Of a stretch of 64,000 bases of DNA, positions 1 to 64,000 are shown piece by piece. Position numbers and translations under genes: made by a program. The notes under the pieces are model-generated. The model worked only from the letters and a program-made list of their open reading frames with translations. It was not told the origin of the DNA and did no database searches. The DNA lies in the NCBI RefSeq assembly GCF_029255125.1, contig NZ_JAPUVR010000085.1, positions 62,001 through 126,000 on the forward strand, written 5' to 3'. Every line of letters begins with the position of its first letter. Within the stretch, counting starts at the first letter, position 1. Source of the stretch: Accumulibacter sp. (GTDB taxonomy: Bacteria > Pseudomonadota > Gammaproteobacteria > Burkholderiales > Rhodocyclaceae).

Positions 1-451
1 AGGCGGGCGCCAGTCCAGCATGCCAGTCATGCGCGTGCACGACATCGGGTCGCCAGTTGCGGTCAAGTTCGCCGGAAGCCAGGTGCGCGGCAATCCACCC
101 GAGCAGAGCGAACCGCCGGTGATTGTCGTTCCAGTCGCGACCGTCCGGCCCAAGGTAGGGGCTGCCATCACGCCGATAGAGAAACGGTGCGTCGATCACA
201 TAGACTGGCACGCCGCTATCGGGCAGCCGCCCCAGGCGTAAGGTAATGATTGCGGCGCCAAAAGCCGGACCGATGCGCACGACGCGCTTGAGTCCGACGA
301 CTCCGCTCAGGATGCCTGGCATGCCGGGCACCAGCACGCGGGTATCGAGCCCGCGTGCTGCCAACGCCGCCGGCAGCGCGGCGACGACATCCGCCAAACC
401 GCCGGTCTTGACCAGGGGATAGATTTCAGCAGCCAGATGAAGGACGCGCAA
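1..451 (-). CDS. glgA: Glycogen synthase, N-terminal part (cut by window edge)
   Basis: Transfers glucose from ADP-glucose to the growing alpha-1,4-glucan in the cytoplasm. The visible 150 residues begin [20 protein letters not shown], which contains the KTGGLA nucleotide-sugar binding motif, and continue with [10 protein letters not shown], both standard in GT5 GlgA. The start is taken as TTG at 451 because AAGGAA lies about 9 bases upstream on the minus strand and there is no in-frame ATG before the conserved block. It follows glgC after 19 bases, so the two are presumably co-transcribed. The C-terminal two thirds lie beyond base 1. The identification is firm; the start codon is inferred. 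Confidence 0.9.
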
Positions 452-470
452 GTTCCCGGTTCCTTCCCGA

Positions 471-1739
471 TCAGACCAGACGCTCGAGCATCTTCCGGGT
501 AACCAGCGTCACCCCCCCTTCAGTGCGCCGGAAACGACGCGCATCGTCTTCCGGGTCCTCGCCAATCACCATGTTCGCCGGAATCTCGCAGTCGCTGTCG
601 ACGACGCAGCGCGTCAGGCGGGCACGGCTACCGATCGTCGTATCGGGAAGGAGAACCGACAGATTGACCCGCGCGTAGGAATGGACGCGACAACTCGAGA
701 AGAGCAGCGAGCGATTCACTTCGCCGGAAACGATCGACCCGCTCGAGACCGACGACTCGATGGCATTTCCTCGCCGGTCGAGATGGTTATGCACGAACTT
801 GGCGGGCGGTAGTTGCTGCTGATACGTCCACACGGGCCAGTTTCGATCGTACAGATTGAGCGCTGGCACCGTCGCCGTCAGGTCGACGTTGGCGTCCCAA
901 TAGGCGTCGATCGTCCCGACATCACGCCAATAGTGCCCTTTGAACTCTTCGTCGGGAGCAACGACGCAACTGCGCGAGAACGGATGGGCGACCGCAACAC
1001 GGTTGGCCACCGCACGCGGAATGATGTCCTTACCGAAATCGTGGCTGGAGTTCTGATCGACGATGTCACGCGCCAGCTCGGCATAGAGATACTTGGCATT
1101 GAACACATAAACGCCCATGCTGCACATCGACATCTCGGGGTTGCCCGGCATTCCCGGCGGATCGGCAGGCTTTTCAACGAAGTCGGTGATCAGCCCGCTC
1201 TCATCCACGGCCATGACGCCGAACCCCGTTGCCTCCTTGCGCGGCACTTCGATGCAGGCAATCGTGCACTCGGCGCCACTCTCGACATGGTCGACCAGCA
1301 TCAGGGCATAGTTCATCTTGTAGACATGATCGCCGGCCAGAATAACGACGAACTCGGGCGCCGGACGGTAGGTCTCCAGGATGTCGATGTTCTGGTACAC
1401 GGCGTCGGCCGTGCCGCGGTACCAGGATTCCTCGTCGACGCGCTGCTGGGCGGGCAGCAGATCGACAAACTCGTTGACCTCGCCATGCAGGAAGTTCCAA
1501 CCGCGCTGCAAGTGGCGCAACAGACTATGCGACTTGTACTGCGTGACGACCCCGATGCGTCGAAACTGCGAGTTGACGCAGTTCGACAGCGCGAAATCGA
1601 TGATCCTGAACTTGCCACCGAAATGGACTGCCGGCTTGGCGCGGCGATCGGTCAGTTCGTGCAGGCGGCTACCGCGCCCACCCGCGAGAACGAGCGCAAT
1701 TGCCCGCTTCGGTAATTGAAAAGTCTTCTTGTCAACCAT
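471..1739 (-). CDS. glgC: Glucose-1-phosphate adenylyltransferase (ADP-glucose pyrophosphorylase)
   Basis: Makes ADP-glucose from ATP and glucose-1-phosphate, the committed step of bacterial glycogen synthesis. The 422-residue length is usual for the family. The N-terminal nucleotidyltransferase domain carries GGRGSRL (residues 20-26), which binds the ATP phosphates, and [12 protein letters not shown]; a left-handed beta-helix domain occupies the C-terminus. The ATG at 1739 has a purine-rich sequence (AAGGGG) upstream. Its neighbours glgA downstream and pgm 64 bases upstream provide the next enzyme and its substrate, so the cluster converts glucose-6-phosphate to glycogen. Allosteric control by glycolytic intermediates is known for the family but not readable here. 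Confidence 0.96.
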
Positions 1740-1803
1740 CTTCGTATCCCCTTATGAGCTTTGGTGGTCGAATCTGGCGGCGCCGTACGGGTGTCGCCAA
1801 ATC

Positions 1804-3507
<1,704 letters not shown>

Positions 3508-5145
3508 TCAGTTCAGGTGCTGCCGGCTGAAAGCCAGCAAGGCCTGCGTCGACGCGTCAAGGCTGTCGGCGAGAGCGGGCTGGGCAAACGCCGGCAGAAT
3601 GCTGCTGGCAACCGCCTTGCCAAGCTCGACCCCCCACTGGTCGAATGAGTTCAGACCCCAGATGATGCCCTGGACGAAAACCTTGTGTTCGTAGAGCGCG
3701 ACCAGGGCACCGAGCGTCGCCGCATCGAGTCGCGCCAGAAGCAAGGTCGACGACGGCTGGTTGCCGACAAAGACCTTGTGCGGCAGGAGAGCCTCGAGCG
3801 CCTCACCGGCCATCGTGCGCGCCAGTTCGGCGCGCGCTTCGGCGGCAGTCTTGCCGAAAGCAAGGGCAGCGCTTTGCGCAAAACAGTTGGCGAGCAGTGC
3901 CTCCTGATGACCCGGCAAGGGATAATCGGAGCGTACCGCGGCAATGAAATCACAAGGCACGAGGCGCCCGCCCTGGTGGAGGAGCTGGAAAAACGCGTGC
4001 TGGCCGTTGTTGCCCAGTTCGCCCCAGACGATCGGATTGGTCGCACACGCAACTGGCTGGCCATCGACACCGACCGACTTGCCGTTGCTCTCCATCTCGA
4101 GCTGCTGCAGGAACGACGGGAAGTATTTCAGGGACTCGTTGTAGGGCAGAACGGCGTTGCTCCCCGCACCCAGGAAGTTGGTGTTCCAGATGCCCAGCAG
4201 CGCCATGACGACCGGGAGATTCTGCTCGTAGGGCGCGCTCCGGAAGTGCTCATCCATACGCTCGGCACCGGCGAGCAGGTCGCCGAAAGCCTGCGGCCCA
4301 ATCGCGATCATCAACGCCAGACCGACCGCCGACCACAGCGAGAAGCGTCCGCCAACCCAGTCCCAGAGAGGAAATATCGCTTCCTCGCGCAGGCCGAAGT
4401 CGACGGCGCGTTCCGGCTTCGCGGTCAACGCAGCGAAATGGCGAGCGATGGCAGCGGCGTCGCCCAGGTTGGCGAGCAACCAGTCGCGCGCCGTCTGCGC
4501 ATTGAGCATCGTCTCCTGCGTCGTGAAGGTCTTGCTGGCAAGAAGGAAAAGCGTCGTCCGTGGGTCGAGCGTCTGCAGCAGCGGCGCGAGCTGGGCGCTA
4601 TCGAGGTTCGATACGTAATGGACGCTCAAGGCAGGATGCGACACCGAGCGTAGTGCACTGCTCAGCATCTTCGGTCCGAGGTCCGATCCGCCAATACCAA
4701 TATTGACCACGTGACGAATCGGCAAACCGGTAAAACCCAGCATCTGGCCAGAGCGAATGGCCTCGGCAAAAGCCGCCATCCGCCGCCGAGTGGCAAGGAC
4801 CTCGGGCATCACGTCGAGGGCAGCACTCGGGAACGGCCCGTGCGAACGGCGCAAGGCAACATGCAGCACCGAGCGGTCCTCGCTGGCGTTGATCTTTTCG
4901 CCGCCGAACATGCGCGCTGTCCACTCGTCGAGCCGGGCCTCGCGCGCCAGAGCAGTGAGAAGCTGCAGCGTCGTCGAATCCACGCGCTGCTTGGAGAAGT
5001 CGAAAAGGAGGGTGTTGTCGAAGTTGAGCGAGAATTTGTTGACGCGACCTGGATCGCGGGCAAACATCTCTCGGAGGTGCACGGGCGAAAGCAATTGCCG
5101 GTGCGCATCAATAGCCTTCCAGGCGGCTGAGGCGGTGATGGTCAT
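3508..5145 (-). CDS. pgi: Glucose-6-phosphate isomerase
   Basis: Interconverts glucose-6-phosphate and fructose-6-phosphate. The 545-residue reading contains IGIGGSDLGP and the PGI signature around the segment MESNGKSV, and GGRFSLWSAVGL, all typical of the family. I place the start at the ATG at 5145 (MTITASAAWKA) because it gives the normal family length; an in-frame ATG at 5295 would add 50 residues that look unlike any PGI N-terminus. No strong ribosome site is visible at either. It heads the pgm-glgC-glgA run, so it connects glycolysis/gluconeogenesis with glycogen. Confidence 0.95.
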   Translation of the reverse strand: MTITASAAWKAIDAHRQLLSPVHLREMFARDPGRVNKFSLNFDNTLLFDFSKQRVDSTTLQLLTALAREARLDEWTARMFGGEKINASEDRSVLHVALRRSHGPFPSAALDVMPEVLATRRRMAAFAEAIRSGQMLGFTGLPIRHVVNIGIGGSDLGPKMLSSALRSVSHPALSVHYVSNLDSAQLAPLLQTLDPRTTLFLLASKTFTTQETMLNAQTARDWLLANLGDAAAIARHFAALTAKPERAVDFGLREEAIFPLWDWVGGRFSLWSAVGLALMIAIGPQAFGDLLAGAERMDEHFRSAPYEQNLPVVMALLGIWNTNFLGAGSNAVLPYNESLKYFPSFLQQLEMESNGKSVGVDGQPVACATNPIVWGELGNNGQHAFFQLLHQGGRLVPCDFIAAVRSDYPLPGHQEALLANCFAQSAALAFGKTAAEARAELARTMAGEALEALLPHKVFVGNQPSSTLLLARLDAATLGALVALYEHKVFVQGIIWGLNSFDQWGVELGKAVASSILPAFAQPALADSLDASTQALLAFSRQHLN

Positions 5146-5429
5146 GGTCGGTACGAGCTCGTATGGGAAAGAATCAGGCCGTCGGCTGACGACCGCAGGA
5201 GAATGGCAGGCCTTGCTTCGTGACATATATCCGCATCGGGTTAGCAGCTTGCCAGAATGCTTGGAAGAACGCAAAAAAGAATCGTCAGAGGCCATGTCAA
5301 GCGGCCAAACAACAAGATTTACCGTTTTATTTCATATCCTTGAGAGGAACGCACGGGCTCTTCGGGCAAGCTCCGCGAAGTGCGTGCAAACGGCGATCGA
5401 GGGCGCCGGGAAAAGCGCCGGGACCAAGG

Positions 5430-5873
5430 TCAGAAGCTGGGAGCCACTTGTGGGCTGACCGCCGCGAAGTTCAGTCGAACCTCACGAACGCTGGCGGCAA
5501 AAGGCTTGTCTTCCACGGTGATGTGCCGCTCAAACCAGTATTCGGCATAGCGTAGAAAGGAATGGACATCGCGCGAGCCATCGAGCACGTCTGAGAAAGC
5601 CTTGCGCAGAACTTGCATGTTTTCCCGATGGACCTGGGCATGCGCTGAGAAGTTGATGCCGGTTTGCTGCGCGATGCGCTCCTCGCTGGCGAAGTGATAC
5701 TTGAGATAGTCGAGCAGACTGCGAAAATCTTCGAGTGGAGCCGGGCCGCTACCAAAACAGGCCGCTTTCAGCGCCTCGATTCGGCAAAAGATCTCCTCGT
5801 GTTGGGCATCAATTTCCGGCAGATCGATCAGCAAGGCGTCCGGCAACATGCCGACAAGCTGGGTTTCCATCAT
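5430..5873 (-). CDS. Bacteriohemerythrin (single-domain hemerythrin-like protein)
   Basis: A 147-residue cytosolic di-iron protein expected to bind O2 or sense it. All seven iron ligands are visible: H25 in DAQHEEIF, H60 and E64 in YHFASEE, the H78-x3-H82 pair, and H117-x4-D122 in ERHITVEDKPF. No transmembrane segment or output domain is present, so it is a free-standing carrier, storage or sensor protein. The minus strand has TATACT upstream of the start (plus coordinates 5914-5919), a possible -10 element. It lies 86 bases downstream of imuB in the same direction; a functional link to the SOS genes is not implied. Confidence 0.9.
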   Translation of the reverse strand: MMETQLVGMLPDALLIDLPEIDAQHEEIFCRIEALKAACFGSGPAPLEDFRSLLDYLKYHFASEERIAQQTGINFSAHAQVHRENMQVLRKAFSDVLDGSRDVHSFLRYAEYWFERHITVEDKPFAASVREVRLNFAAVSPQVAPSF

Positions 5874-5959
5874 CAGGCTCCACAGGAAGGCGGTCGAACT
5901 CTCTGGTTGACACAGTATAAGAAGAGGCCGGAAAAAATTCCAGTGAAATCAGTTGGTGT

Positions 5960-7444
5960 TCAGGAAAACAGGCCATGCAGAAACCAGCCGACCCGGTTAC
6001 GAAAGATCCATAGCCACTCTTCGCGCATGGATATGGCGATGAAGTAGTCGCGGCGTACATCGCCAAGCGCATCAGGCTCGGCTTCATCCCACCAGCCGCT
6101 TTCAATACGTTCGGGACCGGCAAGTAAACGCAAAGGGCCGCCGCACTGCGGCAGGCCGGACTGCTCGCGCAGAGATCTGGGTTTGCTCAATAGCCATAAG
6201 GGACGCGGCCCGGGAAAGCTGCCCGCGCTAACCGGGTTTGCCGAAAGCGGAGAGTGCACTTTTCCACCTGCCGGCAAACCTGCCGCAATCCGCTGTGAGG
6301 CCTTTTCAGGACGATGTTCAGCTACGGCCGACAAGGCATGCACGCTTTCCTCCCCAAGGCGTGCCTGCAGACGCTCGATCAGCGCCGTCACCGATTCGTT
6401 TGCCGTCCGCTCGCTGCGCTCACCGAACAGATTCGCCGAATGCCCCGGCAGTTTCTCTGACGCATCAGCGCGCAGGCCAATCACTGTGACCGGCGCCGCC
6501 AGCACCAAGCCTTGCAAGCGCTCGCTGAAGATACGGAGCATTCGTTCGCCATCGCGTGTCGCGCCGGAAAAAGCGAGCGCCAACAGGGTAGCCGGCTGGC
6601 GTCGGCCATCTCCCACATGTTCGAATTCGAAAACGCATCGGCTAACGCCGCGACCACGTGCGGCGAGCCAGCCCGCCAACGCCATGATCAGCCGCCGCCC
6701 GGCAAAAGCGAGGGCTGCCGCGCTGTCTACCGGCAGCGGCAATTCGAGTCGCTCGACAAAGTGCTCGGGGAAAACGAAACGTGATTTTGGATCAGGCAGC
6801 ATGCCGAACGCTCGCGCCAGATCGTTGCCCAGTTCGACACCCAGGCGACGGACCAGGCCGGCACGCGGCAAATGCAGCAGATCTCCGAGCGTACGCGCGC
6901 CGATACGGCTCAGACACGCCTGTTTTTCTGCCGAGAGCGCGAGAACTTCGACTGGCAGACCAGCAAGACGAGCGCCAAGTTCTCCGATCTCGAGGCAGAG
7001 CCGGTCGTCGCCAGCCCAGGCCAGCCATTGCGCGGCCAGAGGTGTAGGAGCCAATGCAGCCTGAGGAACGAAACCCTGCTCCCGGCAACCGGCGACAACG
7101 CGCCTGAAAAGCATTTCGGCTCCACCGAAAAGACGCAACGATCCGGCGATTTCGAGCAGCAGGGTCTGTGGTGGCGCGAGGCTGACTTCCGAAGTGAAAC
7201 TGCCTGCCCAGCAGGCAAGCCGGTGCAAGGCTGCCTGCTCGCGCTCGACAGCGCGTTGCTGTACGACCAGACCGGGCAGCAAGGCCCACGCTTCGGCAAG
7301 TCGTAAACCGGAAGTCACCCCGGCCGATGCCGCAGCCTCGTCAACCGCAACGATCCGCTCATGACTGACGATGGCACTCGGTGCGCACAGGCTGGGAAAC
7401 ACTTCGCGCGCCAGGCGCGGCAGGTAAAGAACAAGCCAGAGCAT
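5960..7444 (-). CDS. imuB: ImuB, Y-family polymerase-like mutagenesis protein
   Basis: Non-catalytic member of the Y-family DNA polymerases that links the replication clamp to the error-prone polymerase DnaE2 during SOS mutagenesis. The 494-residue protein opens MLWLVLYLPRLAREVF: the position where active Y polymerases carry the first catalytic aspartate is occupied by leucine/tyrosine, as in other ImuB proteins. Palm, thumb (helix-hairpin-helix LSRIGARTLGDLLHLP) and little-finger-like segments are present, and the C-terminus is the variable ImuB tail. Its first 86 bases overlap the end of imuA, which implies tight coupling. No dnaE2 follows; the next gene is a hemerythrin. Confidence 0.88.
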   Translation of the reverse strand: MLWLVLYLPRLAREVFPSLCAPSAIVSHERIVAVDEAAASAGVTSGLRLAEAWALLPGLVVQQRAVEREQAALHRLACWAGSFTSEVSLAPPQTLLLEIAGSLRLFGGAEMLFRRVVAGCREQGFVPQAALAPTPLAAQWLAWAGDDRLCLEIGELGARLAGLPVEVLALSAEKQACLSRIGARTLGDLLHLPRAGLVRRLGVELGNDLARAFGMLPDPKSRFVFPEHFVERLELPLPVDSAAALAFAGRRLIMALAGWLAARGRGVSRCVFEFEHVGDGRRQPATLLALAFSGATRDGERMLRIFSERLQGLVLAAPVTVIGLRADASEKLPGHSANLFGERSERTANESVTALIERLQARLGEESVHALSAVAEHRPEKASQRIAAGLPAGGKVHSPLSANPVSAGSFPGPRPLWLLSKPRSLREQSGLPQCGGPLRLLAGPERIESGWWDEAEPDALGDVRRDYFIAISMREEWLWIFRNRVGWFLHGLFS

Positions 7445-8084
7445 GAGCAGTAGACAGCGGACGTCGAATGGCGAGGGTCAAAGGGACTGACTGCGCGCCA
7501 CCGCGGCGCTTGAGCAGGCGAACGCTCAGTTGCTCGCCCTCTCCTTCGAGAATCAGACGCAGCGGTGCTGGCGAAGGCTGCTGAGCGCAAGAGCGTGGGC
7601 GAAAAACAAAAAGCAATGTGCGACTGGCCTCGGCAGCAAGCTGCAGGCGGCGCAATGATGCGGTCTGCGCTTCGGGCAGCCAGGCGACGACCGCACCGAC
7701 GCCCTCGGTGGCAAGCGAGCGCTCACACGCCCAGGCAGCATCCTGCCCGGAGCTGCTGGCCACCAATAGACGCGTCAAATCGATGCCGGACTGGCTGAGC
7801 GCCGGCGCATACAGCGAATGCGGTGGAGCGATGCAGACGAGCCAAGCCAGTTCGCTACTCGACAGTTGCGCCAGGGCCGGCAATAAGAGACTCATTTCTC
7901 CGACGCCGTATCGATCAGGCAGCAGTTCGGTCAGGCAAGCACGCGGCCAGCCTCCCCCGGGCAATTCACCATCGAGCTCGGCAAAACCCGTCGGGACACC
8001 AGGCAGAGGTGCTCTGGCCAGACTGCTGGCGCGCCAGACGTCGGGACGATCGAGGATTTGCGCAAGCTTTGGCAAGGCAGACAT
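7359..8084 (-). CDS. imuA: ImuA, RecA-like SOS mutagenesis protein
   Basis: Cell-division-inhibitor/RecA-like protein of the imuA-imuB-dnaE2 translesion cassette. The 241 residues contain VPTGFAELDGELPGGGWPRACLTELL, residues 30-55 approximately, the conserved N-terminal block of ImuA that resembles the start of the RecA core, but no intact Walker A lysine. It begins 38 bases after lexA on the same strand with no separate LexA box, so it should be transcribed from the lexA promoter. The long overlap with imuB (86 bases) could be shorter if the functional imuB start lies further in. Confidence 0.85.
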   Translation of the reverse strand: MSALPKLAQILDRPDVWRASSLARAPLPGVPTGFAELDGELPGGGWPRACLTELLPDRYGVGEMSLLLPALAQLSSSELAWLVCIAPPHSLYAPALSQSGIDLTRLLVASSSGQDAAWACERSLATEGVGAVVAWLPEAQTASLRRLQLAAEASRTLLFVFRPRSCAQQPSPAPLRLILEGEGEQLSVRLLKRRGGAQSVPLTLAIRRPLSTAHALACSLPAAPGARSVSQPVRTECHRQS

Positions 8085-8122
8085 ACGGTAGACAAAACCC
8101 GTTCAACGCTCACGGCAAACGC

Positions 8123-8734
8123 TCAGACTACCTCGCCGCGCCGGATCAGACCGACAACAATGCCCTCGATGCTTAATGCATTGGCCTTCGTATCGACCAC
8201 GATAGGCGCAAAATCGGGGTTCTCGGGCAGCAGTTCGAGCACGTTTCCTTGCTGGCGAAAACGCTTCACCGTCACCTCGTCGTCGAGCCTGGCAACGACA
8301 ATCTGGCCGTTGCGCGCCTCACTGGTGCGGTGCACGGCGAGCAGGTCACCGTCGAGAATGCCGGCATTGATCATCGACAGGCCGCGCACGCGCAACAGGA
8401 AGTCGGCCCGCGGGTTGAACAGGCTGGCCTCGACCGTATAACGACGCTGAATGTTCTCGACAGCAAGCAGCGGGCTACCGGCGGCAACACTGCCGATCAG
8501 TGGCAAGCCGAGTTGTTCGACCAGACGGATGCCGCGCGCAGAACCCGGTTCGAGCAGAATGACGCCCTTTCTGGCGAGCGCCCGCAGGTGCTCCTCTGCC
8601 CCATTGTGCGAGGCAAAACCGAAAGCGTTGGCGATTTCGGCGCGCGTCGGCGGCGCACCGAGAACTTCCATGGTGTTGCGAATGAAGTCGAGCACCTCCT
8701 GTTGTCTTACGGTAAGCGAACTGCTTCTGGCCAT
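8123..8734 (-). CDS. lexA: LexA repressor, SOS regulator
   Basis: Represses SOS genes and self-cleaves when RecA is activated. The protein of 203 residues has an N-terminal winged helix with the recognition region [19 protein letters not shown] (residues 41-59), the Ala85-Gly86 scissile bond in SVAAGSP, and the Ser120/Lys157 peptidase dyad. The start is ATG at 8734, giving [15 protein letters not shown]; a longer in-frame reading would run through the promoter. A LexA box lies 25 bases upstream, so the gene is autoregulated, and imuA-imuB follow directly in the same operon. Confidence 0.96.
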
Positions 8735-8758
8735 GATCGTGACTCCTGTAATTGGTTT

Positions 8759-8774
8759 GTGTATTTTCGTACAG
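8759..8774 (-). promoter_or_regulatory. LexA (SOS) box of the lexA-imuA-imuB operon
   Basis: On the minus strand the site reads CTGTACGAAAATACAC. It has the TGTA-N6-TACA core and differs from the classic CTGT-N8-ACAG operator by one base at the end. It is 25 bases ahead of the lexA ATG, the normal place for the autoregulatory operator. The divergent bcp start is about 100 bases away on the other side. I see no second box before imuA or imuB. Confidence 0.85.
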
Positions 8775-8875
8775 TCATCAAAAAAAATCAAGCCATGCCG
8801 CCAGTCGATCGACCGGCTTGACCTGCGCGCGAGTTTCTCACCACAATTCCATCCTCTCATTATCGAAAGTACGCC

Positions 8876-9331
8876 ATGCTCGACCAGATCGTCGCTGATT
8901 TCAGCCTGCCTGCCACCGGTGGCCAGACCTTTACGCTGTCTGCCTGTCGCGGCAGCATCGTTGTTCTCTACTTCTACCCGAAAGACAGCACCCCCGGGTG
9001 TACAACCGAAGCGCAGCAGTTTCGCGATCTTCACGCCCAGTTCCTCGACGCCGGAGCGATCATCGTCGGCGCCTCGCGCGACAGCCTGAAGTCGCACGAA
9101 AACTTCCGCGCCAAGCAGGAGTTACCCTTCGCCCTGCTCGCCGATACCGAAGAGTCGCTGTGCCAGCAGTTTTCGGTGATCAGGATGAAATCGATGTATG
9201 GCAAGCAGGTTCGTGGGATCGAGCGCAGCACTTTCGTCATTGACCGCAACGGCGTATTGCGCCGCGAGTGGCGCGGCGTGAAAGTCGCCGGACACGCCCA
9301 GGAAGTACTGTCTTTCGTCCTCGGGCTCTGA
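8876..9331 (+). CDS. bcp: Thioredoxin-dependent peroxiredoxin of the BCP/PrxQ family
   Basis: Reduces hydrogen peroxide and organic hydroperoxides using thioredoxin. The 151-residue protein has the peroxidatic cysteine C42 in STPGCTTEA. The residue five places later, cysteine in E. coli Bcp, is glutamine here (Q47); C96 in EESLCQQF is the other cysteine and may act as the resolving residue as in PrxQ proteins that use a more distant partner. It is transcribed divergently from lexA across a 141-base spacer and is followed closely by the PhoH-family gene. Confidence 0.93.
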
Positions 9332-9365
9332 CTCCCCGTCGTTACCCCTGCCTGGAAAGCCCCGC

Positions 9366-10808
9366 ATGCCCCGCCCACCACCCGTCATCGGCACTGCAGA
9401 CCAGACGACCGACGCGCCAGTCAAGCCGCTGGTCAAGCTTTTCGTGCTCGATACCAATGTCCTGATGCACGATCCGACCAGCGTCTACCGCTTCGCCGAG
9501 CACGACGTATTCCTGCCGATCATGACGCTGGAGGAACTCGACAATCACAAGAAGGGCCTGTCCGAAATCGCGCGCAATGCGCGCCAGGTGACACGCACGC
9601 TGGAGGAAATCGTCACCAGCGTGAGCCACGCCATCGATCAGGGCATCAGTCTTGCCGAACCTTCGCGCAAGCTGGCCAGCGGCCACCTCTTCCTGCAGAC
9701 CGAAGCGATCGGCGACGGCCTCCCGGCCTGTTTGCCGACCGCCAAGGCAGACAATCAGATTCTCGCTGTCGTCATCCATCTGCAGCACCGACATCCCCGG
9801 CGCCCGGTGATCCTCGTCTCGAAGGACATCAACATGCGCATCAAGGCGCGCGCGCTCGGGCTGCAGGCGCAGGACTACTTCAACGACAAGGTCCTCGCCG
9901 ACACCGACCTCCTGTACACCGGCATGCACGAACTGGCAGCGGATTTCTGGCAACGCTCCGCCCAGGAAGTCGAGTCGTGGAAAAAGGATGGCCGAACGTC
10001 TTACCGCTTTACCGGATCCTTGTGTGCCCAACTGCTGGTCAACATGTTCCTTTACCAGGAAGGGGAGAAGCCGTTGCAGGCGATCGTTCGTGCAGCATCC
10101 GAGGCGACCGCCGAGATCGAAACACTGATCGACCATACGCATACCAAAAACAGCGTCTGGGGAATCACTGCACGCAACCGCGAACAGAACTTCGCCCTCA
10201 ACCTGTTGATGGACCCCGACATCGACTTCGTCACCCTACTGGGTCAGGCGGGCACCGGCAAGACGCTCCTTACGCTCGCCGCTGGCCTGACGCAGGTGCT
10301 TGAAACCAGGCGCTACAGCGAAATCATCATGACTCGGGTGACCGTACCGGTAGGCGAAGACATCGGTTTCTTGCCCGGAACCGAAGAGGAAAAGATGGGC
10401 CCATGGATGGGCGCGCTCGAGGATAACCTCGAAGTACTCAACAAGAACGACCAGGACGCCGGCGACTGGGGGCGCGCGGCGACGCACGACCTGCTGCGCC
10501 ATCGGATCAAGATCAAGTCGCTCAACTTCATGCGCGGGCGCACTTTTCTCAACCGATTCCTGATCATCGACGAAGCGCAAAACCTGACGCCCAAGCAGAT
10601 GAAGACGCTGATCACGCGCGCCGGGCCAGGCACCAAGGTCATCTGTCTGGGCAACATCGCCCAGATCGATACGCCCTACCTGACTGAAGGAAGTTCGGGT
10701 CTCACTTACGTTGTCGACCGCTTCAAGGGGTGGAAGCACGCCGGCCATATCACCCTGCAACGCGGCGAGCGCTCCCGCCTCGCCGACCACGCAGCCGAGG
10801 TGCTATAA
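9366..10808 (+). CDS. PIN-domain PhoH family ATPase (PhoH2 type)
   Basis: The 480-residue protein joins an N-terminal PIN nuclease domain (LFVLDTNVLMHDP at residues 26-38 and further acidic residues such as ADNQIL) to a PhoH ATPase domain with Walker A GQAGTGKT near residues 293-300 and Walker B FLIIDEAQN. Proteins of this build are called PhoH2 and are reported as RNA helicase/ribonucleases. The gene starts 34 bases after bcp and ends in TAA followed by a strong terminator hairpin. Substrate and physiological role cannot be read from the sequence. Confidence 0.92.
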   Translation: MPRPPPVIGTADQTTDAPVKPLVKLFVLDTNVLMHDPTSVYRFAEHDVFLPIMTLEELDNHKKGLSEIARNARQVTRTLEEIVTSVSHAIDQGISLAEPSRKLASGHLFLQTEAIGDGLPACLPTAKADNQILAVVIHLQHRHPRRPVILVSKDINMRIKARALGLQAQDYFNDKVLADTDLLYTGMHELAADFWQRSAQEVESWKKDGRTSYRFTGSLCAQLLVNMFLYQEGEKPLQAIVRAASEATAEIETLIDHTHTKNSVWGITARNREQNFALNLLMDPDIDFVTLLGQAGTGKTLLTLAAGLTQVLETRRYSEIIMTRVTVPVGEDIGFLPGTEEEKMGPWMGALEDNLEVLNKNDQDAGDWGRAATHDLLRHRIKIKSLNFMRGRTFLNRFLIIDEAQNLTPKQMKTLITRAGPGTKVICLGNIAQIDTPYLTEGSSGLTYVVDRFKGWKHAGHITLQRGERSRLADHAAEVL

Positions 10809-10822
10809 TCGCACCAATAGCG

Positions 10823-10858
10823 GGCCGTGTCTTGTCACACGGCCTGGTCGTTTTTTTT
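10823..10858 (+). terminator. Rho-independent terminator after the PhoH-family gene
   Basis: A perfect 8-bp stem GGCCGTGT / ACACGGCC around a 6-base loop is followed six bases later by eight thymines. It lies 14 bases after the PhoH stop codon and ends about 60 bases before the next start, so it separates the two genes. Confidence 0.8.
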
Positions 10859-10920
10859 GGCCCCAGATCCGTGCCCCCGTTCCGTTCGCCGCGGATCCGA
10901 CGCTTACCGGAGAGAGTCGA

Positions 10921-12237
10921 TTGAAACGACGAGCTTTTCTTGCCGCTTCGGCGCTTCTTTCCCTGTTCGCGCCGTCTTCGCTGCTCGCCGCCAACAAGAA
11001 GAAAGGCGCCGGCGCAACCACCTCAGGAAAGCCGACGAGCACGGCCAAGCCAAGCGGCAACGCCGGCCGATCGGCCGGCCGAGCAAGCGCCAAGGCCGGC
11101 CGGAGTTCTACCAAAGCCAGCGCCAAGGGAGCGGCGAGAAGAGAGAGCCGGCGAAGCTACCGCCCGCTCGTCGAGCGCACAAGTCCGCCGCCAGCCGCGG
11201 TAAGCACCCCGCCGCCGATCGAGCGCAACGCGATCAGTCTGCCTGACGAACCGCTGCCGCAATGGCGCACCTACGAGGTGAGTTCGACCATCGCGGTGAA
11301 TAACGTCAAGGGCAAGCTGCGCGTCTGGCTACCTTTGCCACAGTACAAGGACAACCCATGGCAGCGTTCGCTTGGCCATAGCTGGCACGGAAATTTCGAG
11401 CGTGCCGCCGTCTACCGCGACCCGCTCAGCGAAATGGAAGTCTTCTACGCCGACTGGAAAGAGGGCAGTGGCGCCCCACAACTGCAGATCGTCAGCCAGA
11501 TCGCCAAACAGGATCGCCATTTCGACATCACTCGTCGTGGCAGCCTCGCTGAGCGCGGCGAGGTGCTCCGCCATTGTCTGCAATCGACCCAGCGCGTGCC
11601 AACCGACGGGCTCGTTCGCCTGACGGCCGAGCGCGCCATCGGCCGGATCAAGGATCCCGTGGCCCAAGGCAAGGCAATCTACGACTGGGTTCTCGACAAT
11701 ACCGTGTACGATCCGTCGGCGAGCGGGATCGGCCGCGGCGATGTCGAGGCAATGCTCGACAGTGGCCAGTTCAGCGGCAAGAGCGCCGACATCGCGCTCC
11801 TCTTCGTCGGTCTGTGCCGATCGATCGGAATTCCGGCGCGACCGGTCTTCGGCCTGCGCATCGATAACTCGCGCCTGTTCGCCGGTCTCGGCGCCAGCGG
11901 CAACCTGTGCTTCCGACAACATTGCCGGGCCGAGTTCTACACGCCGGGCTACGGCTGGATTCCGGTCGATCCCGCCGATGTGCGCAAGGCGATACACGAC
12001 GAACGTCTGCTGCACGCCGACCCGAAGCTCGTCGTCCTGCGCAAGCTGCTATTTGGCTTCTGGGAAATGAACTGGATCAGTTTCAATGCGGCGCTGGATG
12101 TGCGATTGCAGGGAACCAGCGGGCGCGCGTTGCCCTTCCTTGTCGCACCGCAGGCTGAAGCTGCCGGCCATCGTTTCGACATCTCCGACAGCAGCCGCCT
12201 GAGCTACGTGGTGAACGCCACGCGCATCGACGGCTGA
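10921..12237 (+). CDS. Exported transglutaminase-like (cysteine protease fold) protein
   Basis: Start taken as TTG at 10921 with GGAGAGAG just upstream; this yields 438 residues beginning LKRRAFLAASALLSLFAPSS, a clean signal peptide. Residues 25 to about 90 are a Lys/Ala/Ser/Gly-rich low-complexity linker. The C-terminal half is a transglutaminase core: cysteine in GLCRSIGIPAR, histidine in QHCRAEFYTPGYGW and aspartate in IPVDPADV make the expected Cys-His-Asp triad. The family includes cell-wall and protein-modifying enzymes; the actual substrate is unknown. It is isolated between a terminator and the convergent dnaB. Confidence 0.82.
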   Translation: MKRRAFLAASALLSLFAPSSLLAANKKKGAGATTSGKPTSTAKPSGNAGRSAGRASAKAGRSSTKASAKGAARRESRRSYRPLVERTSPPPAAVSTPPPIERNAISLPDEPLPQWRTYEVSSTIAVNNVKGKLRVWLPLPQYKDNPWQRSLGHSWHGNFERAAVYRDPLSEMEVFYADWKEGSGAPQLQIVSQIAKQDRHFDITRRGSLAERGEVLRHCLQSTQRVPTDGLVRLTAERAIGRIKDPVAQGKAIYDWVLDNTVYDPSASGIGRGDVEAMLDSGQFSGKSADIALLFVGLCRSIGIPARPVFGLRIDNSRLFAGLGASGNLCFRQHCRAEFYTPGYGWIPVDPADVRKAIHDERLLHADPKLVVLRKLLFGFWEMNWISFNAALDVRLQGTSGRALPFLVAPQAEAAGHRFDISDSSRLSYVVNATRIDG

Positions 12238-12261
12238 AAACGCCGCCGCACTCGACCCAGG

Positions 12262-13704
12262 TCAGTACGCGGCGCGGCTGGCGAAGTTCTCGAAACGCGT
12301 GTATTCGCCCAGGAAAGTCAGCCGCACGGTGCCGATCGGCCCGTTGCGCTGCTTGCCAATAATGATCTCGGCAAGCCCCTTGTCGGGCGTATCCGGGTTG
12401 TAGACCTCGTCCCGGTAGATGAACATGATCACGTCGGCATCCTGCTCGATGGCACCGGATTCGCGCAGATCAGACATTACCGGACGCTTGTTCGGCCGCT
12501 GTTCGAGCGATCGGTTAAGCTGCGACAGGGCCATCACCGGAACATTGAGTTCCTTCGCCAAACCCTTGAGCGAACGTGAAATTTCGGAGATTTCCGTGGC
12601 CCGGTTCTCGCCCTGCGAGGTGGCCGACATCAACTGCAGATAATCGATGACGACCAGCCCGAGCTTGCCGCACTGACGGTGCAGGCGGCGCGTCCGGGCG
12701 CGCAGGTCGATCGGGTTGAGCGCCGGCGTCTCATCGATATACAGCGGCGCTTCGTGCATCTTGCCCAGCGCAAACGACAGACGCGACCACTCGTCATCGT
12801 TCAGGCGACCGGTGCGCACGCGGTGTGCGTCGAGCCGTCCAACCGACGAGAGCATGCGCATCGCGAGTTGCGTGCCACCCATTTCCATCGAGAAAACAGC
12901 CACCGGCAGGCCAACCTCGAGCGCCACATGTTCGGCGATATTGAGCGCAAAGGAAGTCTTGCCCATCGATGGACGGCCGGCAACGATCAACAGGTCACCC
13001 GCCTGCAGACCTGCCGTCTTCGCGTCAAGATCGTGGTAACCGCTCGGCAAACCGGTGATGTCGGAAGGATTGTCGCGGTCATGCAGTTCCTGAATGCGTT
13101 CGACAACCTGAGTGAGCAAGGGATTGATGTGAACGAAGCCGCTCTGATGGCGCAAACCGCCTTCGGCAATGGCAAAAACCTTGGCCTCGGCTTCGTCAAG
13201 CAAGGTCTTTGGATCGCGCCCAAGCGGATTCAGCGCACTGCCGGCAATCTCATCGCCAGCCGTCACCAACTGGCGCAGGATCGCCCGCTCGCGCACAATC
13301 TCGGCGTAGCGCCGGATGTTTGCCGCCGACGGCGTGTTGGCTGCCAGTTCGCCAAGGTAGGCAAGACCACCGGTATCGCTGCCCTCGCCCGCCAGATCGA
13401 GGCTTTCGGCAACCGTCACGACATCGGCTGGCTTGGCCCGTTCGAGGAGCTTGCGGATCTGTCGGTAAATCCGTCGGTGCTCGTCGCGGTAGAAATCGCT
13501 TTCGGCAATCAGGTCCGCGATCTTGTCGAAAGCAGCGTTCTCCAGCAGCAACCCGCCGAGGACCGACTGTTCGGCTTCGATTGAATGTGGCGGTACGCGC
13601 AACTGGGCCAAGGCAGAATCGGGCGGCGCATTCCGTTCACGCCGACCACGCGCCGACGATAGCGGTGGCTTGCCGGAATGGGATGAATCCGAAGAAGCGC
13701 TCAA
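12262..13704 (-). CDS. dnaB: Replicative DNA helicase DnaB
   Basis: Hexameric 5'-3' helicase that opens the replication fork. The conserved protein starts at about LRVPPHSIEAEQSVLGGLLL and has the N-terminal collar domain, Walker A GRPSMGKTS and Walker B LVVIDYLQLM, plus the RecA-like C-terminal domain. The start is uncertain: an in-frame ATG at 13809 would place the start codon inside the terminator of the ribosomal operon, so I prefer a TTG at 13704 (480 residues, near family size); TTG at 13716 is an alternative and neither has a clear ribosome site. It lies downstream of rplI on the same strand, a common arrangement. Confidence 0.93.
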   Translation of the reverse strand: MSASSDSSHSGKPPLSSARGRRERNAPPDSALAQLRVPPHSIEAEQSVLGGLLLENAAFDKIADLIAESDFYRDEHRRIYRQIRKLLERAKPADVVTVAESLDLAGEGSDTGGLAYLGELAANTPSAANIRRYAEIVRERAILRQLVTAGDEIAGSALNPLGRDPKTLLDEAEAKVFAIAEGGLRHQSGFVHINPLLTQVVERIQELHDRDNPSDITGLPSGYHDLDAKTAGLQAGDLLIVAGRPSMGKTSFALNIAEHVALEVGLPVAVFSMEMGGTQLAMRMLSSVGRLDAHRVRTGRLNDDEWSRLSFALGKMHEAPLYIDETPALNPIDLRARTRRLHRQCGKLGLVVIDYLQLMSATSQGENRATEISEISRSLKGLAKELNVPVMALSQLNRSLEQRPNKRPVMSDLRESGAIEQDADVIMFIYRDEVYNPDTPDKGLAEIIIGKQRNGPIGTVRLTFLGEYTRFENFASRAAY

Positions 13705-13780
13705 GTCAGTTGGCAAGAGTAATGCAGCGAACGACGGGATGCGGACGTCGGCGCTCGCCTTGCGCGTCCGCCCTGAGCAG

Positions 13781-13814
13781 AAAAAAAGCCTTGCCCGGAC
13801 AACGGACAAGGCTT
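13781..13814 (-). terminator. Rho-independent terminator of the rpsF-priB-rpsR-rplI operon
   Basis: Read on the minus strand, AAGCCTTG and CAAGGCTT form an 8-bp stem around a 13-base loop, followed by a run of thymines. It begins about 46 bases after the rplI stop codon and precedes dnaB, so dnaB probably depends on read-through or its own promoter. Confidence 0.82.
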
Positions 13815-13860
13815 CGTCTGCAGTGCGCCGAGTGGGCGCTCCAGCATGATGATGTCGGGC

Positions 13861-14319
13861 TTACAGCTTGGGTTGCTCGGCAACGACCGCAACCGTGATC
13901 GTCGCCAGAACATCGCCATGCAGGGCAACCTCGATCCGATTCTCACCGACGTTCTTCAACGGCCCCTTGGGCATACGCACGGCCGACTTCTCGATCTCGA
14001 AACCCAGCCCGCGCAGACCATCGGCGATATCGAAGTTGCTCACCGAACCAAAAAGCCGGCCATCGACGCCCGCCTTGCGAGCGATCCGCACCACCACGTC
14101 AGCCATTTGCGCAGCCTGCTCCTGGGCCGCCGCCAGCTTGGCAGCGGCGGCGTTCTCGAGTTCGGCACGCTTGGTTTCGAACTCCTGCAGCGCGGCCGGC
14201 GTCGCCCGCTTTGCCCGGCCAGTCGGAATCAGAAAATTGCGCGCGTAGCCATCCCTGACCTTGACCAGATCACCGAGGTTGCCGAGATGCGCGACCTTTT
14301 CCATCAGAATGATTTGCAT
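13861..14319 (-). CDS. rplI: 50S ribosomal protein bL9
   Basis: The 152-residue protein has the bL9 signature [20 protein letters not shown] (residues 14-33) in the N-terminal rRNA-binding domain, a long connecting helix rich in Ala, Glu and Gln, and a C-terminal domain. It starts 15 bases downstream of rpsR and is the last gene of the ribosomal operon before its terminator. Confidence 0.97.
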
Positions 14320-14334
14320 CGATCCACTCCTCGC

Positions 14335-14610
14335 TTACTGATGATTGTCGGTGTACGGCAGGAGCGCCAGAAAACGCGCCCGTTTGATCGCGATCGACAG
14401 CATCCGCTGATAGCCTGCCTTCGTGCCGGTCAGACGTGCCGGCATGATCTTGGCGTTTTCAGCAATGTACTCCTTGAACAGATCGACATCCTTGTAGTCG
14501 ATCTCCTCCATCTTCTCGGCGGTAAAGCGGCAGAAGCGCCGCCGCTTGAACAGGCCACTGCCCCGCTTCTTGACGTTCTTTTCATCCTTCTTCTTGAAGA
14601 ACCTTGCCAT
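14335..14610 (-). CDS. rpsR: 30S ribosomal protein bS18
   Basis: A basic 91-residue protein starting [12 protein letters not shown], with the conserved segments [11 protein letters not shown] and [13 protein letters not shown] and the C-terminal [13 protein letters not shown]. The start at 14610 is chosen because MARFF is the family N-terminus and AAGGAAAG lies just upstream on the minus strand; an earlier in-frame ATG at 14634 would add eight non-conserved residues. It overlaps the end of priB by 29 bases, consistent with translational coupling. Confidence 0.97.
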
Positions 14611-14914
14611 CTTGCTTTCCTTCAACAAATTCAATCTTGGTTACATGCATCTGCAACTGCCGGCCGTGCCGACTGCGGGCAGCCAGGAAACCGCCCAGCA
14701 CGAGTTCGACCCCCGGCTTTGCCGCCTGCAGCAACTGCGCGGCAGCCGCCAACGCGATCAGCCGAACCTCACAATCGACACGGCGCGGGCTACCTGCCTC
14801 GAGCTGCTCGGACTGGTGCCTGAGCACACCCTCGACAACCGGCACGCCCGCCGGCGTAAAGCGTGGCGCCTGTCGCTCGACAAGCACGCCAGCCACTTCG
14901 ATGCGGTTCAGCAA
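14582..14914 (-). CDS. priB: Primosomal replication protein PriB (N)
   Basis: Single-stranded DNA-binding OB-fold protein that helps restart stalled replication forks with PriA. The 110-residue frame begins at TTG 14914 (LLNRIEV region read as [15 protein letters not shown]); a stop codon lies two codons upstream, so no ATG start is available. [17 protein letters not shown] and the central [13 protein letters not shown] segment are typical of betaproteobacterial PriB. It lies between rpsF (11-base gap) and rpsR (29-base overlap), the standard position of the gene. Confidence 0.9.
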
Positions 14915-14925
14915 AGCCTAGATGA

Positions 14926-15312
14926 TCAGGCAGTTGGCGGCGCGGCGCTGTCTGCCTCGGACGCTGGACGCACCTCAAGCAGCGACTTTGACTTCTCGTC
15001 CTTCATCATTGGCGACGGCGCGCTGACTGCACGCTTCGTGCGAATCGTCAGATGGCGGAGAATCGCGTCGTTGAACTTGAAGCCATGTTCGAGTTCTCCT
15101 AGCGTTGCACCGTCGCATTCGAGGTTCATCAGCACGTAATGCGCCTTGTGCAACTTCTGAATCGGATAAGCAAGCTGGCGACGCCCCCAGTCCTCAAGGC
15201 GGTGAATCTGACCACCGCGCGCCGCAATCAGTGTCTTGTAGCGGTCGACCATCGCAGGCACTTGTTCACTCTGGTCCGGATGGACGATCAGAACGATTTC
15301 GTAATGACGCAT
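14926..15312 (-). CDS. rpsF: 30S ribosomal protein bS6
   Basis: The 128-residue protein starts [18 protein letters not shown] and contains the bS6 core [20 protein letters not shown], where the ferredoxin-like fold contacts bS18. The C-terminal tail is acidic and Ser/Ala rich, as in many bacteria. ATG at 15312 is preferred over an upstream ATG six bases earlier because it gives the conserved N-terminus and is preceded by AAGGAG. First gene of the rpsF-priB-rpsR-rplI operon. Confidence 0.97.
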
Positions 15313-15376
15313 GCACACTCCTTATGGCTGAAGCCCCCCGCCATGCGAACGGTGGAGCAAGTGGAAAAAACGTGGG

Positions 15377-15406
15377 AGTATAGCCGCCTACCGGGCTGGT
15401 GAGCAA
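15377..15406 (-). promoter_or_regulatory. Candidate sigma-70 promoter of the rpsF operon
   Basis: On the minus strand, TTGCTC and TATACT are separated by 18 bases, 65 bases ahead of the rpsF start. The -10 hexamer is good and the -35 is weak. Assigned by eye only. Confidence 0.4.
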
Positions 15407-15475
15407 GGGTGCAATCGAAAGATCGAAAGAGCCCTCAGCCTGCGGCCAGCGGGACAAGTCGCGCTGGCAAACAGA

Positions 15476-17176
15476 CTAGGATGCGGCCGCTCGGCACAGC
15501 CAGCGCCAAACCCAGCCTTCCGCATCCTTTCCGGTGAGCACGTAGTCGAGTACGTTCCGATTGTCCAGGGTCAGATTCTGCGCCGTACGCGCCTCGCGCG
15601 TTCCAGCGAAGAGTAACTGGTCGCCTGGCTGCAACATGCATTCTCGACCCGGGAGCTCGTGATCGGCGCCCTCGCGCAGCAGCAGTAGCGGTAACAGCGG
15701 CAGCGGATCATCGCGCTTCGCCGGGTCACGGCACAAGAGATCAAGTTGCATCTCTCCCTGTTCAATCATCAGGAACCTGTGCACCGCTGGCGAATCGGCA
15801 GCATTCAAACGTATGCTCCAGACGAGCGGCATACGGTTGCCGCAGAGCGCTTCGATCTCCCTGCCCAGCGCTTCGGCCCGCCCCTCTGGCCAGGCGCGAA
15901 TCAGGCGCAGAAAGCGAGGCAACAGCGGTGAGACAATCAGGGCCAGGCACTCGCGCGCAATGATGCGCGAGGGAACCATCGTAAAATCGGCATCATAGGC
16001 GTCGAAAAGCACTTGGTTGGCAACTCTGTTCTGGCGCAGAACGACGAAGAGATCGCGATTGATTTCCTTTGCGGTCATCGCAATCGACAGATTCTTGGTG
16101 TCGTTGTTGCTGCCGGCAACAATCCCCACGGCCTTGTCGATTCCCGCCCGGCGCAAAGGTTCAGCCTCGGTACCGTGACCGACGACATGACGAACGCCGG
16201 CGAGCACCTCTGGCTCGGGATCGATCACGGTCAGGCTGACCCCCTGGCGTACCAGATTACGCACGACTGCCTGGCCAAAACGGCCATAGCCGCAGATCAC
16301 CCACTCGCCGACCGGCGGATCATGCCGTTCTGGAATCTCCTGGCCGGGCAAGCCGGTCAACAGGTCGACCAGGCGATACCAGTTCGGCGAGTGAATGGCC
16401 TGCGCCAGATAGTCGGCGAACTTCTCGAAGTGATTGACCACGTAATGCGTTCCGAACGACATCATGTTGGCTTCGACCGCCGGACTGGCCACGCGCGCGA
16501 TGATCGTCAGACGCGGATTGATCAGGCGACTGGCAATCGCCACGGCGAGGTTGGCTGAATCGTCGTCGGTAACCGCCAGCACGCCGCGACAACTACGATG
16601 CTGCAGCCCTGCCAGCAGGAGCTGTTGCGGCTGCGCCGCGTCGGCGCAGAGGACCAGCAAGTCGGCAGCGAATTCTTCCAGCTCGAGTTCCTGAATGCGC
16701 ATCTCGTTCTGTTCGATTGCCACCACACGAACGCCGTCGCGATCGAGCGCGCGCGCAATCAGCAGCCCCGTTTCGCCGCAGCCGCAGATGATGTAGAAAG
16801 GCTCGCCGAGCTGGCGCACGCGGCGGGCAAAACGACCATTCAGCAGCACCTGTTGGAATCCCTTGTCCTGCACCAGGGCCAACAAGCTAATGATCGAGTA
16901 CGACCAACCGATCACCGAAAGAAAGATGCAGACCGTGACCCACATGCGCTGTGCTTCGGAAAATGCGTTGGGCAACTCGCCAAAGCCGATCGTGCTTGCC
17001 GTATAGCTGACGAAGTAAAACGCATGAAAGAAGCTCATCGGCGGCGCCGGCTTGCCCTGCGCGTCGACTCCGGGGATCAAGGTCAGGCCGCAGGTCGACA
17101 CCGCATAGATGACGACGAGGACGATCAGTGGCGCGCGCATGCGGCGCAGCGCGAGGAAGAAGACGCTGGTGTTCAT
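15476..17176 (-). CDS. Potassium channel protein with two RCK (TrkA-N) domains
   Basis: A 566-residue inner-membrane channel. The N-terminal module has two transmembrane helices flanking a pore loop with selectivity filter TIGFG (residues 62-66). After the membrane part come two Rossmann domains: the first has CGCGETGLLIARAL, the second ICGYGRFGQAVVRNL, so both keep glycine-rich dinucleotide loops, each followed by a TrkA-C-like segment. This build suggests ligand-gated K+ conductance. It lies 11 bases downstream of a DUF6394 membrane gene, which probably belongs to the same operon. The ligand is not known. Confidence 0.9.
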   Translation of the reverse strand: MNTSVFFLALRRMRAPLIVLVVIYAVSTCGLTLIPGVDAQGKPAPPMSFFHAFYFVSYTASTIGFGELPNAFSEAQRMWVTVCIFLSVIGWSYSIISLLALVQDKGFQQVLLNGRFARRVRQLGEPFYIICGCGETGLLIARALDRDGVRVVAIEQNEMRIQELELEEFAADLLVLCADAAQPQQLLLAGLQHRSCRGVLAVTDDDSANLAVAIASRLINPRLTIIARVASPAVEANMMSFGTHYVVNHFEKFADYLAQAIHSPNWYRLVDLLTGLPGQEIPERHDPPVGEWVICGYGRFGQAVVRNLVRQGVSLTVIDPEPEVLAGVRHVVGHGTEAEPLRRAGIDKAVGIVAGSNNDTKNLSIAMTAKEINRDLFVVLRQNRVANQVLFDAYDADFTMVPSRIIARECLALIVSPLLPRFLRLIRAWPEGRAEALGREIEALCGNRMPLVWSIRLNAADSPAVHRFLMIEQGEMQLDLLCRDPAKRDDPLPLLPLLLLREGADHELPGRECMLQPGDQLLFAGTREARTAQNLTLDNRNVLDYVLTGKDAEGWVWRWLCRAAAS

Positions 17177-17187
17177 GGCAACGCCAC

Positions 17188-17571
17188 TCAGCGGCGCAGC
17201 ATCACCGTTTCGACAATCAGCAGGATGACCGACACGACGTTGGCAAACAGCGCACCGCCGCTCAGCGAGACGACGCTAGTCGTCACCTCGGCGGTCATCC
17301 CGTCGCCGCTGACGTGCACGGCGATTGCCCAGACGCAGGCTGCGGCAACGAGTTGCAAGTCGGCAACCAGACTCGTCGAGAGATGGACGGCGCCAATCTG
17401 TGTGCGGTCACCGAATTTCAGAATCGTTGCGATAAGGTTGACGACGATCGCCGCAAACAGCTCGTAAATGTGGTGATGCATCGGATTGTCGATCTCGCCG
17501 ATGAAAAAGCCGAAGTTCAAGGTTGCGGCCAAGACGATGAAAAATCCGAAAACCACCTTCTCCAGGTTCAT
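17188..17571 (-). CDS. DUF6394 family small membrane protein
   Basis: A 127-residue protein with about four predicted transmembrane helices (for example VVFGFFIVLAATLNFGFFIG near the N-terminus and VVSVILLIVETVM near the C-terminus) and a conserved-looking NPMHHHIYELFAAIVVNLIATI segment. I recognise the family as DUF6394, a conserved protein commonly encoded next to RCK-type potassium channels; its biochemical function is undescribed. The 11-base spacing to the channel gene supports co-expression, and a role as channel accessory subunit is an inference. Confidence 0.75.
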   Translation of the reverse strand: MNLEKVVFGFFIVLAATLNFGFFIGEIDNPMHHHIYELFAAIVVNLIATILKFGDRTQIGAVHLSTSLVADLQLVAAACVWAIAVHVSGDGMTAEVTTSVVSLSGGALFANVVSVILLIVETVMLRR

Positions 17572-17678
17572 GCGCAGAATCTCCAGTTCGCTCCTCAGAC
17601 CGGCCAGCCGACAAAGCGGCTATCGTCGCGCCACACACGCTCTGCCCCCCGCCAGTTTCCCCCGCTCGGTTCAACGCG

Positions 17679-19268
17679 TCAGTTCGGCGCCGTTGCCGCC
17701 CCATCACCGCTCGGGCCAACGCGAATCAGTTCGGCCGAACCTCGGCTGGAAGTGAGCTTGCTGCTGACTGCCCGTGGAACGACCGACGATCCGCTCATCG
17801 CTGCCCCCAGGCCACCACCCAGGAGCGGCGGCGTCGAGAAGCGCTCCAGCACCACCTGATTGCTGCGTTGATCATCAGCGCCCTCTCGGCGCAGCGCGGC
17901 CGGACGGCCAAGACCTGATCGGACATGGAAACTCAAGGCGCCGGCGGCCGGTGGCGTGGAGACGATCTGCTCGGGCTGTCCGCCCCGCCAGTGCAAGAAG
18001 GCAGCGGCGACATAGGCGGTCGCCTTGTCGGTGTGAATCGTCTCGCGGTAGCGCATGGCCGCATCGGCCAGCGCGCGCTCCGCAAACCGTGGGTTTCGGT
18101 TGTCGACCCAGGTACCCAGAAGACTGGTGAACACCAGTATGGTGATCGCCGCCAAAGAAAACCGCCGCCAATGTTGCAGGCCCAGACGGCCATACAGCCA
18201 GAACGAGGTGGCCACCAGGAAGAAATACGTGGGAGCCAGGTAGTAGCGTGCGTGTATCCGCATGCTGGCCAAGGCAAACGCCGCAAAGACGGCCCAGATC
18301 AGGCCGAGGGCAAGCGCCGGTACAATCAACTGGTCAGCCTGCCTTCGCGCCACAGGCAACTGGCTATCGCGTTTGCGCCAACACCAGGCGAGCACGAGCA
18401 AAGCGAGCAACAGCCAGTAAAACGCGCCGAACGCGTGCTTGCTGACCAACATGATGAAGGGATCGATAAGATCGTAGACGCGCAGGTTGCCGGTATCGTC
18501 GAAGGTGAAGGGGGGAACCGCCATCCGGGAGACGTGCGAGCGCGTCGCGAGCAATGCCCGAAAGCGGGCGAAAGGATCCCCGGCGCTTGCCGCAAAGTAC
18601 ATACATTCGAGAAGCACGACGCCGAGAAATCCTACCGCGGACCACAGGTACTTGGTCCGCGGCAGGCCGTAACCCAGCAGGAAGCCCGCTCCCAGCCAGA
18701 TGATCATCGCCGCCGACGTTTCGCGTGACGCGAAAGCGAACGCAATGCACGCGCCACTGCCCAGCATGAGGCCGCTCTGCCGCCGGCTGTCGCCGCACAG
18801 CAAGGACTCGACGGCGAGCCAGAATCCGCATACGCCCCAGAACAGCTCGGCGATATCCGCGGCTGCCATCGTCGAGGTAGTCGCCATGACCGGCAGCGAG
18901 GCAAAGAGCATCGTCGGAATGACGGCCGCTGGCAGTGCAACGAAGCGAGCCAAAGAGAGAAAAGTGACGGTGACCGTCGCCAGCGCGTAAAGACAGCTGG
19001 GCAAGATCAGCGCCCACTCGTGATCGCCAAGGATCCTGAGCGACAGCGCGATCGGCATCGAGACCGCTGTACGCATGCCGCCAAAACCATCAGGCACGTT
19101 CCAGAACGAGTGGCTCAGCGCGCGCCCGGCAAGGTAGTACTCCATGTCGTCACTGCCGATAAAACCGACCCAAGCTGCCGTCTGCAGCCCTGCTGCGCCA
19201 GCGACGCAGAGCACGAGCAGAAGGACTACGCGCCAGAGCCGTGAGCTGGGGTTCTTTTCCGTCAACAT
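17679..19268 (-). CDS. Membrane glycosyltransferase-like protein (GT39/ArnT-type fold)
   Basis: A protein of 529 residues with an N-terminal transmembrane helix followed by FIGSDDMEYYLAGRAL, whose paired acidic residues in the first extracytoplasmic loop are where lipid-linked-sugar transferases of the GT-C fold hold their catalytic aspartate. Some ten hydrophobic helices follow, then a hydrophilic C-terminal tail. ATG 19268 is preferred over an earlier ATG at 19307 because it places the first helix near the N-terminus. It lies next to a GT2 polyprenyl-phosphate glycosyltransferase, the usual donor-making partner. The acceptor is unknown. Confidence 0.65.
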   Translation of the reverse strand: MLTEKNPSSRLWRVVLLLVLCVAGAAGLQTAAWVGFIGSDDMEYYLAGRALSHSFWNVPDGFGGMRTAVSMPIALSLRILGDHEWALILPSCLYALATVTVTFLSLARFVALPAAVIPTMLFASLPVMATTSTMAAADIAELFWGVCGFWLAVESLLCGDSRRQSGLMLGSGACIAFAFASRETSAAMIIWLGAGFLLGYGLPRTKYLWSAVGFLGVVLLECMYFAASAGDPFARFRALLATRSHVSRMAVPPFTFDDTGNLRVYDLIDPFIMLVSKHAFGAFYWLLLALLVLAWCWRKRDSQLPVARRQADQLIVPALALGLIWAVFAAFALASMRIHARYYLAPTYFFLVATSFWLYGRLGLQHWRRFSLAAITILVFTSLLGTWVDNRNPRFAERALADAAMRYRETIHTDKATAYVAAAFLHWRGGQPEQIVSTPPAAGALSFHVRSGLGRPAALRREGADDQRSNQVVLERFSTPPLLGGGLGAAMSGSSVVPRAVSSKLTSSRGSAELIRVGPSGDGAATAPN

Positions 19269-19360
19269 GTCGCTTCCGCTATCGCCACGGGAGGATCGTC
19301 TGTGCAACTCGCCAGAACGAGACAGCCGGATGACCGGGTCTCGTGACCACTGGATGTGCG

Positions 19361-20260
19361 CTAGCCATCCGCGCCACCAATCTCCTCAACATCGGAGATG
19401 GCCTCGCCGCGCCGCAAAGCACTCACCTGATCGACGAGAATCCCGAACAGGAAGAAGTGCAGTGCGGCGAGAATCATCAGGATGCCTTTCAGGCTTGCCT
19501 CGCCGACGGTTGAGTAGGCGTGCACAATATAGAACAGGCCGATCGCCAGCGTGGCACCGCTGACCGGGAGAAACACGCGCAGCGGGGCAAAGATGGTGAC
19601 CAGCCGAATGATCAGCAGAAGCGTCCGGAAGCCGTCGCTGACGGTCACCGAACTCACCCCGCTGGCGCGCGGCTGGATCTCGATCGGCACATACCCGACG
19701 GTAAATCCACCCCGGATGCAGGCGATCGTGCTCGTTGTCGAGAATGAAAAACCATCCGGCATCAGCGGCAGAATTCTCAGCGCCAGGCGACGATCGATCG
19801 CCCGCAGACCACTGTTGAAATCCGGGATGCGGCGGCCAGCAAGCCGATTGACCACCCAGGTGAGAACACGCTTGCCCGGCTTGCGCCACAGGGGCGAGCC
19901 GGCCGTCCCCTTGCGCTGGCCAACGACCATGTCGTAGCGCTCCCGATTGCTCAGGAGCCGCGCCAAGTCCTCCGAGCGATGCTGGCCGTCGGCATCCATG
20001 AAGACGACGGTATGGCCTTTCGCCGCACGAATCCCGGTCTTCAGCGACGCACCATAGCCCTTGTTGTAGGGATGAGTGATGACGCGTGCGCCAGCCGCGC
20101 GCGCGCGCTCCGCGGTGCGGTCATCCGACCCGTCGTCGATGACGAGGATCTCGAAACTCGTACTGGTTCTGGGCAGCACTTCGGCAAGGCCACGCACGAC
20201 ATCGCCGATCGCACCTTCCTCGCGAAAGGCCGGGATTACAACGGAAAACTCCAAGTGCAT
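19361..20260 (-). CDS. GT2 family glycosyltransferase, polyprenyl-phosphate sugar synthase-like
   Basis: The 299-residue protein has a GT-A catalytic domain with VVIPAFREEGAIGDVV at the N-terminus, EILVIDDGSDDRTAE, and the metal-binding DAD at residues 89-91 in VFMDADGQH, followed by two C-terminal transmembrane helices. This is the layout of dolichyl- or undecaprenyl-phosphate mannose/glucose synthases. It probably makes a lipid-linked sugar donor used by the membrane glycosyltransferase 92 bases downstream. The sugar cannot be told from sequence. Confidence 0.85.
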   Translation of the reverse strand: MHLEFSVVIPAFREEGAIGDVVRGLAEVLPRTSTSFEILVIDDGSDDRTAERARAAGARVITHPYNKGYGASLKTGIRAAKGHTVVFMDADGQHRSEDLARLLSNRERYDMVVGQRKGTAGSPLWRKPGKRVLTWVVNRLAGRRIPDFNSGLRAIDRRLALRILPLMPDGFSFSTTSTIACIRGGFTVGYVPIEIQPRASGVSSVTVSDGFRTLLLIIRLVTIFAPLRVFLPVSGATLAIGLFYIVHAYSTVGEASLKGILMILAALHFFLFGILVDQVSALRRGEAISDVEEIGGADG

Positions 20261-21222
20261 GGCCGCCTTGCCTCCGGGGGATCAAAGTCCGCGTCAGACC
20301 CAGGATCGCCAGACCGCTGGCTGGCCGACGCAAACGGCCGACACGCCTTACCTGGATGCAGTGATCGCTCGCGACGATGACGCTGGCGTCGCATTATATT
20401 AGGCGCTCAGTCAAAAGTCATCCAGACAGGGACGGCCGCCGGTCAGGCGCAACCCGCAGCGGGCTTGCAGCCCTCTTCACATGGCCCTGCGCACCCGTCC
20501 AGGTCGGGACGCTGGCCCGCGCTGCAAGCCACCCGACGCCGGCGTGCGCAGCGCGTGTGCCGTCATTGCTGGCCGCCGCCGCCCTGCTCGCCGGGCTTTC
20601 CCGACCGTCCGCCGACGATTGATCGCTCCTCACATTACCCAGCGACGGTGAGCGGCAAGCGAGTACTACCTGTTAAACAGTTCTCGCTGGGCCGCCGGGG
20701 AAGCCGCTAGAATGCTTGGCGGTCAACGGTTGTAAGGGTTACACTTGGGCCCTGCTCGAGAACGGCTGCCTGTTGCCAGCCGACCACAGCGCCTCGCTAG
20801 TCTGCTTTGGCTGGCCCTGCCGCAAGCAGGCAGATGCCTTCCGCGAGTCGCGCAAGCCCAACACTTCCGATCGTTGCCTGTAAGCTCTAGTCTGGTCGAC
20901 ACATCCGAGGTTAATTGATGCACTCAGAGTTCCCAATGATCGCCCCGGCGTATCGTGCGGAAGGCGCGACTGCCAGCGCCGCGGCAGATTCGCGCGCGTT
21001 GCTGCACCAAGTCTGGCTGAGCGTCCTGCCGCTTACCTCTGCCGCCCGCGCGGAATGCAGCACAGGTCGACGCCCTCGTGCGCCAGGAAAGCGACTCTTT
21101 GAAAGAGGCAATCTCCAGCGTGGCGGTCGTGGTCACCGCTGCCCGAGCCCCGCGACCGGATTCGGTCGGCACACTGGAACAGACGCACTCGACGATTCTC
21201 GCGCAACCGTTCTGGACTTCTG
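20261..21222. other. 962-base stretch without a recognisable gene
   Basis: Lies between two divergently oriented glycan genes and presumably carries both promoters. Several short frames exist but none resembles a known protein. A frame on the plus strand from about 21021 to 21228 encodes a plausible-looking segment (AQVDALVRQESDSLKEAISS) that lacks a start and could be the remnant of a chemoreceptor-like or coiled-coil C-terminus. Another frame (20915-21223) has ATG and ends in TGATG overlapping the methyltransferase start, but its composition is not protein-like. No tRNA, clear terminator or repeat was seen. Confidence 0.4.
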
Positions 21223-22131
21223 ATGGCTGACAGTCAAACTCACCGCTCTGCCGAGTGCCGCATTTGCGGATCGTCGGTTGTTTTCCAGTTCGCAGCGCGC
21301 AACGAGGAGTTGTGGCGCTGCCGCGCTTGCGGTTTTCTCCAGGTGGCGGAAGAACCATCACCGGAGACCCTGGACGCCATCTATTCGCAGAGCTACTTCA
21401 CCAGTTCAAAATACAAGGACGATCCCGTCGCTCTTTCGCGCGAGAACAGCCGCCGTCTGAAGATGCTGTCCGAATGCGCGGACGCGCACGCCGAGGTGCT
21501 TGATGCCGGATGTTCAACTGGCGACTTCGTAGCCTACGCCAAAGACTCGTTTCAGATGTACGGTAACGATTACTCCGAGTTTGCTATCCAGTTGGCACAG
21601 GAACGCAACCCGGAGTTGGCCGACCGGCTGATGGCCGGGCGCCTTGAGGATAGTGTGTGGTCTGATCGGCAGTTCGACGCAATATGTCTCTGGGATGTCA
21701 TCGAGCACATCTGGGATCCGGTCCAGGCGCTGCAGGATTTGCTTGCTCATGTCAGACCGGGAGGCGCCATCCTGCTCTCAACACCTGCCGCCGACTCGAT
21801 GATGGCGCGCGCGCTAGGCGTCTATTGGCCTTTCATGACGCCACCCGAGCATTTGAGCTTCTTTTCGCTCGATGCGTTCAAGGCGGCAGCGAGAGCCGCC
21901 GGAAACTGCCAGGTCGTTTCCTACTCCCGTCGCGGCAAGTGGGCAAACCTGGCCTTCATCGCTTACAAGATGGGCCGCATCGCACCCAAATGGTTTCCCA
22001 CCGCATTGCTGCGACCCTTCCAGATGTGGCCACTGAAGAAGATTTCCATCTATGTGCCGACCGGGGACATTCTCTATGTCGTCATACGCAAGGCGACCGC
22101 CCCTGCCACAGTTGGCTCGAGCAGCAGTTAA
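21223..22131 (+). CDS. SAM-dependent methyltransferase with N-terminal zinc-ribbon-like cysteines
   Basis: The 302-residue protein begins with two CxxC pairs (C12/C15 and C33/C36), a probable metal site, followed by a class I methyltransferase domain with motif I VLDAGCSTGDFV (residues 92-103) and the acidic motif LWDVIEH. This form is common in cell-surface polysaccharide clusters and in class I SAM methyltransferases acting on sugars or lipids. It lies 20 bases upstream of the amidotransferase gene on the same strand. The substrate is unknown. Confidence 0.85.
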   Translation: MADSQTHRSAECRICGSSVVFQFAARNEELWRCRACGFLQVAEEPSPETLDAIYSQSYFTSSKYKDDPVALSRENSRRLKMLSECADAHAEVLDAGCSTGDFVAYAKDSFQMYGNDYSEFAIQLAQERNPELADRLMAGRLEDSVWSDRQFDAICLWDVIEHIWDPVQALQDLLAHVRPGGAILLSTPAADSMMARALGVYWPFMTPPEHLSFFSLDAFKAAARAAGNCQVVSYSRRGKWANLAFIAYKMGRIAPKWFPTALLRPFQMWPLKKISIYVPTGDILYVVIRKATAPATVGSSSS

Positions 22132-22151
22132 AACAAGGACGATAGCAACCT

Positions 22152-24173
22152 ATGTGCGGAATTTTCGGGCTGGTCTCACGACGCGGAGTCTCCTGCTCGC
22201 CAGATAGAGCTAGGAAGCTCATTCAGGCGTTCTATTCCTTGTCGGAATCGCGCGGCAAGGAAGCCTCAGGTGCTGCGCTATTGGTCGGCGATCGAATTGA
22301 TGTGGTGAAAGCACCCGTGCGTGGCCGTGATTTCCTCGGTCTGGCGGAGGCGGCGGTCATCGTTGACGGCATCACCGGTGCGCTATGCAGCAACGTTCCG
22401 TTTGCTTTGATCGGCCACACGAGAATGGTGACCAACGGCGGAGACCATGTGGCTGGCAATAACCAGCCGGTCATGCGCGACGGACTGGTGGCCGTTCACA
22501 ATGGAATCATCGTCAACGAAGCCAGGATCTGGGCCAGCTTGCCCAACACCGAACGTCGCCTTGAGGTGGATACCGAAGCCTTTCTCGCTCTGGTCGCGAG
22601 CCGACTTGAGGCAGGCGACCTGTTGAACGCCGCTGCGCAATCGATGGGAGACCTCGATGGAGCGAACTCAATCGCCCTGATGTCGGCCCGACACGACAGC
22701 ATCGTCCTATCTACGGCGAATGGATCGATGTTCATCTGGCAAAGTGGTGATGGCGACCTGGTCGCCTTTGCCTCCGAAAAGGCTATCCTCGAAGAAGTTG
22801 TTCGCAGTGCTTTGCTCCCCTTCTTCTCGGCGACGTGGAAGTCGCTCGATCAGGTCAACCCTGGAGAAATTGTTGAGTTGCGGCTCGCTGGCCACGAGCC
22901 GTTTCGTGGCAAGTGGACAGACGCTGCCCTGCCGACCGGCGTACCCCGACCAACCGCGCGAGCGCTGGTCGATCACCCGGTAGTAAGCTGTCCCGCTCGA
23001 CCAACGCCAATGTCGATCAACACGTCCAGGTGCGGAGAAATCGCACGCACCTTGAACATCGACTGGGACGCGATCCGTGCGCTCAAGCGGTGCACACGCT
23101 GTGTGCTGCCGGAAACCTTTCCCTTCATCCGCTTTGACTCCTCCGGCGTGTGCAATTTCTGCCGTGGCCACAAGCCTTATCCGTACAAGGGGCGAGATCA
23201 GTTGGAGCGCGAACTGGCCGACGCGAAGAGGGGAAACGGAGCCCCCGATGTGCTGTTCCCGATCAGCGGAGGACGCGATAGCTGCTACGGCCTACACGTG
23301 GTCGTACGCGAGATGGGCGCGAAACCGGTCGCATTCACCTACGACTGGGGAATGGTGACTGACCTGGCGCGCCGGAACATATCGCGTATGTGCGGCGCGC
23401 TGGGGATAGAACACATCCTGATTTCAGCCGACATCCGACAGAAGCGCGAGTTCATCAGGAAGAACGTCGCGGCATGGCTGCGCAAACCGCATTTGGGCAC
23501 GGTTCCTCTCTTCATGGCCGGCGACAAGCAATTCTTTTACTACGCCAACATGCTCAAACAAGAGATGGGCCTGGCGAGAACCTTGTTCAGCATGAATCCG
23601 TTGGAGAGGACAGACTTCAAGGTGGGATTTTGCGGGATCGATGAGTCGTACCACAAGGAACGGCACTATGACCCGAAGTTCGTGAACAAGCTGCGCCTGG
23701 GCGCATTCTACGGGAAGGAGTTCCTGCGGAATTTCGCGTTCTTCAATTCATCCTTGCTTGACTCGGCATTTGCCTATTTCTCGTATTACCTCATTCCAAA
23801 AGACTTTACCTCCATGTATGACTATCTGCCCTGGCATGAGCAGGAAGTCGAGGAAGTCCTGTTGCGGCAATATGACTGGGAGACCTCCCCCGATACACAG
23901 TCGACCTGGCGGATCGGAGATGGTACCGCCGCCTTCTATAATTACATCTATCTGCGCGTTGCCGGATTCTCTGAGAACGATACGTTCCGCAGCAATCAGA
24001 TTCGCCAAGGCCTGATTTCGCGCGAGGCTGCGATGAGCCGGATATATGTCGACAATGTGCCGCGCGATCAGTCGATTGCATGGTATTTTGATACCATTGG
24101 TCTTGACGCGCTGGAAGCGCTGAAGACGATAAACAAGATGCCGACACGCTATGGGCCGGCTGACCAACGCTGA
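22152..24173 (+). CDS. Fused class II glutaminase and N-acetyl sugar amidotransferase (PP-loop)
   Basis: A 673-residue two-domain enzyme. Residues 1-265 are an Ntn glutamine amidotransferase: the nucleophile Cys2 in MCGIFGLVS, GHTRMVTNGG, VHNGIIVN and DTEAFLAL keep the known catalytic and substrate residues. After a linker, C314/C317 and C334/C337 form a four-cysteine zinc site, and FPISGGRDSCYGL (SGGRDS at residues 372-377) is the ATP-binding PP-loop of the WbpG/PseA/TIGR03573 sugar amidotransferase family. It should release ammonia from glutamine and use it to convert a sugar N-acetyl group to an acetamidino group. Neighbours are a methyltransferase and a flippase. Confidence 0.85.
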   Translation: MCGIFGLVSRRGVSCSPDRARKLIQAFYSLSESRGKEASGAALLVGDRIDVVKAPVRGRDFLGLAEAAVIVDGITGALCSNVPFALIGHTRMVTNGGDHVAGNNQPVMRDGLVAVHNGIIVNEARIWASLPNTERRLEVDTEAFLALVASRLEAGDLLNAAAQSMGDLDGANSIALMSARHDSIVLSTANGSMFIWQSGDGDLVAFASEKAILEEVVRSALLPFFSATWKSLDQVNPGEIVELRLAGHEPFRGKWTDAALPTGVPRPTARALVDHPVVSCPARPTPMSINTSRCGEIARTLNIDWDAIRALKRCTRCVLPETFPFIRFDSSGVCNFCRGHKPYPYKGRDQLERELADAKRGNGAPDVLFPISGGRDSCYGLHVVVREMGAKPVAFTYDWGMVTDLARRNISRMCGALGIEHILISADIRQKREFIRKNVAAWLRKPHLGTVPLFMAGDKQFFYYANMLKQEMGLARTLFSMNPLERTDFKVGFCGIDESYHKERHYDPKFVNKLRLGAFYGKEFLRNFAFFNSSLLDSAFAYFSYYLIPKDFTSMYDYLPWHEQEVEEVLLRQYDWETSPDTQSTWRIGDGTAAFYNYIYLRVAGFSENDTFRSNQIRQGLISREAAMSRIYVDNVPRDQSIAWYFDTIGLDALEALKTINKMPTRYGPADQR

Positions 24174-24336
24174 CGCGAAAGATGCTCGACCCAGCACGGC
24201 AGCGGACTGCAACGACGTATGGCGCTGCCGCCGCGGCGCGCCCAGCCGCGGACCAGACTCGACAAGTACCGGCACGTGCAATCCTGGCGAGCGGCCACCA
24301 CGCTGAACTCGCGATCGCGGCCGGGGTTAGGCCGAG

Positions 24337-25614
24337 ATGACCGGCTTCGGCAACAAAGGGGACTTGCTTGCGACCGTTGTCAACCTGGGTGGATTGGCCA
24401 TTTCGGCAGCCGCCACGCTGCTCGTTTCCGTCATCCTGGCCAATGGAGCCGGCGCCTCCGCAGTGGGGCAGTTCAATCAACTCGCTGCGGTCTATATCGT
24501 GGCCTCGCAGCTTGCTGCAGTCGGGATTCATCTCGCCGTCCTCCACTTTCTGCCGCTGACTGACATTCACGAGCGGCGTCGAGCCGCCCTCGCGGCCTTA
24601 CTCGCCATGCTGCCCGCGGCGACACTGACTGGAGCGTGCGTCTGGCTAGGTGCACCACTGTTTGAACGACTGCTCGACAGCCCGGGGCTGGCGGGTGGGG
24701 TCAGATGGGTAGCCTTGGCCACCGGCTTGTTTGCTGTGAACAAGCTGTTGCTGAATCTGCTCAACGTTTTTGGCCACCTGATCTGGCTGTCGCTGGCGCA
24801 GGCCGTCCGTCCGCTCATCTGGTTGCTGACCGCCTGGCTCCTGCTCACCTCGAGCGGCGTATCGCAGACGGGTTTGGGGACGATGTTTGTCTTCGGCGAG
24901 CTGGGTGTCCTCGTCTTTGCGTTAACTCGCATTGCTGCCGCGTTTTGGACGCCGGTTGACGGCCGGCTCCAGCCGTGGGCGACGCGCCTGGTGCGTTTCG
25001 GGGTACGCGCTTTTCCCAGCAACGCGATGACCGAACTGAACACTCGCGTGGACGTCCTGATCCTTGGCGTGTTTGCCGACGATCAGGTGGTCGGGATTTA
25101 CAGCTTCGCTGCCTTGATCGCCGAAGGCGCCTTTCAGATCGGCGTTCTGCTGCGAACAATCATCAATAATCGGCTGGTCAGCGCAGTCGTCGAGCGCAAC
25201 GGCGCGGCGCTCGGTCAGCTTTGGCGCAGCACCAGCCGCGCGAGCTGGCTGCTCACTGCCGCCGCAGGACTCGCTGCGGCGCTCGCCACGCCCTTTGCGA
25301 TTGACCTCCTGAAGCTCGACCCAAGCTTGCATCAGGGTCGCTGGGTGTTGCTTGTCCTCTTATTGGGCGTGACCGTCGGCGCTGGCTTTGCGCCTTTCTG
25401 GAATGTGCTGCTGCTCGCTGGTCGCCCGGGGATGCATTCCTTGCTGATGCTCAGTCTGCTCGCATGCAACATCCTCCTGAATGCCGTCGCGGTACCGGTC
25501 GCCGGCATGACGGGCGCCGGCATCGCCACCGCGCTGACTTTCCTGGTGTTTCCGCTTCTCCTGCAGTTTGCCTGCAGACGGGTGCTTGGCCTGGAGCTTC
25601 GAGGGTCGCGTTAG
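24337..25614 (+). CDS. Oligosaccharide flippase of the MOP superfamily (Wzx-like)
   Basis: A 425-residue membrane protein with about 12 hydrophobic helices and few charged residues, including the loop FPSNAMTELNTRVDVLILGVF typical of polysaccharide-export (MATE-like) proteins. It is expected to flip lipid-linked oligosaccharides across the inner membrane. ATG at 24337 gives the first helix near residue 10. It is separated by 163 bases from the amidotransferase gene and converges on the isomerase gene downstream. No polymerase (Wzy) gene is visible nearby, so the pathway must be completed elsewhere. Confidence 0.82.
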   Translation: MTGFGNKGDLLATVVNLGGLAISAAATLLVSVILANGAGASAVGQFNQLAAVYIVASQLAAVGIHLAVLHFLPLTDIHERRRAALAALLAMLPAATLTGACVWLGAPLFERLLDSPGLAGGVRWVALATGLFAVNKLLLNLLNVFGHLIWLSLAQAVRPLIWLLTAWLLLTSSGVSQTGLGTMFVFGELGVLVFALTRIAAAFWTPVDGRLQPWATRLVRFGVRAFPSNAMTELNTRVDVLILGVFADDQVVGIYSFAALIAEGAFQIGVLLRTIINNRLVSAVVERNGAALGQLWRSTSRASWLLTAAAGLAAALATPFAIDLLKLDPSLHQGRWVLLVLLLGVTVGAGFAPFWNVLLLAGRPGMHSLLMLSLLACNILLNAVAVPVAGMTGAGIATALTFLVFPLLLQFACRRVLGLELRGSR

Positions 25615-25634
25615 GATTCTCGACCGAAGTCGCT

Positions 25635-26462
25635 TCAATCACGATAGCGTGGCGGACGCTGCTCGTGCTTCGCGCGCATCGTTTCCTCGACGTCGGCTGA
25701 CTGCAACATGGCGGCATTCCAGGTTGCCACGTAGTTCAGGCCGTCAGCAATCGAGTGGTCACGTCCATAGTTGAGCATCTCCTTGGTCCCGCGAATCGCC
25801 AGCGGCGACTTGCCGGCAATCGTCAGGGCGATCATGCGGACGCCGGAAAGCAATGCGTCCGTGCTCGGGTAAACGCGATTCACCAGGCCGCTGCGCCGGG
25901 CTTCCCGGGCGCCCACCGCGCGGCCGGTGTACGCCAGTTCGCGCGCCAGCCCGTCGGAAATGAGTCTGGGCAGCCGCTGCAGTGTGCCGACATCGGCGGT
26001 CATCCCGACATCAATCTCACGTACCGAGAAGCTGGCGTCGGCCGCCGCATAGCGCATATCGCAGCAGGTCACGAGATCGATTGCGCCACCAATGCAGGCC
26101 CCCTGAATCGCCGCCAGGACCGGCTTGCGACAGCGCTCGATGGCCGACAGGCAATCCTGCAGGTCGAGGATCAGTCGGCGCAATGCCTCGCGACCGCGTG
26201 CCGCGTCCTCGTGCGCAACGAGCTCACCAACGCTGCTCAACAGGGCCAGATCGATACCGCCACAAAAGTTCCTTCCGGCACCGCTCAGGATAGCGACACG
26301 CACACGCGGCGTTGCGTCTGCCCAGGCAAACGCGCTGCGCAACTCCTGCCACATGGGCGCGTTCATCGCGTTCGAGCGTTCGGGCCGATTGAGGCAAACC
26401 TCGGCCACGCCATCCTGCAGGCTGAGCGCAATCGTCGTCAGTTCAGGAAGATCGGCGGACAT
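25635..26462 (-). CDS. Delta(3,5)-delta(2,4)-dienoyl-CoA isomerase (crotonase family)
   Basis: Moves double bonds in dienoyl-CoA intermediates during oxidation of unsaturated fatty acids. The 275-residue crotonase protein has the oxyanion region AIQGACIGGAIDL and the segment REIDVGMTADVGTLQRLP, in which E149 and D157 align with the catalytic acidic residues of eukaryotic ECH1, and the C-terminal SPLAIRGTKEMLNYGRDHS matches too. That makes it this isomerase rather than an ordinary enoyl-CoA hydratase, an assignment by motif memory. It precedes the VWA gene with a 24-base gap on the same strand. Confidence 0.82.
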   Translation of the reverse strand: MSADLPELTTIALSLQDGVAEVCLNRPERSNAMNAPMWQELRSAFAWADATPRVRVAILSGAGRNFCGGIDLALLSSVGELVAHEDAARGREALRRLILDLQDCLSAIERCRKPVLAAIQGACIGGAIDLVTCCDMRYAAADASFSVREIDVGMTADVGTLQRLPRLISDGLARELAYTGRAVGAREARRSGLVNRVYPSTDALLSGVRMIALTIAGKSPLAIRGTKEMLNYGRDHSIADGLNYVATWNAAMLQSADVEETMRAKHEQRPPRYRD

Positions 26463-26486
26463 CTGTTCTCCTTGACATCGTCGAGT

Positions 26487-27659
26487 TCAGGCTTTGCTGA
26501 GCAAGCGCATTCCCCGCTCCAGTCCGTCCAGCGTCAGCGGGAACATTCGCCCGCCGAGCAGATTGTGGATCAACGAGGTCGATTGCCGGTACTGCCAGGA
26601 ATGCTCAGGCTCCGGGTTGAGCCAGATCGCGTGTGGCCAGGCGTCGGTCAGCCGACGTAACCACAAGGCGCCCGGTTCTGCGTTGTTGAACTCCAGGCTG
26701 CCATTCGGCTGGACGAGCTCGTACGGGCTCATCGCTGCGTCGCCGACCAGAATCAGCTTGTAGTCGTTGCCGTAGGTGTGCATCACCTCGACCGTCGACG
26801 TACGTTCGCTGTGCCGCCGGCGATTGTCGCGCCACAGATAATCATAGACGCAGTTATGGAAGTAGTAGTGCTCGAGGTGCTTGAACTCACTGCGACAGGC
26901 GGAGAAGAGTTCCTCACAGACGCGCACGTAATCGTCCATGGAGCCACCGATATCGAGCAGGAGCAAGACCTTGACTGCATTATGCCGTTCCGGCCGCAAT
27001 CTGAGGTCGAGCCAGCCCGCGTTGCGCGCAGTTCCAGCGATGGTCGCTTCCAGGTCGAGTTCTTCCGCCGCACCTTCGCGCGCAAAGCGCCGCAAGCGGC
27101 GCAAGGCAAGCTTGATGTTGCGCGTACCGAGTTCGACGCTGTCGTCAAGGTTGCGATACTCGCGCTTCTCCCAGACCTTCACCGCCGAGCGATTTTCGCT
27201 CCGTCCGCCAAGACGAATTCCTTCCGGATGGGTTCCACCGTGCCCGAAGGGCGACGTACCGCCGGTACCGATCCACTTGCTGCCACCGGCATGGCGCCCG
27301 CGCTGCTCGGCCAAGCGTTGGCGGAAGGTCTCCATCAGCTTGTCCCAACCCAGTTTCTCGAGCTTGGCCCTTTCGGCGTCGGTCAGATGCTTCTTCGCCG
27401 CCTGGCGCAGCCAGTCCTCCGGAATCAGGGCATCCATCCCGGGGAGTGCTTCGACACCTTTGAAGTACTCACCAAACGCGCGATCGAATTTGTCGAAGTT
27501 GGTTTCGTCCTTGACCAACAGCGCCCGCGCCAGGATGTAAAAATCGTCGATGCTCGGACCGATGACGTGTTCCTGCAGCGCGCGCAGCAGGGCCAGGAAC
27601 TCGTTGATCGACACCGGCAGGCGACTGCTCTTGAGATGCAGGAAAAAGTCGATCAGCAT
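26487..27659 (-). CDS. VWA domain-containing CoxE-like protein
   Basis: A 390-residue cytosolic protein with a C-terminal von Willebrand factor A domain; the MIDAS metal site starts DIGGSMDDYVRV. The N-terminal half is the helical CoxE-type region. In characterised systems a VWA protein of this kind works with a MoxR ATPase to insert metal or remodel a protein complex. Its MoxR partner is encoded 88 bases upstream. The client protein is unknown. Confidence 0.85.
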   Translation of the reverse strand: MLIDFFLHLKSSRLPVSINEFLALLRALQEHVIGPSIDDFYILARALLVKDETNFDKFDRAFGEYFKGVEALPGMDALIPEDWLRQAAKKHLTDAERAKLEKLGWDKLMETFRQRLAEQRGRHAGGSKWIGTGGTSPFGHGGTHPEGIRLGGRSENRSAVKVWEKREYRNLDDSVELGTRNIKLALRRLRRFAREGAAEELDLEATIAGTARNAGWLDLRLRPERHNAVKVLLLLDIGGSMDDYVRVCEELFSACRSEFKHLEHYYFHNCVYDYLWRDNRRRHSERTSTVEVMHTYGNDYKLILVGDAAMSPYELVQPNGSLEFNNAEPGALWLRRLTDAWPHAIWLNPEPEHSWQYRQSTSLIHNLLGGRMFPLTLDGLERGMRLLSKA

Positions 27660-27747
27660 TGCCGGCTCCAGCCGCGTGCCATCCCCGGAAACCGCCTGCC
27701 AGGTCCTCGTCTGTGCACTGCCGCTGGCCTGCGCACGCCCGCCCGGT

Positions 27748-28590
27748 TCAGCGGTTATGTCGCGCCATGAAAATCAGGCGCTCAAACAGATGGACGTCCT
27801 GTTCGTTCTTCAGCAGCGCACCGTGCAGGGGCGGAATCGCCGCCTTCTGATCCTTGCTGCGCAAGACCTCGGGCGGAATGTCTTCGGCCAGCAACAGTTT
27901 GAGCCAGTCGAGAAGCTCGGAAGTTGACGGCTTCTTCTTCAGACCGGGAATCTCACGCAGTTCGAAAAACACTTCGAGTGCCTCACGCAGCAGCGCCGGC
28001 TTCAGGCCGGGAAAATGCACCTCGACGATGCGTGCCATCGTTTCCCTGTCCGGAAACTTGATGTAGTGGAAGAAGCAGCGGCGCAGGAAGGCGTCCGGCA
28101 GTTCCTTTTCGTTGTTCGAGGTGATGAAAACGACCGGCCGGTGGCGCGCACGCACGTTCTGACGTGTCTCGTAAACGAAGAACTCCATGCGATCGAGTTC
28201 GCGCAGCAGATCGTTGGGGAATTCGATGTCGGCCTTGTCGATTTCGTCGATCAGCACGACTGCCGGCGTTTCGCACTCGAAGGCCTGCCACAGCACACCT
28301 TTGAGGATATAACTGGCGATGTCGGCCACCTTCGCGTCGCCAAGCTGCGAGTCACGCAGGCGCGAAACCGCGTCATATTCGTACAGTCCCTGTTGCGCCT
28401 TGGTCGTCGACTTGATATGCCACTGAAAAAGCGGCAGGCCGAGAGCGGCAGCGACTTCCTCGGCGAGCATCGTCTTGCCGGTTCCCGGTTCACCTTTGAT
28501 CAACAGCGGTCGCTGCAAGGTGATTGCCGCGTTGACCGCGAGCGTCAGATCGCGCGTCGTCACGTAAGTTTCTGTTCCACTGAAACGCAT
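27748..28590 (-). CDS. MoxR-family AAA+ ATPase
   Basis: The 280-residue protein has Walker A GEPGTGKT (residues 33-40), Walker B VVLIDEIDKAD, sensor 1 VFITSNNEKELPDAFLRRCF (residues about 158-177) and a C-terminal lid. It belongs to the MoxR branch of AAA+ chaperones. Position directly ahead of the VWA gene supports joint work as a chaperone pair. It is transcribed divergently from the PstS-like gene across a 260-base spacer. No clear promoter hexamers were seen in that spacer. Confidence 0.9.
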   Translation of the reverse strand: MRFSGTETYVTTRDLTLAVNAAITLQRPLLIKGEPGTGKTMLAEEVAAALGLPLFQWHIKSTTKAQQGLYEYDAVSRLRDSQLGDAKVADIASYILKGVLWQAFECETPAVVLIDEIDKADIEFPNDLLRELDRMEFFVYETRQNVRARHRPVVFITSNNEKELPDAFLRRCFFHYIKFPDRETMARIVEVHFPGLKPALLREALEVFFELREIPGLKKKPSTSELLDWLKLLLAEDIPPEVLRSKDQKAAIPPLHGALLKNEQDVHLFERLIFMARHNR

Positions 28591-28850
28591 GCTCTCGCTC
28601 CTTGGCCAAGTGCTTCATTCTACCGTCAGAACTCGCGCTTGGTGAAAGCCGTTTGGCGAGCGCGCGGGGATCGCCCGACAAGCCGCCGTACGACACGCGC
28701 TGGTCAGCGCCACAGCCCGGCATCCCGGCGCGCCGCCGATTTTTCCACAGACTGGCCAGACCACTAAAGTCGGGTCTCGGATCTGCCGTCATTGGTCAAT
28801 GCACCTCGGTTTCCCTCACCTTCAACCTCTAACGCCTCAGGAGATTGGTC

Positions 28851-29615
28851 ATGCGCCCGACTCTATCCATCGCTGCCCTCGCCCTCATCGCCGCGTCGTT
28901 CTCTGCCCCGGTCGCCCAAGCGGAAACTCTGGAAATGGTCGGCGGGACGACGCCGCAAAAGGAAGTCATCGAACCGAAAGCAGCGGAGTTGAAGGCCGCC
29001 ACCGGAGTGGACATCAAGTTCTCCGGAGTAGGCACCGGTCGCGGCCTCCTCGCCCTGATTGACGGCAAGGTGCCGGTCGCTGCCGTTGGCGACACGCTGG
29101 CCGATTCCGTTGGCGCGGCGCAGAAGGCAGCGAAAGCGGAGGGACGCGAAATCAAGGTACCCGCCAATCTCGTGTTCACTGAAATCGGTTCGGACGAGCT
29201 CGTCGTCATCGTCCACAAGAGCAACCCTGTCGCCTCGCTCAGCAAGGCGCAACTCAAGGGAATTGCAACCGGCAAGATCGCCAACTGGAGCGAGGTTGGT
29301 GGCCCCGATCTGCCGATCAAGGTGGTGGTTACCGAGCCGTCGCTGGCCCCGGGTCAGTTCTTCAAGAAGGCGATGATGGATGGCGCTGAGTATGTGCAAG
29401 GCGCCACCGAAGTGCGCTCGCCGAAGGAAGTGATCACCTGGGTGTCGCGCAACCCGGGCGGCTTTGGCGCCGCTGCGGACGTCTTCATGCAAGCTTCGCC
29501 CGGCGACAGCAAGGTCGTCAAGGCGCCGCTGATGCTTCGCCCGATGGGTCTGGTCACCATCGGACAACCGACCGGCGTTGCGAAGAAGGTCGTGGACTTC
29601 TACCGGAAGAAATAG
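28851..29615 (+). CDS. Exported PstS-like phosphate/anion-binding protein
   Basis: A periplasmic substrate-binding protein of 254 residues. The start is ATG 28851 with CAGGAGA upstream; residues 1-25 form a signal peptide ending [10 protein letters not shown]. The mature part follows the PBP type 2 pattern: [12 protein letters not shown] resembles the phosphate-binding loop and [10 protein letters not shown] lies near the C-terminus. No ABC permease or ATPase genes accompany it. Instead a chemoreceptor begins 31 bases downstream, which suggests that it acts as a sensory binding protein. No Pho box was seen upstream. Confidence 0.78.
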
Positions 29616-29646
29616 GCGCGCGGTCAAAACCGATCAGAGGCCCACC

Positions 29647-31269
29647 ATGCTTGGAAAGATCAACATCCGTTCCCGACTTGCACTGCTCGTCGCCATCGTA
29701 TTGGCCATTTCCGGGCTGACCGGCTTTATCGGTCTACGTGGCATTTCCGGAACGACACAGGGGCTGCAGACGGTCTATGAGAGCAACACGCTCACGCTGA
29801 TCAATCTCGCCGAGACACTCGACGGGCTCTATCAGCGACACCATCAGGTCGTCGTTGGCATGAACGCCGAAAGTTCCAGCGCGGCCGAAGCGCCGTTCAA
29901 GGAAGCTGAGAAGGCCAGCGAACAGGTTGAGAGGGCCTGGAAACTGGTCCTGGCGGCGGCAGGAGCCGAAGAAAAAGCGCTATCCGATGAGTTCCTGGCG
30001 GCCTGGACCAGGTACCTGGCTGACAGCAAGACAACCATTGAGCTGGCACGGAAAGGCGACTATGAGGCGGCGATGACGATGCTCAAAGGCGACAGCGCAC
30101 GCTCCTTTTCCGCGACGCGACAGTCCTTGTCGAAGCTGATGAAGCTTGAGCAGGCGCAAGCGAGTCAGGAATTCGAACAGCACGCTGCGGCCGGCCGCAC
30201 GACGACCATTATCGTCGTCAGCCTGTTGTCTGCCGGGCTGGTGCTGAGCACGGTCGCCGCCTGGTTCATCATCGGCTCGATCACCCGGCCACTGCGCCAA
30301 ATGCAGATGCTTATCGGCGAGATCGAGCAGCAATCCGATTTTACGCGGCGCGTTCCGGTCGATGGCGCAGACGAAGTCGGCTCAACCGCCGCCTCGTTCA
30401 ACGCCCTCATGCAGACGATGCAGAGCGCACTGCACGTCATTCTCGACAACGTTGGCGAGTTGTCCAGTGCCTCGCATGCACTGACCCAATCTTCGCAGCA
30501 GTTTGCCGGGATCTCGGCGAGACAGGCCGAGGCCGCCGGAGCGATCGCCGTGGCGGTTGAGGAAGTGATCTCGAGCATCAGCCGAATCTCCGAACAAGGA
30601 CGCGAGGCGAACGAGATCTCGCGCCAGTCGGGCCAGATCTCCAGCCAGGGCGGGCAGATCATTCACGATGCTGCGGTGACGATGAGCAAGATGGCCCAGA
30701 CTGTGCGTAGTGCCGCCGATACCATTACCGAGCTAGGGAAACACTCGGATCGCATTTCAAGCGTTGTGCAAGTGATCAGGGAGGTTGCCGAGCAGACCAA
30801 CCTCCTGGCGCTCAACGCCGCGATCGAGGCCGCACGCGCAGGTGAGCAGGGGCGCGGCTTCGCCGTGGTCGCGGATGAGGTGCGCAAGTTGGCTGAACGG
30901 ACGACCAAGGCTACCGAAGAGATCACGCAAATGATCAGCGCCATCCAGGGCAGCGCCCGTCTCGCCGTCGGAGCGATGAACGAGACCGTCATCAGCGTCG
31001 ACACCAGTGTCGGTCTAGCCCAACAGGCGGGTAGCGCGATCAACGAGATCAAGGGCGGTGCTGACCGCGTGATCGGCGTAGTGACCGAGATTTCCTCTGC
31101 CCTGGCCCGGCAAACCGAAGCCAGCCACGGTATCGGCACACACGTCGAGACGATGGTCAACACCTGCGAAGAGAATAGTCGGGCGGCCGAGCAAACCGCA
31201 AGATCAGCCAGATCGCTGGAAGATCTCGCCAGCACAATGCGTACGGCAGCCGGACAGTTCAGGATCTGA
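29647..31269 (+). CDS. Methyl-accepting chemotaxis protein
   Basis: A 540-residue transmembrane receptor. It has an N-terminal membrane helix (residues about 11-30), a periplasmic four-helix bundle of roughly 160 residues, a second helix ([20 protein letters not shown]), a HAMP domain and a long cytoplasmic signalling domain with the CheA/CheW tip [20 protein letters not shown] and methylation helices. The start is ATG 29647, which is 31 bases after the PstS-like stop. Probably co-transcribed with it and may receive its signal. Confidence 0.94.
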
Positions 31270-31571
31270 GCACGTGCGAATCATCCGCCGGGGGGGTGCC
31301 TGCGCGATCCCTTACGCAGCGCCCCGGTCAGCGCTTTCTTCCGCGTTCGCGGGTATGCGCCGCCCCTTTTCCCGGAGAAAAATTTTCTGCTGCAGCCCTA
31401 AACTTTTTCTCTGGGCCGCCGATTCATGAAGTGAAGGCGATGTTTTCCGGCATGGTTTCTGAACAAAGTTGTCGACAACGGGTTTAGCCCCAACCGGCAA
31501 CGACAGCGACCTGCCTGTTGCCCGAAGTCGTCTCGCAAGGTGTAGTCCCTGGTTAGTGAATCCTCCCCTTG

Positions 31572-31610
31572 TCCCGGCAGTGGTCTGATCAACCCGCCGG
31601 GATTTTTTTT
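31572..31610 (+). terminator. Rho-independent terminator, origin of transcript unknown
   Basis: TCCCGGC and GCCGGGA form a perfect 7-bp stem with a 17-base loop, followed at once by eight thymines. It lies 300 bases after the chemoreceptor stop codon, so it ends either a long 3' untranslated region or a separate small RNA. Confidence 0.65.
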
Positions 31611-31626
31611 CGGCCGATCCCGGCGA

Positions 31627-31660
31627 CCTTGCGTCCTTGCGTCCTTGCGTCCTTGCGTCC
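31627..31660. repeat. Tandem repeat of CCTTGCGT, four copies plus two bases
   Basis: Four perfect 8-base copies in a row and a partial fifth (CC). Not part of any gene that I recognise. The short unit with no spacers rules out a CRISPR array. Confidence 0.9.
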
Positions 31661-32015
31661 AAACGTGCTTACACGCAGTCAGGCACCATTCGCTGGCAGC
31701 CGACTTGTAAAAGCACGTTCACAGTTCTTAAGCGCCACCGCCACACTTCCTATGATATCCGATGCCTGCTGGCGGCGGGTCGGTCGGCAGCAAGCGCCAC
31801 GCGCGTGCCGCCGCAGCGGATCGCGCTGGTCGACAGCGATTGAACCAAGGCTGAAGTGATCCTGTTTCTTGACCGACCGAGTTGCGCACACGAGGCATGC
31901 CGGGGACAACGCGTGATACTGCGTGCAGGTTCTTCTCGGCGGCGTCGGTCCGCAAACACCAGGGACGCCGGTGCCTTCCCCTGGTCGACTCCGGTATTTG
32001 CTAAGAAGGGCCTCG

Positions 32016-32291
32016 ATGATGGTTGTTGTCCGCTGGGCGCTGCGCTTGGTCAACTGTCTCGAATCTTTGGTCCGCTGGTGGAATCGGCGGCTCAATGGGC
32101 TCGTTTTTCGGCCGCTGCGGCGCTTGGCCGAGCGCTTGCAACGCCACCACCCGCCACGGTGCATTCGCCGATACTCGCCGCAGGGAGGCCGGCCATGCAC
32201 ATTGTCGCAAGCCTGGCGGAGAAAGCTCGGCCTGTTTCAACGTCGGCACCCCCTGCGCGGCGCTGACGACCGTCGCCACCGGTCGGGTTGA
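32016..32291 (+). CDS. Candidate small basic protein, unrecognised
   Basis: A 91-codon frame from ATG 32016, preceded by AAGAAGG at a good distance. The first 45 residues (MMVVVRWALRLVNCLESLVR...) alternate hydrophobic and arginine residues and could form an amphipathic membrane-binding helix; the rest is arginine-rich and less protein-like. An overlapping frame in another phase is also open, so this may be chance. No family recognised. Confidence 0.25.
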   Translation: MMVVVRWALRLVNCLESLVRWWNRRLNGLVFRPLRRLAERLQRHHPPRCIRRYSPQGGRPCTLSQAWRRKLGLFQRRHPLRGADDRRHRSG

Positions 32292-32358
32292 GCGCACCGA
32301 CTGCCCTACTGGCGTGACGCAACAAACCGCCTGTGCGCAGACAGGCAAGGAGAAACCG

Positions 32359-32634
32359 ATGACCGACAAGGACGAGTTGCTGCAGTTGAGCCAGGCTGCG
32401 AAAGCTCCGTCACCGGACCTGGGCGACCGCCGGGCTGGCGCTGATCGGCGCCGGGAAACCGACCGGCGCAGCGGCAACGAGCGCCGTAGTGGGCCTGACC
32501 GCAGGAAGTTCAAAGGACTCGGTGCCTCCTTGTCCGACCTGGAACAACGCATTGCGGCGGCACTCAGCCACGAGGGAGAACAGGGCAATGCACATGGCTC
32601 AGGTTGGGACAAGTTGATCGTCCCCTTCGGCTGA
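32359..32634 (+). CDS. Small arginine-rich hypothetical protein
   Basis: A protein of 91 residues with an excellent ribosome site (AAGGAG six bases before the ATG). The middle consists of repeated Asp/Glu-Arg-Arg motifs (DRRAGADRRRETDRRSGNERR, residues about 22-42), giving a highly charged, probably disordered segment; a short helical C-terminal part (LSDLEQRIAAALSHE) follows. No known domain. It converges on the Aer-like receptor gene. The strong ribosome site argues that it is expressed; function unknown. Confidence 0.6.
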   Translation: MTDKDELLQLSQAAKAPSPDLGDRRAGADRRRETDRRSGNERRSGPDRRKFKGLGASLSDLEQRIAAALSHEGEQGNAHGSGWDKLIVPFG

Positions 32635-32693
32635 TCGTCTACTCGAGGGGCAAGCAACCACCCGGCAACGCCCGCCAAGTCGGCACCGATTGT

Positions 32694-34322
32694 TCAAACC
32701 GCGAACTGGTTCACCGCCTTTTCCATCCGGTCGACGATCGCACTCAGCTTCTGCACCAGAAGACCACTTTGCGAGACGACCGAGACGTTCTGTTCGGTCA
32801 TCATCGCCACCTGTTCGACGTTCCGCGCCAACTGATTCATCGCCGCCTGCTGTTCGGACGAAGCGTGCGAGATCTCGTCGACGCGCCGCATCGTATCGAC
32901 CATCTCGTCCTGAATCCGCTGCAGGATCGCCTGCGCCGAGTGAACCAGGTTGACGCCTTCGCCCACCTGCGAGGCGCCCGCGCGCATGCTGTCGACCGCA
33001 AGCTGTGTTTCGTTCTGAATGATCGTAATCATGCTGCTGATCTCCTGCGTCGCCTTGCCGGTACGTTCGGCCAACTTGCGCACCTCGTCGGCAACCACCG
33101 CGAATCCGCGGCCCTGCTCACCGGCGCGAGCGGCTTCAATCGCCGCGTTCAGGGCAAGCAGGTTGGTCTGATCGGCAATCTCCTTGATCACCGCAGCAAT
33201 CTGGCTGATCTGAGCAGAACGCTGACCGAGCGTTTCGACCTGCCCGGCTGACACCTTCACGGTTTCCGAAAGAGAAGTGATCGCCGCGCAAGCCTCTTCC
33301 GAACGCGCTGCGCCCTCGTGCGACACCTCACTCGTCTGGTGCGCCACGTCGCGCGTCGAACGTGCATGTTCAGCGACCTCGCCGATCGACGCTGTCACCT
33401 CTTCGACCGCCGCCGCAGCGGCCGTCGTCGCCTCGCTCTGCTTGCGCGCAGCCCCGTGTACCTGATCGACACTCTGGCTTACTTCGCTCGTCGCCGCGCG
33501 CACGTGCGCGGCCAGGTCGGCCATTCCCTGAACCGTCGCCTGAACCGAACAGACAAACTTGTCGGTCTGATGAATAACCGACCCAAGCAGGTCCATGCGT
33601 GTCGATTCACATCGCTGCCTGAGATTGCCGGTGGTCAGGATACGGTCAAGCCAGGCGGCGAACTCAGCCAGGTTGTGGTGCAACCGAGGCTGGTAGTAGA
33701 ACAGGAAGAACAGCCCGTACAAAGCCAGGAGTCCGGCCAGGATATCGGCCACCAGCGCTCGTTCCCCCGGCTGACTGGCAAAGAAGTAGAGCGCCGTTGC
33801 GGCAAGTTCGGCCAGGGCAATGGCGGTCAGTTGCACGCGCAACGAGAAAAGACCGGCGAGCCGTCGCGCACGCCGCGTGACTACCCGACCATGTTCGACG
33901 CCGAGCGCGCTGCCTCCCTCGCGCATTCGCCGATACGCAGCGTCCGCCTGGGCAATTTCTTCCCGGCTCGGGCGACTGCGAACCGATTGGTAGCCAACCA
34001 CCCTGCCGTGCTCGCGTACCGGTGCGACGTTGGCGACGACCCAATAGTAGCCGCCATCCTTGCGTCGGTTCTTGACGATTCCGCGCCACGGACTGCCCGC
34101 CTTGAGGTCGCGCCAGAGGTCGGCGAAAGCATCCTCCGGCATGTCGGGATGGCGCACTATATTGTGTGGCTGACCGATCATCTCGTCCGGCCGAAAGCCG
34201 CTTACCCTGGCGAAGGCCTCGTTCGCCTCGACAATCACGCCTTTGAGGTCGGTGCGGGAATAGATGAATTCGTTGTCGGGGAGAATCGTCTCGAGGTCAG
34301 TCACCGGCAGGTTCTTACGCAT
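32694..34322 (-). CDS. PAS-containing chemoreceptor, Aer-like
   Basis: A 542-residue receptor. The N-terminal PAS domain (residues about 10-120) shows [21 protein letters not shown] (residues about 16-36) and [21 protein letters not shown], the Aer-type flavin-binding pattern used for energy or oxygen taxis. A membrane hairpin follows ([16 protein letters not shown] and [19 protein letters not shown]), then a HAMP-like linker and a signalling domain with the tip [20 protein letters not shown]. Start at ATG 34322 ([15 protein letters not shown]) rather than 34370, to match Aer proteins. Confidence 0.92.
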
Positions 34323-34587
34323 GGATTTGTTCCGGGTTTCACAGAATTGGACAGAAATAATCATAGCCAAATAAAGGCGCGGATGCGACAGTGAAACAGT
34401 CTATTTGACATTAAATCTTGCCCGGCCGAGGTGCTGCCTGGCCGCAGCCAAAGCATTCGCCGGCCGAGGCCGCGAACTGTACTTGCCGGCACCTGAGATC
34501 CGGCGTCCCTTTCATTTCCTCCCCAATCCAGCGCACAATAGCGCTTTTTCCTGAGCCCCCACCGCATGCGCAACGGACCTTCGCCGA

Positions 34588-35577
34588 ATGTCACATAGCC
34601 GTGCCGTCGCGCTGATGGTGCTCGTCACCTTCCTCTGGAGCATCGCTGGCGTCGTCACCCGGCATCTGGACGGCACCGGGAGTTTTGAAGTGACCTTCTG
34701 GCGCAGTGCTTTCAATGCCGCCGCCCTGGCGATCGGCCTGCGTCTCCTGCGCGGACCAGGGCTGTGGCAGAGCGTCCGGCATTCGCCCTGGCCAGTCTGG
34801 TTCTCGGGATTTTGCTGGGCGGTCATGTTTACCGCGTTCATGCTCGCCCTCACCTTGACCACCGTGGCCAACGTCCTGGTCACGATGGCCGTCGGTCCGC
34901 TGCTCACCGCGCTCTTCGCGCGCGCCTTTCTCGGCCACCGCCTGGCACTGCGCACCTGGGTCGCCATCGCGGTCGGCGGTCTGGGCATAGGCTGGATGTT
35001 TGGCCAAGAAGCGAGCAGCGCGATGTCCTGGACCGGAACCATCGTCGCACTGGCTGTCCCGCTGGCGGGCGCGCTGAACTTCACGATGCTTCAGTTCGTT
35101 GCCCAGCGTGGCGCGAGGACCGGCGACAGCGCGCCACAAGACATGCTGCCCGCGGTCCTGATCGGCGCAGTTCTGTCATCGGTCGGTACTTTGCCGCTCG
35201 CCTTGCCGTCGTCGGCATCGTCACACGATCTGCTGCTGCTGGCGATCCTTGGTGTCTTCCAGCTCGCCATTCCGTGCCTGCTGGTCGTTCGTCTGTCGAG
35301 GGTTCTGGCGGCCGCCGAGATCTCGCTGCTCAATCTGCTTGAAGTCGTTTTCGGCGTCACTTGGGCGTGGATCGGAGCTGGCGAGCGGCCATCGGCGAGC
35401 ACGCTGATCGGCGGTGCACTCGTCCTTGGCGCCTTGCTGGCAAACGAAGTCCTGGCCATCGTCTCGGCCAAGAGAGCCAGGCCAGCAGCAAGCACATCGT
35501 CTGCCGTAATGCCGGCGTCCAGTCCTCCGCGAGCAGGCCACGCGATGCCCGCGCGACCCGCTGCGGTCAAGGATTAG
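34588..35577 (+). CDS. EamA-family (DMT) transporter
   Basis: A 329-residue membrane protein with ten hydrophobic helices in two EamA repeats, beginning MSHSRAVALMVLVTFLWSIA with the conserved FLWS motif of the first helix. The C-terminal 35 residues are hydrophilic, Ala/Pro rich and lie in the cytoplasm or periplasm. Drug/metabolite exporters of this family move amino acids, nucleobases or other small molecules; the substrate cannot be told. It is separated from the SCO1 gene by 65 bases on the same strand. Confidence 0.88.
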   Translation: MSHSRAVALMVLVTFLWSIAGVVTRHLDGTGSFEVTFWRSAFNAAALAIGLRLLRGPGLWQSVRHSPWPVWFSGFCWAVMFTAFMLALTLTTVANVLVTMAVGPLLTALFARAFLGHRLALRTWVAIAVGGLGIGWMFGQEASSAMSWTGTIVALAVPLAGALNFTMLQFVAQRGARTGDSAPQDMLPAVLIGAVLSSVGTLPLALPSSASSHDLLLLAILGVFQLAIPCLLVVRLSRVLAAAEISLLNLLEVVFGVTWAWIGAGERPSASTLIGGALVLGALLANEVLAIVSAKRARPAASTSSAVMPASSPPRAGHAMPARPAAVKD

Positions 35578-35642
35578 CGTAGATCAAGGCAGCTCCCGGC
35601 GACCAACCCGAGAATGCACCGAGCCTACCGACGAGCCGCACC

Positions 35643-36224
35643 ATGACACTGCGCACTGTGTTGTTGTTTTGCCTCAGCCTGCTGCTTTCCAGCTGCAGCG
35701 ACGCACCCGCCTTCAAGTCCACCGATATCACCGGTGTCGACTGGGGGAAGGACTTTGCGCTCACCGACCATCTCGGTCAGGCACGCCGGCTCAGTGATTT
35801 CAAAGGCAAGGTCGTCGTTCTCTTTTTTGGCTATACACAGTGTCCTGATGTTTGCCCGACAACGCTGAGCGCCTTGCGCGAGGTACTACTGCAACTCGGC
35901 AAGGAGGCCGACCAGGTGCAGGTCGTCTTCGCCACGCTTGATCCGGCACGTGATACGCCGGCACTGCTCGCCGAATACGTCAGCGCCTTCCATCCGGGTT
36001 TCATCGGCCTGTACGGTAACGACACGACAACCGCAGCCACCGCCAGGGACTTCAAGGTGTTCTACGCCAAACATCCGGGCACGCTACCGGGCAGCTACAG
36101 CATCGACCACTCGACCGGCAGTTACGCCTTCGACCGGCAGGGCCGCTTGCGCCTGCTGATCCGCCACGGTGAAACGATCGACAACGTCGTTGCCGACCTC
36201 AAACTGCTGCTTGCCGGCAAGTAA
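35643..36224 (+). CDS. SCO1/SenC copper chaperone lipoprotein
   Basis: A 193-residue periplasmic thioredoxin-fold protein that delivers copper to the CuA site of heme-copper oxidases. The N-terminus is a lipoprotein signal with lipobox LSSC (Cys18). Copper ligands are C67 and C71 in CPDVCP and the distal histidine in SYSIDHSTGS. It opens a plus-strand run with the DUF1318 and PCuAC genes, all probably for copper loading of the reductase encoded at 38.7-41.1 kb. Confidence 0.94.
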   Translation: MTLRTVLLFCLSLLLSSCSDAPAFKSTDITGVDWGKDFALTDHLGQARRLSDFKGKVVVLFFGYTQCPDVCPTTLSALREVLLQLGKEADQVQVVFATLDPARDTPALLAEYVSAFHPGFIGLYGNDTTTAATARDFKVFYAKHPGTLPGSYSIDHSTGSYAFDRQGRLRLLIRHGETIDNVVADLKLLLAGK

Positions 36225-36247
36225 ACACTCACCCCGGAGTCATCTCC

Positions 36248-36688
36248 ATGCAAATTCGCCCTCTACACTTGCTCCTGCTCGCCTTGCTCTCCTTGTTTTC
36301 GTGGCCGGCGCGGGCTGCGCCGGGAAGCGAAGCGATCAATCTCGACATCGGCACACCGCCGGTGATCGTCGTCAAGCACAGCCTCGCACAGCGCACGTCC
36401 AGGCTCGTCCGCTTCTACGACGCCGGCGTGATCGGCCTTGGCCACGATGGAATGATCAAACTGCGCGATGCCAGTCGCCTCAATCTGGCGCAACGGCAAA
36501 TCGCTGAAAAGCTGATCGACAACGAAAACCCCGATCGCAACTCGCTGATCTATGCGCTCGCCGAAGCGCACGGCGGGCAGTCCACCGAGCCGGCAGCGCG
36601 CCAAGCGCAAATCCGCCGCTGGCACGAGCAGTTCCGCTCGGGCTGGTGGGTTGAGGACGCGCAGGGCAACTGGTCGCGCAAGCCGTAA
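36248..36688 (+). CDS. DUF1318 (YdbL-family) exported protein
   Basis: A 146-residue protein with a signal peptide (LLLLALLSLFSWPARA, cleavage near residue 23) and a DUF1318-type body: SLAQRTSRLVRFYDAGVIGL, NLAQRQIAEKLIDNENPDRNSL (both segments near residues 45-100). YdbL-like proteins are periplasmic and of unknown function. It lies 23 bases after SCO1 and 90 bases before PCuAC, so it may take part in envelope or metal handling, but no direct evidence shows this. Confidence 0.72.
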   Translation: MQIRPLHLLLLALLSLFSWPARAAPGSEAINLDIGTPPVIVVKHSLAQRTSRLVRFYDAGVIGLGHDGMIKLRDASRLNLAQRQIAEKLIDNENPDRNSLIYALAEAHGGQSTEPAARQAQIRRWHEQFRSGWWVEDAQGNWSRKP

Positions 36689-36778
36689 GCGCGCCGCCAA
36701 ACTGCGACGGCGTGTCGCACGAGCGTAGTAGAGTTTGCGTCTATCATGCGCATTTCGTCGAACATGAAGGAGCAGGGC

Positions 36779-37249
36779 TTGAAAACAAGATCAATCCGAC
36801 TGGCCACAGCCATCCTGGTCGGCCTCGCGGCCAGCGCAGCCCAAGCGGCGAGCGTGGAAGTCAAGGACGCCTGGGTTCGCGGAACTGTGCCTGGTCAGCA
36901 GGCGACCGGAGCGTTCATGCGCATTACCAGCCAGACCGATACGGCGATTGTCGGTGCCAGCAGCCCGGTGGCGGCAGTGACCGAAATTCATGAAATGAGG
37001 ATGGATGGCGGCGTCATGAAAATGCGCGCCCTCACGCGGTTGCCGCTGGCTGCCGGAAAAACGCTTGAACTCGGGCCAAGTGGCTATCATGTAATGCTCA
37101 TCAAGCTCCGCCAGCCCCTGCGCAAAGGCGACTCGATTCCCCTCACGCTGCATCTCGAACGCCCGGGAAACACCACGGAAAGCCTTGAAATCAAGGCCGA
37201 AGTGCGCGACTTGGCGGCGGGCACGGCGGGCGAACACAAGTCTCACTAA
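36779..37249 (+). CDS. PCuAC-type periplasmic copper chaperone
   Basis: A 156-residue exported copper chaperone. The start is the TTG at 36779: AAGGAG lies six bases upstream, and this gives a neat signal peptide ending AAQA-ASVEV; ATGs at 36746 and 36764 would put extra residues in front. The copper site is the PCuAC pattern H71-x10-M82-x21-H104-x-M106. In other bacteria this protein passes Cu(I) to SCO and CuA. It converges on ctaA. Confidence 0.93.
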   Translation: MKTRSIRLATAILVGLAASAAQAASVEVKDAWVRGTVPGQQATGAFMRITSQTDTAIVGASSPVAAVTEIHEMRMDGGVMKMRALTRLPLAAGKTLELGPSGYHVMLIKLRQPLRKGDSIPLTLHLERPGNTTESLEIKAEVRDLAAGTAGEHKSH

Positions 37250-37331
37250 GAAGTCTCACCAGCAAGCGCTGCTGGCGATGCGCACGCGCGCCGGCAGGCA
37301 GCGCCCTCGCAGCACCCCAGTCGTTCTCGGG

Positions 37332-38381
37332 TCAGGCGGCGTACCCGGCTGCTCGGTCGACCCGGAGTTCGTGATTGACCCAGAGCAAGAGTCCGAAGAC
37401 CACCATCGCCCAACCCTGATGCGCAGCGCCGAGCGCCACCGGAACACTGAGCAACAGGGTCGCGATACCGAGCCCGATCTGCACAGCAACAGCGAGCAAG
37501 AGAAGCGCCGCGGCCACGCCCGCCGCCCGGGAAACCGAAGCTGACCTGAGCTTCCAGCAAAACCACGGGACGAGGAACGCCAGCAGCCATGCGCCCAGCC
37601 GGTGATTGAACTGGACCAGCGCCATGTTGTTGAAGAAGTTGAGGTACCACGGGTCGAGCAGGAAACTCTCCGGAGGCATGAAGTGCCCCTGCATCAGGGG
37701 GAAGGTGTTATACGCCTTGCCGGCGCGGATTCCGGCCACGAAGCCCCCGGTAACGACCATGAAGGCAACCAGGATCGTCAGCCAGAAGCCGAAACGCTGC
37801 AATCCCCGCAGCGTTGCGCTGGGCGCCTGGTCAGCCCGCCGGGCAAAGAGGCCGAGCGCCAGCCAGAACATCGCGAAGAAAAGCAGGAACGCCAACGACA
37901 GGTGCGCGGTCAGGCGGTAGTGGCTGACTCGCGGGTCGTCTACGAGGCCGCTTTGCACCATGTACCAGCCCATCGCTCCCTGCAGCCCGCCGAGAACGAA
38001 AATCCCGGCCAGCTTCGGAACCAACCCGGGTTCGATCCTGCGACGCAACCAAAAGAAGAGAAACGGAAGCAGGAAGACAAGGCCGATCAAGCGGCCGAGG
38101 ACGCGGTGCCAGTACTCCCAGTAGAAGATTCCCTTGAATTCCTCCAAGGTCATCTGGTGATTCACTTTCTCGAACTCCGGCGTTCTCCTGTACTTGTCGA
38201 ACGTCTCCTCCCACTGCGCCTGATCGAGCGGCGGTATCACTCCGACGATTGGCTGCCACTCGACGATCGACAGACCGGAATGGGTCAACCGGGTGACGCC
38301 GCCGACGACCAGAATGGCCAGGATCATGGCGCTGCAGACCATCAACCAGATGGCAATCGGGCGCCTCGCTGCTCTATCCAT
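37332..38381 (-). CDS. ctaA: Heme A synthase (COX15/CtaA)
   Basis: Oxidises heme O to heme A in the inner membrane. The 349-residue protein has eight hydrophobic helices and the four family histidines in TRLTHSGLSIVEW, EYWHRVLGRL, FNHRLGAW and AAHQGWA. The start at ATG 38381 (MDRAARRPIAIW) is chosen because the first helix follows at once; a GTG four codons upstream is possible. It is divergent from the reductase operon, sharing its 312-base spacer, and its substrate is made by the farnesyltransferase at 41.2 kb. Confidence 0.93.
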   Translation of the reverse strand: MDRAARRPIAIWLMVCSAMILAILVVGGVTRLTHSGLSIVEWQPIVGVIPPLDQAQWEETFDKYRRTPEFEKVNHQMTLEEFKGIFYWEYWHRVLGRLIGLVFLLPFLFFWLRRRIEPGLVPKLAGIFVLGGLQGAMGWYMVQSGLVDDPRVSHYRLTAHLSLAFLLFFAMFWLALGLFARRADQAPSATLRGLQRFGFWLTILVAFMVVTGGFVAGIRAGKAYNTFPLMQGHFMPPESFLLDPWYLNFFNNMALVQFNHRLGAWLLAFLVPWFCWKLRSASVSRAAGVAAALLLLAVAVQIGLGIATLLLSVPVALGAAHQGWAMVVFGLLLWVNHELRVDRAAGYAA

Positions 38382-38693
38382 TGTCAATGTCACGCTCAAA
38401 GGGGGAGGTGGGGAAACGTTACGAGACGCGATTATATGCCTTCCGGCTGATCCGCCGCACGCTCCCCAGCCTGCGGCAAGCGGTCGCGGGGAGCAGCCGG
38501 AAAGGCTGCTGGCGCCTGGGTTTGCGTGCGCTGACACTCTTCCCCGATTCTTGACCTGAATCAAATCAATCGGCTCCCGGCAGCGGGTATCCTTCGGTCG
38601 ATTGTGCCCGCAGTGGCCAATAAATTCGACTTGATCGACCGGCAAATTCATCAGGCGCGTGCAGCGCGCTACTCAGCGACGGAGGACCTACCC
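38382..38693. other. 312-base divergent promoter region of ctaA and the reductase operon
   Basis: Contains the FNR/DNR-type palindrome at 38551-38564 and a possible -10 (TATCCT, 38588-38593). The first half is GC-rich and without visible features. No gene or RNA is recognised. Confidence 0.6.
38551..38564. promoter_or_regulatory. FNR/DNR-type operator before the reductase operon
   Basis: TTGACCTGAATCAA matches the TTGAT-N4-ATCAA consensus at nine of ten informative positions. A possible -10, TATCCT at 38588-38593, would put the transcription start near 38600 and the operator centre at about -42, the class II activator position. CRP/FNR-family regulators with this site respond to O2 limitation (FNR/ANR) or to NO (DNR/NNR). 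The assignment is by eye. Confidence 0.6.
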
Positions 38694-38843
38694 ATGGCAG
38701 ACCACAACGATGACGACATACCGTTCATGCAGAGACTTCTGGACAACCATTTCCTGCTGCTCTTCCTTGGCGTGGCGTCACCGGGGCTGCTCTACATCCT
38801 GTGGGGCATCATCGACATCATGAACACCCCTCTCGCCAGGTAA
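38694..38843 (+). CDS. 49-residue single-span membrane protein
   Basis: Short gene with a strong ribosome site (GGAGG) at 38681-38685. The protein MADHNDDDIPFMQRLLDNHF... has one hydrophobic helix (FLLLFLGVASPGLLYILWGI, residues 20-39) and an acidic N-terminus. It ends 30 bases before subunit II. Its size and place recall the small subunit IIa of B-type (ba3) oxidases, but I recognise no specific family, so a structural or assembly role in the reductase is inferred from position. Confidence 0.65.
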   Translation: MADHNDDDIPFMQRLLDNHFLLLFLGVASPGLLYILWGIIDIMNTPLAR

Positions 38844-38873
38844 GCGTCCAGACAACTTCAGGGAGAAGCAAAA

Positions 38874-39413
38874 ATGAGTGCAATTCTGCCGCCGTCCGAA
38901 CGGCTCTGGTGGAAACAACCGATCGACAAGGTCGAATGGGCGTGGATCGCGATCGCCTTCGTCTGGGGCATGGTGATGTTCGTGATGATGATTTACTGGC
39001 ACATCTACGGCAAACAGAACCTGTCCAACGAGGCGTACAAGACGACCCCCGAGATGTTCGCCGCGAAAGCCGAGAAATTCATCGCTGAAAACACGATACG
39101 CACCGAGACCGAGCAGCAGATCCCGGTCGTCAAGGTGCCGGCGAACGGCGAAGGCTATCTGATCGCCCGCCTCTGGGCATGGTATCCGATTCTCGAACTG
39201 GAAAAGGGCAAGACCTACAAAATCCATCTGTCATCGATGGATTACAACCATGGTTTCTCGTTGCAGCCGGTCAACATCAACATCCAGGTCATCCCCGGTT
39301 ATGAACATGTCGTCAAGATGACGCCGACCAAGGAAGGTACGTACGCCATCGTCTGCAACGAATACTGCGGCATTGGCCACCATTCGATGCTTGGCCGTAT
39401 CTACGTCAAATAA
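38874..39413 (+). CDS. Heme-copper reductase subunit II (CuA-containing, B-family)
   Basis: A 179-residue protein with one N-terminal membrane anchor (WAWIAIAFVWGMVMFVMMIYW, near residues 23-42) and a periplasmic cupredoxin domain. All CuA ligands are in place: His in DYNHGFS, and the CNEYCGIGHHSM segment with Cys, Glu, Cys, His, Met at canonical spacing. The single anchor and short length fit B-type (ba3/NorS-like) subunits. It accepts electrons from cytochrome c and passes them to subunit I, whose gene begins 17 bases downstream. Confidence 0.9.
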   Translation: MSAILPPSERLWWKQPIDKVEWAWIAIAFVWGMVMFVMMIYWHIYGKQNLSNEAYKTTPEMFAAKAEKFIAENTIRTETEQQIPVVKVPANGEGYLIARLWAWYPILELEKGKTYKIHLSSMDYNHGFSLQPVNINIQVIPGYEHVVKMTPTKEGTYAIVCNEYCGIGHHSMLGRIYVK

Positions 39414-39429
39414 GGGGGAGAAGAACTAG

Positions 39430-41124
39430 ATGGCAACCACCTACCGTACGTGTCCCGTCTCCGGACTTCAGTTCGAGGACCAGGCCGAGAAGCTGATGCG
39501 CTGGAACGCCGTCGCTGGCGTCCTCTGGCTGCTGGTCGGCGGGATTACTGCCCTGCTCGTGATTCTCACGCGCTGGCCAGCGATCAAGCTGCTGCCGGCG
39601 GATCAGTTCTATCTGATTCTGACTGCGCATGGGATCGATATGTTGATCCTGTGGATTCTTTTCTTCGAGATGGCCGTCCTCTACTTTGCCTCGTCGACAC
39701 TGCTCAGGTGCCGCCTGGCAGCGCCCAAGGTGGCCTGGCTCGCCTTCTGGTTGATGGCGATTGGTGGCATCGTGACCAACATCGCAGTCTTCCAGGGTGA
39801 ATCAAGTGTCATGTTCACCTCCTACGTCCCGATGCAGGCAGCGTGGCACTTCTACCTGGGGATCATTCTCGTCGCCGTCGGAGCGCTGCTCGGCGTCGCC
39901 GTCTTCTTCGGCACGCTGGTCGTCGCCAAGCGCGAAAAGACCTACCAGGGCTCGCTGCCGCTGGTCACCTTCGGCGCCTTGACCGCAGCGATCATTGCCA
40001 CCTTCACCATCCTCGCCGGCGCCGGCATCCTGCTGCCCACGCTGCTCTGGTCGCTCGGCATCCTGAAGGAAATCGACGCCCAGTTGTACCGTATGGTCTG
40101 GTGGGGCCTGGGCCACTCGTCGCAGCAGATCAACGTCTCCGCGCACGTCGCCGTCTGGTACCTGATCGCTGCCGTCGTCTTTGGCGCCAAGCCGCTTTCG
40201 GAGAAGGTGTCGCGTTTCGCCTTCCTGCTCTACATCCTCTTCCTGCAGCTCGCCAGCGCGCACCATCTGCTCTCCGACCCGGGCATGAGCGCCGAATGGA
40301 AGGTGCTCAACACATCGTACTTCATGTATTTTGCCGTCATGGCGTCGATGATCCACGGCTTCACCGTACCCGGTGCGATCGAGGCAGCGCAGCGCCGCAA
40401 GGGCTACACAAACGGTCTGTTCGAATGGCTGCGCAAGGCGCCGTGGGGCAATCCGGTGTTTTCGGGCATGTTCATCTCGCTCGTAAGCTTCGGCTTCCTG
40501 GGTGGGATTTCCGGTGTCGTCCTCGGCACCGAGCAGATCAACATGCTGATGCATAACACCTTCTACGTTCCCGGCCACTTCCACACGACGGTCGTCACCG
40601 GTACGACGCTGGCGTTCATGGCGGTCACCTATCTTCTCGTTCCGGTGCTCTTCCGGCGCGAAATGATCCTGCCCAAACTTTGCCAGATCCAGCCCTACCT
40701 GTTCGGCATCAGCATGTCGGTGCTCGGCCTGGTGATGATGGGTGCCGGAACGCTCGGCGTCTCCCGCCGGCATTGGGACATGGCTTTCTCGGGTGCTCCG
40801 TTCCAGTACGAATGGCCGGGCGCGGCTTATCTGATGATGGGTCTGACCGGCATCTTCGGCGTCATAGCCGTGATCGGCGGTGGCTTGTGGATCCTGCTCG
40901 TCGTCGGTTCGCTGCTCTTCGGCAAGAAGCTCGACGGCGGCAAGGTGTCCGATCGCCCGACGCCTATTCCAGTGAATACGCAGGCAGCCTCGGCCGCCGC
41001 GCACGGGAGCGAGCATGTCGCGGTTCCCGGCACCGTCGTCCTCGCGCTGCTGTTGTTCGTTTCCTTCGTCCTGTATTATTTCGTGAACTGGAAGTACCTC
41101 TCGGAAGTCTGGCTGCTTAGCTGA
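39430..41124 (+). CDS. Heme-copper subunit I lacking the active-site tyrosine (ba3-like or sNOR-type NO reductase)
   Basis: A 564-residue protein with about 13 hydrophobic helices, aligning with the B-type (Thermus ba3) catalytic subunit. The heme and metal histidines are kept: H67 (LTAHGIDM), H229 (GLGHSS), H278/H279 (ASAHHLL), H383 and H385 (VPGHFHTT). The segment that reads GHPxVY in oxidases is GHSSQQ here, so residue 233, the cross-linked tyrosine, is glutamine. No tyrosine occupies the C-family alternative place six residues before the HH pair (leucine; nearest Y is four residues further). In cNOR the same H+4 position holds a glutamate iron ligand. This favours NO reduction over O2 reduction. 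SCO, farnesyltransferase and a CuA subunit are neighbours. Confidence 0.85.
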   Translation: MATTYRTCPVSGLQFEDQAEKLMRWNAVAGVLWLLVGGITALLVILTRWPAIKLLPADQFYLILTAHGIDMLILWILFFEMAVLYFASSTLLRCRLAAPKVAWLAFWLMAIGGIVTNIAVFQGESSVMFTSYVPMQAAWHFYLGIILVAVGALLGVAVFFGTLVVAKREKTYQGSLPLVTFGALTAAIIATFTILAGAGILLPTLLWSLGILKEIDAQLYRMVWWGLGHSSQQINVSAHVAVWYLIAAVVFGAKPLSEKVSRFAFLLYILFLQLASAHHLLSDPGMSAEWKVLNTSYFMYFAVMASMIHGFTVPGAIEAAQRRKGYTNGLFEWLRKAPWGNPVFSGMFISLVSFGFLGGISGVVLGTEQINMLMHNTFYVPGHFHTTVVTGTTLAFMAVTYLLVPVLFRREMILPKLCQIQPYLFGISMSVLGLVMMGAGTLGVSRRHWDMAFSGAPFQYEWPGAAYLMMGLTGIFGVIAVIGGGLWILLVVGSLLFGKKLDGGKVSDRPTPIPVNTQAASAAAHGSEHVAVPGTVVLALLLFVSFVLYYFVNWKYLSEVWLLS

Positions 41125-41134
41125 CCAGACAAGG

Positions 41135-41156
41135 TTCCTGCGCTGCGGCGCAGGGA
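41135..41156. other. Hairpin after subunit I
   Basis: CCTGCGC and GCGCAGG form a 7-bp stem with a 4-base loop, extendable by a G-U and an A-U pair. It begins 11 bases after the subunit I stop codon. There is no T-run. Confidence 0.7.
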
Positions 41157-41199
41157 CCTGTCGCCATCCGGGCGCACGCCGACCGGATGGCGACAGGTC
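41155..41199. other. Perfect 17-bp inverted repeat between subunit I and the farnesyltransferase gene
   Basis: The arms 41155-41171 and 41183-41199 are exact complements around an 11-base loop. No thymine run follows. Such a structure could act as an RNA processing or stability element that sets different expression of the two genes. It covers the ATG at 41187, which makes that codon an unlikely start. Confidence 0.8.
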
Positions 41200-41249
41200 G
41201 GAAAACAGGCATCAATCCTGCTCACTTGATCGCTTTGCCCGTACAGCCC

Positions 41250-42146
41250 ATGCCCTCCATCCCCACGTCGACCGGCACATCCGGCTTCCCCCTACGTGCA
41301 ATCCTCGGCGTTTTCAAACTGCGCATCGGCGTCGTCATCACGCTGACCGCGCTTACCGGTCTGGCGGTCAGCCCCGGCCCCGGACTGGGCCCGCTGCAGT
41401 TGCTTGTCCTGACCCTTTCGGTCCTCGTTTCCTCAGCCAGCGCAGGCGCTTTCAACCAGTACTACGAATACGCCAGCGACCGCCTGATGTCGCGCACCAG
41501 CAAACGCCCGTTTGCCACCGGCGAGATTCAGCACGGCCCAGTCTGGTTGCTGATCATCGTCGCCTTGCTGATCCTGTCGGTCGCCGCCGCGTGGCTGGCG
41601 CTGAACGCTTGGTCGGCACTCTTCGTGTTTCTCGGCGCTTTTTTTTATGCCGTTGTGTACACCGTTTGGTTGAAGCGACGCACGTGGATGAACATCGTCC
41701 TTGGCGGGCTTGCTGGAAGTTGGGCCGTACTTGCCGGAGCCAGCGCCAGCGACCCACAGCTCGGCGCTGTCCCGCTGTCTTTGGCGCTCGTCCTCTTTCT
41801 CTGGACCCCACCGCATTTCTGGAGCTTGGCCATCGCCTTCCGTGCCGACTATGCGAACGCCGGTGTGCCGATGCTGCCCGTCGTCGTTGGCGACGAGAAA
41901 GCGGCCCAGGCCATCTTCCTCGGCACCTTGTGTCTGGTTGCCGCGTCGATGCTGCCCCTCGCCTTCGGCCTGGGCGTGATCTATCTGATCGGTGCCGCGC
42001 TCGGCGGCCTGGTCTTCATTCAGAAAGCCTGGCAACTGACGCGCAGGCCTGACCGGCAGAGCGCGATGAGCTGTTTCCATGCGTCCTTGCTGCAACTGAC
42101 GCTTGTGCTGCTCGCCGCCATCGCCGACGCGCAACTTGCCTTCTAG
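41250..42146 (+). CDS. ctaB: Protoheme IX farnesyltransferase (heme O synthase)
   Basis: Adds a farnesyl group to heme B to make heme O. The protein has about nine hydrophobic helices and the prenyltransferase motif NQYYEYASDRLMSRTSKRP, in which the first aspartate of the NxxxDxxxD motif is glutamate. The start is taken as ATG 41250 (MPSIPTSTGTSG, 298 residues) because an earlier in-frame ATG at 41187 lies inside a stable hairpin; no ribosome site is clear at either. With CtaA it supplies heme O/A for the reductase. cyoE is a synonym. Confidence 0.92.
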   Translation: MPSIPTSTGTSGFPLRAILGVFKLRIGVVITLTALTGLAVSPGPGLGPLQLLVLTLSVLVSSASAGAFNQYYEYASDRLMSRTSKRPFATGEIQHGPVWLLIIVALLILSVAAAWLALNAWSALFVFLGAFFYAVVYTVWLKRRTWMNIVLGGLAGSWAVLAGASASDPQLGAVPLSLALVLFLWTPPHFWSLAIAFRADYANAGVPMLPVVVGDEKAAQAIFLGTLCLVAASMLPLAFGLGVIYLIGAALGGLVFIQKAWQLTRRPDRQSAMSCFHASLLQLTLVLLAAIADAQLAF

Positions 42147-42165
42147 GCCGAGGCGATCCATCAAA

Positions 42166-43038
42166 ATGTTCCCCAGCTACGCCCGGGCGCTCGCTGTCTC
42201 ACTCGCCGTCCTGAGCGCGATGCCCGCAGCAGCGGGCGAGGCCCCCCCGGAAAAGGTGAAGCTGACCGCACGCCCGCAAGGCGCCACCGGCGGCTTGGCC
42301 CTGACCACGCTCGACGAGAAAGCGGCTTTCGCCCTCTCGCAAGCGGCGATTGGTCAGTCGGTTGGCAACTTTACGCTGCTTGATCGGCAGGAACGGCCAG
42401 TCGCACTGACGCGCTACCGGGGCAAACCCTTGTTGGTCAACTTCATCTATACGGCGTGTTTTCAGGTCTGCCCGACGACCACACGCAACCTGCAGAAAGC
42501 AATCCAGAACACGGTCAGCGTCGTTGGCGCCGACCGCTTCAACGTGATCAGCATCGGTTTCAACCAACCGTTCGACTCGCCTGGCGCGTTACGTGATTTC
42601 GCCCGGCAATACGGCATCCATCTGCCGAACTGGGAGTTTCTCAGTCCATCATCGGCCATTGTCGGCGACCTGACGCGTAATTTCGGCTTCAGCTTCGTTG
42701 CCACTGCGGCTGGTTTCGACCACCTCAATCAGGTCACCATGGTCGACGCGCAGGGAACGATCGTACGCCAGGTCTATGGCGAGAAGTTCGGCGCCGAAGA
42801 CCTGATCGAACCGCTCAAGCGCCTGATCGCCGGGGCACCGCTTCCGCAGGAGAGCAACGCCCTGGACGAAATCATTGAACGCGTCCGGATCATTTGCTCG
42901 ATCTACGATCCGGTCACCGGTCGCTATCGGACCAACTACGCGCTGTATCTTCAGGCGGCCGGCTTCGTTTCCTTTGTCATCTTTCTGCTCTACCTGTCTG
43001 TCCACTTCTGGAAGAACCGGCGGCGCAGCGAGCCGTGA
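42166..43038 (+). CDS. SCO/SenC-family protein with C-terminal membrane anchor
   Basis: The second SCO protein of the cluster, 290 residues from ATG 42166. It has a signal peptide (ALAVSLAVLSAMPAAAG) and the copper motif YTACFQVCPTTT (CxxxC), a histidine in GFDHLNQV, and a C-terminal transmembrane helix (FVSFVIFLLYLSVHFW) absent from the SCO1 at 35.6 kb. It closes the operon, matching the position of senC in the norSY-senC arrangement reported from nitrifiers. Likely role: copper loading or redox maintenance of the CuA site of its own reductase. Confidence 0.88.
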   Translation: MFPSYARALAVSLAVLSAMPAAAGEAPPEKVKLTARPQGATGGLALTTLDEKAAFALSQAAIGQSVGNFTLLDRQERPVALTRYRGKPLLVNFIYTACFQVCPTTTRNLQKAIQNTVSVVGADRFNVISIGFNQPFDSPGALRDFARQYGIHLPNWEFLSPSSAIVGDLTRNFGFSFVATAAGFDHLNQVTMVDAQGTIVRQVYGEKFGAEDLIEPLKRLIAGAPLPQESNALDEIIERVRIICSIYDPVTGRYRTNYALYLQAAGFVSFVIFLLYLSVHFWKNRRRSEP

Positions 43039-43126
43039 GCCGCCAAGGCCGACCTGAAGTTCGTCGCCGACGAAGTCTTCGCCGGCGCCCCGCTCAGTCG
43101 CTCGCCGTGACCGCCCAGGTGACGGG

Positions 43127-43705
43127 CTAGCGCTGGCGGTCCTGTTCGATCAGGTGCGGCCACGCCATGCGCATGTAGTAGCCCATCGACCAAAGTGTGA
43201 GAACGGCGGCGACGTAGATCAACCAGGTACCAAGACGGAAGACATCCAGCCCGGCAAGCGGCTGGTAATACAGGAGAAGCGGAATGGCGACCATCTGGGC
43301 CGTCGTCTTGATCTTGCCGACCATCGATACGGCAACACTGCGATGCGCGCCAATCCGCGCCATCCATTCGCGCAAGGCCGAAATCGTGATTTCGCGGCCG
43401 ATGATGATGACCGCGAGAACGGCGTCGAGTCGACCCAGCCAGACGAGCACGATGAGCGCCGCAGCGACCATCAGCTTGTCGGCCACCGGATCGAGAAATG
43501 CACCAAAAGCGGATGTCTGCTGCCACCGGCGCGCCAGATAGCCGTCAAGCCAATCGGTCGCCGCGGCGACGACGAAGATCAGCGTCGCCGCCAGGTCGCG
43601 ACCGAATCCGCGCACCCAGGCCTCGGGCACGTAATACAGGGCAATCATCAGCGGAATCAGGATGATCCGCAGCCAGGTCAGGAGAATCGGTATGTTCAGC
43701 GGCAT
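43127..43705 (-). CDS. pgsA: CDP-diacylglycerol-glycerol-3-phosphate 3-phosphatidyltransferase
   Basis: Makes phosphatidylglycerol phosphate in the inner membrane. The 192-residue protein carries the CDP-alcohol phosphotransferase motif TDWLDGYLARRWQQTSAFGA continuing FLDPVADKL, with the DG-AR-G-D-D residues all present. ATG 43705 overlaps the uvrC stop codon as ATGA, so the two genes are translationally coupled, an arrangement widespread in proteobacteria. Confidence 0.95.
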   Translation of the reverse strand: MPLNIPILLTWLRIILIPLMIALYYVPEAWVRGFGRDLAATLIFVVAAATDWLDGYLARRWQQTSAFGAFLDPVADKLMVAAALIVLVWLGRLDAVLAVIIIGREITISALREWMARIGAHRSVAVSMVGKIKTTAQMVAIPLLLYYQPLAGLDVFRLGTWLIYVAAVLTLWSMGYYMRMAWPHLIEQDRQR

Positions 43706-45522
43706 CAGTGCAGCGCGGCGTAGATCTTCTCGGCCAGTTGCCGGCTGATTCCGGGAACAGCGGCCAATTGGTCGACCCCGGCGGCACAAACGCCCGGCAA
43801 ACCACCGAAGCGCGATATCAGGGCTTTCCGCCTTCCCGGGCCTATCCCGGCAATCTCGTCGAGGCGAGAACTGCGAGCCGTCCGGCTGCGCGTCGCGCGA
43901 TGTCCGGAGACGGCAAAACGATGCGCTTCATCGCGAATCTCCTGGATCAGGTGCAAAGCCGGATTCTCCGGTGGCAAGCTCAACGGTGGTCGGCCGTCAG
44001 TGAAAACAAGCGTCTCCAGGCCTGGTTTTCGCGCCTCACCTTTGGCCACGCCAAGCACGAACAGGTGCGACAGGCCGAGCTCGGCAAGCGCATTTGCCGC
44101 TGCCGCAACCTGGCCGGCGCCACCGTCGATGATCACCAACACCGGCTCGACGGCTTCTCCCGCGGCGACCCTCTCATAGCGTCGATGAACAACCTGCCGC
44201 ATGGCTGCGTAATCGTCGCCCGGCGAGATATCACGGATATTGAAGCGGCGGTACTCCGAGCGGCGCATTTCACCCTCCCGGTACACGACGCACGCGGCGA
44301 CGGTTGCCGTCCCTTGCGTGTGACTGATGTCGAAACAATCGATTCGCGCGTCTTTACGGTCGACCAGATCGATCTGCAAGACTTCCGCCAGCGCCTGCAG
44401 GCGCGCCACCTGCCGACCAGAGACGCTGCGCCGAGCCGCGATTGCCAGACGGGCATTCTGTTCGGCCATCGCCACCCAGACGCGCTGCTCGGTAAGCCTT
44501 GCTTCGAGCACTCGCGTTGTGCGCGTTGCCATCGCATTCAGCCAGTCGTTCACCTCGTGATCGGGCAACGGCAGGTTGACCAGTATGCGCGCGGGAACCG
44601 GATGCACCGAATAATGCTGGTAAAGAAAGGCAAGCAAGGCTTCGCACGGCAGAGAGTCGGCCGAATTGGCGGGAAACTGTGGTCGATCGCCGAGGTGCCG
44701 CCCACCGCGTATCATCGCCAGGTTGACGCAGAGCACACCGCCCTCCTCGACCGCGACGATAACATCGATCTCCGCACCGCGTGCCGTTTCGACGTATTGC
44801 CTGTCCTGCACCTGACGCAAGGACTGAATCTGGTCGCGGTAGATCGCCGCCTGCTCGAAGGCCAGCCCGGCAGCCGCTTGATCCATCGCTGCGCTGAGCC
44901 CGCGAATCACCTCCTGCTGCCGCCCCTGAAGGAACATCGCGGCCATCTGCACATCCAGCGCGTAAGCCGCCTGCTCGATCTCTCCGACGCACGGTCCTGA
45001 GCAACGTTTGATCTGGTAGAGCAGACAAGGCCGGGAGCGGTTGTTGAAAACGCCATTCTCACAGGTGCGCAGGCGAAACATCCTTTGCAGAAGCTTGATG
45101 CTTTCGCGTACCGCCACCGCCGAGGGAAAAGGCCCGAAATAGTCTGCCCGGCGGTCGGTCACCCCGCGAAAAAACCCCAGGCGCGCAAAGCGGTCATGCG
45201 TAAGCATGATGTAGGGATAAGATTTGTCATCCCGGAACAGGATATTATAGCGCGGCGACAAGCTCTTGATCAGATTGTTCTCAAGCAGCAGCGCCTCGGC
45301 TTCCGATCGCGTCACGGTAGTCTCGACAGACGCCACCTGGCTGACCATCAGCGCGATGCGCGGACTCGATTGCGTCGCGCGGAAATACGAGGCGAGCCGC
45401 TTGCGCAGGTTCTTTGCTTTCCCGACGTAGAGCACCCGGCCCAGCGAGTCGAGCATGCGGTAGACGCCGGGAAGCTCGCTCATCCCTGCCAGCAAGGACT
45501 TCGTGTCCAACGATTCGCTCAT
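43705..45522 (-). CDS. uvrC: UvrABC excinuclease subunit C
   Basis: Makes both incisions in nucleotide excision repair. The 605-residue protein has an N-terminal GIY-YIG nuclease domain (PGVYRMLDSLGRVLYVGKAK near residue 18), a UVR motif (GLAFEQAAIYRDQIQSLR), the RNase H-like C-terminal nuclease domain with FDISHTQGTATVAACVVY, and a C-terminal helix-hairpin-helix region. Lies 42 bases downstream of nagZ and ends in ATGA with pgsA. Confidence 0.96.
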   Translation of the reverse strand: MSESLDTKSLLAGMSELPGVYRMLDSLGRVLYVGKAKNLRKRLASYFRATQSSPRIALMVSQVASVETTVTRSEAEALLLENNLIKSLSPRYNILFRDDKSYPYIMLTHDRFARLGFFRGVTDRRADYFGPFPSAVAVRESIKLLQRMFRLRTCENGVFNNRSRPCLLYQIKRCSGPCVGEIEQAAYALDVQMAAMFLQGRQQEVIRGLSAAMDQAAAGLAFEQAAIYRDQIQSLRQVQDRQYVETARGAEIDVIVAVEEGGVLCVNLAMIRGGRHLGDRPQFPANSADSLPCEALLAFLYQHYSVHPVPARILVNLPLPDHEVNDWLNAMATRTTRVLEARLTEQRVWVAMAEQNARLAIAARRSVSGRQVARLQALAEVLQIDLVDRKDARIDCFDISHTQGTATVAACVVYREGEMRRSEYRRFNIRDISPGDDYAAMRQVVHRRYERVAAGEAVEPVLVIIDGGAGQVAAAANALAELGLSHLFVLGVAKGEARKPGLETLVFTDGRPPLSLPPENPALHLIQEIRDEAHRFAVSGHRATRSRTARSSRLDEIAGIGPGRRKALISRFGGLPGVCAAGVDQLAAVPGISRQLAEKIYAALH

Positions 45523-45564
45523 CCGGATACGCCGCTTCGCCGCTGGCGCCTCTGCTGTCTGCCG

Positions 45565-46584
45565 TCAGACCGCCAGGCGCTCGGCGGCGGCGACGCCGGC
45601 GAGATAGGCCGGCTCCCGCCGCAGGCTGGACCAGTCGGGCGACTCGCGGCGCGGCACGAGCGATTCGATTCGTTGCGCGCGCAGCACATCGCTTTCGGCT
45701 TGCCAGTGGTGCAGCACCTCGTCGACCGCCGTTGGCGAATTGCACAACAGCAACATGTCGCAACCCGCCTGCCAGGCGGCCGCACAGCGTTCGACCGGGC
45801 CACCGGCAAAACCCGCCCCGGCCATCGACAGGTCGTCACTGAAGATCGCCCCGGCAAAGCGCAGTTCCTCGCGGAGCAAACGCAACCAGAGCGGCGAGAA
45901 GCCAGCCGGGCGCTCGTCCACCTGGCGATAGATCACGTGCGCCGGCATCACCGCATCGAGCCGCACGCGCCGATACGGTTCGAGATCGAGCGCCATGTCC
46001 TCGAGTCGACGTTCGTCTACCGGCAGATCGACGTGCGAATCGGGTTCGACCCAACCGTGCCCCGGAAAGTGTTTGCCGCACGCGGCCATGCCGGCACTAT
46101 GCAGCCCGTCGATCAGCCCCTTGGCCAGGTCCACGACCGCCGCCGGGCTGCGATGAAAGGCGCGGTCGCCGATCACACGGCTATGCCCCCAATCGAGGTC
46201 AAGCACCGGCGTGAAGGACAGGTCTACCCCGCAGGCACGCAGTTCAGCGGCCAGAAGGTAGCCCAGGTCGCGCGCCGCTGTCACCGCCTGCGTCGGGTCG
46301 CTGTCCCACTCCTGACCGAGGCGGCGCATCGGTGGCAAACGGGTGAACCCATCCCGACAACGCTGCACGCGCCCGCCCTCATGATCGACGGCAATCAGCA
46401 ACGGCGGGCGGTGCAGCGCATGCACCTGGCCAGTCAGGCGAGCAAGCTGCTCGGGCGACTCGAAGTTACGCGAGAAGAGGATCATGCCACCGACCAGCGG
46501 ATGGCAAAGGCGCGCTCGATCGAGGTCGCTCAAGGCTGTTCCCGCAATGTCGATCATCAACGGACCGAGGGGTGTGCTGCTCAT
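45565..46584 (-). CDS. nagZ: Beta-N-acetylhexosaminidase NagZ
   Basis: Cytosolic GH3 enzyme that removes N-acetylglucosamine from anhydro-muropeptides during peptidoglycan recycling. The 339-residue sequence has [12 protein letters not shown], the family motif [18 protein letters not shown] and the nucleophile in [10 protein letters not shown]. It starts in a 4-base ATGA overlap with the acpS stop codon. Confidence 0.95.
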
Positions 46585-46958
46585 TGTTGCTCCATCACGA
46601 CGAAGGCGATAGCGTATTCCTTCTCGTCGCTGATCGAAAGGTGTGCGCGCAGACCAAGCTCGGCCAAATGCCCGGCCAGTTCCGGCGCATATTCGAAAAG
46701 CGGCCGGCCGAGCCCGTCGTGCACAACGCTGATCGCAAGCAGCGTGGCCGGTGCACGCAGGCCGGTACCCATGGCCTTGCCAAAGGCTTCCTTGGCCGCG
46801 AAGCGCTTGGCCAGAAATCGCCCCACCTGCCCACCAGGGTCAAACTCGCGACGCTCGCGCACCGACAGCAAGCGGTCGAGCGCGCCTTGCCCGTGCTGCT
46901 CGTAGAACCTGGCAAGCCGCCCGACGGCAACGATGTCAGTCCCCACACCGAGGATCAT
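46581..46958 (-). CDS. acpS: Holo-acyl-carrier-protein synthase
   Basis: Transfers 4'-phosphopantetheine from CoA to acyl carrier protein. The 125-residue protein begins [15 protein letters not shown] and contains the magnesium-binding and CoA-binding segment [20 protein letters not shown]. It overlaps pdxJ by four bases, the standard pdxJ-acpS arrangement. Confidence 0.96.
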
Positions 46959-47722
46959 CTGCTGCCTCCGGGTGCAACCGCCTGGGCTTCGCGCAACAGG
47001 CGCTTCATCTCCCGCACCGCTTCCTGCAGGCCGACGAAGACCGCCCGGCTGACGATCGCGTGACCGATGTGCAGCTCGCGAATCCCGACCAACTGGGCCA
47101 CCGGTTGAACATTGAAGTAATTGAGCGCATGACCGGCATTGAAGCGCATGCCGAGCCGGCTGACCAGCTCGCCCGCCAGGCGAATTCGGGTCAATTCGGC
47201 GAGCGCGGCCGGGCTCTCCGAATCCCGTCCTTGCGTATAGAACGCGTGTGCATAGGGTCCGGTATGGATCTCGCAGACGCGCGCGCCGATACGCGCCGCC
47301 GCTTCGACCTGTGCCAGCTCGGCGTCGATGAAGACGCTGGTCACGATGCCCGCCTCACGCAGACGGGCTACCGCCTGCGCCAGCTTGCCTTCTTGCGCGA
47401 CAATGTCCAGGCCGCCTTCGGTGGTCACTTCGTGCCGCCCCTCCGGCACCAGCATGGCCATCTGCGGCTTGAGTCGACATGCGATGGCGAGCATTTCGTC
47501 GGTCGCCGCCATCTCCAGATTGAGCTTGATCTGCGCCAGCTCGCGCAGCTTCTCGACGTCGGCGTCCTGGATGTGACGGCGGTCTTCGCGCAAATGTATG
47601 GTGATTCCATCTGCGCCGCCCAGGTGCGCCTCTACCGCAGCCCAGACCGGGTCCGGCTCGTAAGTGCCGCGCGCCTGGCGGATCGTCGCCACGTGATCAA
47701 TGTTGACGCCCAGTTCGATCAT
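46955..47722 (-). CDS. pdxJ: Pyridoxine 5'-phosphate synthase
   Basis: Final step of the DXP-dependent vitamin B6 pathway. The 255-residue TIM barrel starts MIELGVNIDHVATIRQARG and has the conserved segments GADGITIHLREDRRHI and LVPEGRHEVTTEGGLD. It overlaps both acpS and recO by four bases. Confidence 0.97.
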   Translation of the reverse strand: MIELGVNIDHVATIRQARGTYEPDPVWAAVEAHLGGADGITIHLREDRRHIQDADVEKLRELAQIKLNLEMAATDEMLAIACRLKPQMAMLVPEGRHEVTTEGGLDIVAQEGKLAQAVARLREAGIVTSVFIDAELAQVEAAARIGARVCEIHTGPYAHAFYTQGRDSESPAALAELTRIRLAGELVSRLGMRFNAGHALNYFNVQPVAQLVGIRELHIGHAIVSRAVFVGLQEAVREMKRLLREAQAVAPGGSR

Positions 47723-48435
47723 AGTTCGTGTAGCTCCCGGTAAATCGCGCGGCTGACCAGCTTCCGGCCACCCGTGTAGTGACCAATCAGCGTGCGCATC
47801 AGTTGCTTCGCTTCAACCAGCGAACGCGGATTGGAGAAATCCTCGCGCGCCAGGTCGATCAAGGTCTGGCCACGCAGCGAACGCGCGCGTTCGTCTGCCG
47901 GCGAAACTCTCACCGGCCCACGCTCGACTTCGTAAACGTAATCGGCATCGGTGTCCACCGCCAGACCTTCGACATCGATCTCCAGCATCGGCCCGTAACC
48001 CAGTTCCTGCAGAAGCACGCGCTCGAAGCGCCGCAGGTCGCCTTCCTGAGCGCTGATCGCAAAGCGCTGCAGGGTTTCGGCGTACACGGCGAACAGACGG
48101 ACATGCGCATCCTCGCGCGGCAGCAACTGCATCAGCAGCTCATTAAGATAGTAGGCGCAAAACAGCGACCGGCCGGCGAGCAGCGGCTGCCCACCCTGCC
48201 ACTCCGCCTTGATCAAGGTCTTCACCTCGCCGCTGCCGGCCCAGGCCAGTTCGAGCGGCTGAAAGGCAAGCAACAATCCACGCAGGACCGACCGCGGTCG
48301 CCGTGCGCCGCGCGCAAGCAGGGGCAAGCGGCCGTAGTCGCGCGAAAAAACGTCGGCGATCAGACTCGTTTCACTGTACGGGTAAGCGTGCAGTACAAAC
48401 GCCGGCTGGCCGTCCACCCTGTTCCGCTGATTCAC
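47719..48435 (-). CDS. recO: DNA repair protein RecO
   Basis: Recombination mediator that helps load RecA with RecF and RecR. The 238-residue protein has the N-terminal OB-fold sequence FVLHAYPYSETSLIADVFSR and a helical C-terminal part. There is no clear four-cysteine zinc motif, as is usual for proteobacterial RecO. The gene sits 44 bases after era and overlaps pdxJ by four bases. Confidence 0.93.
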   Translation of the reverse strand: MNQRNRVDGQPAFVLHAYPYSETSLIADVFSRDYGRLPLLARGARRPRSVLRGLLLAFQPLELAWAGSGEVKTLIKAEWQGGQPLLAGRSLFCAYYLNELLMQLLPREDAHVRLFAVYAETLQRFAISAQEGDLRRFERVLLQELGYGPMLEIDVEGLAVDTDADYVYEVERGPVRVSPADERARSLRGQTLIDLAREDFSNPRSLVEAKQLMRTLIGHYTGGRKLVSRAIYRELHEL

Positions 48436-48479
48436 CTTTCGACTCTTTGACCGGCCAAACTCACGCGCTGCACGACCTG

Positions 48480-49364
48480 CTACCCGTAGCCAAGCTTGCT
48501 CAGCACCTGTTCATCGTCCGCCCAGCCCGACCTGACCTTGACGAATACCTCGAGAAAGACCGGTCCGCCAAACATTGTCTGCATGTCCTGGCGTGCTTCC
48601 GACGCAATTCTCTTCATCGTCTCACCCGCTCGGCCAATGAGAATCGGCTTCTGGCGTGGACGGTCGACGATGATCGCGGCAGCGATTCGGCGCAAACCCC
48701 CATCAACGACGAAGCGCTCGATCTCGACTGCCACGGCATAGGGGAGTTCGTCGCCAATCAATCGGAAGACCTTCTCCCGGATGTACTCGGCAGCCAGAAA
48801 ACGCTCGCTTCTGTCGGTCAACTCATCCTCAGCAAACAGCAGGTCGGCTTCGGGCAAGCGCTGGCGCAACTCGCCCCGGAGAAAGTCCAGTTGCGTCCGG
48901 CGCGTAGCGCTGACCGGGACGATCGCCGCGAACTCGCCTTGGCCCGCGAGGCGGGCAAGAAACGGCAGCAGGTCGTTCTTGTCGGCCATCTGATCGATCT
49001 TGTTGACCGCGACAATCAGTGGGCAAGTGGCCGGCACAAGCTGCCGCACAACGTGGTCGCGCTGATCGTAGCGGCCCGCTTCGACGACCAGCAACGCCAG
49101 ATCGACCTCGCCGACAGCCTGTTTGATGCCACGGTTCATCCGCTGATTCAGTGGGCCACCGTGCGCCGTCTGAAAGCCCGGGGTATCGACGAAAACATAC
49201 TGCGCGTCGCTCTGCGTGAGGATCCCGAGAATGTTGTAACGTGTCGTCTGCGCGCGGCGCGAGACGATGCTCAGTTTCTCGCCCACCAACGCGTTGAGCA
49301 GGGTCGATTTGCCGACATTCGGACGGCCAACGATGGCGATCCGTCCAGCGCGCATGGCGCTCAC
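48480..49364 (-). CDS. era: GTPase Era
   Basis: Small-subunit ribosome assembly GTPase that binds the 3' end of 16S rRNA. G1 is GRPNVGKS near residue 13, G3 DTPGFQ, G4 NKID, and the C-terminal KH domain holds the segment ILIGRAGETMKRIASEAR. The 294-residue length is typical. The gene overlaps rnc by four bases. Confidence 0.97.
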   Translation of the reverse strand: MSAMRAGRIAIVGRPNVGKSTLLNALVGEKLSIVSRRAQTTRYNILGILTQSDAQYVFVDTPGFQTAHGGPLNQRMNRGIKQAVGEVDLALLVVEAGRYDQRDHVVRQLVPATCPLIVAVNKIDQMADKNDLLPFLARLAGQGEFAAIVPVSATRRTQLDFLRGELRQRLPEADLLFAEDELTDRSERFLAAEYIREKVFRLIGDELPYAVAVEIERFVVDGGLRRIAAAIIVDRPRQKPILIGRAGETMKRIASEARQDMQTMFGGPVFLEVFVKVRSGWADDEQVLSKLGYG

Positions 49365-50032
49365 GAGCTGCTCAACAACAGCAGGGCGCGCTCGGCTGCA
49401 ACCTGCTCGGCGGCGCGCCGGCTGCTGCCGCTTCCCTCGCTCGACAGGCCGGCTGCGGCAAGCTCGCAGCGCACGGTGAATTGCTGGGCATGCGCCTCAC
49501 CCTCGCTACGCAACATCGTATAGCGCGGCAGGGGCAGATGTCTGCCCTGCAGATACTCCTGCAAGCGCGTCTTGGCATCCTTGATCTCCTGCTCGGCGTT
49601 CAGCTCGGCGAGCATGGCCCCATACAGGCGAGCGATGATCGCCCCGGCAGCGTCAAAGCCGGCATCCAGCCACAGGGCGCCAAACAGGGCCTCGACCGCG
49701 TCCGCCAGAATCGACGGCCGACGATGCCCACCGCTCCTTTGCTCGCCTTCGCCGAGGCGAAGGAAATCGCCTAGTGAAAGCGCCAAGGCGTGCTGGTGCA
49801 GTCGGTCCTGGCGCACCAGATGTGCGCGCAGCCGCGACAGGTCGCCTTCGGGAAGCGCCGGAAAACGCTCGAACAGACAGTGCGCGATGATCGCATTCAG
49901 AATCGCATCGCCGAGAAATTCGAGGCGCTCATTATGCTGCGCAGAGCAACTGCGATGGGTCAAAGCCGTTTGCAGCAGTGTCTGATCGCGAAACGTGTAG
50001 GCAAGTGCACGCTCGATCGGGTGCGCGCTCAT
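49361..50032 (-). CDS. rnc: Ribonuclease III
   Basis: Cleaves double-stranded RNA in rRNA and mRNA processing. The 223-residue protein has the catalytic signature NERLEFLGDAILN near residue 35 and a second acidic cluster in ADAVEALFGALWLD, followed by a C-terminal double-stranded RNA-binding domain. Overlaps the DUF4845 gene and era by four bases each. Confidence 0.97.
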   Translation of the reverse strand: MSAHPIERALAYTFRDQTLLQTALTHRSCSAQHNERLEFLGDAILNAIIAHCLFERFPALPEGDLSRLRAHLVRQDRLHQHALALSLGDFLRLGEGEQRSGGHRRPSILADAVEALFGALWLDAGFDAAGAIIARLYGAMLAELNAEQEIKDAKTRLQEYLQGRHLPLPRYTMLRSEGEAHAQQFTVRCELAAAGLSSEGSGSSRRAAEQVAAERALLLLSSS

Positions 50033-50394
50033 TGCGCGGAGCCACTCCCCGTCGAAGAACCGCGGAAATCGATCAGCAGGCTGACGTTGGCCACCAGCGG
50101 GATGCGTTTCTCGTAAGAAAACGCAATAACTACCTTGTTGTCCTCCTTGAAGATGTCCAAATCGGCCGCGGACAGCGTCTGAATGTGCTCGACCTCGGCA
50201 TAGCGCGAAAACGCCTGGCGGAGGTCGCTCACCGTCTTGCCCGATCCTTCGGCAGCGACTGCCTTGACCGCCTGCCGGATCTTGTAGTAGTCCATTACTT
50301 CAGGGAGAACGCGAATGGCAAGAATAGCCACGATGGCGATGACGATACCCCAGACGATGACGCCCGAAAGCGCGATCCCTCGCTGTCGATTCAT
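50029..50394 (-). CDS. DUF4845 single-span membrane protein
   Basis: A 121-residue protein with one N-terminal membrane helix (GVIVWGIVIAIVAILAIRV) and an extracytoplasmic domain. The family lies between lepB and rnc in many beta- and gammaproteobacteria, as here; its function is not established. It is nine bases downstream of lepB and overlaps rnc. Confidence 0.85.
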   Translation of the reverse strand: MNRQRGIALSGVIVWGIVIAIVAILAIRVLPEVMDYYKIRQAVKAVAAEGSGKTVSDLRQAFSRYAEVEHIQTLSAADLDIFKEDNKVVIAFSYEKRIPLVANVSLLIDFRGSSTGSGSAQ

Positions 50395-50403
50395 GAACGC
50401 TCC

Positions 50404-51192
50404 TCAGTTGAACGAGCCAATCCGTCCGAAATCACTGAAATTCAGCCAGATGAAGAATGCCTTGCCGACGATGTTCTCTTCCGGGACGAAACCCCAGAAG
50501 CGGCTGTCGCGGCTGTTGTCGCGATTGTCGCCCATCACGAAGTACTGCCCCGCGGGCACCGTGCAAATCACCCCGGCGCCATTGTAGGAGCAATTTTCCC
50601 GCTGGCGAAACTGCTCGGGCCCGGGAATGAACGGCGGCGCCTCGTCGTCGTTGAGGATCTGGTGTTCGACGCGGCCGAGCTTCTCGACAAACTGCTTCGA
50701 ATAATACAGGCGTTCGGGATGCAGGTAATCTTCGACCTTGCGCGCCTCAACCGGCTGGCCATTGATCGTCAACCGCTTGTTCTGGTAGGCGACCCGGTCG
50801 CCCGGCACGCCAACCACCCGCTTGATGTAATCGAGCGAGGGATCCACCGGATAGCGAAAGACCATTACGTCGCCGCGCTGTGGTGTGTTCAGCTCGATGA
50901 TCTTCACGTTGGCAACCGGCAGGCGGATCCCGTAGGTGTACTTGTTCACCAGAATGAAATCACCGACCAGCAAGGTCGGTATCATCGAGCCGGAAGGGAT
51001 CTTGAATGGCTCGACCAGGAACGAGCGCAAAAGGAAAACGACCAGAATGACCGGAAAAAAGCTGGCCCCATATTCGACCCACCAGGGATCCGGCGCGCCC
51101 GCCGGACGGCGCCGGCGCAGAATACAGGCATCTGCCACCCAGATGGCACCGCTGATCAGCACCAGGATCAGCAGGATCAGAGCAAAATTCAC
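50404..51192 (-). CDS. lepB: Signal peptidase I
   Basis: Cleaves signal peptides of exported proteins at the inner membrane. The 262-residue protein has N-terminal transmembrane segments, the serine box PSGSMIPTLLVGDFILVNKY, the lysine box YIKRVVGVPGDRV and the C-terminal box GDNRDNSRDSRFWG. It is 12 bases downstream of lepA, as in most proteobacteria. Confidence 0.97.
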   Translation of the reverse strand: MNFALILLILVLISGAIWVADACILRRRRPAGAPDPWWVEYGASFFPVILVVFLLRSFLVEPFKIPSGSMIPTLLVGDFILVNKYTYGIRLPVANVKIIELNTPQRGDVMVFRYPVDPSLDYIKRVVGVPGDRVAYQNKRLTINGQPVEARKVEDYLHPERLYYSKQFVEKLGRVEHQILNDDEAPPFIPGPEQFRQRENCSYNGAGVICTVPAGQYFVMGDNRDNSRDSRFWGFVPEENIVGKAFFIWLNFSDFGRIGSFN

Positions 51193-51204
51193 GCGTCTTC
51201 TCCT

Positions 51205-53001
51205 CTACTTGCCGACCCGCAGGACGGCCAGGAAAGCCTCTTGCGGAATCTCGACCGAACCGACCTGCTTCATTCGCTTCTTACCCGCCTTCTGTTTCTC
51301 GAGCAACTTCTTCTTGCGCGTAATGTCGCCGCCGTAGCACTTGGCGAGAACATCCTTGCGCATCGCCTTGACGTTCTCGCGCGCGATGATGTTTGCACCG
51401 ATCGCCGCCTGAATCGCTACGTCATACATCTGGCGGGGAATCAACTCACGCATCTTGCTCGCCAGCTCGCGGCCGCGAAACACCGAGTTCGCCCGATGCA
51501 GGATGACTGAAAGCGCATCGACGCGTTCACCGTTGATCAGAACGTCCAGCTTGACGACATCGGCTGCACGATACGCCTTGAACTCGTAGTCCAGAGAAGC
51601 GTAGCCACGCGATACCGATTTCAAGCGGTCAAAGAAATCCATCACGACCTCGGCCATCGGCATTTCGTAGACCAGTTGTACTTGCCGTCCGTGATAGCTC
51701 ATGTCCACCTGATTGCCGCGCTTCTGGTTGCAGAGTGTGATCACGTTGCCGAGATAGTCCTGCGGAACAAACACCGTGATCGTGATGATGGGTTCACGGA
51801 TCTCCTCGATCTTGGCGAGATCGGGCAACTTGGCCGGATTTTCCACTTGCAGCAGGCTGCCGTCGCGCATCAGGACTTCATACACGACGGTTGGCGCGGT
51901 GGTGATCAGATCCTGGTCAAACTCGCGTTCGAGGCGTTCCTGAACGATCTCCATGTGTAGTAGACCGAGGAAGCCGCAGCGAAAACCGAAGCCGAGAGCC
52001 TGCGACACCTCGGGTTCGAAACGCAGCGAGGCATCGTTCAGCTTCAGTTTTTCGAGCGATTCGCGCAGCGCATCGTACTGGTTCGACTCGACCGGATACA
52101 GGCCGGCGAACACCTGCGATTTGATCTCCTTGAAACCAGGCAGCGCAGCGCCTGCCGGGCGCTCGACGAGAGTCACCGTGTCGCCCACCTTGGCCGCCTG
52201 CAGTTCCTTGATTCCCGAGATGACGTAGCCCACCTCCCCGGCACGCAGTACGTCGCGGACGAGCGCCTTCGGGGTGAAGACGCCAACCTGCTCGCACAGA
52301 TGCGTAGATCCGGTCGCCATCAGACGGATGCGGTCCTTCGGTCGCAAGCTGCCATCGAAGACGCGCACGAGCATGACGACACCGACGTAATTGTCGAACC
52401 AAGCGTCCACCAGCAACGCCTTGAGGGGCGCTTCCGTATCGCCCTGCGGAGCTGGAATTCGCTCGATGATCGCTTCGAGAATATCCTCGACGCCAAGACC
52501 GGTCTTTGCCGAGGCGAGAACCGCGTGCGAAGCATCAATGCCGATCACGTCCTCGATCTCCTGTTGCGCCTTGTCAGGCATGGCCGAAGGCAGATCGATC
52601 TTGTTCAGTACCGGTAGAACATCGACGCCCAGTTCGATCGCCGTATAGCAATTGGCTACGGTCTGCGCCTCCACACCCTGCGATGCGTCGACGACCAGCA
52701 AAGCGCCCTCGCAGGCAGACAGCGAGCGCGATACTTCGTAGGAAAAATCGACGTGTCCCGGGGTATCGATCAGATTCAGGTTATACACTTGGCCGTTGCG
52801 CGCCCGGTATTGCAGCGCCGCGGTTTGCGCCTTGATCGTGATGCCGCGCTCACGTTCGATATCCATCGAGTCGAGCACCTGCGCTTCCATTTCGCGATCC
52901 GAAAGTCCACCGCACAAGTGAATGATGCGATCGGCCAGCGTCGACTTCCCGTGGTCGATGTGCGCAATGATCGAGAAATTCCGGATGTGCTGCATGAACA
53001 T
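51205..53001 (-). CDS. lepA: Elongation factor 4 (LepA)
   Basis: Ribosome-associated translational GTPase. The 598-residue protein has [23 protein letters not shown] and NKIDLP in the GTPase domain and the C-terminal LepA domain with [23 protein letters not shown] 53001 has AGGA eight bases upstream; ATG 52995 (MQHIRNFSI) gives the more usual N-terminus and is a credible alternative. A terminator separates it from the glutaredoxin-like gene. Confidence 0.97.
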
Positions 53002-53034
53002 CTTCGTCGTCCTGTCGCCGGCGTTCGCCCACTG

Positions 53035-53061
53035 AAAAAAAGGGTGCCGGCGGGCACCCTT
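53035..53061 (-). terminator. Terminator of the rpoE-rseC-mucD-glutaredoxin unit
   Basis: On the minus strand AAGGGTGCC and GGCACCCTT form a 9-bp stem with a 4-base loop followed by a run of thymines. It is just after the glutaredoxin-like stop and 34 bases before lepA, so lepA should have its own promoter or depend on read-through. Confidence 0.85.
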
Positions 53062-53087
53062 GGTCGAACAGCCTGAAGGCGCGGATT

Positions 53088-53339
53088 CTAGCCGATTCGG
53101 CTCAGATAATCACGGACTTTGCTCACCTCGAGGCGGTAATGGCAGAGTTCGGTCTGCCCGTGCAGGAGCACCGGCACCCATTCGTCGTAGTGGGCGAGCA
53201 GCCGGGGGTCGGCGTCCACATCGACCACCTCGACTGCGAACTGCAACTCCTCGGCGAGCGCGCCAAGCGCCACCTCCATCTCTGCGCAGAGATGGCAGTA
53301 GCTGCGCGAGACGAGCGTCAGCTGCGGCCGCCCACTCAC
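53088..53339 (-). CDS. Glutaredoxin-like DUF836 family protein
   Basis: An 83-residue protein with the thioredoxin-like start [19 protein letters not shown]: the redox motif is CHLC (residues about 15-18). It overlaps the mucD gene by four bases. DUF836 proteins are commonly encoded between mucD and lepA in betaproteobacteria; their client is unknown. Confidence 0.88.
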
Positions 53340-54772
53340 TCGCCGCGCTTCTCGCTGACACCCCCCTTGAGGGTGACGAAGGTCTGTTGATCACCGCGTC
53401 GCACCAGTAAAGTGACGTTGGCAGACTTGTCCACCTGTGCCAACAACTTGTTCAACTGCTCAACCGTTCTCAGCTCGACACTCTCGCCGCGCGCGATGAG
53501 TGCGAGGATCACGTCACCCGGGCGCAAATCCGCGCGGCCGGTGGCACTACGGATTTCCTCGATCAGCAAACCCCCATTAATCCTCAGTTCGCGCCGCTGC
53601 TCGGCCGTCAGCTCGGACAAGACCAGACCCAGTCGATTTGCCGTGCGCTCGCTCGGCTTCACACTGCGCCCGCTGCGCGCGGCGATCTTCTCGTCCGGCA
53701 TTTCGCCGACCACCAGCGTGATATCCTTGCTCGCTCCCTTGCGCCACAACTGGACACTGACCCGGCCTCCCGGCTTGCTCGCCCCGACGATGCGCGGCAG
53801 GTCGTTCGAACCGTTGATCGTCTTGCCGTCGAACTTGAGGATCACATCCCCCGGCTCGATCCCCGCCTTGTCGGCCGGGCCGCCTTTTTCCACCGAGTTT
53901 ACCGCCGCCCCCTGCGCCTTGCCGAGACCGAAGGAATCAGCCAGATCCTTGGTCACCTCCTGAATGACGACACCGATGCGACCACGGCTGACGCGCCCAT
54001 GGCTGCGCAACTGAGCTTCCACCTCCATTGCCATGTCGATCGGAATCGCGAAAGAGATCCCCATGAATCCGCCCGACCGGCTATAAATCTGCGAATTGAT
54101 CCCAACCACCTCGCCCTTCATGTTGAACAGCGGCCCGCCCGAGTTGCCGGGGTTGACCGCGACATCGGTCTGGATGAACGGCACGTAGTTCTCTTGCGGC
54201 AAAGAGCGCCCCTTGGCGCTGACGATCCCCGCCGTCACACTATTGTCGAAACCGAAAGGCGAACCGATCGCAACCACCCATTCGCCCACCTTGAGCTGCG
54301 CCGGGTCGCCAAAGCGCACCGCGGGCAGCGCAGTTGCGTCGATCTTGAGCAGGGCAATGTCGGTGCGCTTGTCGGCGCCGACGACGCGCGCCTTGAATTC
54401 ACGTTTGTCGGTCAGGCGGACGAGAATCTCGTCGGCCGCGTCAACCACGTGCGCATTGGTCAGAATGTAGCCATCGGCGCTGACGATGAACCCCGAGCCG
54501 AGCGAACGGCTCTCGAAGTCGCGCGGTGTGCCCGGTATTCCTGGCTGGCGCGGGATGAAACGGCGAAAGAATTCGAACATCGGGTCGTTCTCGTCGAACG
54601 GAAAAGGCTGCGCGCCGCGTCCGCTGTTGCGTGCCGACTGAATCGTGCTGATATTCACCACTGCCCCGCCCTGCTTCTCGACAAGCTCGGTAAAATCGGG
54701 CAGCCCACGGTTCTGCGCCTGCGCAAAGAAGGACGAGAAAAGGAGAAAGAAACCGACGAACAACTGTTTCAT
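53336..54772 (-). CDS. mucD: Do-family periplasmic serine endoprotease (DegP/MucD)
   Basis: Degrades misfolded envelope proteins under control of sigma-E. ATG at 54772 gives 478 residues with a signal peptide (FVGFFLLFSSFFAQA); an in-frame ATG at 54838 only adds unrelated residues. The catalytic triad is His in TNAHVVDAAD, Asp in KRTDIALLKI and Ser in NPGNSGGPLF, followed by two PDZ domains. It is downstream of rseC, so the sigma factor, its regulator and one of its main target proteases are linked. Confidence 0.96.
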   Translation of the reverse strand: MKQLFVGFFLLFSSFFAQAQNRGLPDFTELVEKQGGAVVNISTIQSARNSGRGAQPFPFDENDPMFEFFRRFIPRQPGIPGTPRDFESRSLGSGFIVSADGYILTNAHVVDAADEILVRLTDKREFKARVVGADKRTDIALLKIDATALPAVRFGDPAQLKVGEWVVAIGSPFGFDNSVTAGIVSAKGRSLPQENYVPFIQTDVAVNPGNSGGPLFNMKGEVVGINSQIYSRSGGFMGISFAIPIDMAMEVEAQLRSHGRVSRGRIGVVIQEVTKDLADSFGLGKAQGAAVNSVEKGGPADKAGIEPGDVILKFDGKTINGSNDLPRIVGASKPGGRVSVQLWRKGASKDITLVVGEMPDEKIAARSGRSVKPSERTANRLGLVLSELTAEQRRELRINGGLLIEEIRSATGRADLRPGDVILALIARGESVELRTVEQLNKLLAQVDKSANVTLLVRRGDQQTFVTLKGGVSEKRGE

Positions 54773-54852
54773 GGCAGAGAATGCCTCCTGAGTGTCAGCC
54801 AAGAAAATAGAGCAAGTTAGCAACTGGGGGCAGCGCAAGCAGATTCAAGCGA

Positions 54853-55329
54853 TCAGCGACGAATTGATGGCCGCAAGCTTGCATCGCCGCGCCAGCGCCA
54901 TTCGGCGCACCACAAGTGCAGCCAGCCGAGTCCGAGACCCAGCAGTGCTCCAGCCAGCGCTCCTGTTTCGCCGCCCAGCTCCGAACCTGCTAGCGCCCCG
55001 CCAAGCAGCGCCAGCAAAGGATAGGCGTAGGCGGCGAAGGCGCTGCGCCGCACCGAGCGGGCCGGCAACAGCACACGTACGCGCTCGCCGGCGACACGAC
55101 CGGTCCCATTCACCACACGATACGTGCGCCGCGCATCACACGCGGGTCGGGCGAGAAGCCGGCCGCCGCAGCCGCCAGGCGCACTACAGTGACCACAGCC
55201 ACTGTCCTCGACGCGCACCGTGGCCAGGTCACCGTCGACAGCGACGACTACAGCCCAGACTTCGCTCTGCTCGCCATCGTAGGCTTCGTCTGCGGCGTCC
55301 GCCGCCGGCCGCTCGTTCACATCTACCAT
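54853..55329 (-). CDS. rseC: SigmaE regulator RseC/MucC family protein
   Basis: A 158-residue inner-membrane protein with the RseC cysteine motif SGCGHCSAPGGCGG, two transmembrane helices (AYPLLALLGGALAGS and GALAGALLGLGLGWLHLW) and a short cytoplasmic tail. RseC modulates sigma-E activity in enterobacteria and is tied to SoxR reduction. The start overlaps the rpoE stop by seven bases. Between the two there is no room for rseA or rseB. Confidence 0.88.
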   Translation of the reverse strand: MVDVNERPAADAADEAYDGEQSEVWAVVVAVDGDLATVRVEDSGCGHCSAPGGCGGRLLARPACDARRTYRVVNGTGRVAGERVRVLLPARSVRRSAFAAYAYPLLALLGGALAGSELGGETGALAGALLGLGLGWLHLWCAEWRWRGDASLRPSIRR

Positions 55330-55922
55330 CGGCGGTCGGCCGCTGTGTCCAGGAGTGGTCGCAGCTTCTCGGCAACCACCTCGCGCGCGCGGAAAATCCG
55401 CGAGCGCACAGTGCCGATCGGACAGTTCATCGCCTCGGCGATTTCCTCGTAACTCAAGCCTTCGATCTCGCGCAGCATGATCGCGCTGCGCAGGTCTTCC
55501 GGCAGCCCGGCCATCGCTGCGTCGATCGTCTCGCCGATCTGCCGCGACTGCAACAGGCTTTCGGGCGTATTGATATCGCGCAGTTGTCCGGCATCGTCAA
55601 AGCTCTCGGCGTCGTCCGCATCGACCTCGGTAGAGGTTGGCGCGCGCCGTCCCTGGGCGACGAGATAGTTCTTCGCGGTATTGATGCTGATCCGGTAAAG
55701 CCAAGTGTAGAAGGCACTCTCGCCGCGAAACGACGGCAGTGCACGATAGGCCTTGATGAAAGCCTCCTGCGATACATCCTCGACCTCTGCCTGGTCACGA
55801 ATGTAGCGCGATAGTAGACGCGCAACCTTACGCTGGTACTTGGCAAACAGAACCTCGAAGGCCTGGCCGTCACCGGCCTGCGCTCGCTCAACCAAAGCTT
55901 GGTCAACTTCGCGTTCGCTCAT
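55323..55922 (-). CDS. rpoE: RNA polymerase sigma-E factor
   Basis: ECF sigma factor for envelope stress. The 199-residue protein has region 2 (VEDVSQEAFIKAYRALPSFR and FYTWLYRISINTAKNYL) and the region 4 helix-turn-helix (GLSYEEIAEAMNCPIGTVRS). ATG 55922 (MSEREVDQALVERAQ) matches homologs; an ATG 18 bases upstream is possible. It begins the rpoE-rseC-mucD unit. No rseA/rseB genes follow, so how it is kept inactive is unclear. Confidence 0.95.
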   Translation of the reverse strand: MSEREVDQALVERAQAGDGQAFEVLFAKYQRKVARLLSRYIRDQAEVEDVSQEAFIKAYRALPSFRGESAFYTWLYRISINTAKNYLVAQGRRAPTSTEVDADDAESFDDAGQLRDINTPESLLQSRQIGETIDAAMAGLPEDLRSAIMLREIEGLSYEEIAEAMNCPIGTVRSRIFRAREVVAEKLRPLLDTAADRRW

Positions 55923-56092
55923 GCCTTGTGCTTTTCCCATCACCCGCAGTAAGAATTTGTCAGGGCAGTATAGCGCAAGCGTGCGAGCCCAACGTAACAG
56001 TGCGTGAGCAGCCACGACCGACAGCCCCCCGCAACCCGGGCTGGCGCGGGAACTGCGCAGATGGCTGGAGCATTTCGCCCGTCTGCGGCGGC

Positions 56093-56851
56093 TCACCACC
56101 GCGGGCAGGCGACCGCCAGTTGCTGCAGGCGCGCGCGCAGCGCCCGGAAATCAGGACAATGTTGCGCGACCAGCGACCAGAAGCGGGGACCATGGTTCAT
56201 TTCGTGCAAGTGCGCCAACTCATGAACGACCACATAATCGATCACGGCGATCGGAAAATGAACCAGTCGCCAGTTCAGCCGAACGGCACCCCGCCGGCTG
56301 CAACTGCCCCAACGGGTACGCGCCGAGGAGAGCGACAATGCCGGCTGACGAACGCCGAGCAGCGGCACATAGTGGGCAAGGCGCGCGGCAAACAGCGCAC
56401 GGGCGCGCTCGCGCAGCGCTTTTTCCAGCACGCGCGGCGCATCCTCAGGGCAGCGCAGATGCAAGGTCAGCGTCGGTTCACCGCTGCCCGGCGCCCAGGC
56501 GGCGCGGTTGGCGCCACTCGCCAGGCGCAGCGTGAGCCACTCGCCGAGCAGCGGAACGCGTTGACCGTCGTCAATCGATAACCGAACTGCCGTCGGCGGC
56601 TGCCACTCGCGCACTTTGCGCGTGATCCACTCGCCGTGGCGCAGGAGCGCTGACTCGATGTCACCCGGCGATGCTGGCATGGGTGCGATGACGCGCAAGC
56701 CCTGACGGTCGACGACGATGCCTATGCTGCGTCTCGTCGATCGGCGCAGCGAGTAGCCAATCGTCTGCCCGCCGATGACGATCGCGTGCTCAGAATCGCG
56801 GCCGGGCGCGGCTTCCCCGCGCCGCGCAGATCGCTCAATCGGGGACCGCAT
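56093..56851 (-). CDS. YgjP-like (DUF45) M48-type metallopeptidase
   Basis: A 252-residue cytosolic protein with the zinc site HELAHLHEMNHGPRFW (HExxH plus a third histidine) and a preceding RTRWGSCSRRGAVRLNWRL block, the signature of the DUF45/UTP-pyrophosphatase-like YgjP family. The start is ATG 56851, overlapping the plsC end by 17 bases with GGCGG just upstream. Substrate unknown. It is the last gene of the glyQ-glyS-gmhB-plsC run. Confidence 0.88.
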   Translation of the reverse strand: MRSPIERSARRGEAAPGRDSEHAIVIGGQTIGYSLRRSTRRSIGIVVDRQGLRVIAPMPASPGDIESALLRHGEWITRKVREWQPPTAVRLSIDDGQRVPLLGEWLTLRLASGANRAAWAPGSGEPTLTLHLRCPEDAPRVLEKALRERARALFAARLAHYVPLLGVRQPALSLSSARTRWGSCSRRGAVRLNWRLVHFPIAVIDYVVVHELAHLHEMNHGPRFWSLVAQHCPDFRALRARLQQLAVACPRW

Positions 56852-57578
56852 CCGCCGGACCACCATAGCGGTGCGGCGAGATGCGGCGCATCTCCGCCTC
56901 GATCCAGGCCGACGCGAGAGCATTGATGCGAGCCGCCGTCTTGCCAGCGGGATCGATCGCCGGCCCAATGCTTACGGTGATCAATCCAGGCGTGATGGCA
57001 AAGCTGCTCTTGCGCCAGAACTCCCCGGCATCGTGCGCAACCGGCACGACCTTGTGCCCACTGCGTACAGCGAGGTGTGCGCCACCCGGCTTATACCGGC
57101 TGGTGAGCCCGGGTTCGACGCGCGTGCCTTCGGGGAAGATGACCACCCAGTAGCCCGCCGCCAGACGCTCGCTCCCCTGGTCGAAGACCTGTTTCAGCGC
57201 CTCCTTGGCCTCGCCACGATCAATCGAGATCATCTTTAGCGCCGCCAGCCCCCAGCCAAAGAAAGGCACGCGCAGCAACTCGCGTTTCATCACGAATACC
57301 AGCGGCGGAAAGACCTCCTGCAGGCCGACGGTTTCCCACGCTGACTGGTGCTTGCTAAGCACGATGGCCGGTTCCGACGGCATGTTCTCGCGCCCGATCA
57401 CCCGGTAGCGCAGGCCGAGCAGGTAGCGGCAGAAGGCCATGAAACCAGCCCGCCAGATGGCGATGATGCGGTAGCGGAACGGCAATGGGCAGACGAGGGC
57501 AAGCGTGACGAGAATCCCGAAGGGGACTGTCCACAGGCCGACGAGCAGCATGAACAGCGCTGTCCGCAACGCTGGCAT
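56835..57578 (-). CDS. plsC: 1-acyl-sn-glycerol-3-phosphate acyltransferase
   Basis: Makes phosphatidic acid in the inner membrane. The 247-residue protein has an N-terminal hydrophobic segment, the acyltransferase motif SKHQSAWET (HX4E in place of the more common HX4D), and the glycerophosphate-binding FPEGTRVEPG. It shares one base with the gmhB stop. Confidence 0.94.
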   Translation of the reverse strand: MPALRTALFMLLVGLWTVPFGILVTLALVCPLPFRYRIIAIWRAGFMAFCRYLLGLRYRVIGRENMPSEPAIVLSKHQSAWETVGLQEVFPPLVFVMKRELLRVPFFGWGLAALKMISIDRGEAKEALKQVFDQGSERLAAGYWVVIFPEGTRVEPGLTSRYKPGGAHLAVRSGHKVVPVAHDAGEFWRKSSFAITPGLITVSIGPAIDPAGKTAARINALASAWIEAEMRRISPHRYGGPADAVPD

Positions 57579-58114
57579 CAGGCGCCCAGGATGAAGTTGG
57601 CAGCCAGGGCTAGATCAGGGAAGACCGTCGTCCCGCTCGGCAGACCACCGCCGGCCTGGGTTTCCGTTCCCTTGCCGGTCAACACGAGCAGCGGCTTGGC
57701 GCCCACCGCGACCGCTGCCTGCAGGTCGCGCAAGGAATCGCCCACCGCCGGCACACCCGCCAGATCGACGTTGAAGCAGCTGGCGATGCGCTCCAGCATG
57801 CCGGTTTTCGGCTTGCGGCAGTTGCAGTTGGCCTCGATCGGATGCGGACAGTAGAAGATCGCGTCGATCCGCCCGCCGGCCCCCAGCACCGCACGATGCA
57901 TCTTGTCGTGGATCGCGTTGAGCGTGTCCATGTCGAATAGCCCACGTCCAATGCCCGACTGGTTGGTCGCGACGATGACCAGATAGCCCGCCTCGTGCAA
58001 GCGCGCGATGGCGTCCAGGCTACCGGGAATCGGCCGCCATTCTGCCGGCGACTTGATGAACTGCTTCGAATCGTAGTTGATCACGCCGTCGCGATCGAGA
58101 ATGACCAGTTTCAT
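57578..58114 (-). CDS. gmhB: D-glycero-beta-D-manno-heptose-1,7-bisphosphate 7-phosphatase
   Basis: HAD-family phosphatase of the ADP-heptose (LPS core) pathway. The 178-residue protein has the nucleophile motif LDRDGVIN (D7, D9), ATNQSG and the zinc-loop cysteines in CPHPIEANCNCRKPKTGM. It overlaps the glyS stop by four bases and plsC by one. Confidence 0.94.
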   Translation of the reverse strand: MKLVILDRDGVINYDSKQFIKSPAEWRPIPGSLDAIARLHEAGYLVIVATNQSGIGRGLFDMDTLNAIHDKMHRAVLGAGGRIDAIFYCPHPIEANCNCRKPKTGMLERIASCFNVDLAGVPAVGDSLRDLQAAVAVGAKPLLVLTGKGTETQAGGGLPSGTTVFPDLALAANFILGA

Positions 58115-60183
58115 ACCGTCAGTTTCGCCATATCGGCTACCGCGTTCAACTCGTCGTACAGGGCTTTCAGCAGGCCCAGACGATTGTTGCGCAGCAGCGG
58201 TTCCTCAACGTTGACCATGACCTCTTCGAAAAAGCGATCGACCTCGCTGCGCACCCCGGCGAGAACCCTCAGCGCATCGGCGTAGTCCTCATTCTGTACA
58301 TGCGAACGGACCTGCGGAGCGATCAGGACGACGCGCTGAAACAGAGCCTTCTCGGCATCTTCCTCGAGCAGGGCAATGTCCGGCTCAGGCAGCGGACCGC
58401 TCGCCTTGCGCAGAATATTGCCGATCCGCTTGTTTGCCGCAGCCAGCGCCTGCGCTTCCGGCAAGCCGAGAAACTCGCGAACCGCGTCCAGGCGCGCCGG
58501 AACGAGATCGATCCGCGTCGGTCGCTGGGCGAGCACCGATTCGATCACATCGCCCGCGTGGCCGGCCTCGCGCAGCGTTCCGCGCAGCCGGTCGAGCATG
58601 AAGCCCAGCAAGGGTTCATCGACTTCCTGTAGTTGAATCCCCTGTTGGCGCAAGGCGTCCTTGGCCTCGCCGATCAATTCGGCCAGATCGAGCGGCAGCG
58701 GTGTCTCCATCAGGATGCGCAGGACGCCGAGCGCCGCCCGGCGCAGACCAAAGGGATCCTTGTCGCCGGTCGGCACCTGGCCGATGGCGAAGAAGCCGAC
58801 CAGTGCGTCAAGCTTGTCGGCCAGCGCGGCAGCGCAGGCGATGTTCCCCACGGGCAGGACATCACCGGCAAAACGCGGCCGGTAGTGCTGTTCGATCGCA
58901 TCGGCGACGACCGGCAGCCCGCCTTCGTGCAGCAGGTAGTAACGCCCCATGATCCCTTGCAGTTCAGGGAATTCGCCGACCATGTCGGTGAGCAGGTCGA
59001 TCTTCGAGTAAAGCGCCGCGCGCTCGGCCAGATTGCCGTCGGCGTGCAGTCTGCCCGCAATGCTGCGCGCCAGCCGGCCAAGCCGCTGTGCGCGATCGCC
59101 GAGGGTGCCGAGCTTGTGATGGTAGACCACCGACGCCAGCCGCGTGACCCGGTTGGCAAAGCCGTTCTTGCGGTCCTGATCGAAAAAGAAGCGGGCGTCG
59201 GACAGGCGCGGGCGGACGACGCGTTCGTTACCACGAATGATCGGCCCAGGATCGGCGACTTCCATGTTCGAGACGATGAGAAACTTGTTGAGCAGCTTGC
59301 CCTGGGCGTCGAGCAGCGGGAAATACTTCTGGTTCTGCTGCATGGTCAGGATCAGGCACTCCTGCGGAACGGCAAGATACTCGGCCTCGAACTCGCCAAC
59401 CTGGATCACCGGCCACTCGACCAGCGAGGTAACCTCATCGAGCAGCCCATCAGCCGGGTTGATGCGCGCCGCCAGCCGGCTCGCCGCGCTCGCCAGTTGG
59501 TCGGCGATCGTGGCGCGCCGCTCGGCAAACGACACGATGACCTTGCCGGCCTCCAGACTGCCGACATAGTCTTCGGCGTCGGCCAGGCTGATCTCGCCCT
59601 GCGACAGGAAACGATGACCCAAGGTGACCCGCCCGCTGCGCAGGCCAAGCACTTCAGCCGGAACGACGCGCTCGCCATGCAGGCAGATCAGGCTGTGCAC
59701 CGGGCGGACGAACTGATGATCGGAATCACCCCAGCGCATCAGCTTGGCAATCGGCAGCTTGCGCACCGCCTGCGCGACGATTTCGCCAAGACAGGCGTCT
59801 ACATCCTCACCCTTCTGCGTCCACCGTGCGAGGAAGTACTCGCCTTTCGCTTCGCGCGTCCGCTGCAGCTCGGCAAACGAAACCCCGGCCGCCCGCATGA
59901 AACCCTCGAGTGCCCGGGTGGGCCGCCCTTCGCCATCGACCGCCCCGGCGACCGCCGGTCCCTTCTTTTCGATCACTCGCTCGGGCTGGCGCTCGCTGAC
60001 CCGGGTGATCGCAACGGCGAGGCGGCGCGGAGTGGCGTACGGCGTGCAGACGCTATCCGGATGCAGGAACTGTTGCGCCCGCAAGGCTGAAAAAATCGCC
60101 TCGGCAAAAGCCTCGGACAGGGTCTTGAGCGACTTTGGCGGCAGCTCTTCAGTGCGCAGCTCGATCAACAGCGTTTCGCTCAT
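58111..60183 (-). CDS. glyS: Glycyl-tRNA synthetase beta subunit
   Basis: Subunit of the alpha2beta2 glycyl-tRNA synthetase. The ATG at 60183 (MSETLLIELRTEELPP) gives 690 residues, normal for GlyS, with the HD-like segment and the C-terminal anticodon-binding DALR domain. It starts one base after the glyQ stop. Confidence 0.97.
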   Translation of the reverse strand: MSETLLIELRTEELPPKSLKTLSEAFAEAIFSALRAQQFLHPDSVCTPYATPRRLAVAITRVSERQPERVIEKKGPAVAGAVDGEGRPTRALEGFMRAAGVSFAELQRTREAKGEYFLARWTQKGEDVDACLGEIVAQAVRKLPIAKLMRWGDSDHQFVRPVHSLICLHGERVVPAEVLGLRSGRVTLGHRFLSQGEISLADAEDYVGSLEAGKVIVSFAERRATIADQLASAASRLAARINPADGLLDEVTSLVEWPVIQVGEFEAEYLAVPQECLILTMQQNQKYFPLLDAQGKLLNKFLIVSNMEVADPGPIIRGNERVVRPRLSDARFFFDQDRKNGFANRVTRLASVVYHHKLGTLGDRAQRLGRLARSIAGRLHADGNLAERAALYSKIDLLTDMVGEFPELQGIMGRYYLLHEGGLPVVADAIEQHYRPRFAGDVLPVGNIACAAALADKLDALVGFFAIGQVPTGDKDPFGLRRAALGVLRILMETPLPLDLAELIGEAKDALRQQGIQLQEVDEPLLGFMLDRLRGTLREAGHAGDVIESVLAQRPTRIDLVPARLDAVREFLGLPEAQALAAANKRIGNILRKASGPLPEPDIALLEEDAEKALFQRVVLIAPQVRSHVQNEDYADALRVLAGVRSEVDRFFEEVMVNVEEPLLRNNRLGLLKALYDELNAVADMAKLTV

Positions 60184-60184
60184 C

Positions 60185-61093
60185 TCAGGCCTCCCCACCG
60201 CTGATCGTCTGCGCACGGCACATCGGAAAACCGAGCGCCTGGCGCGAATCATGATAGGCCTGCGCCACCTCGCGCGCCAAAGCGCGCACGCGGCCGATGT
60301 ACGCGGCGCGCTCGGTGACCGAAATGGCGCCGCGCGCATCAAGCAGGTTGAACGTATGCGAACACTTCATGACCATCTCGTAAGCCGGCAAGGCGAGACC
60401 GGCGCCAATCAGGCGCTTCGCTTCCGACTCATATTCGCTGAAATGGCGAAAGAGCAGCTCGACATTCGAATGCTCGAAATTGTACTTCGACTGCTCGACC
60501 TCATTCTGGTGGTAAACATCGCCATAGGTCACGCGATAACCCGGTCCCGCGGCCCACACCAGGTCGAAGACGTTCTCGACGCCCTGCAGGTACATCGCCA
60601 ACCGTTCGATACCGTAGGTGATCTCGCCAAGCACAGGTTTGCACGCCAGCGAACCGACCTCCTGGAAGTAGGTGAATTGAGTTACTTCCATGCCGTCGAG
60701 CCAGACCTCCCAACCCAGCCCCCAAGCGCCCAGCGTCGGACTTTCCCAGTCGTCCTCGACAAACCGTATGTCATGCTCAGCGGTGGCAATGCCGAGCGCG
60801 CGCAGCGAATCCAGGTAGAGTTCCTGGATGTTGTCCGGCGAAGGCTTGAGCACCACCTGATATTGATAGTAATGCTGCAAGCGATTGGGGTTTTCCCCAT
60901 AGCGGCCATCCTTCGGTCGGCGCGAGGGCTGCACGTAGGCCGCGTTCCAGGGTTCCGGCCCGATCGCACGCAGGAAGGTGGCGGTGTGGAAGGTACCGGC
61001 GCCGACTTCCACATCGTACGGCTGAAGCAACGCGCAACCTTGTTTGTCCCAGAAGTTCTCGAGACGCAGAATGACTTCCTGAAAAGTGGGCAT
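60185..61093 (-). CDS. glyQ: Glycyl-tRNA synthetase alpha subunit
   Basis: Catalytic subunit of 302 residues. Conserved blocks include [40 protein letters not shown] and [17 protein letters not shown]. It is the first gene of the glyQ-glyS-gmhB-plsC-ygjP series; kup is 86 bases downstream of its start on the other side and also reads on the minus strand. Confidence 0.97.
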
Positions 61094-61179
61094 GGCAATG
61101 TGAAAGCCGCAGCAAAGAGGATTGACAATTCTACTTCATGCCGCGCACGCGATTGCGCACGCGGCAATGGGCAGTCGCC

Positions 61180-63087
61180 TTACGACAACTCGACCTGTGC
61201 TCCCAGTTCGACGACCCGGTTGGGCGGAATCTTGAAAAAGGCGGTCGCCGTATCGGCATTACGGAACATCCAGGTAAACAGGATCTGGCGCCAGTAGGCC
61301 ATGCGCGAGCGCCGGGAAATCGGCATCGTGACCACCGTTTCGCGGCCCAGGAAGAACGATGTCTCCATCATCTCGAAACGCAGACCGTGCTGCGTCGCAC
61401 ACAGATCCATGACGCGCGGCACGTCCGGATCGTCCTTGAAGCCGTAACGGACGAAGACGCGGAAGAAGCCGGCCGACAAGGTCTCGACGCGCACCCGCTC
61501 GTCGTCCGGGACGTGCGGCACATCCTCGGTAACGACGTTGATCAGCACGACCCGTTTATGCAGGATCTTGTTGTGGTAAAGATTATGCAGCAGCGCACGC
61601 GGCACGCCTTGCGGCTCGGCGGTCATGAAGATGCCCGTTCCCTCGACACGCTGCGGTCCGCCAGTAGCCAGGCTTTCGATGAACGCATCCAGCGGTATCG
61701 ACTCCGACTGCAATTTTTCGTAAAGGAGTTTGCGACCAAGTTTCCAGGTCGACAGGAGGGCAAAGACCGACAGGCCAAGCACCAGGGGAAACCAGCCGCC
61801 GTCAAGGATCTTGGTCACGTTGGCGGAAAAGAACGCAAAGTCGACGATCACGAAGAAGAGAAGGAACAGCGCAGCGTACGTCCAGTTCCACTTCCATAGC
61901 GCGCGCACGACGACGAAAGCGAGGATGGTATCGATCATCATGGTCAAGGTGACGGCGATGCCGTAGGCCGCTGCCAGATTCGACGACGAGCGGAAACCGA
62001 CGACGACGACGATCACCGAGAGGAGGAGCAGCCAGTTGATGTTCGGCACGTAGATCTGCCCCTTCTCGCGCTCCGAGGTGAATTTCACCTGGATGCGTGG
62101 GCAATAGCCGAGCTGCATGGCCTGGCTGGTGAGCGAGAACGCACCGGAAATGACCGCCTGCGAGGCGATCACGGTGGCGGCGGTGGCCAGGACGACGAGC
62201 GGAACGAGCAGCAGTTCGCTGGGCGCCAGCAGGAAGAAGGGATTCTCGATCGCTTTCGGATCGTGCAGCAGCAAGGCGCCCTGCCCGAGGTAGTTGAGAT
62301 AGAGCAAGGGAAAGACGAAGGCGAACCAGGCCCATTTGATCGCCCGACGGCCGAAATGGCCCATGTCCGCGTAGAGCGCTTCGCCACCGGTGATCGCGAG
62401 TACGACCGAACCCAGCGCCAGGAAGGCCAGACCCTGATTATCGACAAAAAACCTGATCGCATACCACGGATTGATCGCCGCCAGCACCTCCGGATATTGC
62501 AACACATTCCACAGGCCGAGGACGCCCAGCGTGGCGAACCAGAGCATCATCACCGGTCCGAACAAGGCACCGACGGCGGCCGTTCCGTTGCGTTGGAAAA
62601 AGAAGAGGAGTACCAGAATGGTGACGGTAATCGGCAGGATGTACGCCTTGAGCAGCGGCGTGATCACTTCGAGACCCTCGACCGCGCTGAGCACCGACAT
62701 CGCCGGCGTGATCACGGCATCGCCGTAGAACAGGGCGGCGCCGAAAATCCCCAGCAATGAGAGCAGCCAGAGGACGCGCGGCGAGGCGTTCGCCGTACGC
62801 AGCGCGAGTGCAGTCAGGGCCATGATGCCGCCCTCGCCTTTGTTGTCGGCGCGCGTGATCACCAGCACGTACTTCATCGACACGGTGATCGTCATCGCCC
62901 AGAAAACCAGCGAGAGAATCCCGAGAACGTTGTCGGGCGTGACGGCCACCGGATGATGGCCGCCGAAGACCTCGCGCACGGTGTATAACGGGCTGGTTCC
63001 GATATCGCCGAAGACGACCCCCATCGCCGCCAGCGCGGTCGCCGCCAAGCCGGATTGCCCGCCGTGCGGCGCATTTTCTGCAGTCAT
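61180..63087 (-). CDS. kup: KUP-family potassium uptake protein
   Basis: Proton-coupled K+ uptake system. From ATG 63087 (MTAENAPHGGQSG), with GGGAGAGGAAA immediately upstream, the protein has 635 residues and about 12 transmembrane helices starting near GVVFGDIGTSPLYTVREVFG, the family signature, and a C-terminal cytoplasmic domain. A longer in-frame reading to 63234 is rejected. The spacer to the divergent corA-like gene holds its promoter. Confidence 0.95.
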   Translation of the reverse strand: MTAENAPHGGQSGLAATALAAMGVVFGDIGTSPLYTVREVFGGHHPVAVTPDNVLGILSLVFWAMTITVSMKYVLVITRADNKGEGGIMALTALALRTANASPRVLWLLSLLGIFGAALFYGDAVITPAMSVLSAVEGLEVITPLLKAYILPITVTILVLLFFFQRNGTAAVGALFGPVMMLWFATLGVLGLWNVLQYPEVLAAINPWYAIRFFVDNQGLAFLALGSVVLAITGGEALYADMGHFGRRAIKWAWFAFVFPLLYLNYLGQGALLLHDPKAIENPFFLLAPSELLLVPLVVLATAATVIASQAVISGAFSLTSQAMQLGYCPRIQVKFTSEREKGQIYVPNINWLLLLSVIVVVVGFRSSSNLAAAYGIAVTLTMMIDTILAFVVVRALWKWNWTYAALFLLFFVIVDFAFFSANVTKILDGGWFPLVLGLSVFALLSTWKLGRKLLYEKLQSESIPLDAFIESLATGGPQRVEGTGIFMTAEPQGVPRALLHNLYHNKILHKRVVLINVVTEDVPHVPDDERVRVETLSAGFFRVFVRYGFKDDPDVPRVMDLCATQHGLRFEMMETSFFLGRETVVTMPISRRSRMAYWRQILFTWMFRNADTATAFFKIPPNRVVELGAQVELS

Positions 63088-63420
63088 TTTCCTCTCCCCC
63101 TTAGTGGATGACCAGTCTCCCGTCGCGCTGGGCGGACAAACGACGGCGCGACCGCCCCCCTCGCTGTGCAGCGCCGTCGCCAAAGGCCGCGCCGTCTGCC
63201 TGCTCTCGCCAGATTCCCTATTGCAGCGCAACACGAAACCGCGGCATTCTACACTGCGTAATGCCCGGTCGGAATCGACAAACGCATCTTTCGGCTCGAC
63301 TGCAGCGAGTCATTGCGAATTGTTTCAGGCTATTCTGCAGCGCCCGGCAGCACCCGTTTCGGCAAATGACCGAGTGCTATAATTGTCTGTTTTTACACTT
63401 GGCGTCGGGAGGTCGCAATC
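63088..63420. other. 333-base divergent promoter region of kup and the CorA-like gene
   Basis: No gene or RNA recognised. On the minus strand TAGAAT (plus coordinates 63246-63251) could be a -10 for kup; the plus-strand promoter for the CorA-like gene is at 63357-63383. The part next to kup is GC-rich and without visible features. Confidence 0.5.
63357..63383 (+). promoter_or_regulatory. Candidate extended -10 promoter of the CorA-like gene
   Basis: TGCTATAAT ends at 63383, a perfect -10 hexamer with an extended-10 TG; the -35 (TTTCGG) is weak. Transcription would start near 63390, giving a 5' leader of about 30 bases with GGGAGG ahead of the ATG at 63421. Confidence 0.5.
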
Positions 63421-64000
63421 ATGGGCGAAGAGAATAGGCAGCTTGTTCCAGGAATGCTCGAGAAGCGGATCGCCGACGTTCATCTGACCGAGGTGCGCTC
63501 GCTGCTGTCGCTGCAGAAGCTGGTCGAAGATCTGGTGCGCGAACAGACGACGCCCGACCAGGACGAAGTCGATGTCGAGCTGCAGCAGCAGTATCGCAAG
63601 GAACTGCGCCAGAAGCTGAAGATGATGCCGCCGCGAGAAATCGCCTACATCATCGAATCGCTCGAACCGAACGAGCGCCTGGTCGTCTGGAACGAAGTCA
63701 AGGAAGGCGCCGACCCGATCCTTGCCCTGCTGCCCGACGATGTGCTCGAGGAACTGATCGACGATAGCCACTATCGCAACGAGAGAACCGCGATCACCGC
63801 CTTCGAGCTGCGCGATGGCCGCCTGCGCCAGATTTCGGTCGAAAAGCCCGAGGATCTGGAAGGCGTCAAGCCGATCTGGGTCGACCTGATCGCCCCGACC
63901 AAGAAGATTCGTGCCTGGATCGGCAACCAGTTCGAAGTCGATCTGCCCGATCCCGGCGGCCTCACCGACCTCGAGGCGAGCGCGCGCTTCTATGTCGACG
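63421..64000 (+). CDS. corA: CorA-type magnesium transporter with MgtE-like N-terminal domain (partial)
   Basis: Runs off the right edge after 193 codons. Residues 1-135 form a helical domain with repeated LEPNERLVVWNEVKEG and LLPDDVLEELIDDS segments, resembling the cytosolic N domain of MgtE. From about residue 150 the text is CorA: PIWVDLIAPTKKIRAWIGNQ and LEASARFYVD. The membrane part with the GMN motif lies beyond the window. GGGAGG is the ribosome site. Confidence 0.82.
   Translation, partial: MGEENRQLVPGMLEKRIADVHLTEVRSLLSLQKLVEDLVREQTTPDQDEVDVELQQQYRKELRQKLKMMPPREIAYIIESLEPNERLVVWNEVKEGADPILALLPDDVLEELIDDSHYRNERTAITAFELRDGRLRQISVEKPEDLEGVKPIWVDLIAPTKKIRAWIGNQFEVDLPDPGGLTDLEASARFYVD

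Follow-up and report, generated by a model that had tools for sequence, protein, structure and literature searches.

A predicted eNOR-like nitric oxide reductase in Accumulibacter

A heme-copper subunit I of Accumulibacter carries a glutamine at the position of the cross-linked tyrosine of ba3 oxygen reductases, and the locus that encodes it probably specifies a CuA-fed NO reductase of the eNOR type, which would convert NO to N2O, rather than an oxygen-consuming oxidase (we put the probability at about 0.84, from sequence comparison). The enzyme is an addition to a published family and its novelty is modest; the interesting part is the consequence for denitrification and N2O in Accumulibacter, a key phosphorus-removing organism of treatment plants. 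Should it prove to be an eNOR, all 28 Accumulibacter genomes searched would possess the NO step and each would be a potential source of N2O, and the existing 'ba3' transcript data would need rereading. It may also explain how Accumulibacter copes with its own NO, many genomes having seemed to be without an NO reductase, and the claim is testable with existing enrichments.

Gene cluster and active site

The window (the whole stretch of DNA analysed, 64 kb) contains the following features around the gene for subunit I.

35643..36224, + strand: second SCO1/SenC-family protein (PF02630, 1.3e-41)
36248..36688, + strand: DUF1318 protein between the copper chaperones (PF07027, 2.9e-13)
36746..37249, + strand: PCu(A)C periplasmic copper chaperone (PF04314, 2.2e-36)
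37332..38381 (ATG frame extends to 38651), - strand: ctaA, heme A synthase, divergent from the operon (COX15-CtaA, 6.8e-109)
38551..38564, + strand: predicted FNR/DNR-type box TTGACCTGAATCAA, 143 bp upstream of the small ORF
38694..38843, + strand: small 49-aa single-helix ORF (by hydropathy), a probable third subunit, preceding subunit II
38874..39413, + strand: subunit II, a cupredoxin domain behind a single N-terminal helix, with the CuA ligands H126, C161, E163, C165, H169 and M172 (by ligand conservation and hydropathy)
39430..41124, + strand: catalytic subunit I, predicted eNOR-like heme-copper NO reductase (ATG start, 564 aa; Q232-Q233 replace V-Y, six ligand His kept)
41187..42146, + strand: ctaB, heme O synthase (TIGR01473, 8.3e-78, above cut-off)
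42166..43038 (longer frame from 42103), + strand: SCO/SenC-type copper chaperone (PF02630, 6.6e-13; ATG start)

A sequence-only reading of this DNA had placed subunit I with senC, a heme A pathway and two copper chaperones, in agreement with the CuA subunit II, ctaA, ctaB, two SCO/SenC proteins and PCu(A)C protein found here; the single-helix ORF at 38694-38843 and the FNR-type box at 38551-38564 are additional to it. The small ORF matched no Pfam family. Of the 83 loci given, 44 are well flanked, with 8 kb or more to either side; the small single-helix ORF, subunit II, subunit I and SCO are present in all 44 of these and ctaB in 38. The CuA ligands of subunit II are conserved over 81 matched loci, with H126 in all 81, C161, C165, H169 and M172 in 80 each and E163 in 79.

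Subunit I matched Pfam COX1 in a profile search (8.6e-65) and no NCBIfam model above its cut-off. The closest solved structures by sequence are the ba3 oxidases of Aquifex (7deg, 1.6e-46) and Thermus (1ehk, 1.7e-43). Alignment with Thermus thermophilus ba3 pairs H67, H229, H278, H279, H383 and H385 with H72, H233, H282, H283, H384 and H386, respectively, which bears out the earlier claim of a heme-copper subunit I with all metal-ligand histidines kept. Q233, which that reading had already assigned to the cross-linked tyrosine position, aligns with Y237 of T. thermophilus ba3, and the residue before it is also Gln (Q232). Residue 272, six ahead of the HH pair and presumably at the C-family tyrosine position, is Leu, so that the tyrosine reported missing there is indeed absent.

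Q232 and Q233 are both found in 88 of 88 aligned relatives at a minimum of 45% identity, Thermus and Thermomicrobium among them (ORFs shorter than 400 aa, such as L010 with its internal stop, were left out). They are also invariant in all 45 rows of a second alignment (the query and others 69-95% identical to it), a different collection whose species may overlap with those of the first. The 30 more distant rows of the first alignment comprise 23 with Tyr (22 B-family enzymes and the aa3 subunit of the same genome), six with Phe and one wrong-frame row; Tyr thus occupies this site in 22 of 22 B-family rows outside the Gln group. One non-His residue at 383 and one at 385 among the relatives are due to a frame-shifted copy (L035) that was kept in the alignment.

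Relatives extend to Alphaproteobacteria (a Defluviimonas plasmid, 63% identity), a T. thermophilus plasmid (46%) and Thermomicrobium roseum (45%). Among the best 80 loci listed in a scan of genome contigs with the query, those 92-96% identical to it are titled Accumulibacter, save two titled only Pseudomonadota bacterium, and none is titled Rhodothermus. In two T. thermophilus plasmid relatives (L066 and L227) the second histidine of the HxH heme pair (H385 in the query) is Lys, which suggests an unusual axial ligand.

The K-path, a proton channel in ba3, was mapped through the alignment. Y248, S309 and T315 of ba3 are kept in the query as Y244, S306 and T312, and S261 is mostly kept (S257); among 23 Gln enzymes, Y244 and S306 are invariant, S257 is found in 20 and position 312 is T or S in all 23. 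Two other residues of the path, Y244 and T312 in ba3 numbering, are replaced by V/I and His in the Gln enzymes. Helix VIII has two conserved tyrosines, Y297 (23/23) and Y300 (21/23), one on either side of the position that aligns with ba3 T302.

These features are compatible with a mechanism in which electrons would pass from a periplasmic cytochrome c or cupredoxin through CuA and the low-spin heme before reaching an A-type heme/CuB site. Here, Gln would stand in place of the radical-forming Tyr and two NO molecules would be joined (2 NO + 2 e- + 2 H+ -> N2O + H2O), with protons arriving through a modified K-type path (Y244, S257, S306, H309 and T312). In Accumulibacter, the enzyme would remove the NO made by NirS. 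On a megaplasmid of T. roseum, a CtaA-CtaB fusion is encoded directly downstream of the Gln enzyme (L067:9832-11631); its position beside the Thermomicrobium enzyme points to an A-type heme.

The NO step in Accumulibacter and related genomes

The enzyme gene was matched in 28 of 28 Accumulibacter genomes searched (23 of 23 among the good ones), the copy being partial or split in three of the 28 (G901, G907 and G917). A canonical qNOR or cNOR match was obtained in only ten: qNOR in seven (81-100% identity to the qNOR of the window's own genome, used as query) and a NorB-type protein in four, with one genome having both. HLWVEG and an HH pair occur in all four NorB-type matches. NirS-strength cd1 matches (E < 1e-130) were obtained in 27 of the 28 genomes, G018 being the exception. 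The Gln enzyme occurs together with a NirS-strength match, and with no qNOR/cNOR match, in seventeen Accumulibacter genomes (14 of which are at least 90% complete), and it is the only heme-copper NO reductase found by this search in 18 of the 28 species genomes. The exception, G018, is a closed single-contig genome with the Gln enzyme and no NirS-strength, qNOR or cNOR match.

The window's own genome also encodes a qNOR (a separate gene, L004), an aa3-type subunit I and a probable cbb3-type subunit I. BLASTP of the query against this qNOR gave nothing significant (best E of 2.4). Since the query is the only ba3-like member of the five COX1-family genes in this genome, it is the published Accumulibacter 'ba3' by elimination, rather than by a comparison of locus tags. 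In the passages concerned, PMC6446978 (2019) assigns a ba3-type oxidase to all Accumulibacter clades and treats it as an oxygen-consuming oxidase, finds norZ confined to a few genomes and norBC absent, treats the missing NOR as an open question and describes as long debated whether Accumulibacter carries nitrate to N2. In its corresponding section, PMC12766714 gives norB in 44 MAGs and norC as 'almost entirely missing'. We found no paper pairing the words Accumulibacter and eNOR in a literature search whose scope was papers without their supplements; genome surveys with eNOR models, as excerpted from PMC12569097, may already have counted Accumulibacter genomes.

Elsewhere in the window, adjacent AAA/MoxR-like (27748-28590) and VWA-like (26487-27659) ORFs, judged by eye, occupy 26487-28590 on the - strand. 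Such AAA/MoxR and VWA pairs are sometimes labelled norQ/norD and may mislead NOR inventories.

Within the class, the Gln enzyme is carried by 34 of 369 genomes. Genes of the cd1 family (cut-off E of 1e-60, loose enough to include shorter NirF/NirN-like relatives) occur in 31 of the 34 carriers and in 43 of 335 non-carriers (Fisher p of 2e-21), and a stricter NirS list gives 22/34 and 19/335; because the compared genomes are related, the p-values overstate independence and are indicative only. A leaning towards cd1 genes is seen as well in genomes that have a more distant Tyr-type relative but lack the Gln enzyme (4/12 versus 39/323, p of 0.054), the Tyr having been read in most, not all, of these 12. 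The enzyme and a NirS-strength match are no more than 20 kb apart in 11 of 34 carriers (∼2.2 kb in G417 and G306), and 38 kb apart in the window's own genome. NirK (TIGR02376, 1e-60) was matched in none of the 33 carriers other than the own genome, and three of the 34 (G260, G269 and G377) lack both cd1-family and NirK matches. At 1e-15, 21 of 33 carriers gave no match to qNOR or cNOR; the 12 with a match include a weak one in G460 (4e-17) not confirmed as NorB, and among the other NorB-type matches of the 33 carriers the sequence inspected was that of G163 (HLWVEG present).

The physiological role is a separate matter from the chemistry. The enzyme could be an eNOR serving micro-oxic NO detoxification with little energy conservation, a qNOR/cNOR or neighbours doing the respiring; this reading is compatible with an eNOR, and we regard it as a serious possibility somewhat short of even odds. 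The qNOR in the window's own genome would fit it, as would Ca. Nitricoxidireducens bremensis, which carries an 81% identical enzyme (L165) and whose NO reduction is ascribed to NorBC in the relevant part of PMC10390337. Against it stand the 14 Accumulibacter genomes mentioned above, in which NirS-strength matches occur at high completeness with no qNOR/cNOR match, and the prediction, in a passage of PMC8756737, that eNOR retains one proton channel.

Placement among oxygen and NO reductases

In a tree of 41 proteins, from which qNOR, aa3, a wrong-strand frame and the CuB-less paralogues were omitted, a 100/100 branch separates the 23 Gln enzymes from 18 Tyr-bearing B-family enzymes, the latter including two solved structures as partial sequences. 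The sequence-only reading had named a firm placing within oxygen-reducing ba3 oxidases as an outcome that would overturn it. With the aa3 subunit of the same genome added, grouping the query alone with the Tyr enzymes lowered lnL by 47 and was rejected (p-AU of 0.0019); with this long aa3 branch as its only outgroup, the tree is compatible with an origin of the Gln branch either within the Tyr-bearing B-family or next to it. A wider tree with very long qNOR and aa3 branches, the CuB-less paralogues and one wrong-strand frame (L002) did not place the Gln group on one side of a branch, the CuB-less paralogues and the wrong-strand frame falling beside it.

The query thus unites Gln for Tyr, six His, an adjoining cupredoxin subunit II and membership of a group apart from the B-family oxygen reductases. 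Table A4 of PMC8756737, in the part that bears on this site, gives Gln in eNOR, Asn in sNOR and CuANOR, Asp in gNOR and Glu in cNOR/qNOR, and a related passage uses Gln as the eNOR hallmark; with Gln as the hallmark of eNOR and Asn in sNOR, subunit I is an eNOR by the published criterion and not an sNOR. According to the same excerpts, the published eNOR alignment already contained a Rhodocyclaceae and a Thermus sequence. The eNOR family is listed among biochemically characterised families in the pertinent lines of PMC11388526, which cite Murali et al. 2024. Nothing that we found excludes the query from the family, with which it shares Gln at the Tyr position, the six His and a CuA/cupredoxin subunit II encoded upstream, and its locus adjoins ctaA, ctaB, two SCO genes and PCuAC. 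The family is that of Hemp and Gennis in 2008 and of Murali and coworkers in 2024, the latter of whom are reported to have shown NO reduction, in PNAS, for the Rhodothermus marinus eNOR.

An oxygen reductase, namely a ba3-type oxidase that either dispenses with the cross-linked Tyr or recruits one from helix VIII (Y297 or Y300), is improbable. The conservation of both tyrosines and the adjoining heme A pathway would suit such an enzyme, as would its treatment as a ba3 oxidase in the Accumulibacter literature and its transcription in UW-LDO-IC, where the 'ba3' transcripts cluster with oxygen-rising genes and change little (both from passages of PMC6446978). It is opposed by the Tyr of all 22 B-family rows outside the Gln group and of 18 of 18 Tyr-type references, where the query has Q233, and by the separate Gln branch; neither the tree nor the AU test places the query among Tyr-bearing B-family enzymes. 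The ba3 oxidases of T. thermophilus and Aquifex are the nearest solved structures, yet ba3 Y237, Y244 and T312 are absent from the query, which lies on the opposite side of the 100/100 branch. Furthermore, cd1-family genes accompany 31 of 34 Gln carriers versus 4 of 12 genomes with only a Tyr-type relative, and the own genome already has aa3-type and probable cbb3-type subunits I. Counted against an eNOR are Y297/Y300, the replacement of Y244 and T312 of the ba3 K-path, the UW-LDO-IC transcripts, the NorBC of N. bremensis, the qNOR of the own genome, the three carriers without cd1/NirK and G018.

The remaining alternative, an sNOR (NorSY) as proposed by the sequence-only reading, is very improbable: the B-family subunit, CuA subunit and SCO/SenC partner of the Nitrosomonas enzyme are shared and betaproteobacterial sNOR exists (PMC4940428, in the lines concerned), but sNOR has Asn at the site (PMC8756737, Table A4, as excerpted) and the order norSY-senC-orf1 (PMC4940428, same lines), whereas the query has Gln, and its gene is separated by ctaB from that of SCO, with no orf1 after it in the window. 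The tree being without any Asn-type (sNOR) reference, this class was rejected on the diagnostic residue and gene order only. Searches able to retrieve a true sNOR, among them those of class genomes and plasmids, met only Gln-, Tyr- or Phe-type enzymes among the sequences inspected, to which most plasmid matches did not belong. What stands of the earlier proposal is a CuA-fed NO reductase, predicted from the residue, the tree, the neighbourhood and genome co-occurrence; the sNOR class does not.

Two further kinds of NO reductase differ from the query at the same site. The bNOR/qCuANOR of Bacillus azotoformans is likewise a B-family NO reductase with a CuA subunit and an adjoining gene for a 46-aa membrane peptide (PMC3475470, in the pertinent section), but Asn is found at the site in the Bacillus CuA enzymes (same section) and the type is so far known only in Bacillota according to the corresponding lines of PMC11388526. 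cNOR and qNOR catalyse the reaction that is predicted for the query, with Glu at the active site (PMC8756737, Table A4, as excerpted) versus Gln in the query.

Upstream box and unexpected cluster partners

TTGACCTGAATCAA is the sole TTGAY-N4-ATCAA in the 64-kb window (0.16 expected; 14 of 100 shuffles contain at least one). A box of the same kind lies 131-168 bp upstream of the small ORF in 14 of 14 Accumulibacter-group loci with sequence there (12 titled Accumulibacter and two titled Pseudomonadota bacterium at 95% identity). Outside this group, the wider pattern TTGAY-N4-RTCAA was found within 350 bp in 14 of 65 loci, and in 34 of 3569 background stretches of 350 bp; such an FNR-type box is no general feature of the family. 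FNR and DNR/NNR sites are indistinguishable from sequence. No promoter came out of a σ70 scan, where 1.1 would be expected, and terminators were near chance (6 found, 4.9 expected). The passages of PMC6446978 on regulation also predict an FNR motif at the 'ba3' operon and describe UW-1 'ba3' transcripts that are high anaerobically and fall on aeration.

A COX1-family paralogue of ∼460 aa is encoded in 34 of the 44 well-flanked clusters. All 53 aligned paralogues retain the first CuB His and the HxH heme pair (in this alignment the low-spin His is shifted by one column) and have lost the HH pair, with Tyr at its second position and never His at its first; Phe occupies the Tyr/Gln site. The paralogue of the own genome matched no NCBIfam family and lies on the same contig beyond the window.

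L228:9748-11109, - strand: own-genome COX1-family paralogue, divergent from a Crp/FNR-type regulator gene

Cytochrome b / 4Fe-4S / MvhD-type proteins are encoded in 41 of the 44 well-flanked clusters. A fused cytochrome b / 4Fe-4S / FlpD-MvhD-like protein (L231:9503-10897 and relatives) often occurs in two copies near the enzyme and may be a quinol-side electron module. In the own genome, no cytochrome b/FeS gene was found near the paralogue within the stretches examined. That the CuB-less paralogue might be an electron-transfer or assembly partner is a guess. A joint reading, which we hold as tentative and on the whole unlikely in its entirety, would make 'ba3' the genus-wide NO reductase of Accumulibacter, energy-conserving and active at low oxygen, so that denitrification maps of this organism stopping at NO would be wrong; in most relatives the enzyme would work with the CuB-less paralogue and the cytochrome b/4Fe-4S/MvhD-type proteins as a larger quinol-linked complex.

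In the Thermus relatives, the enzyme has within ∼2 kb an ScdA_N/RIC-like gene, an Rrf2 regulator and a Cu nitrite-reductase-like gene; the last, as read in L066, matches TIGR02376 at 2.9e-45, which is below the cut-off of that model.
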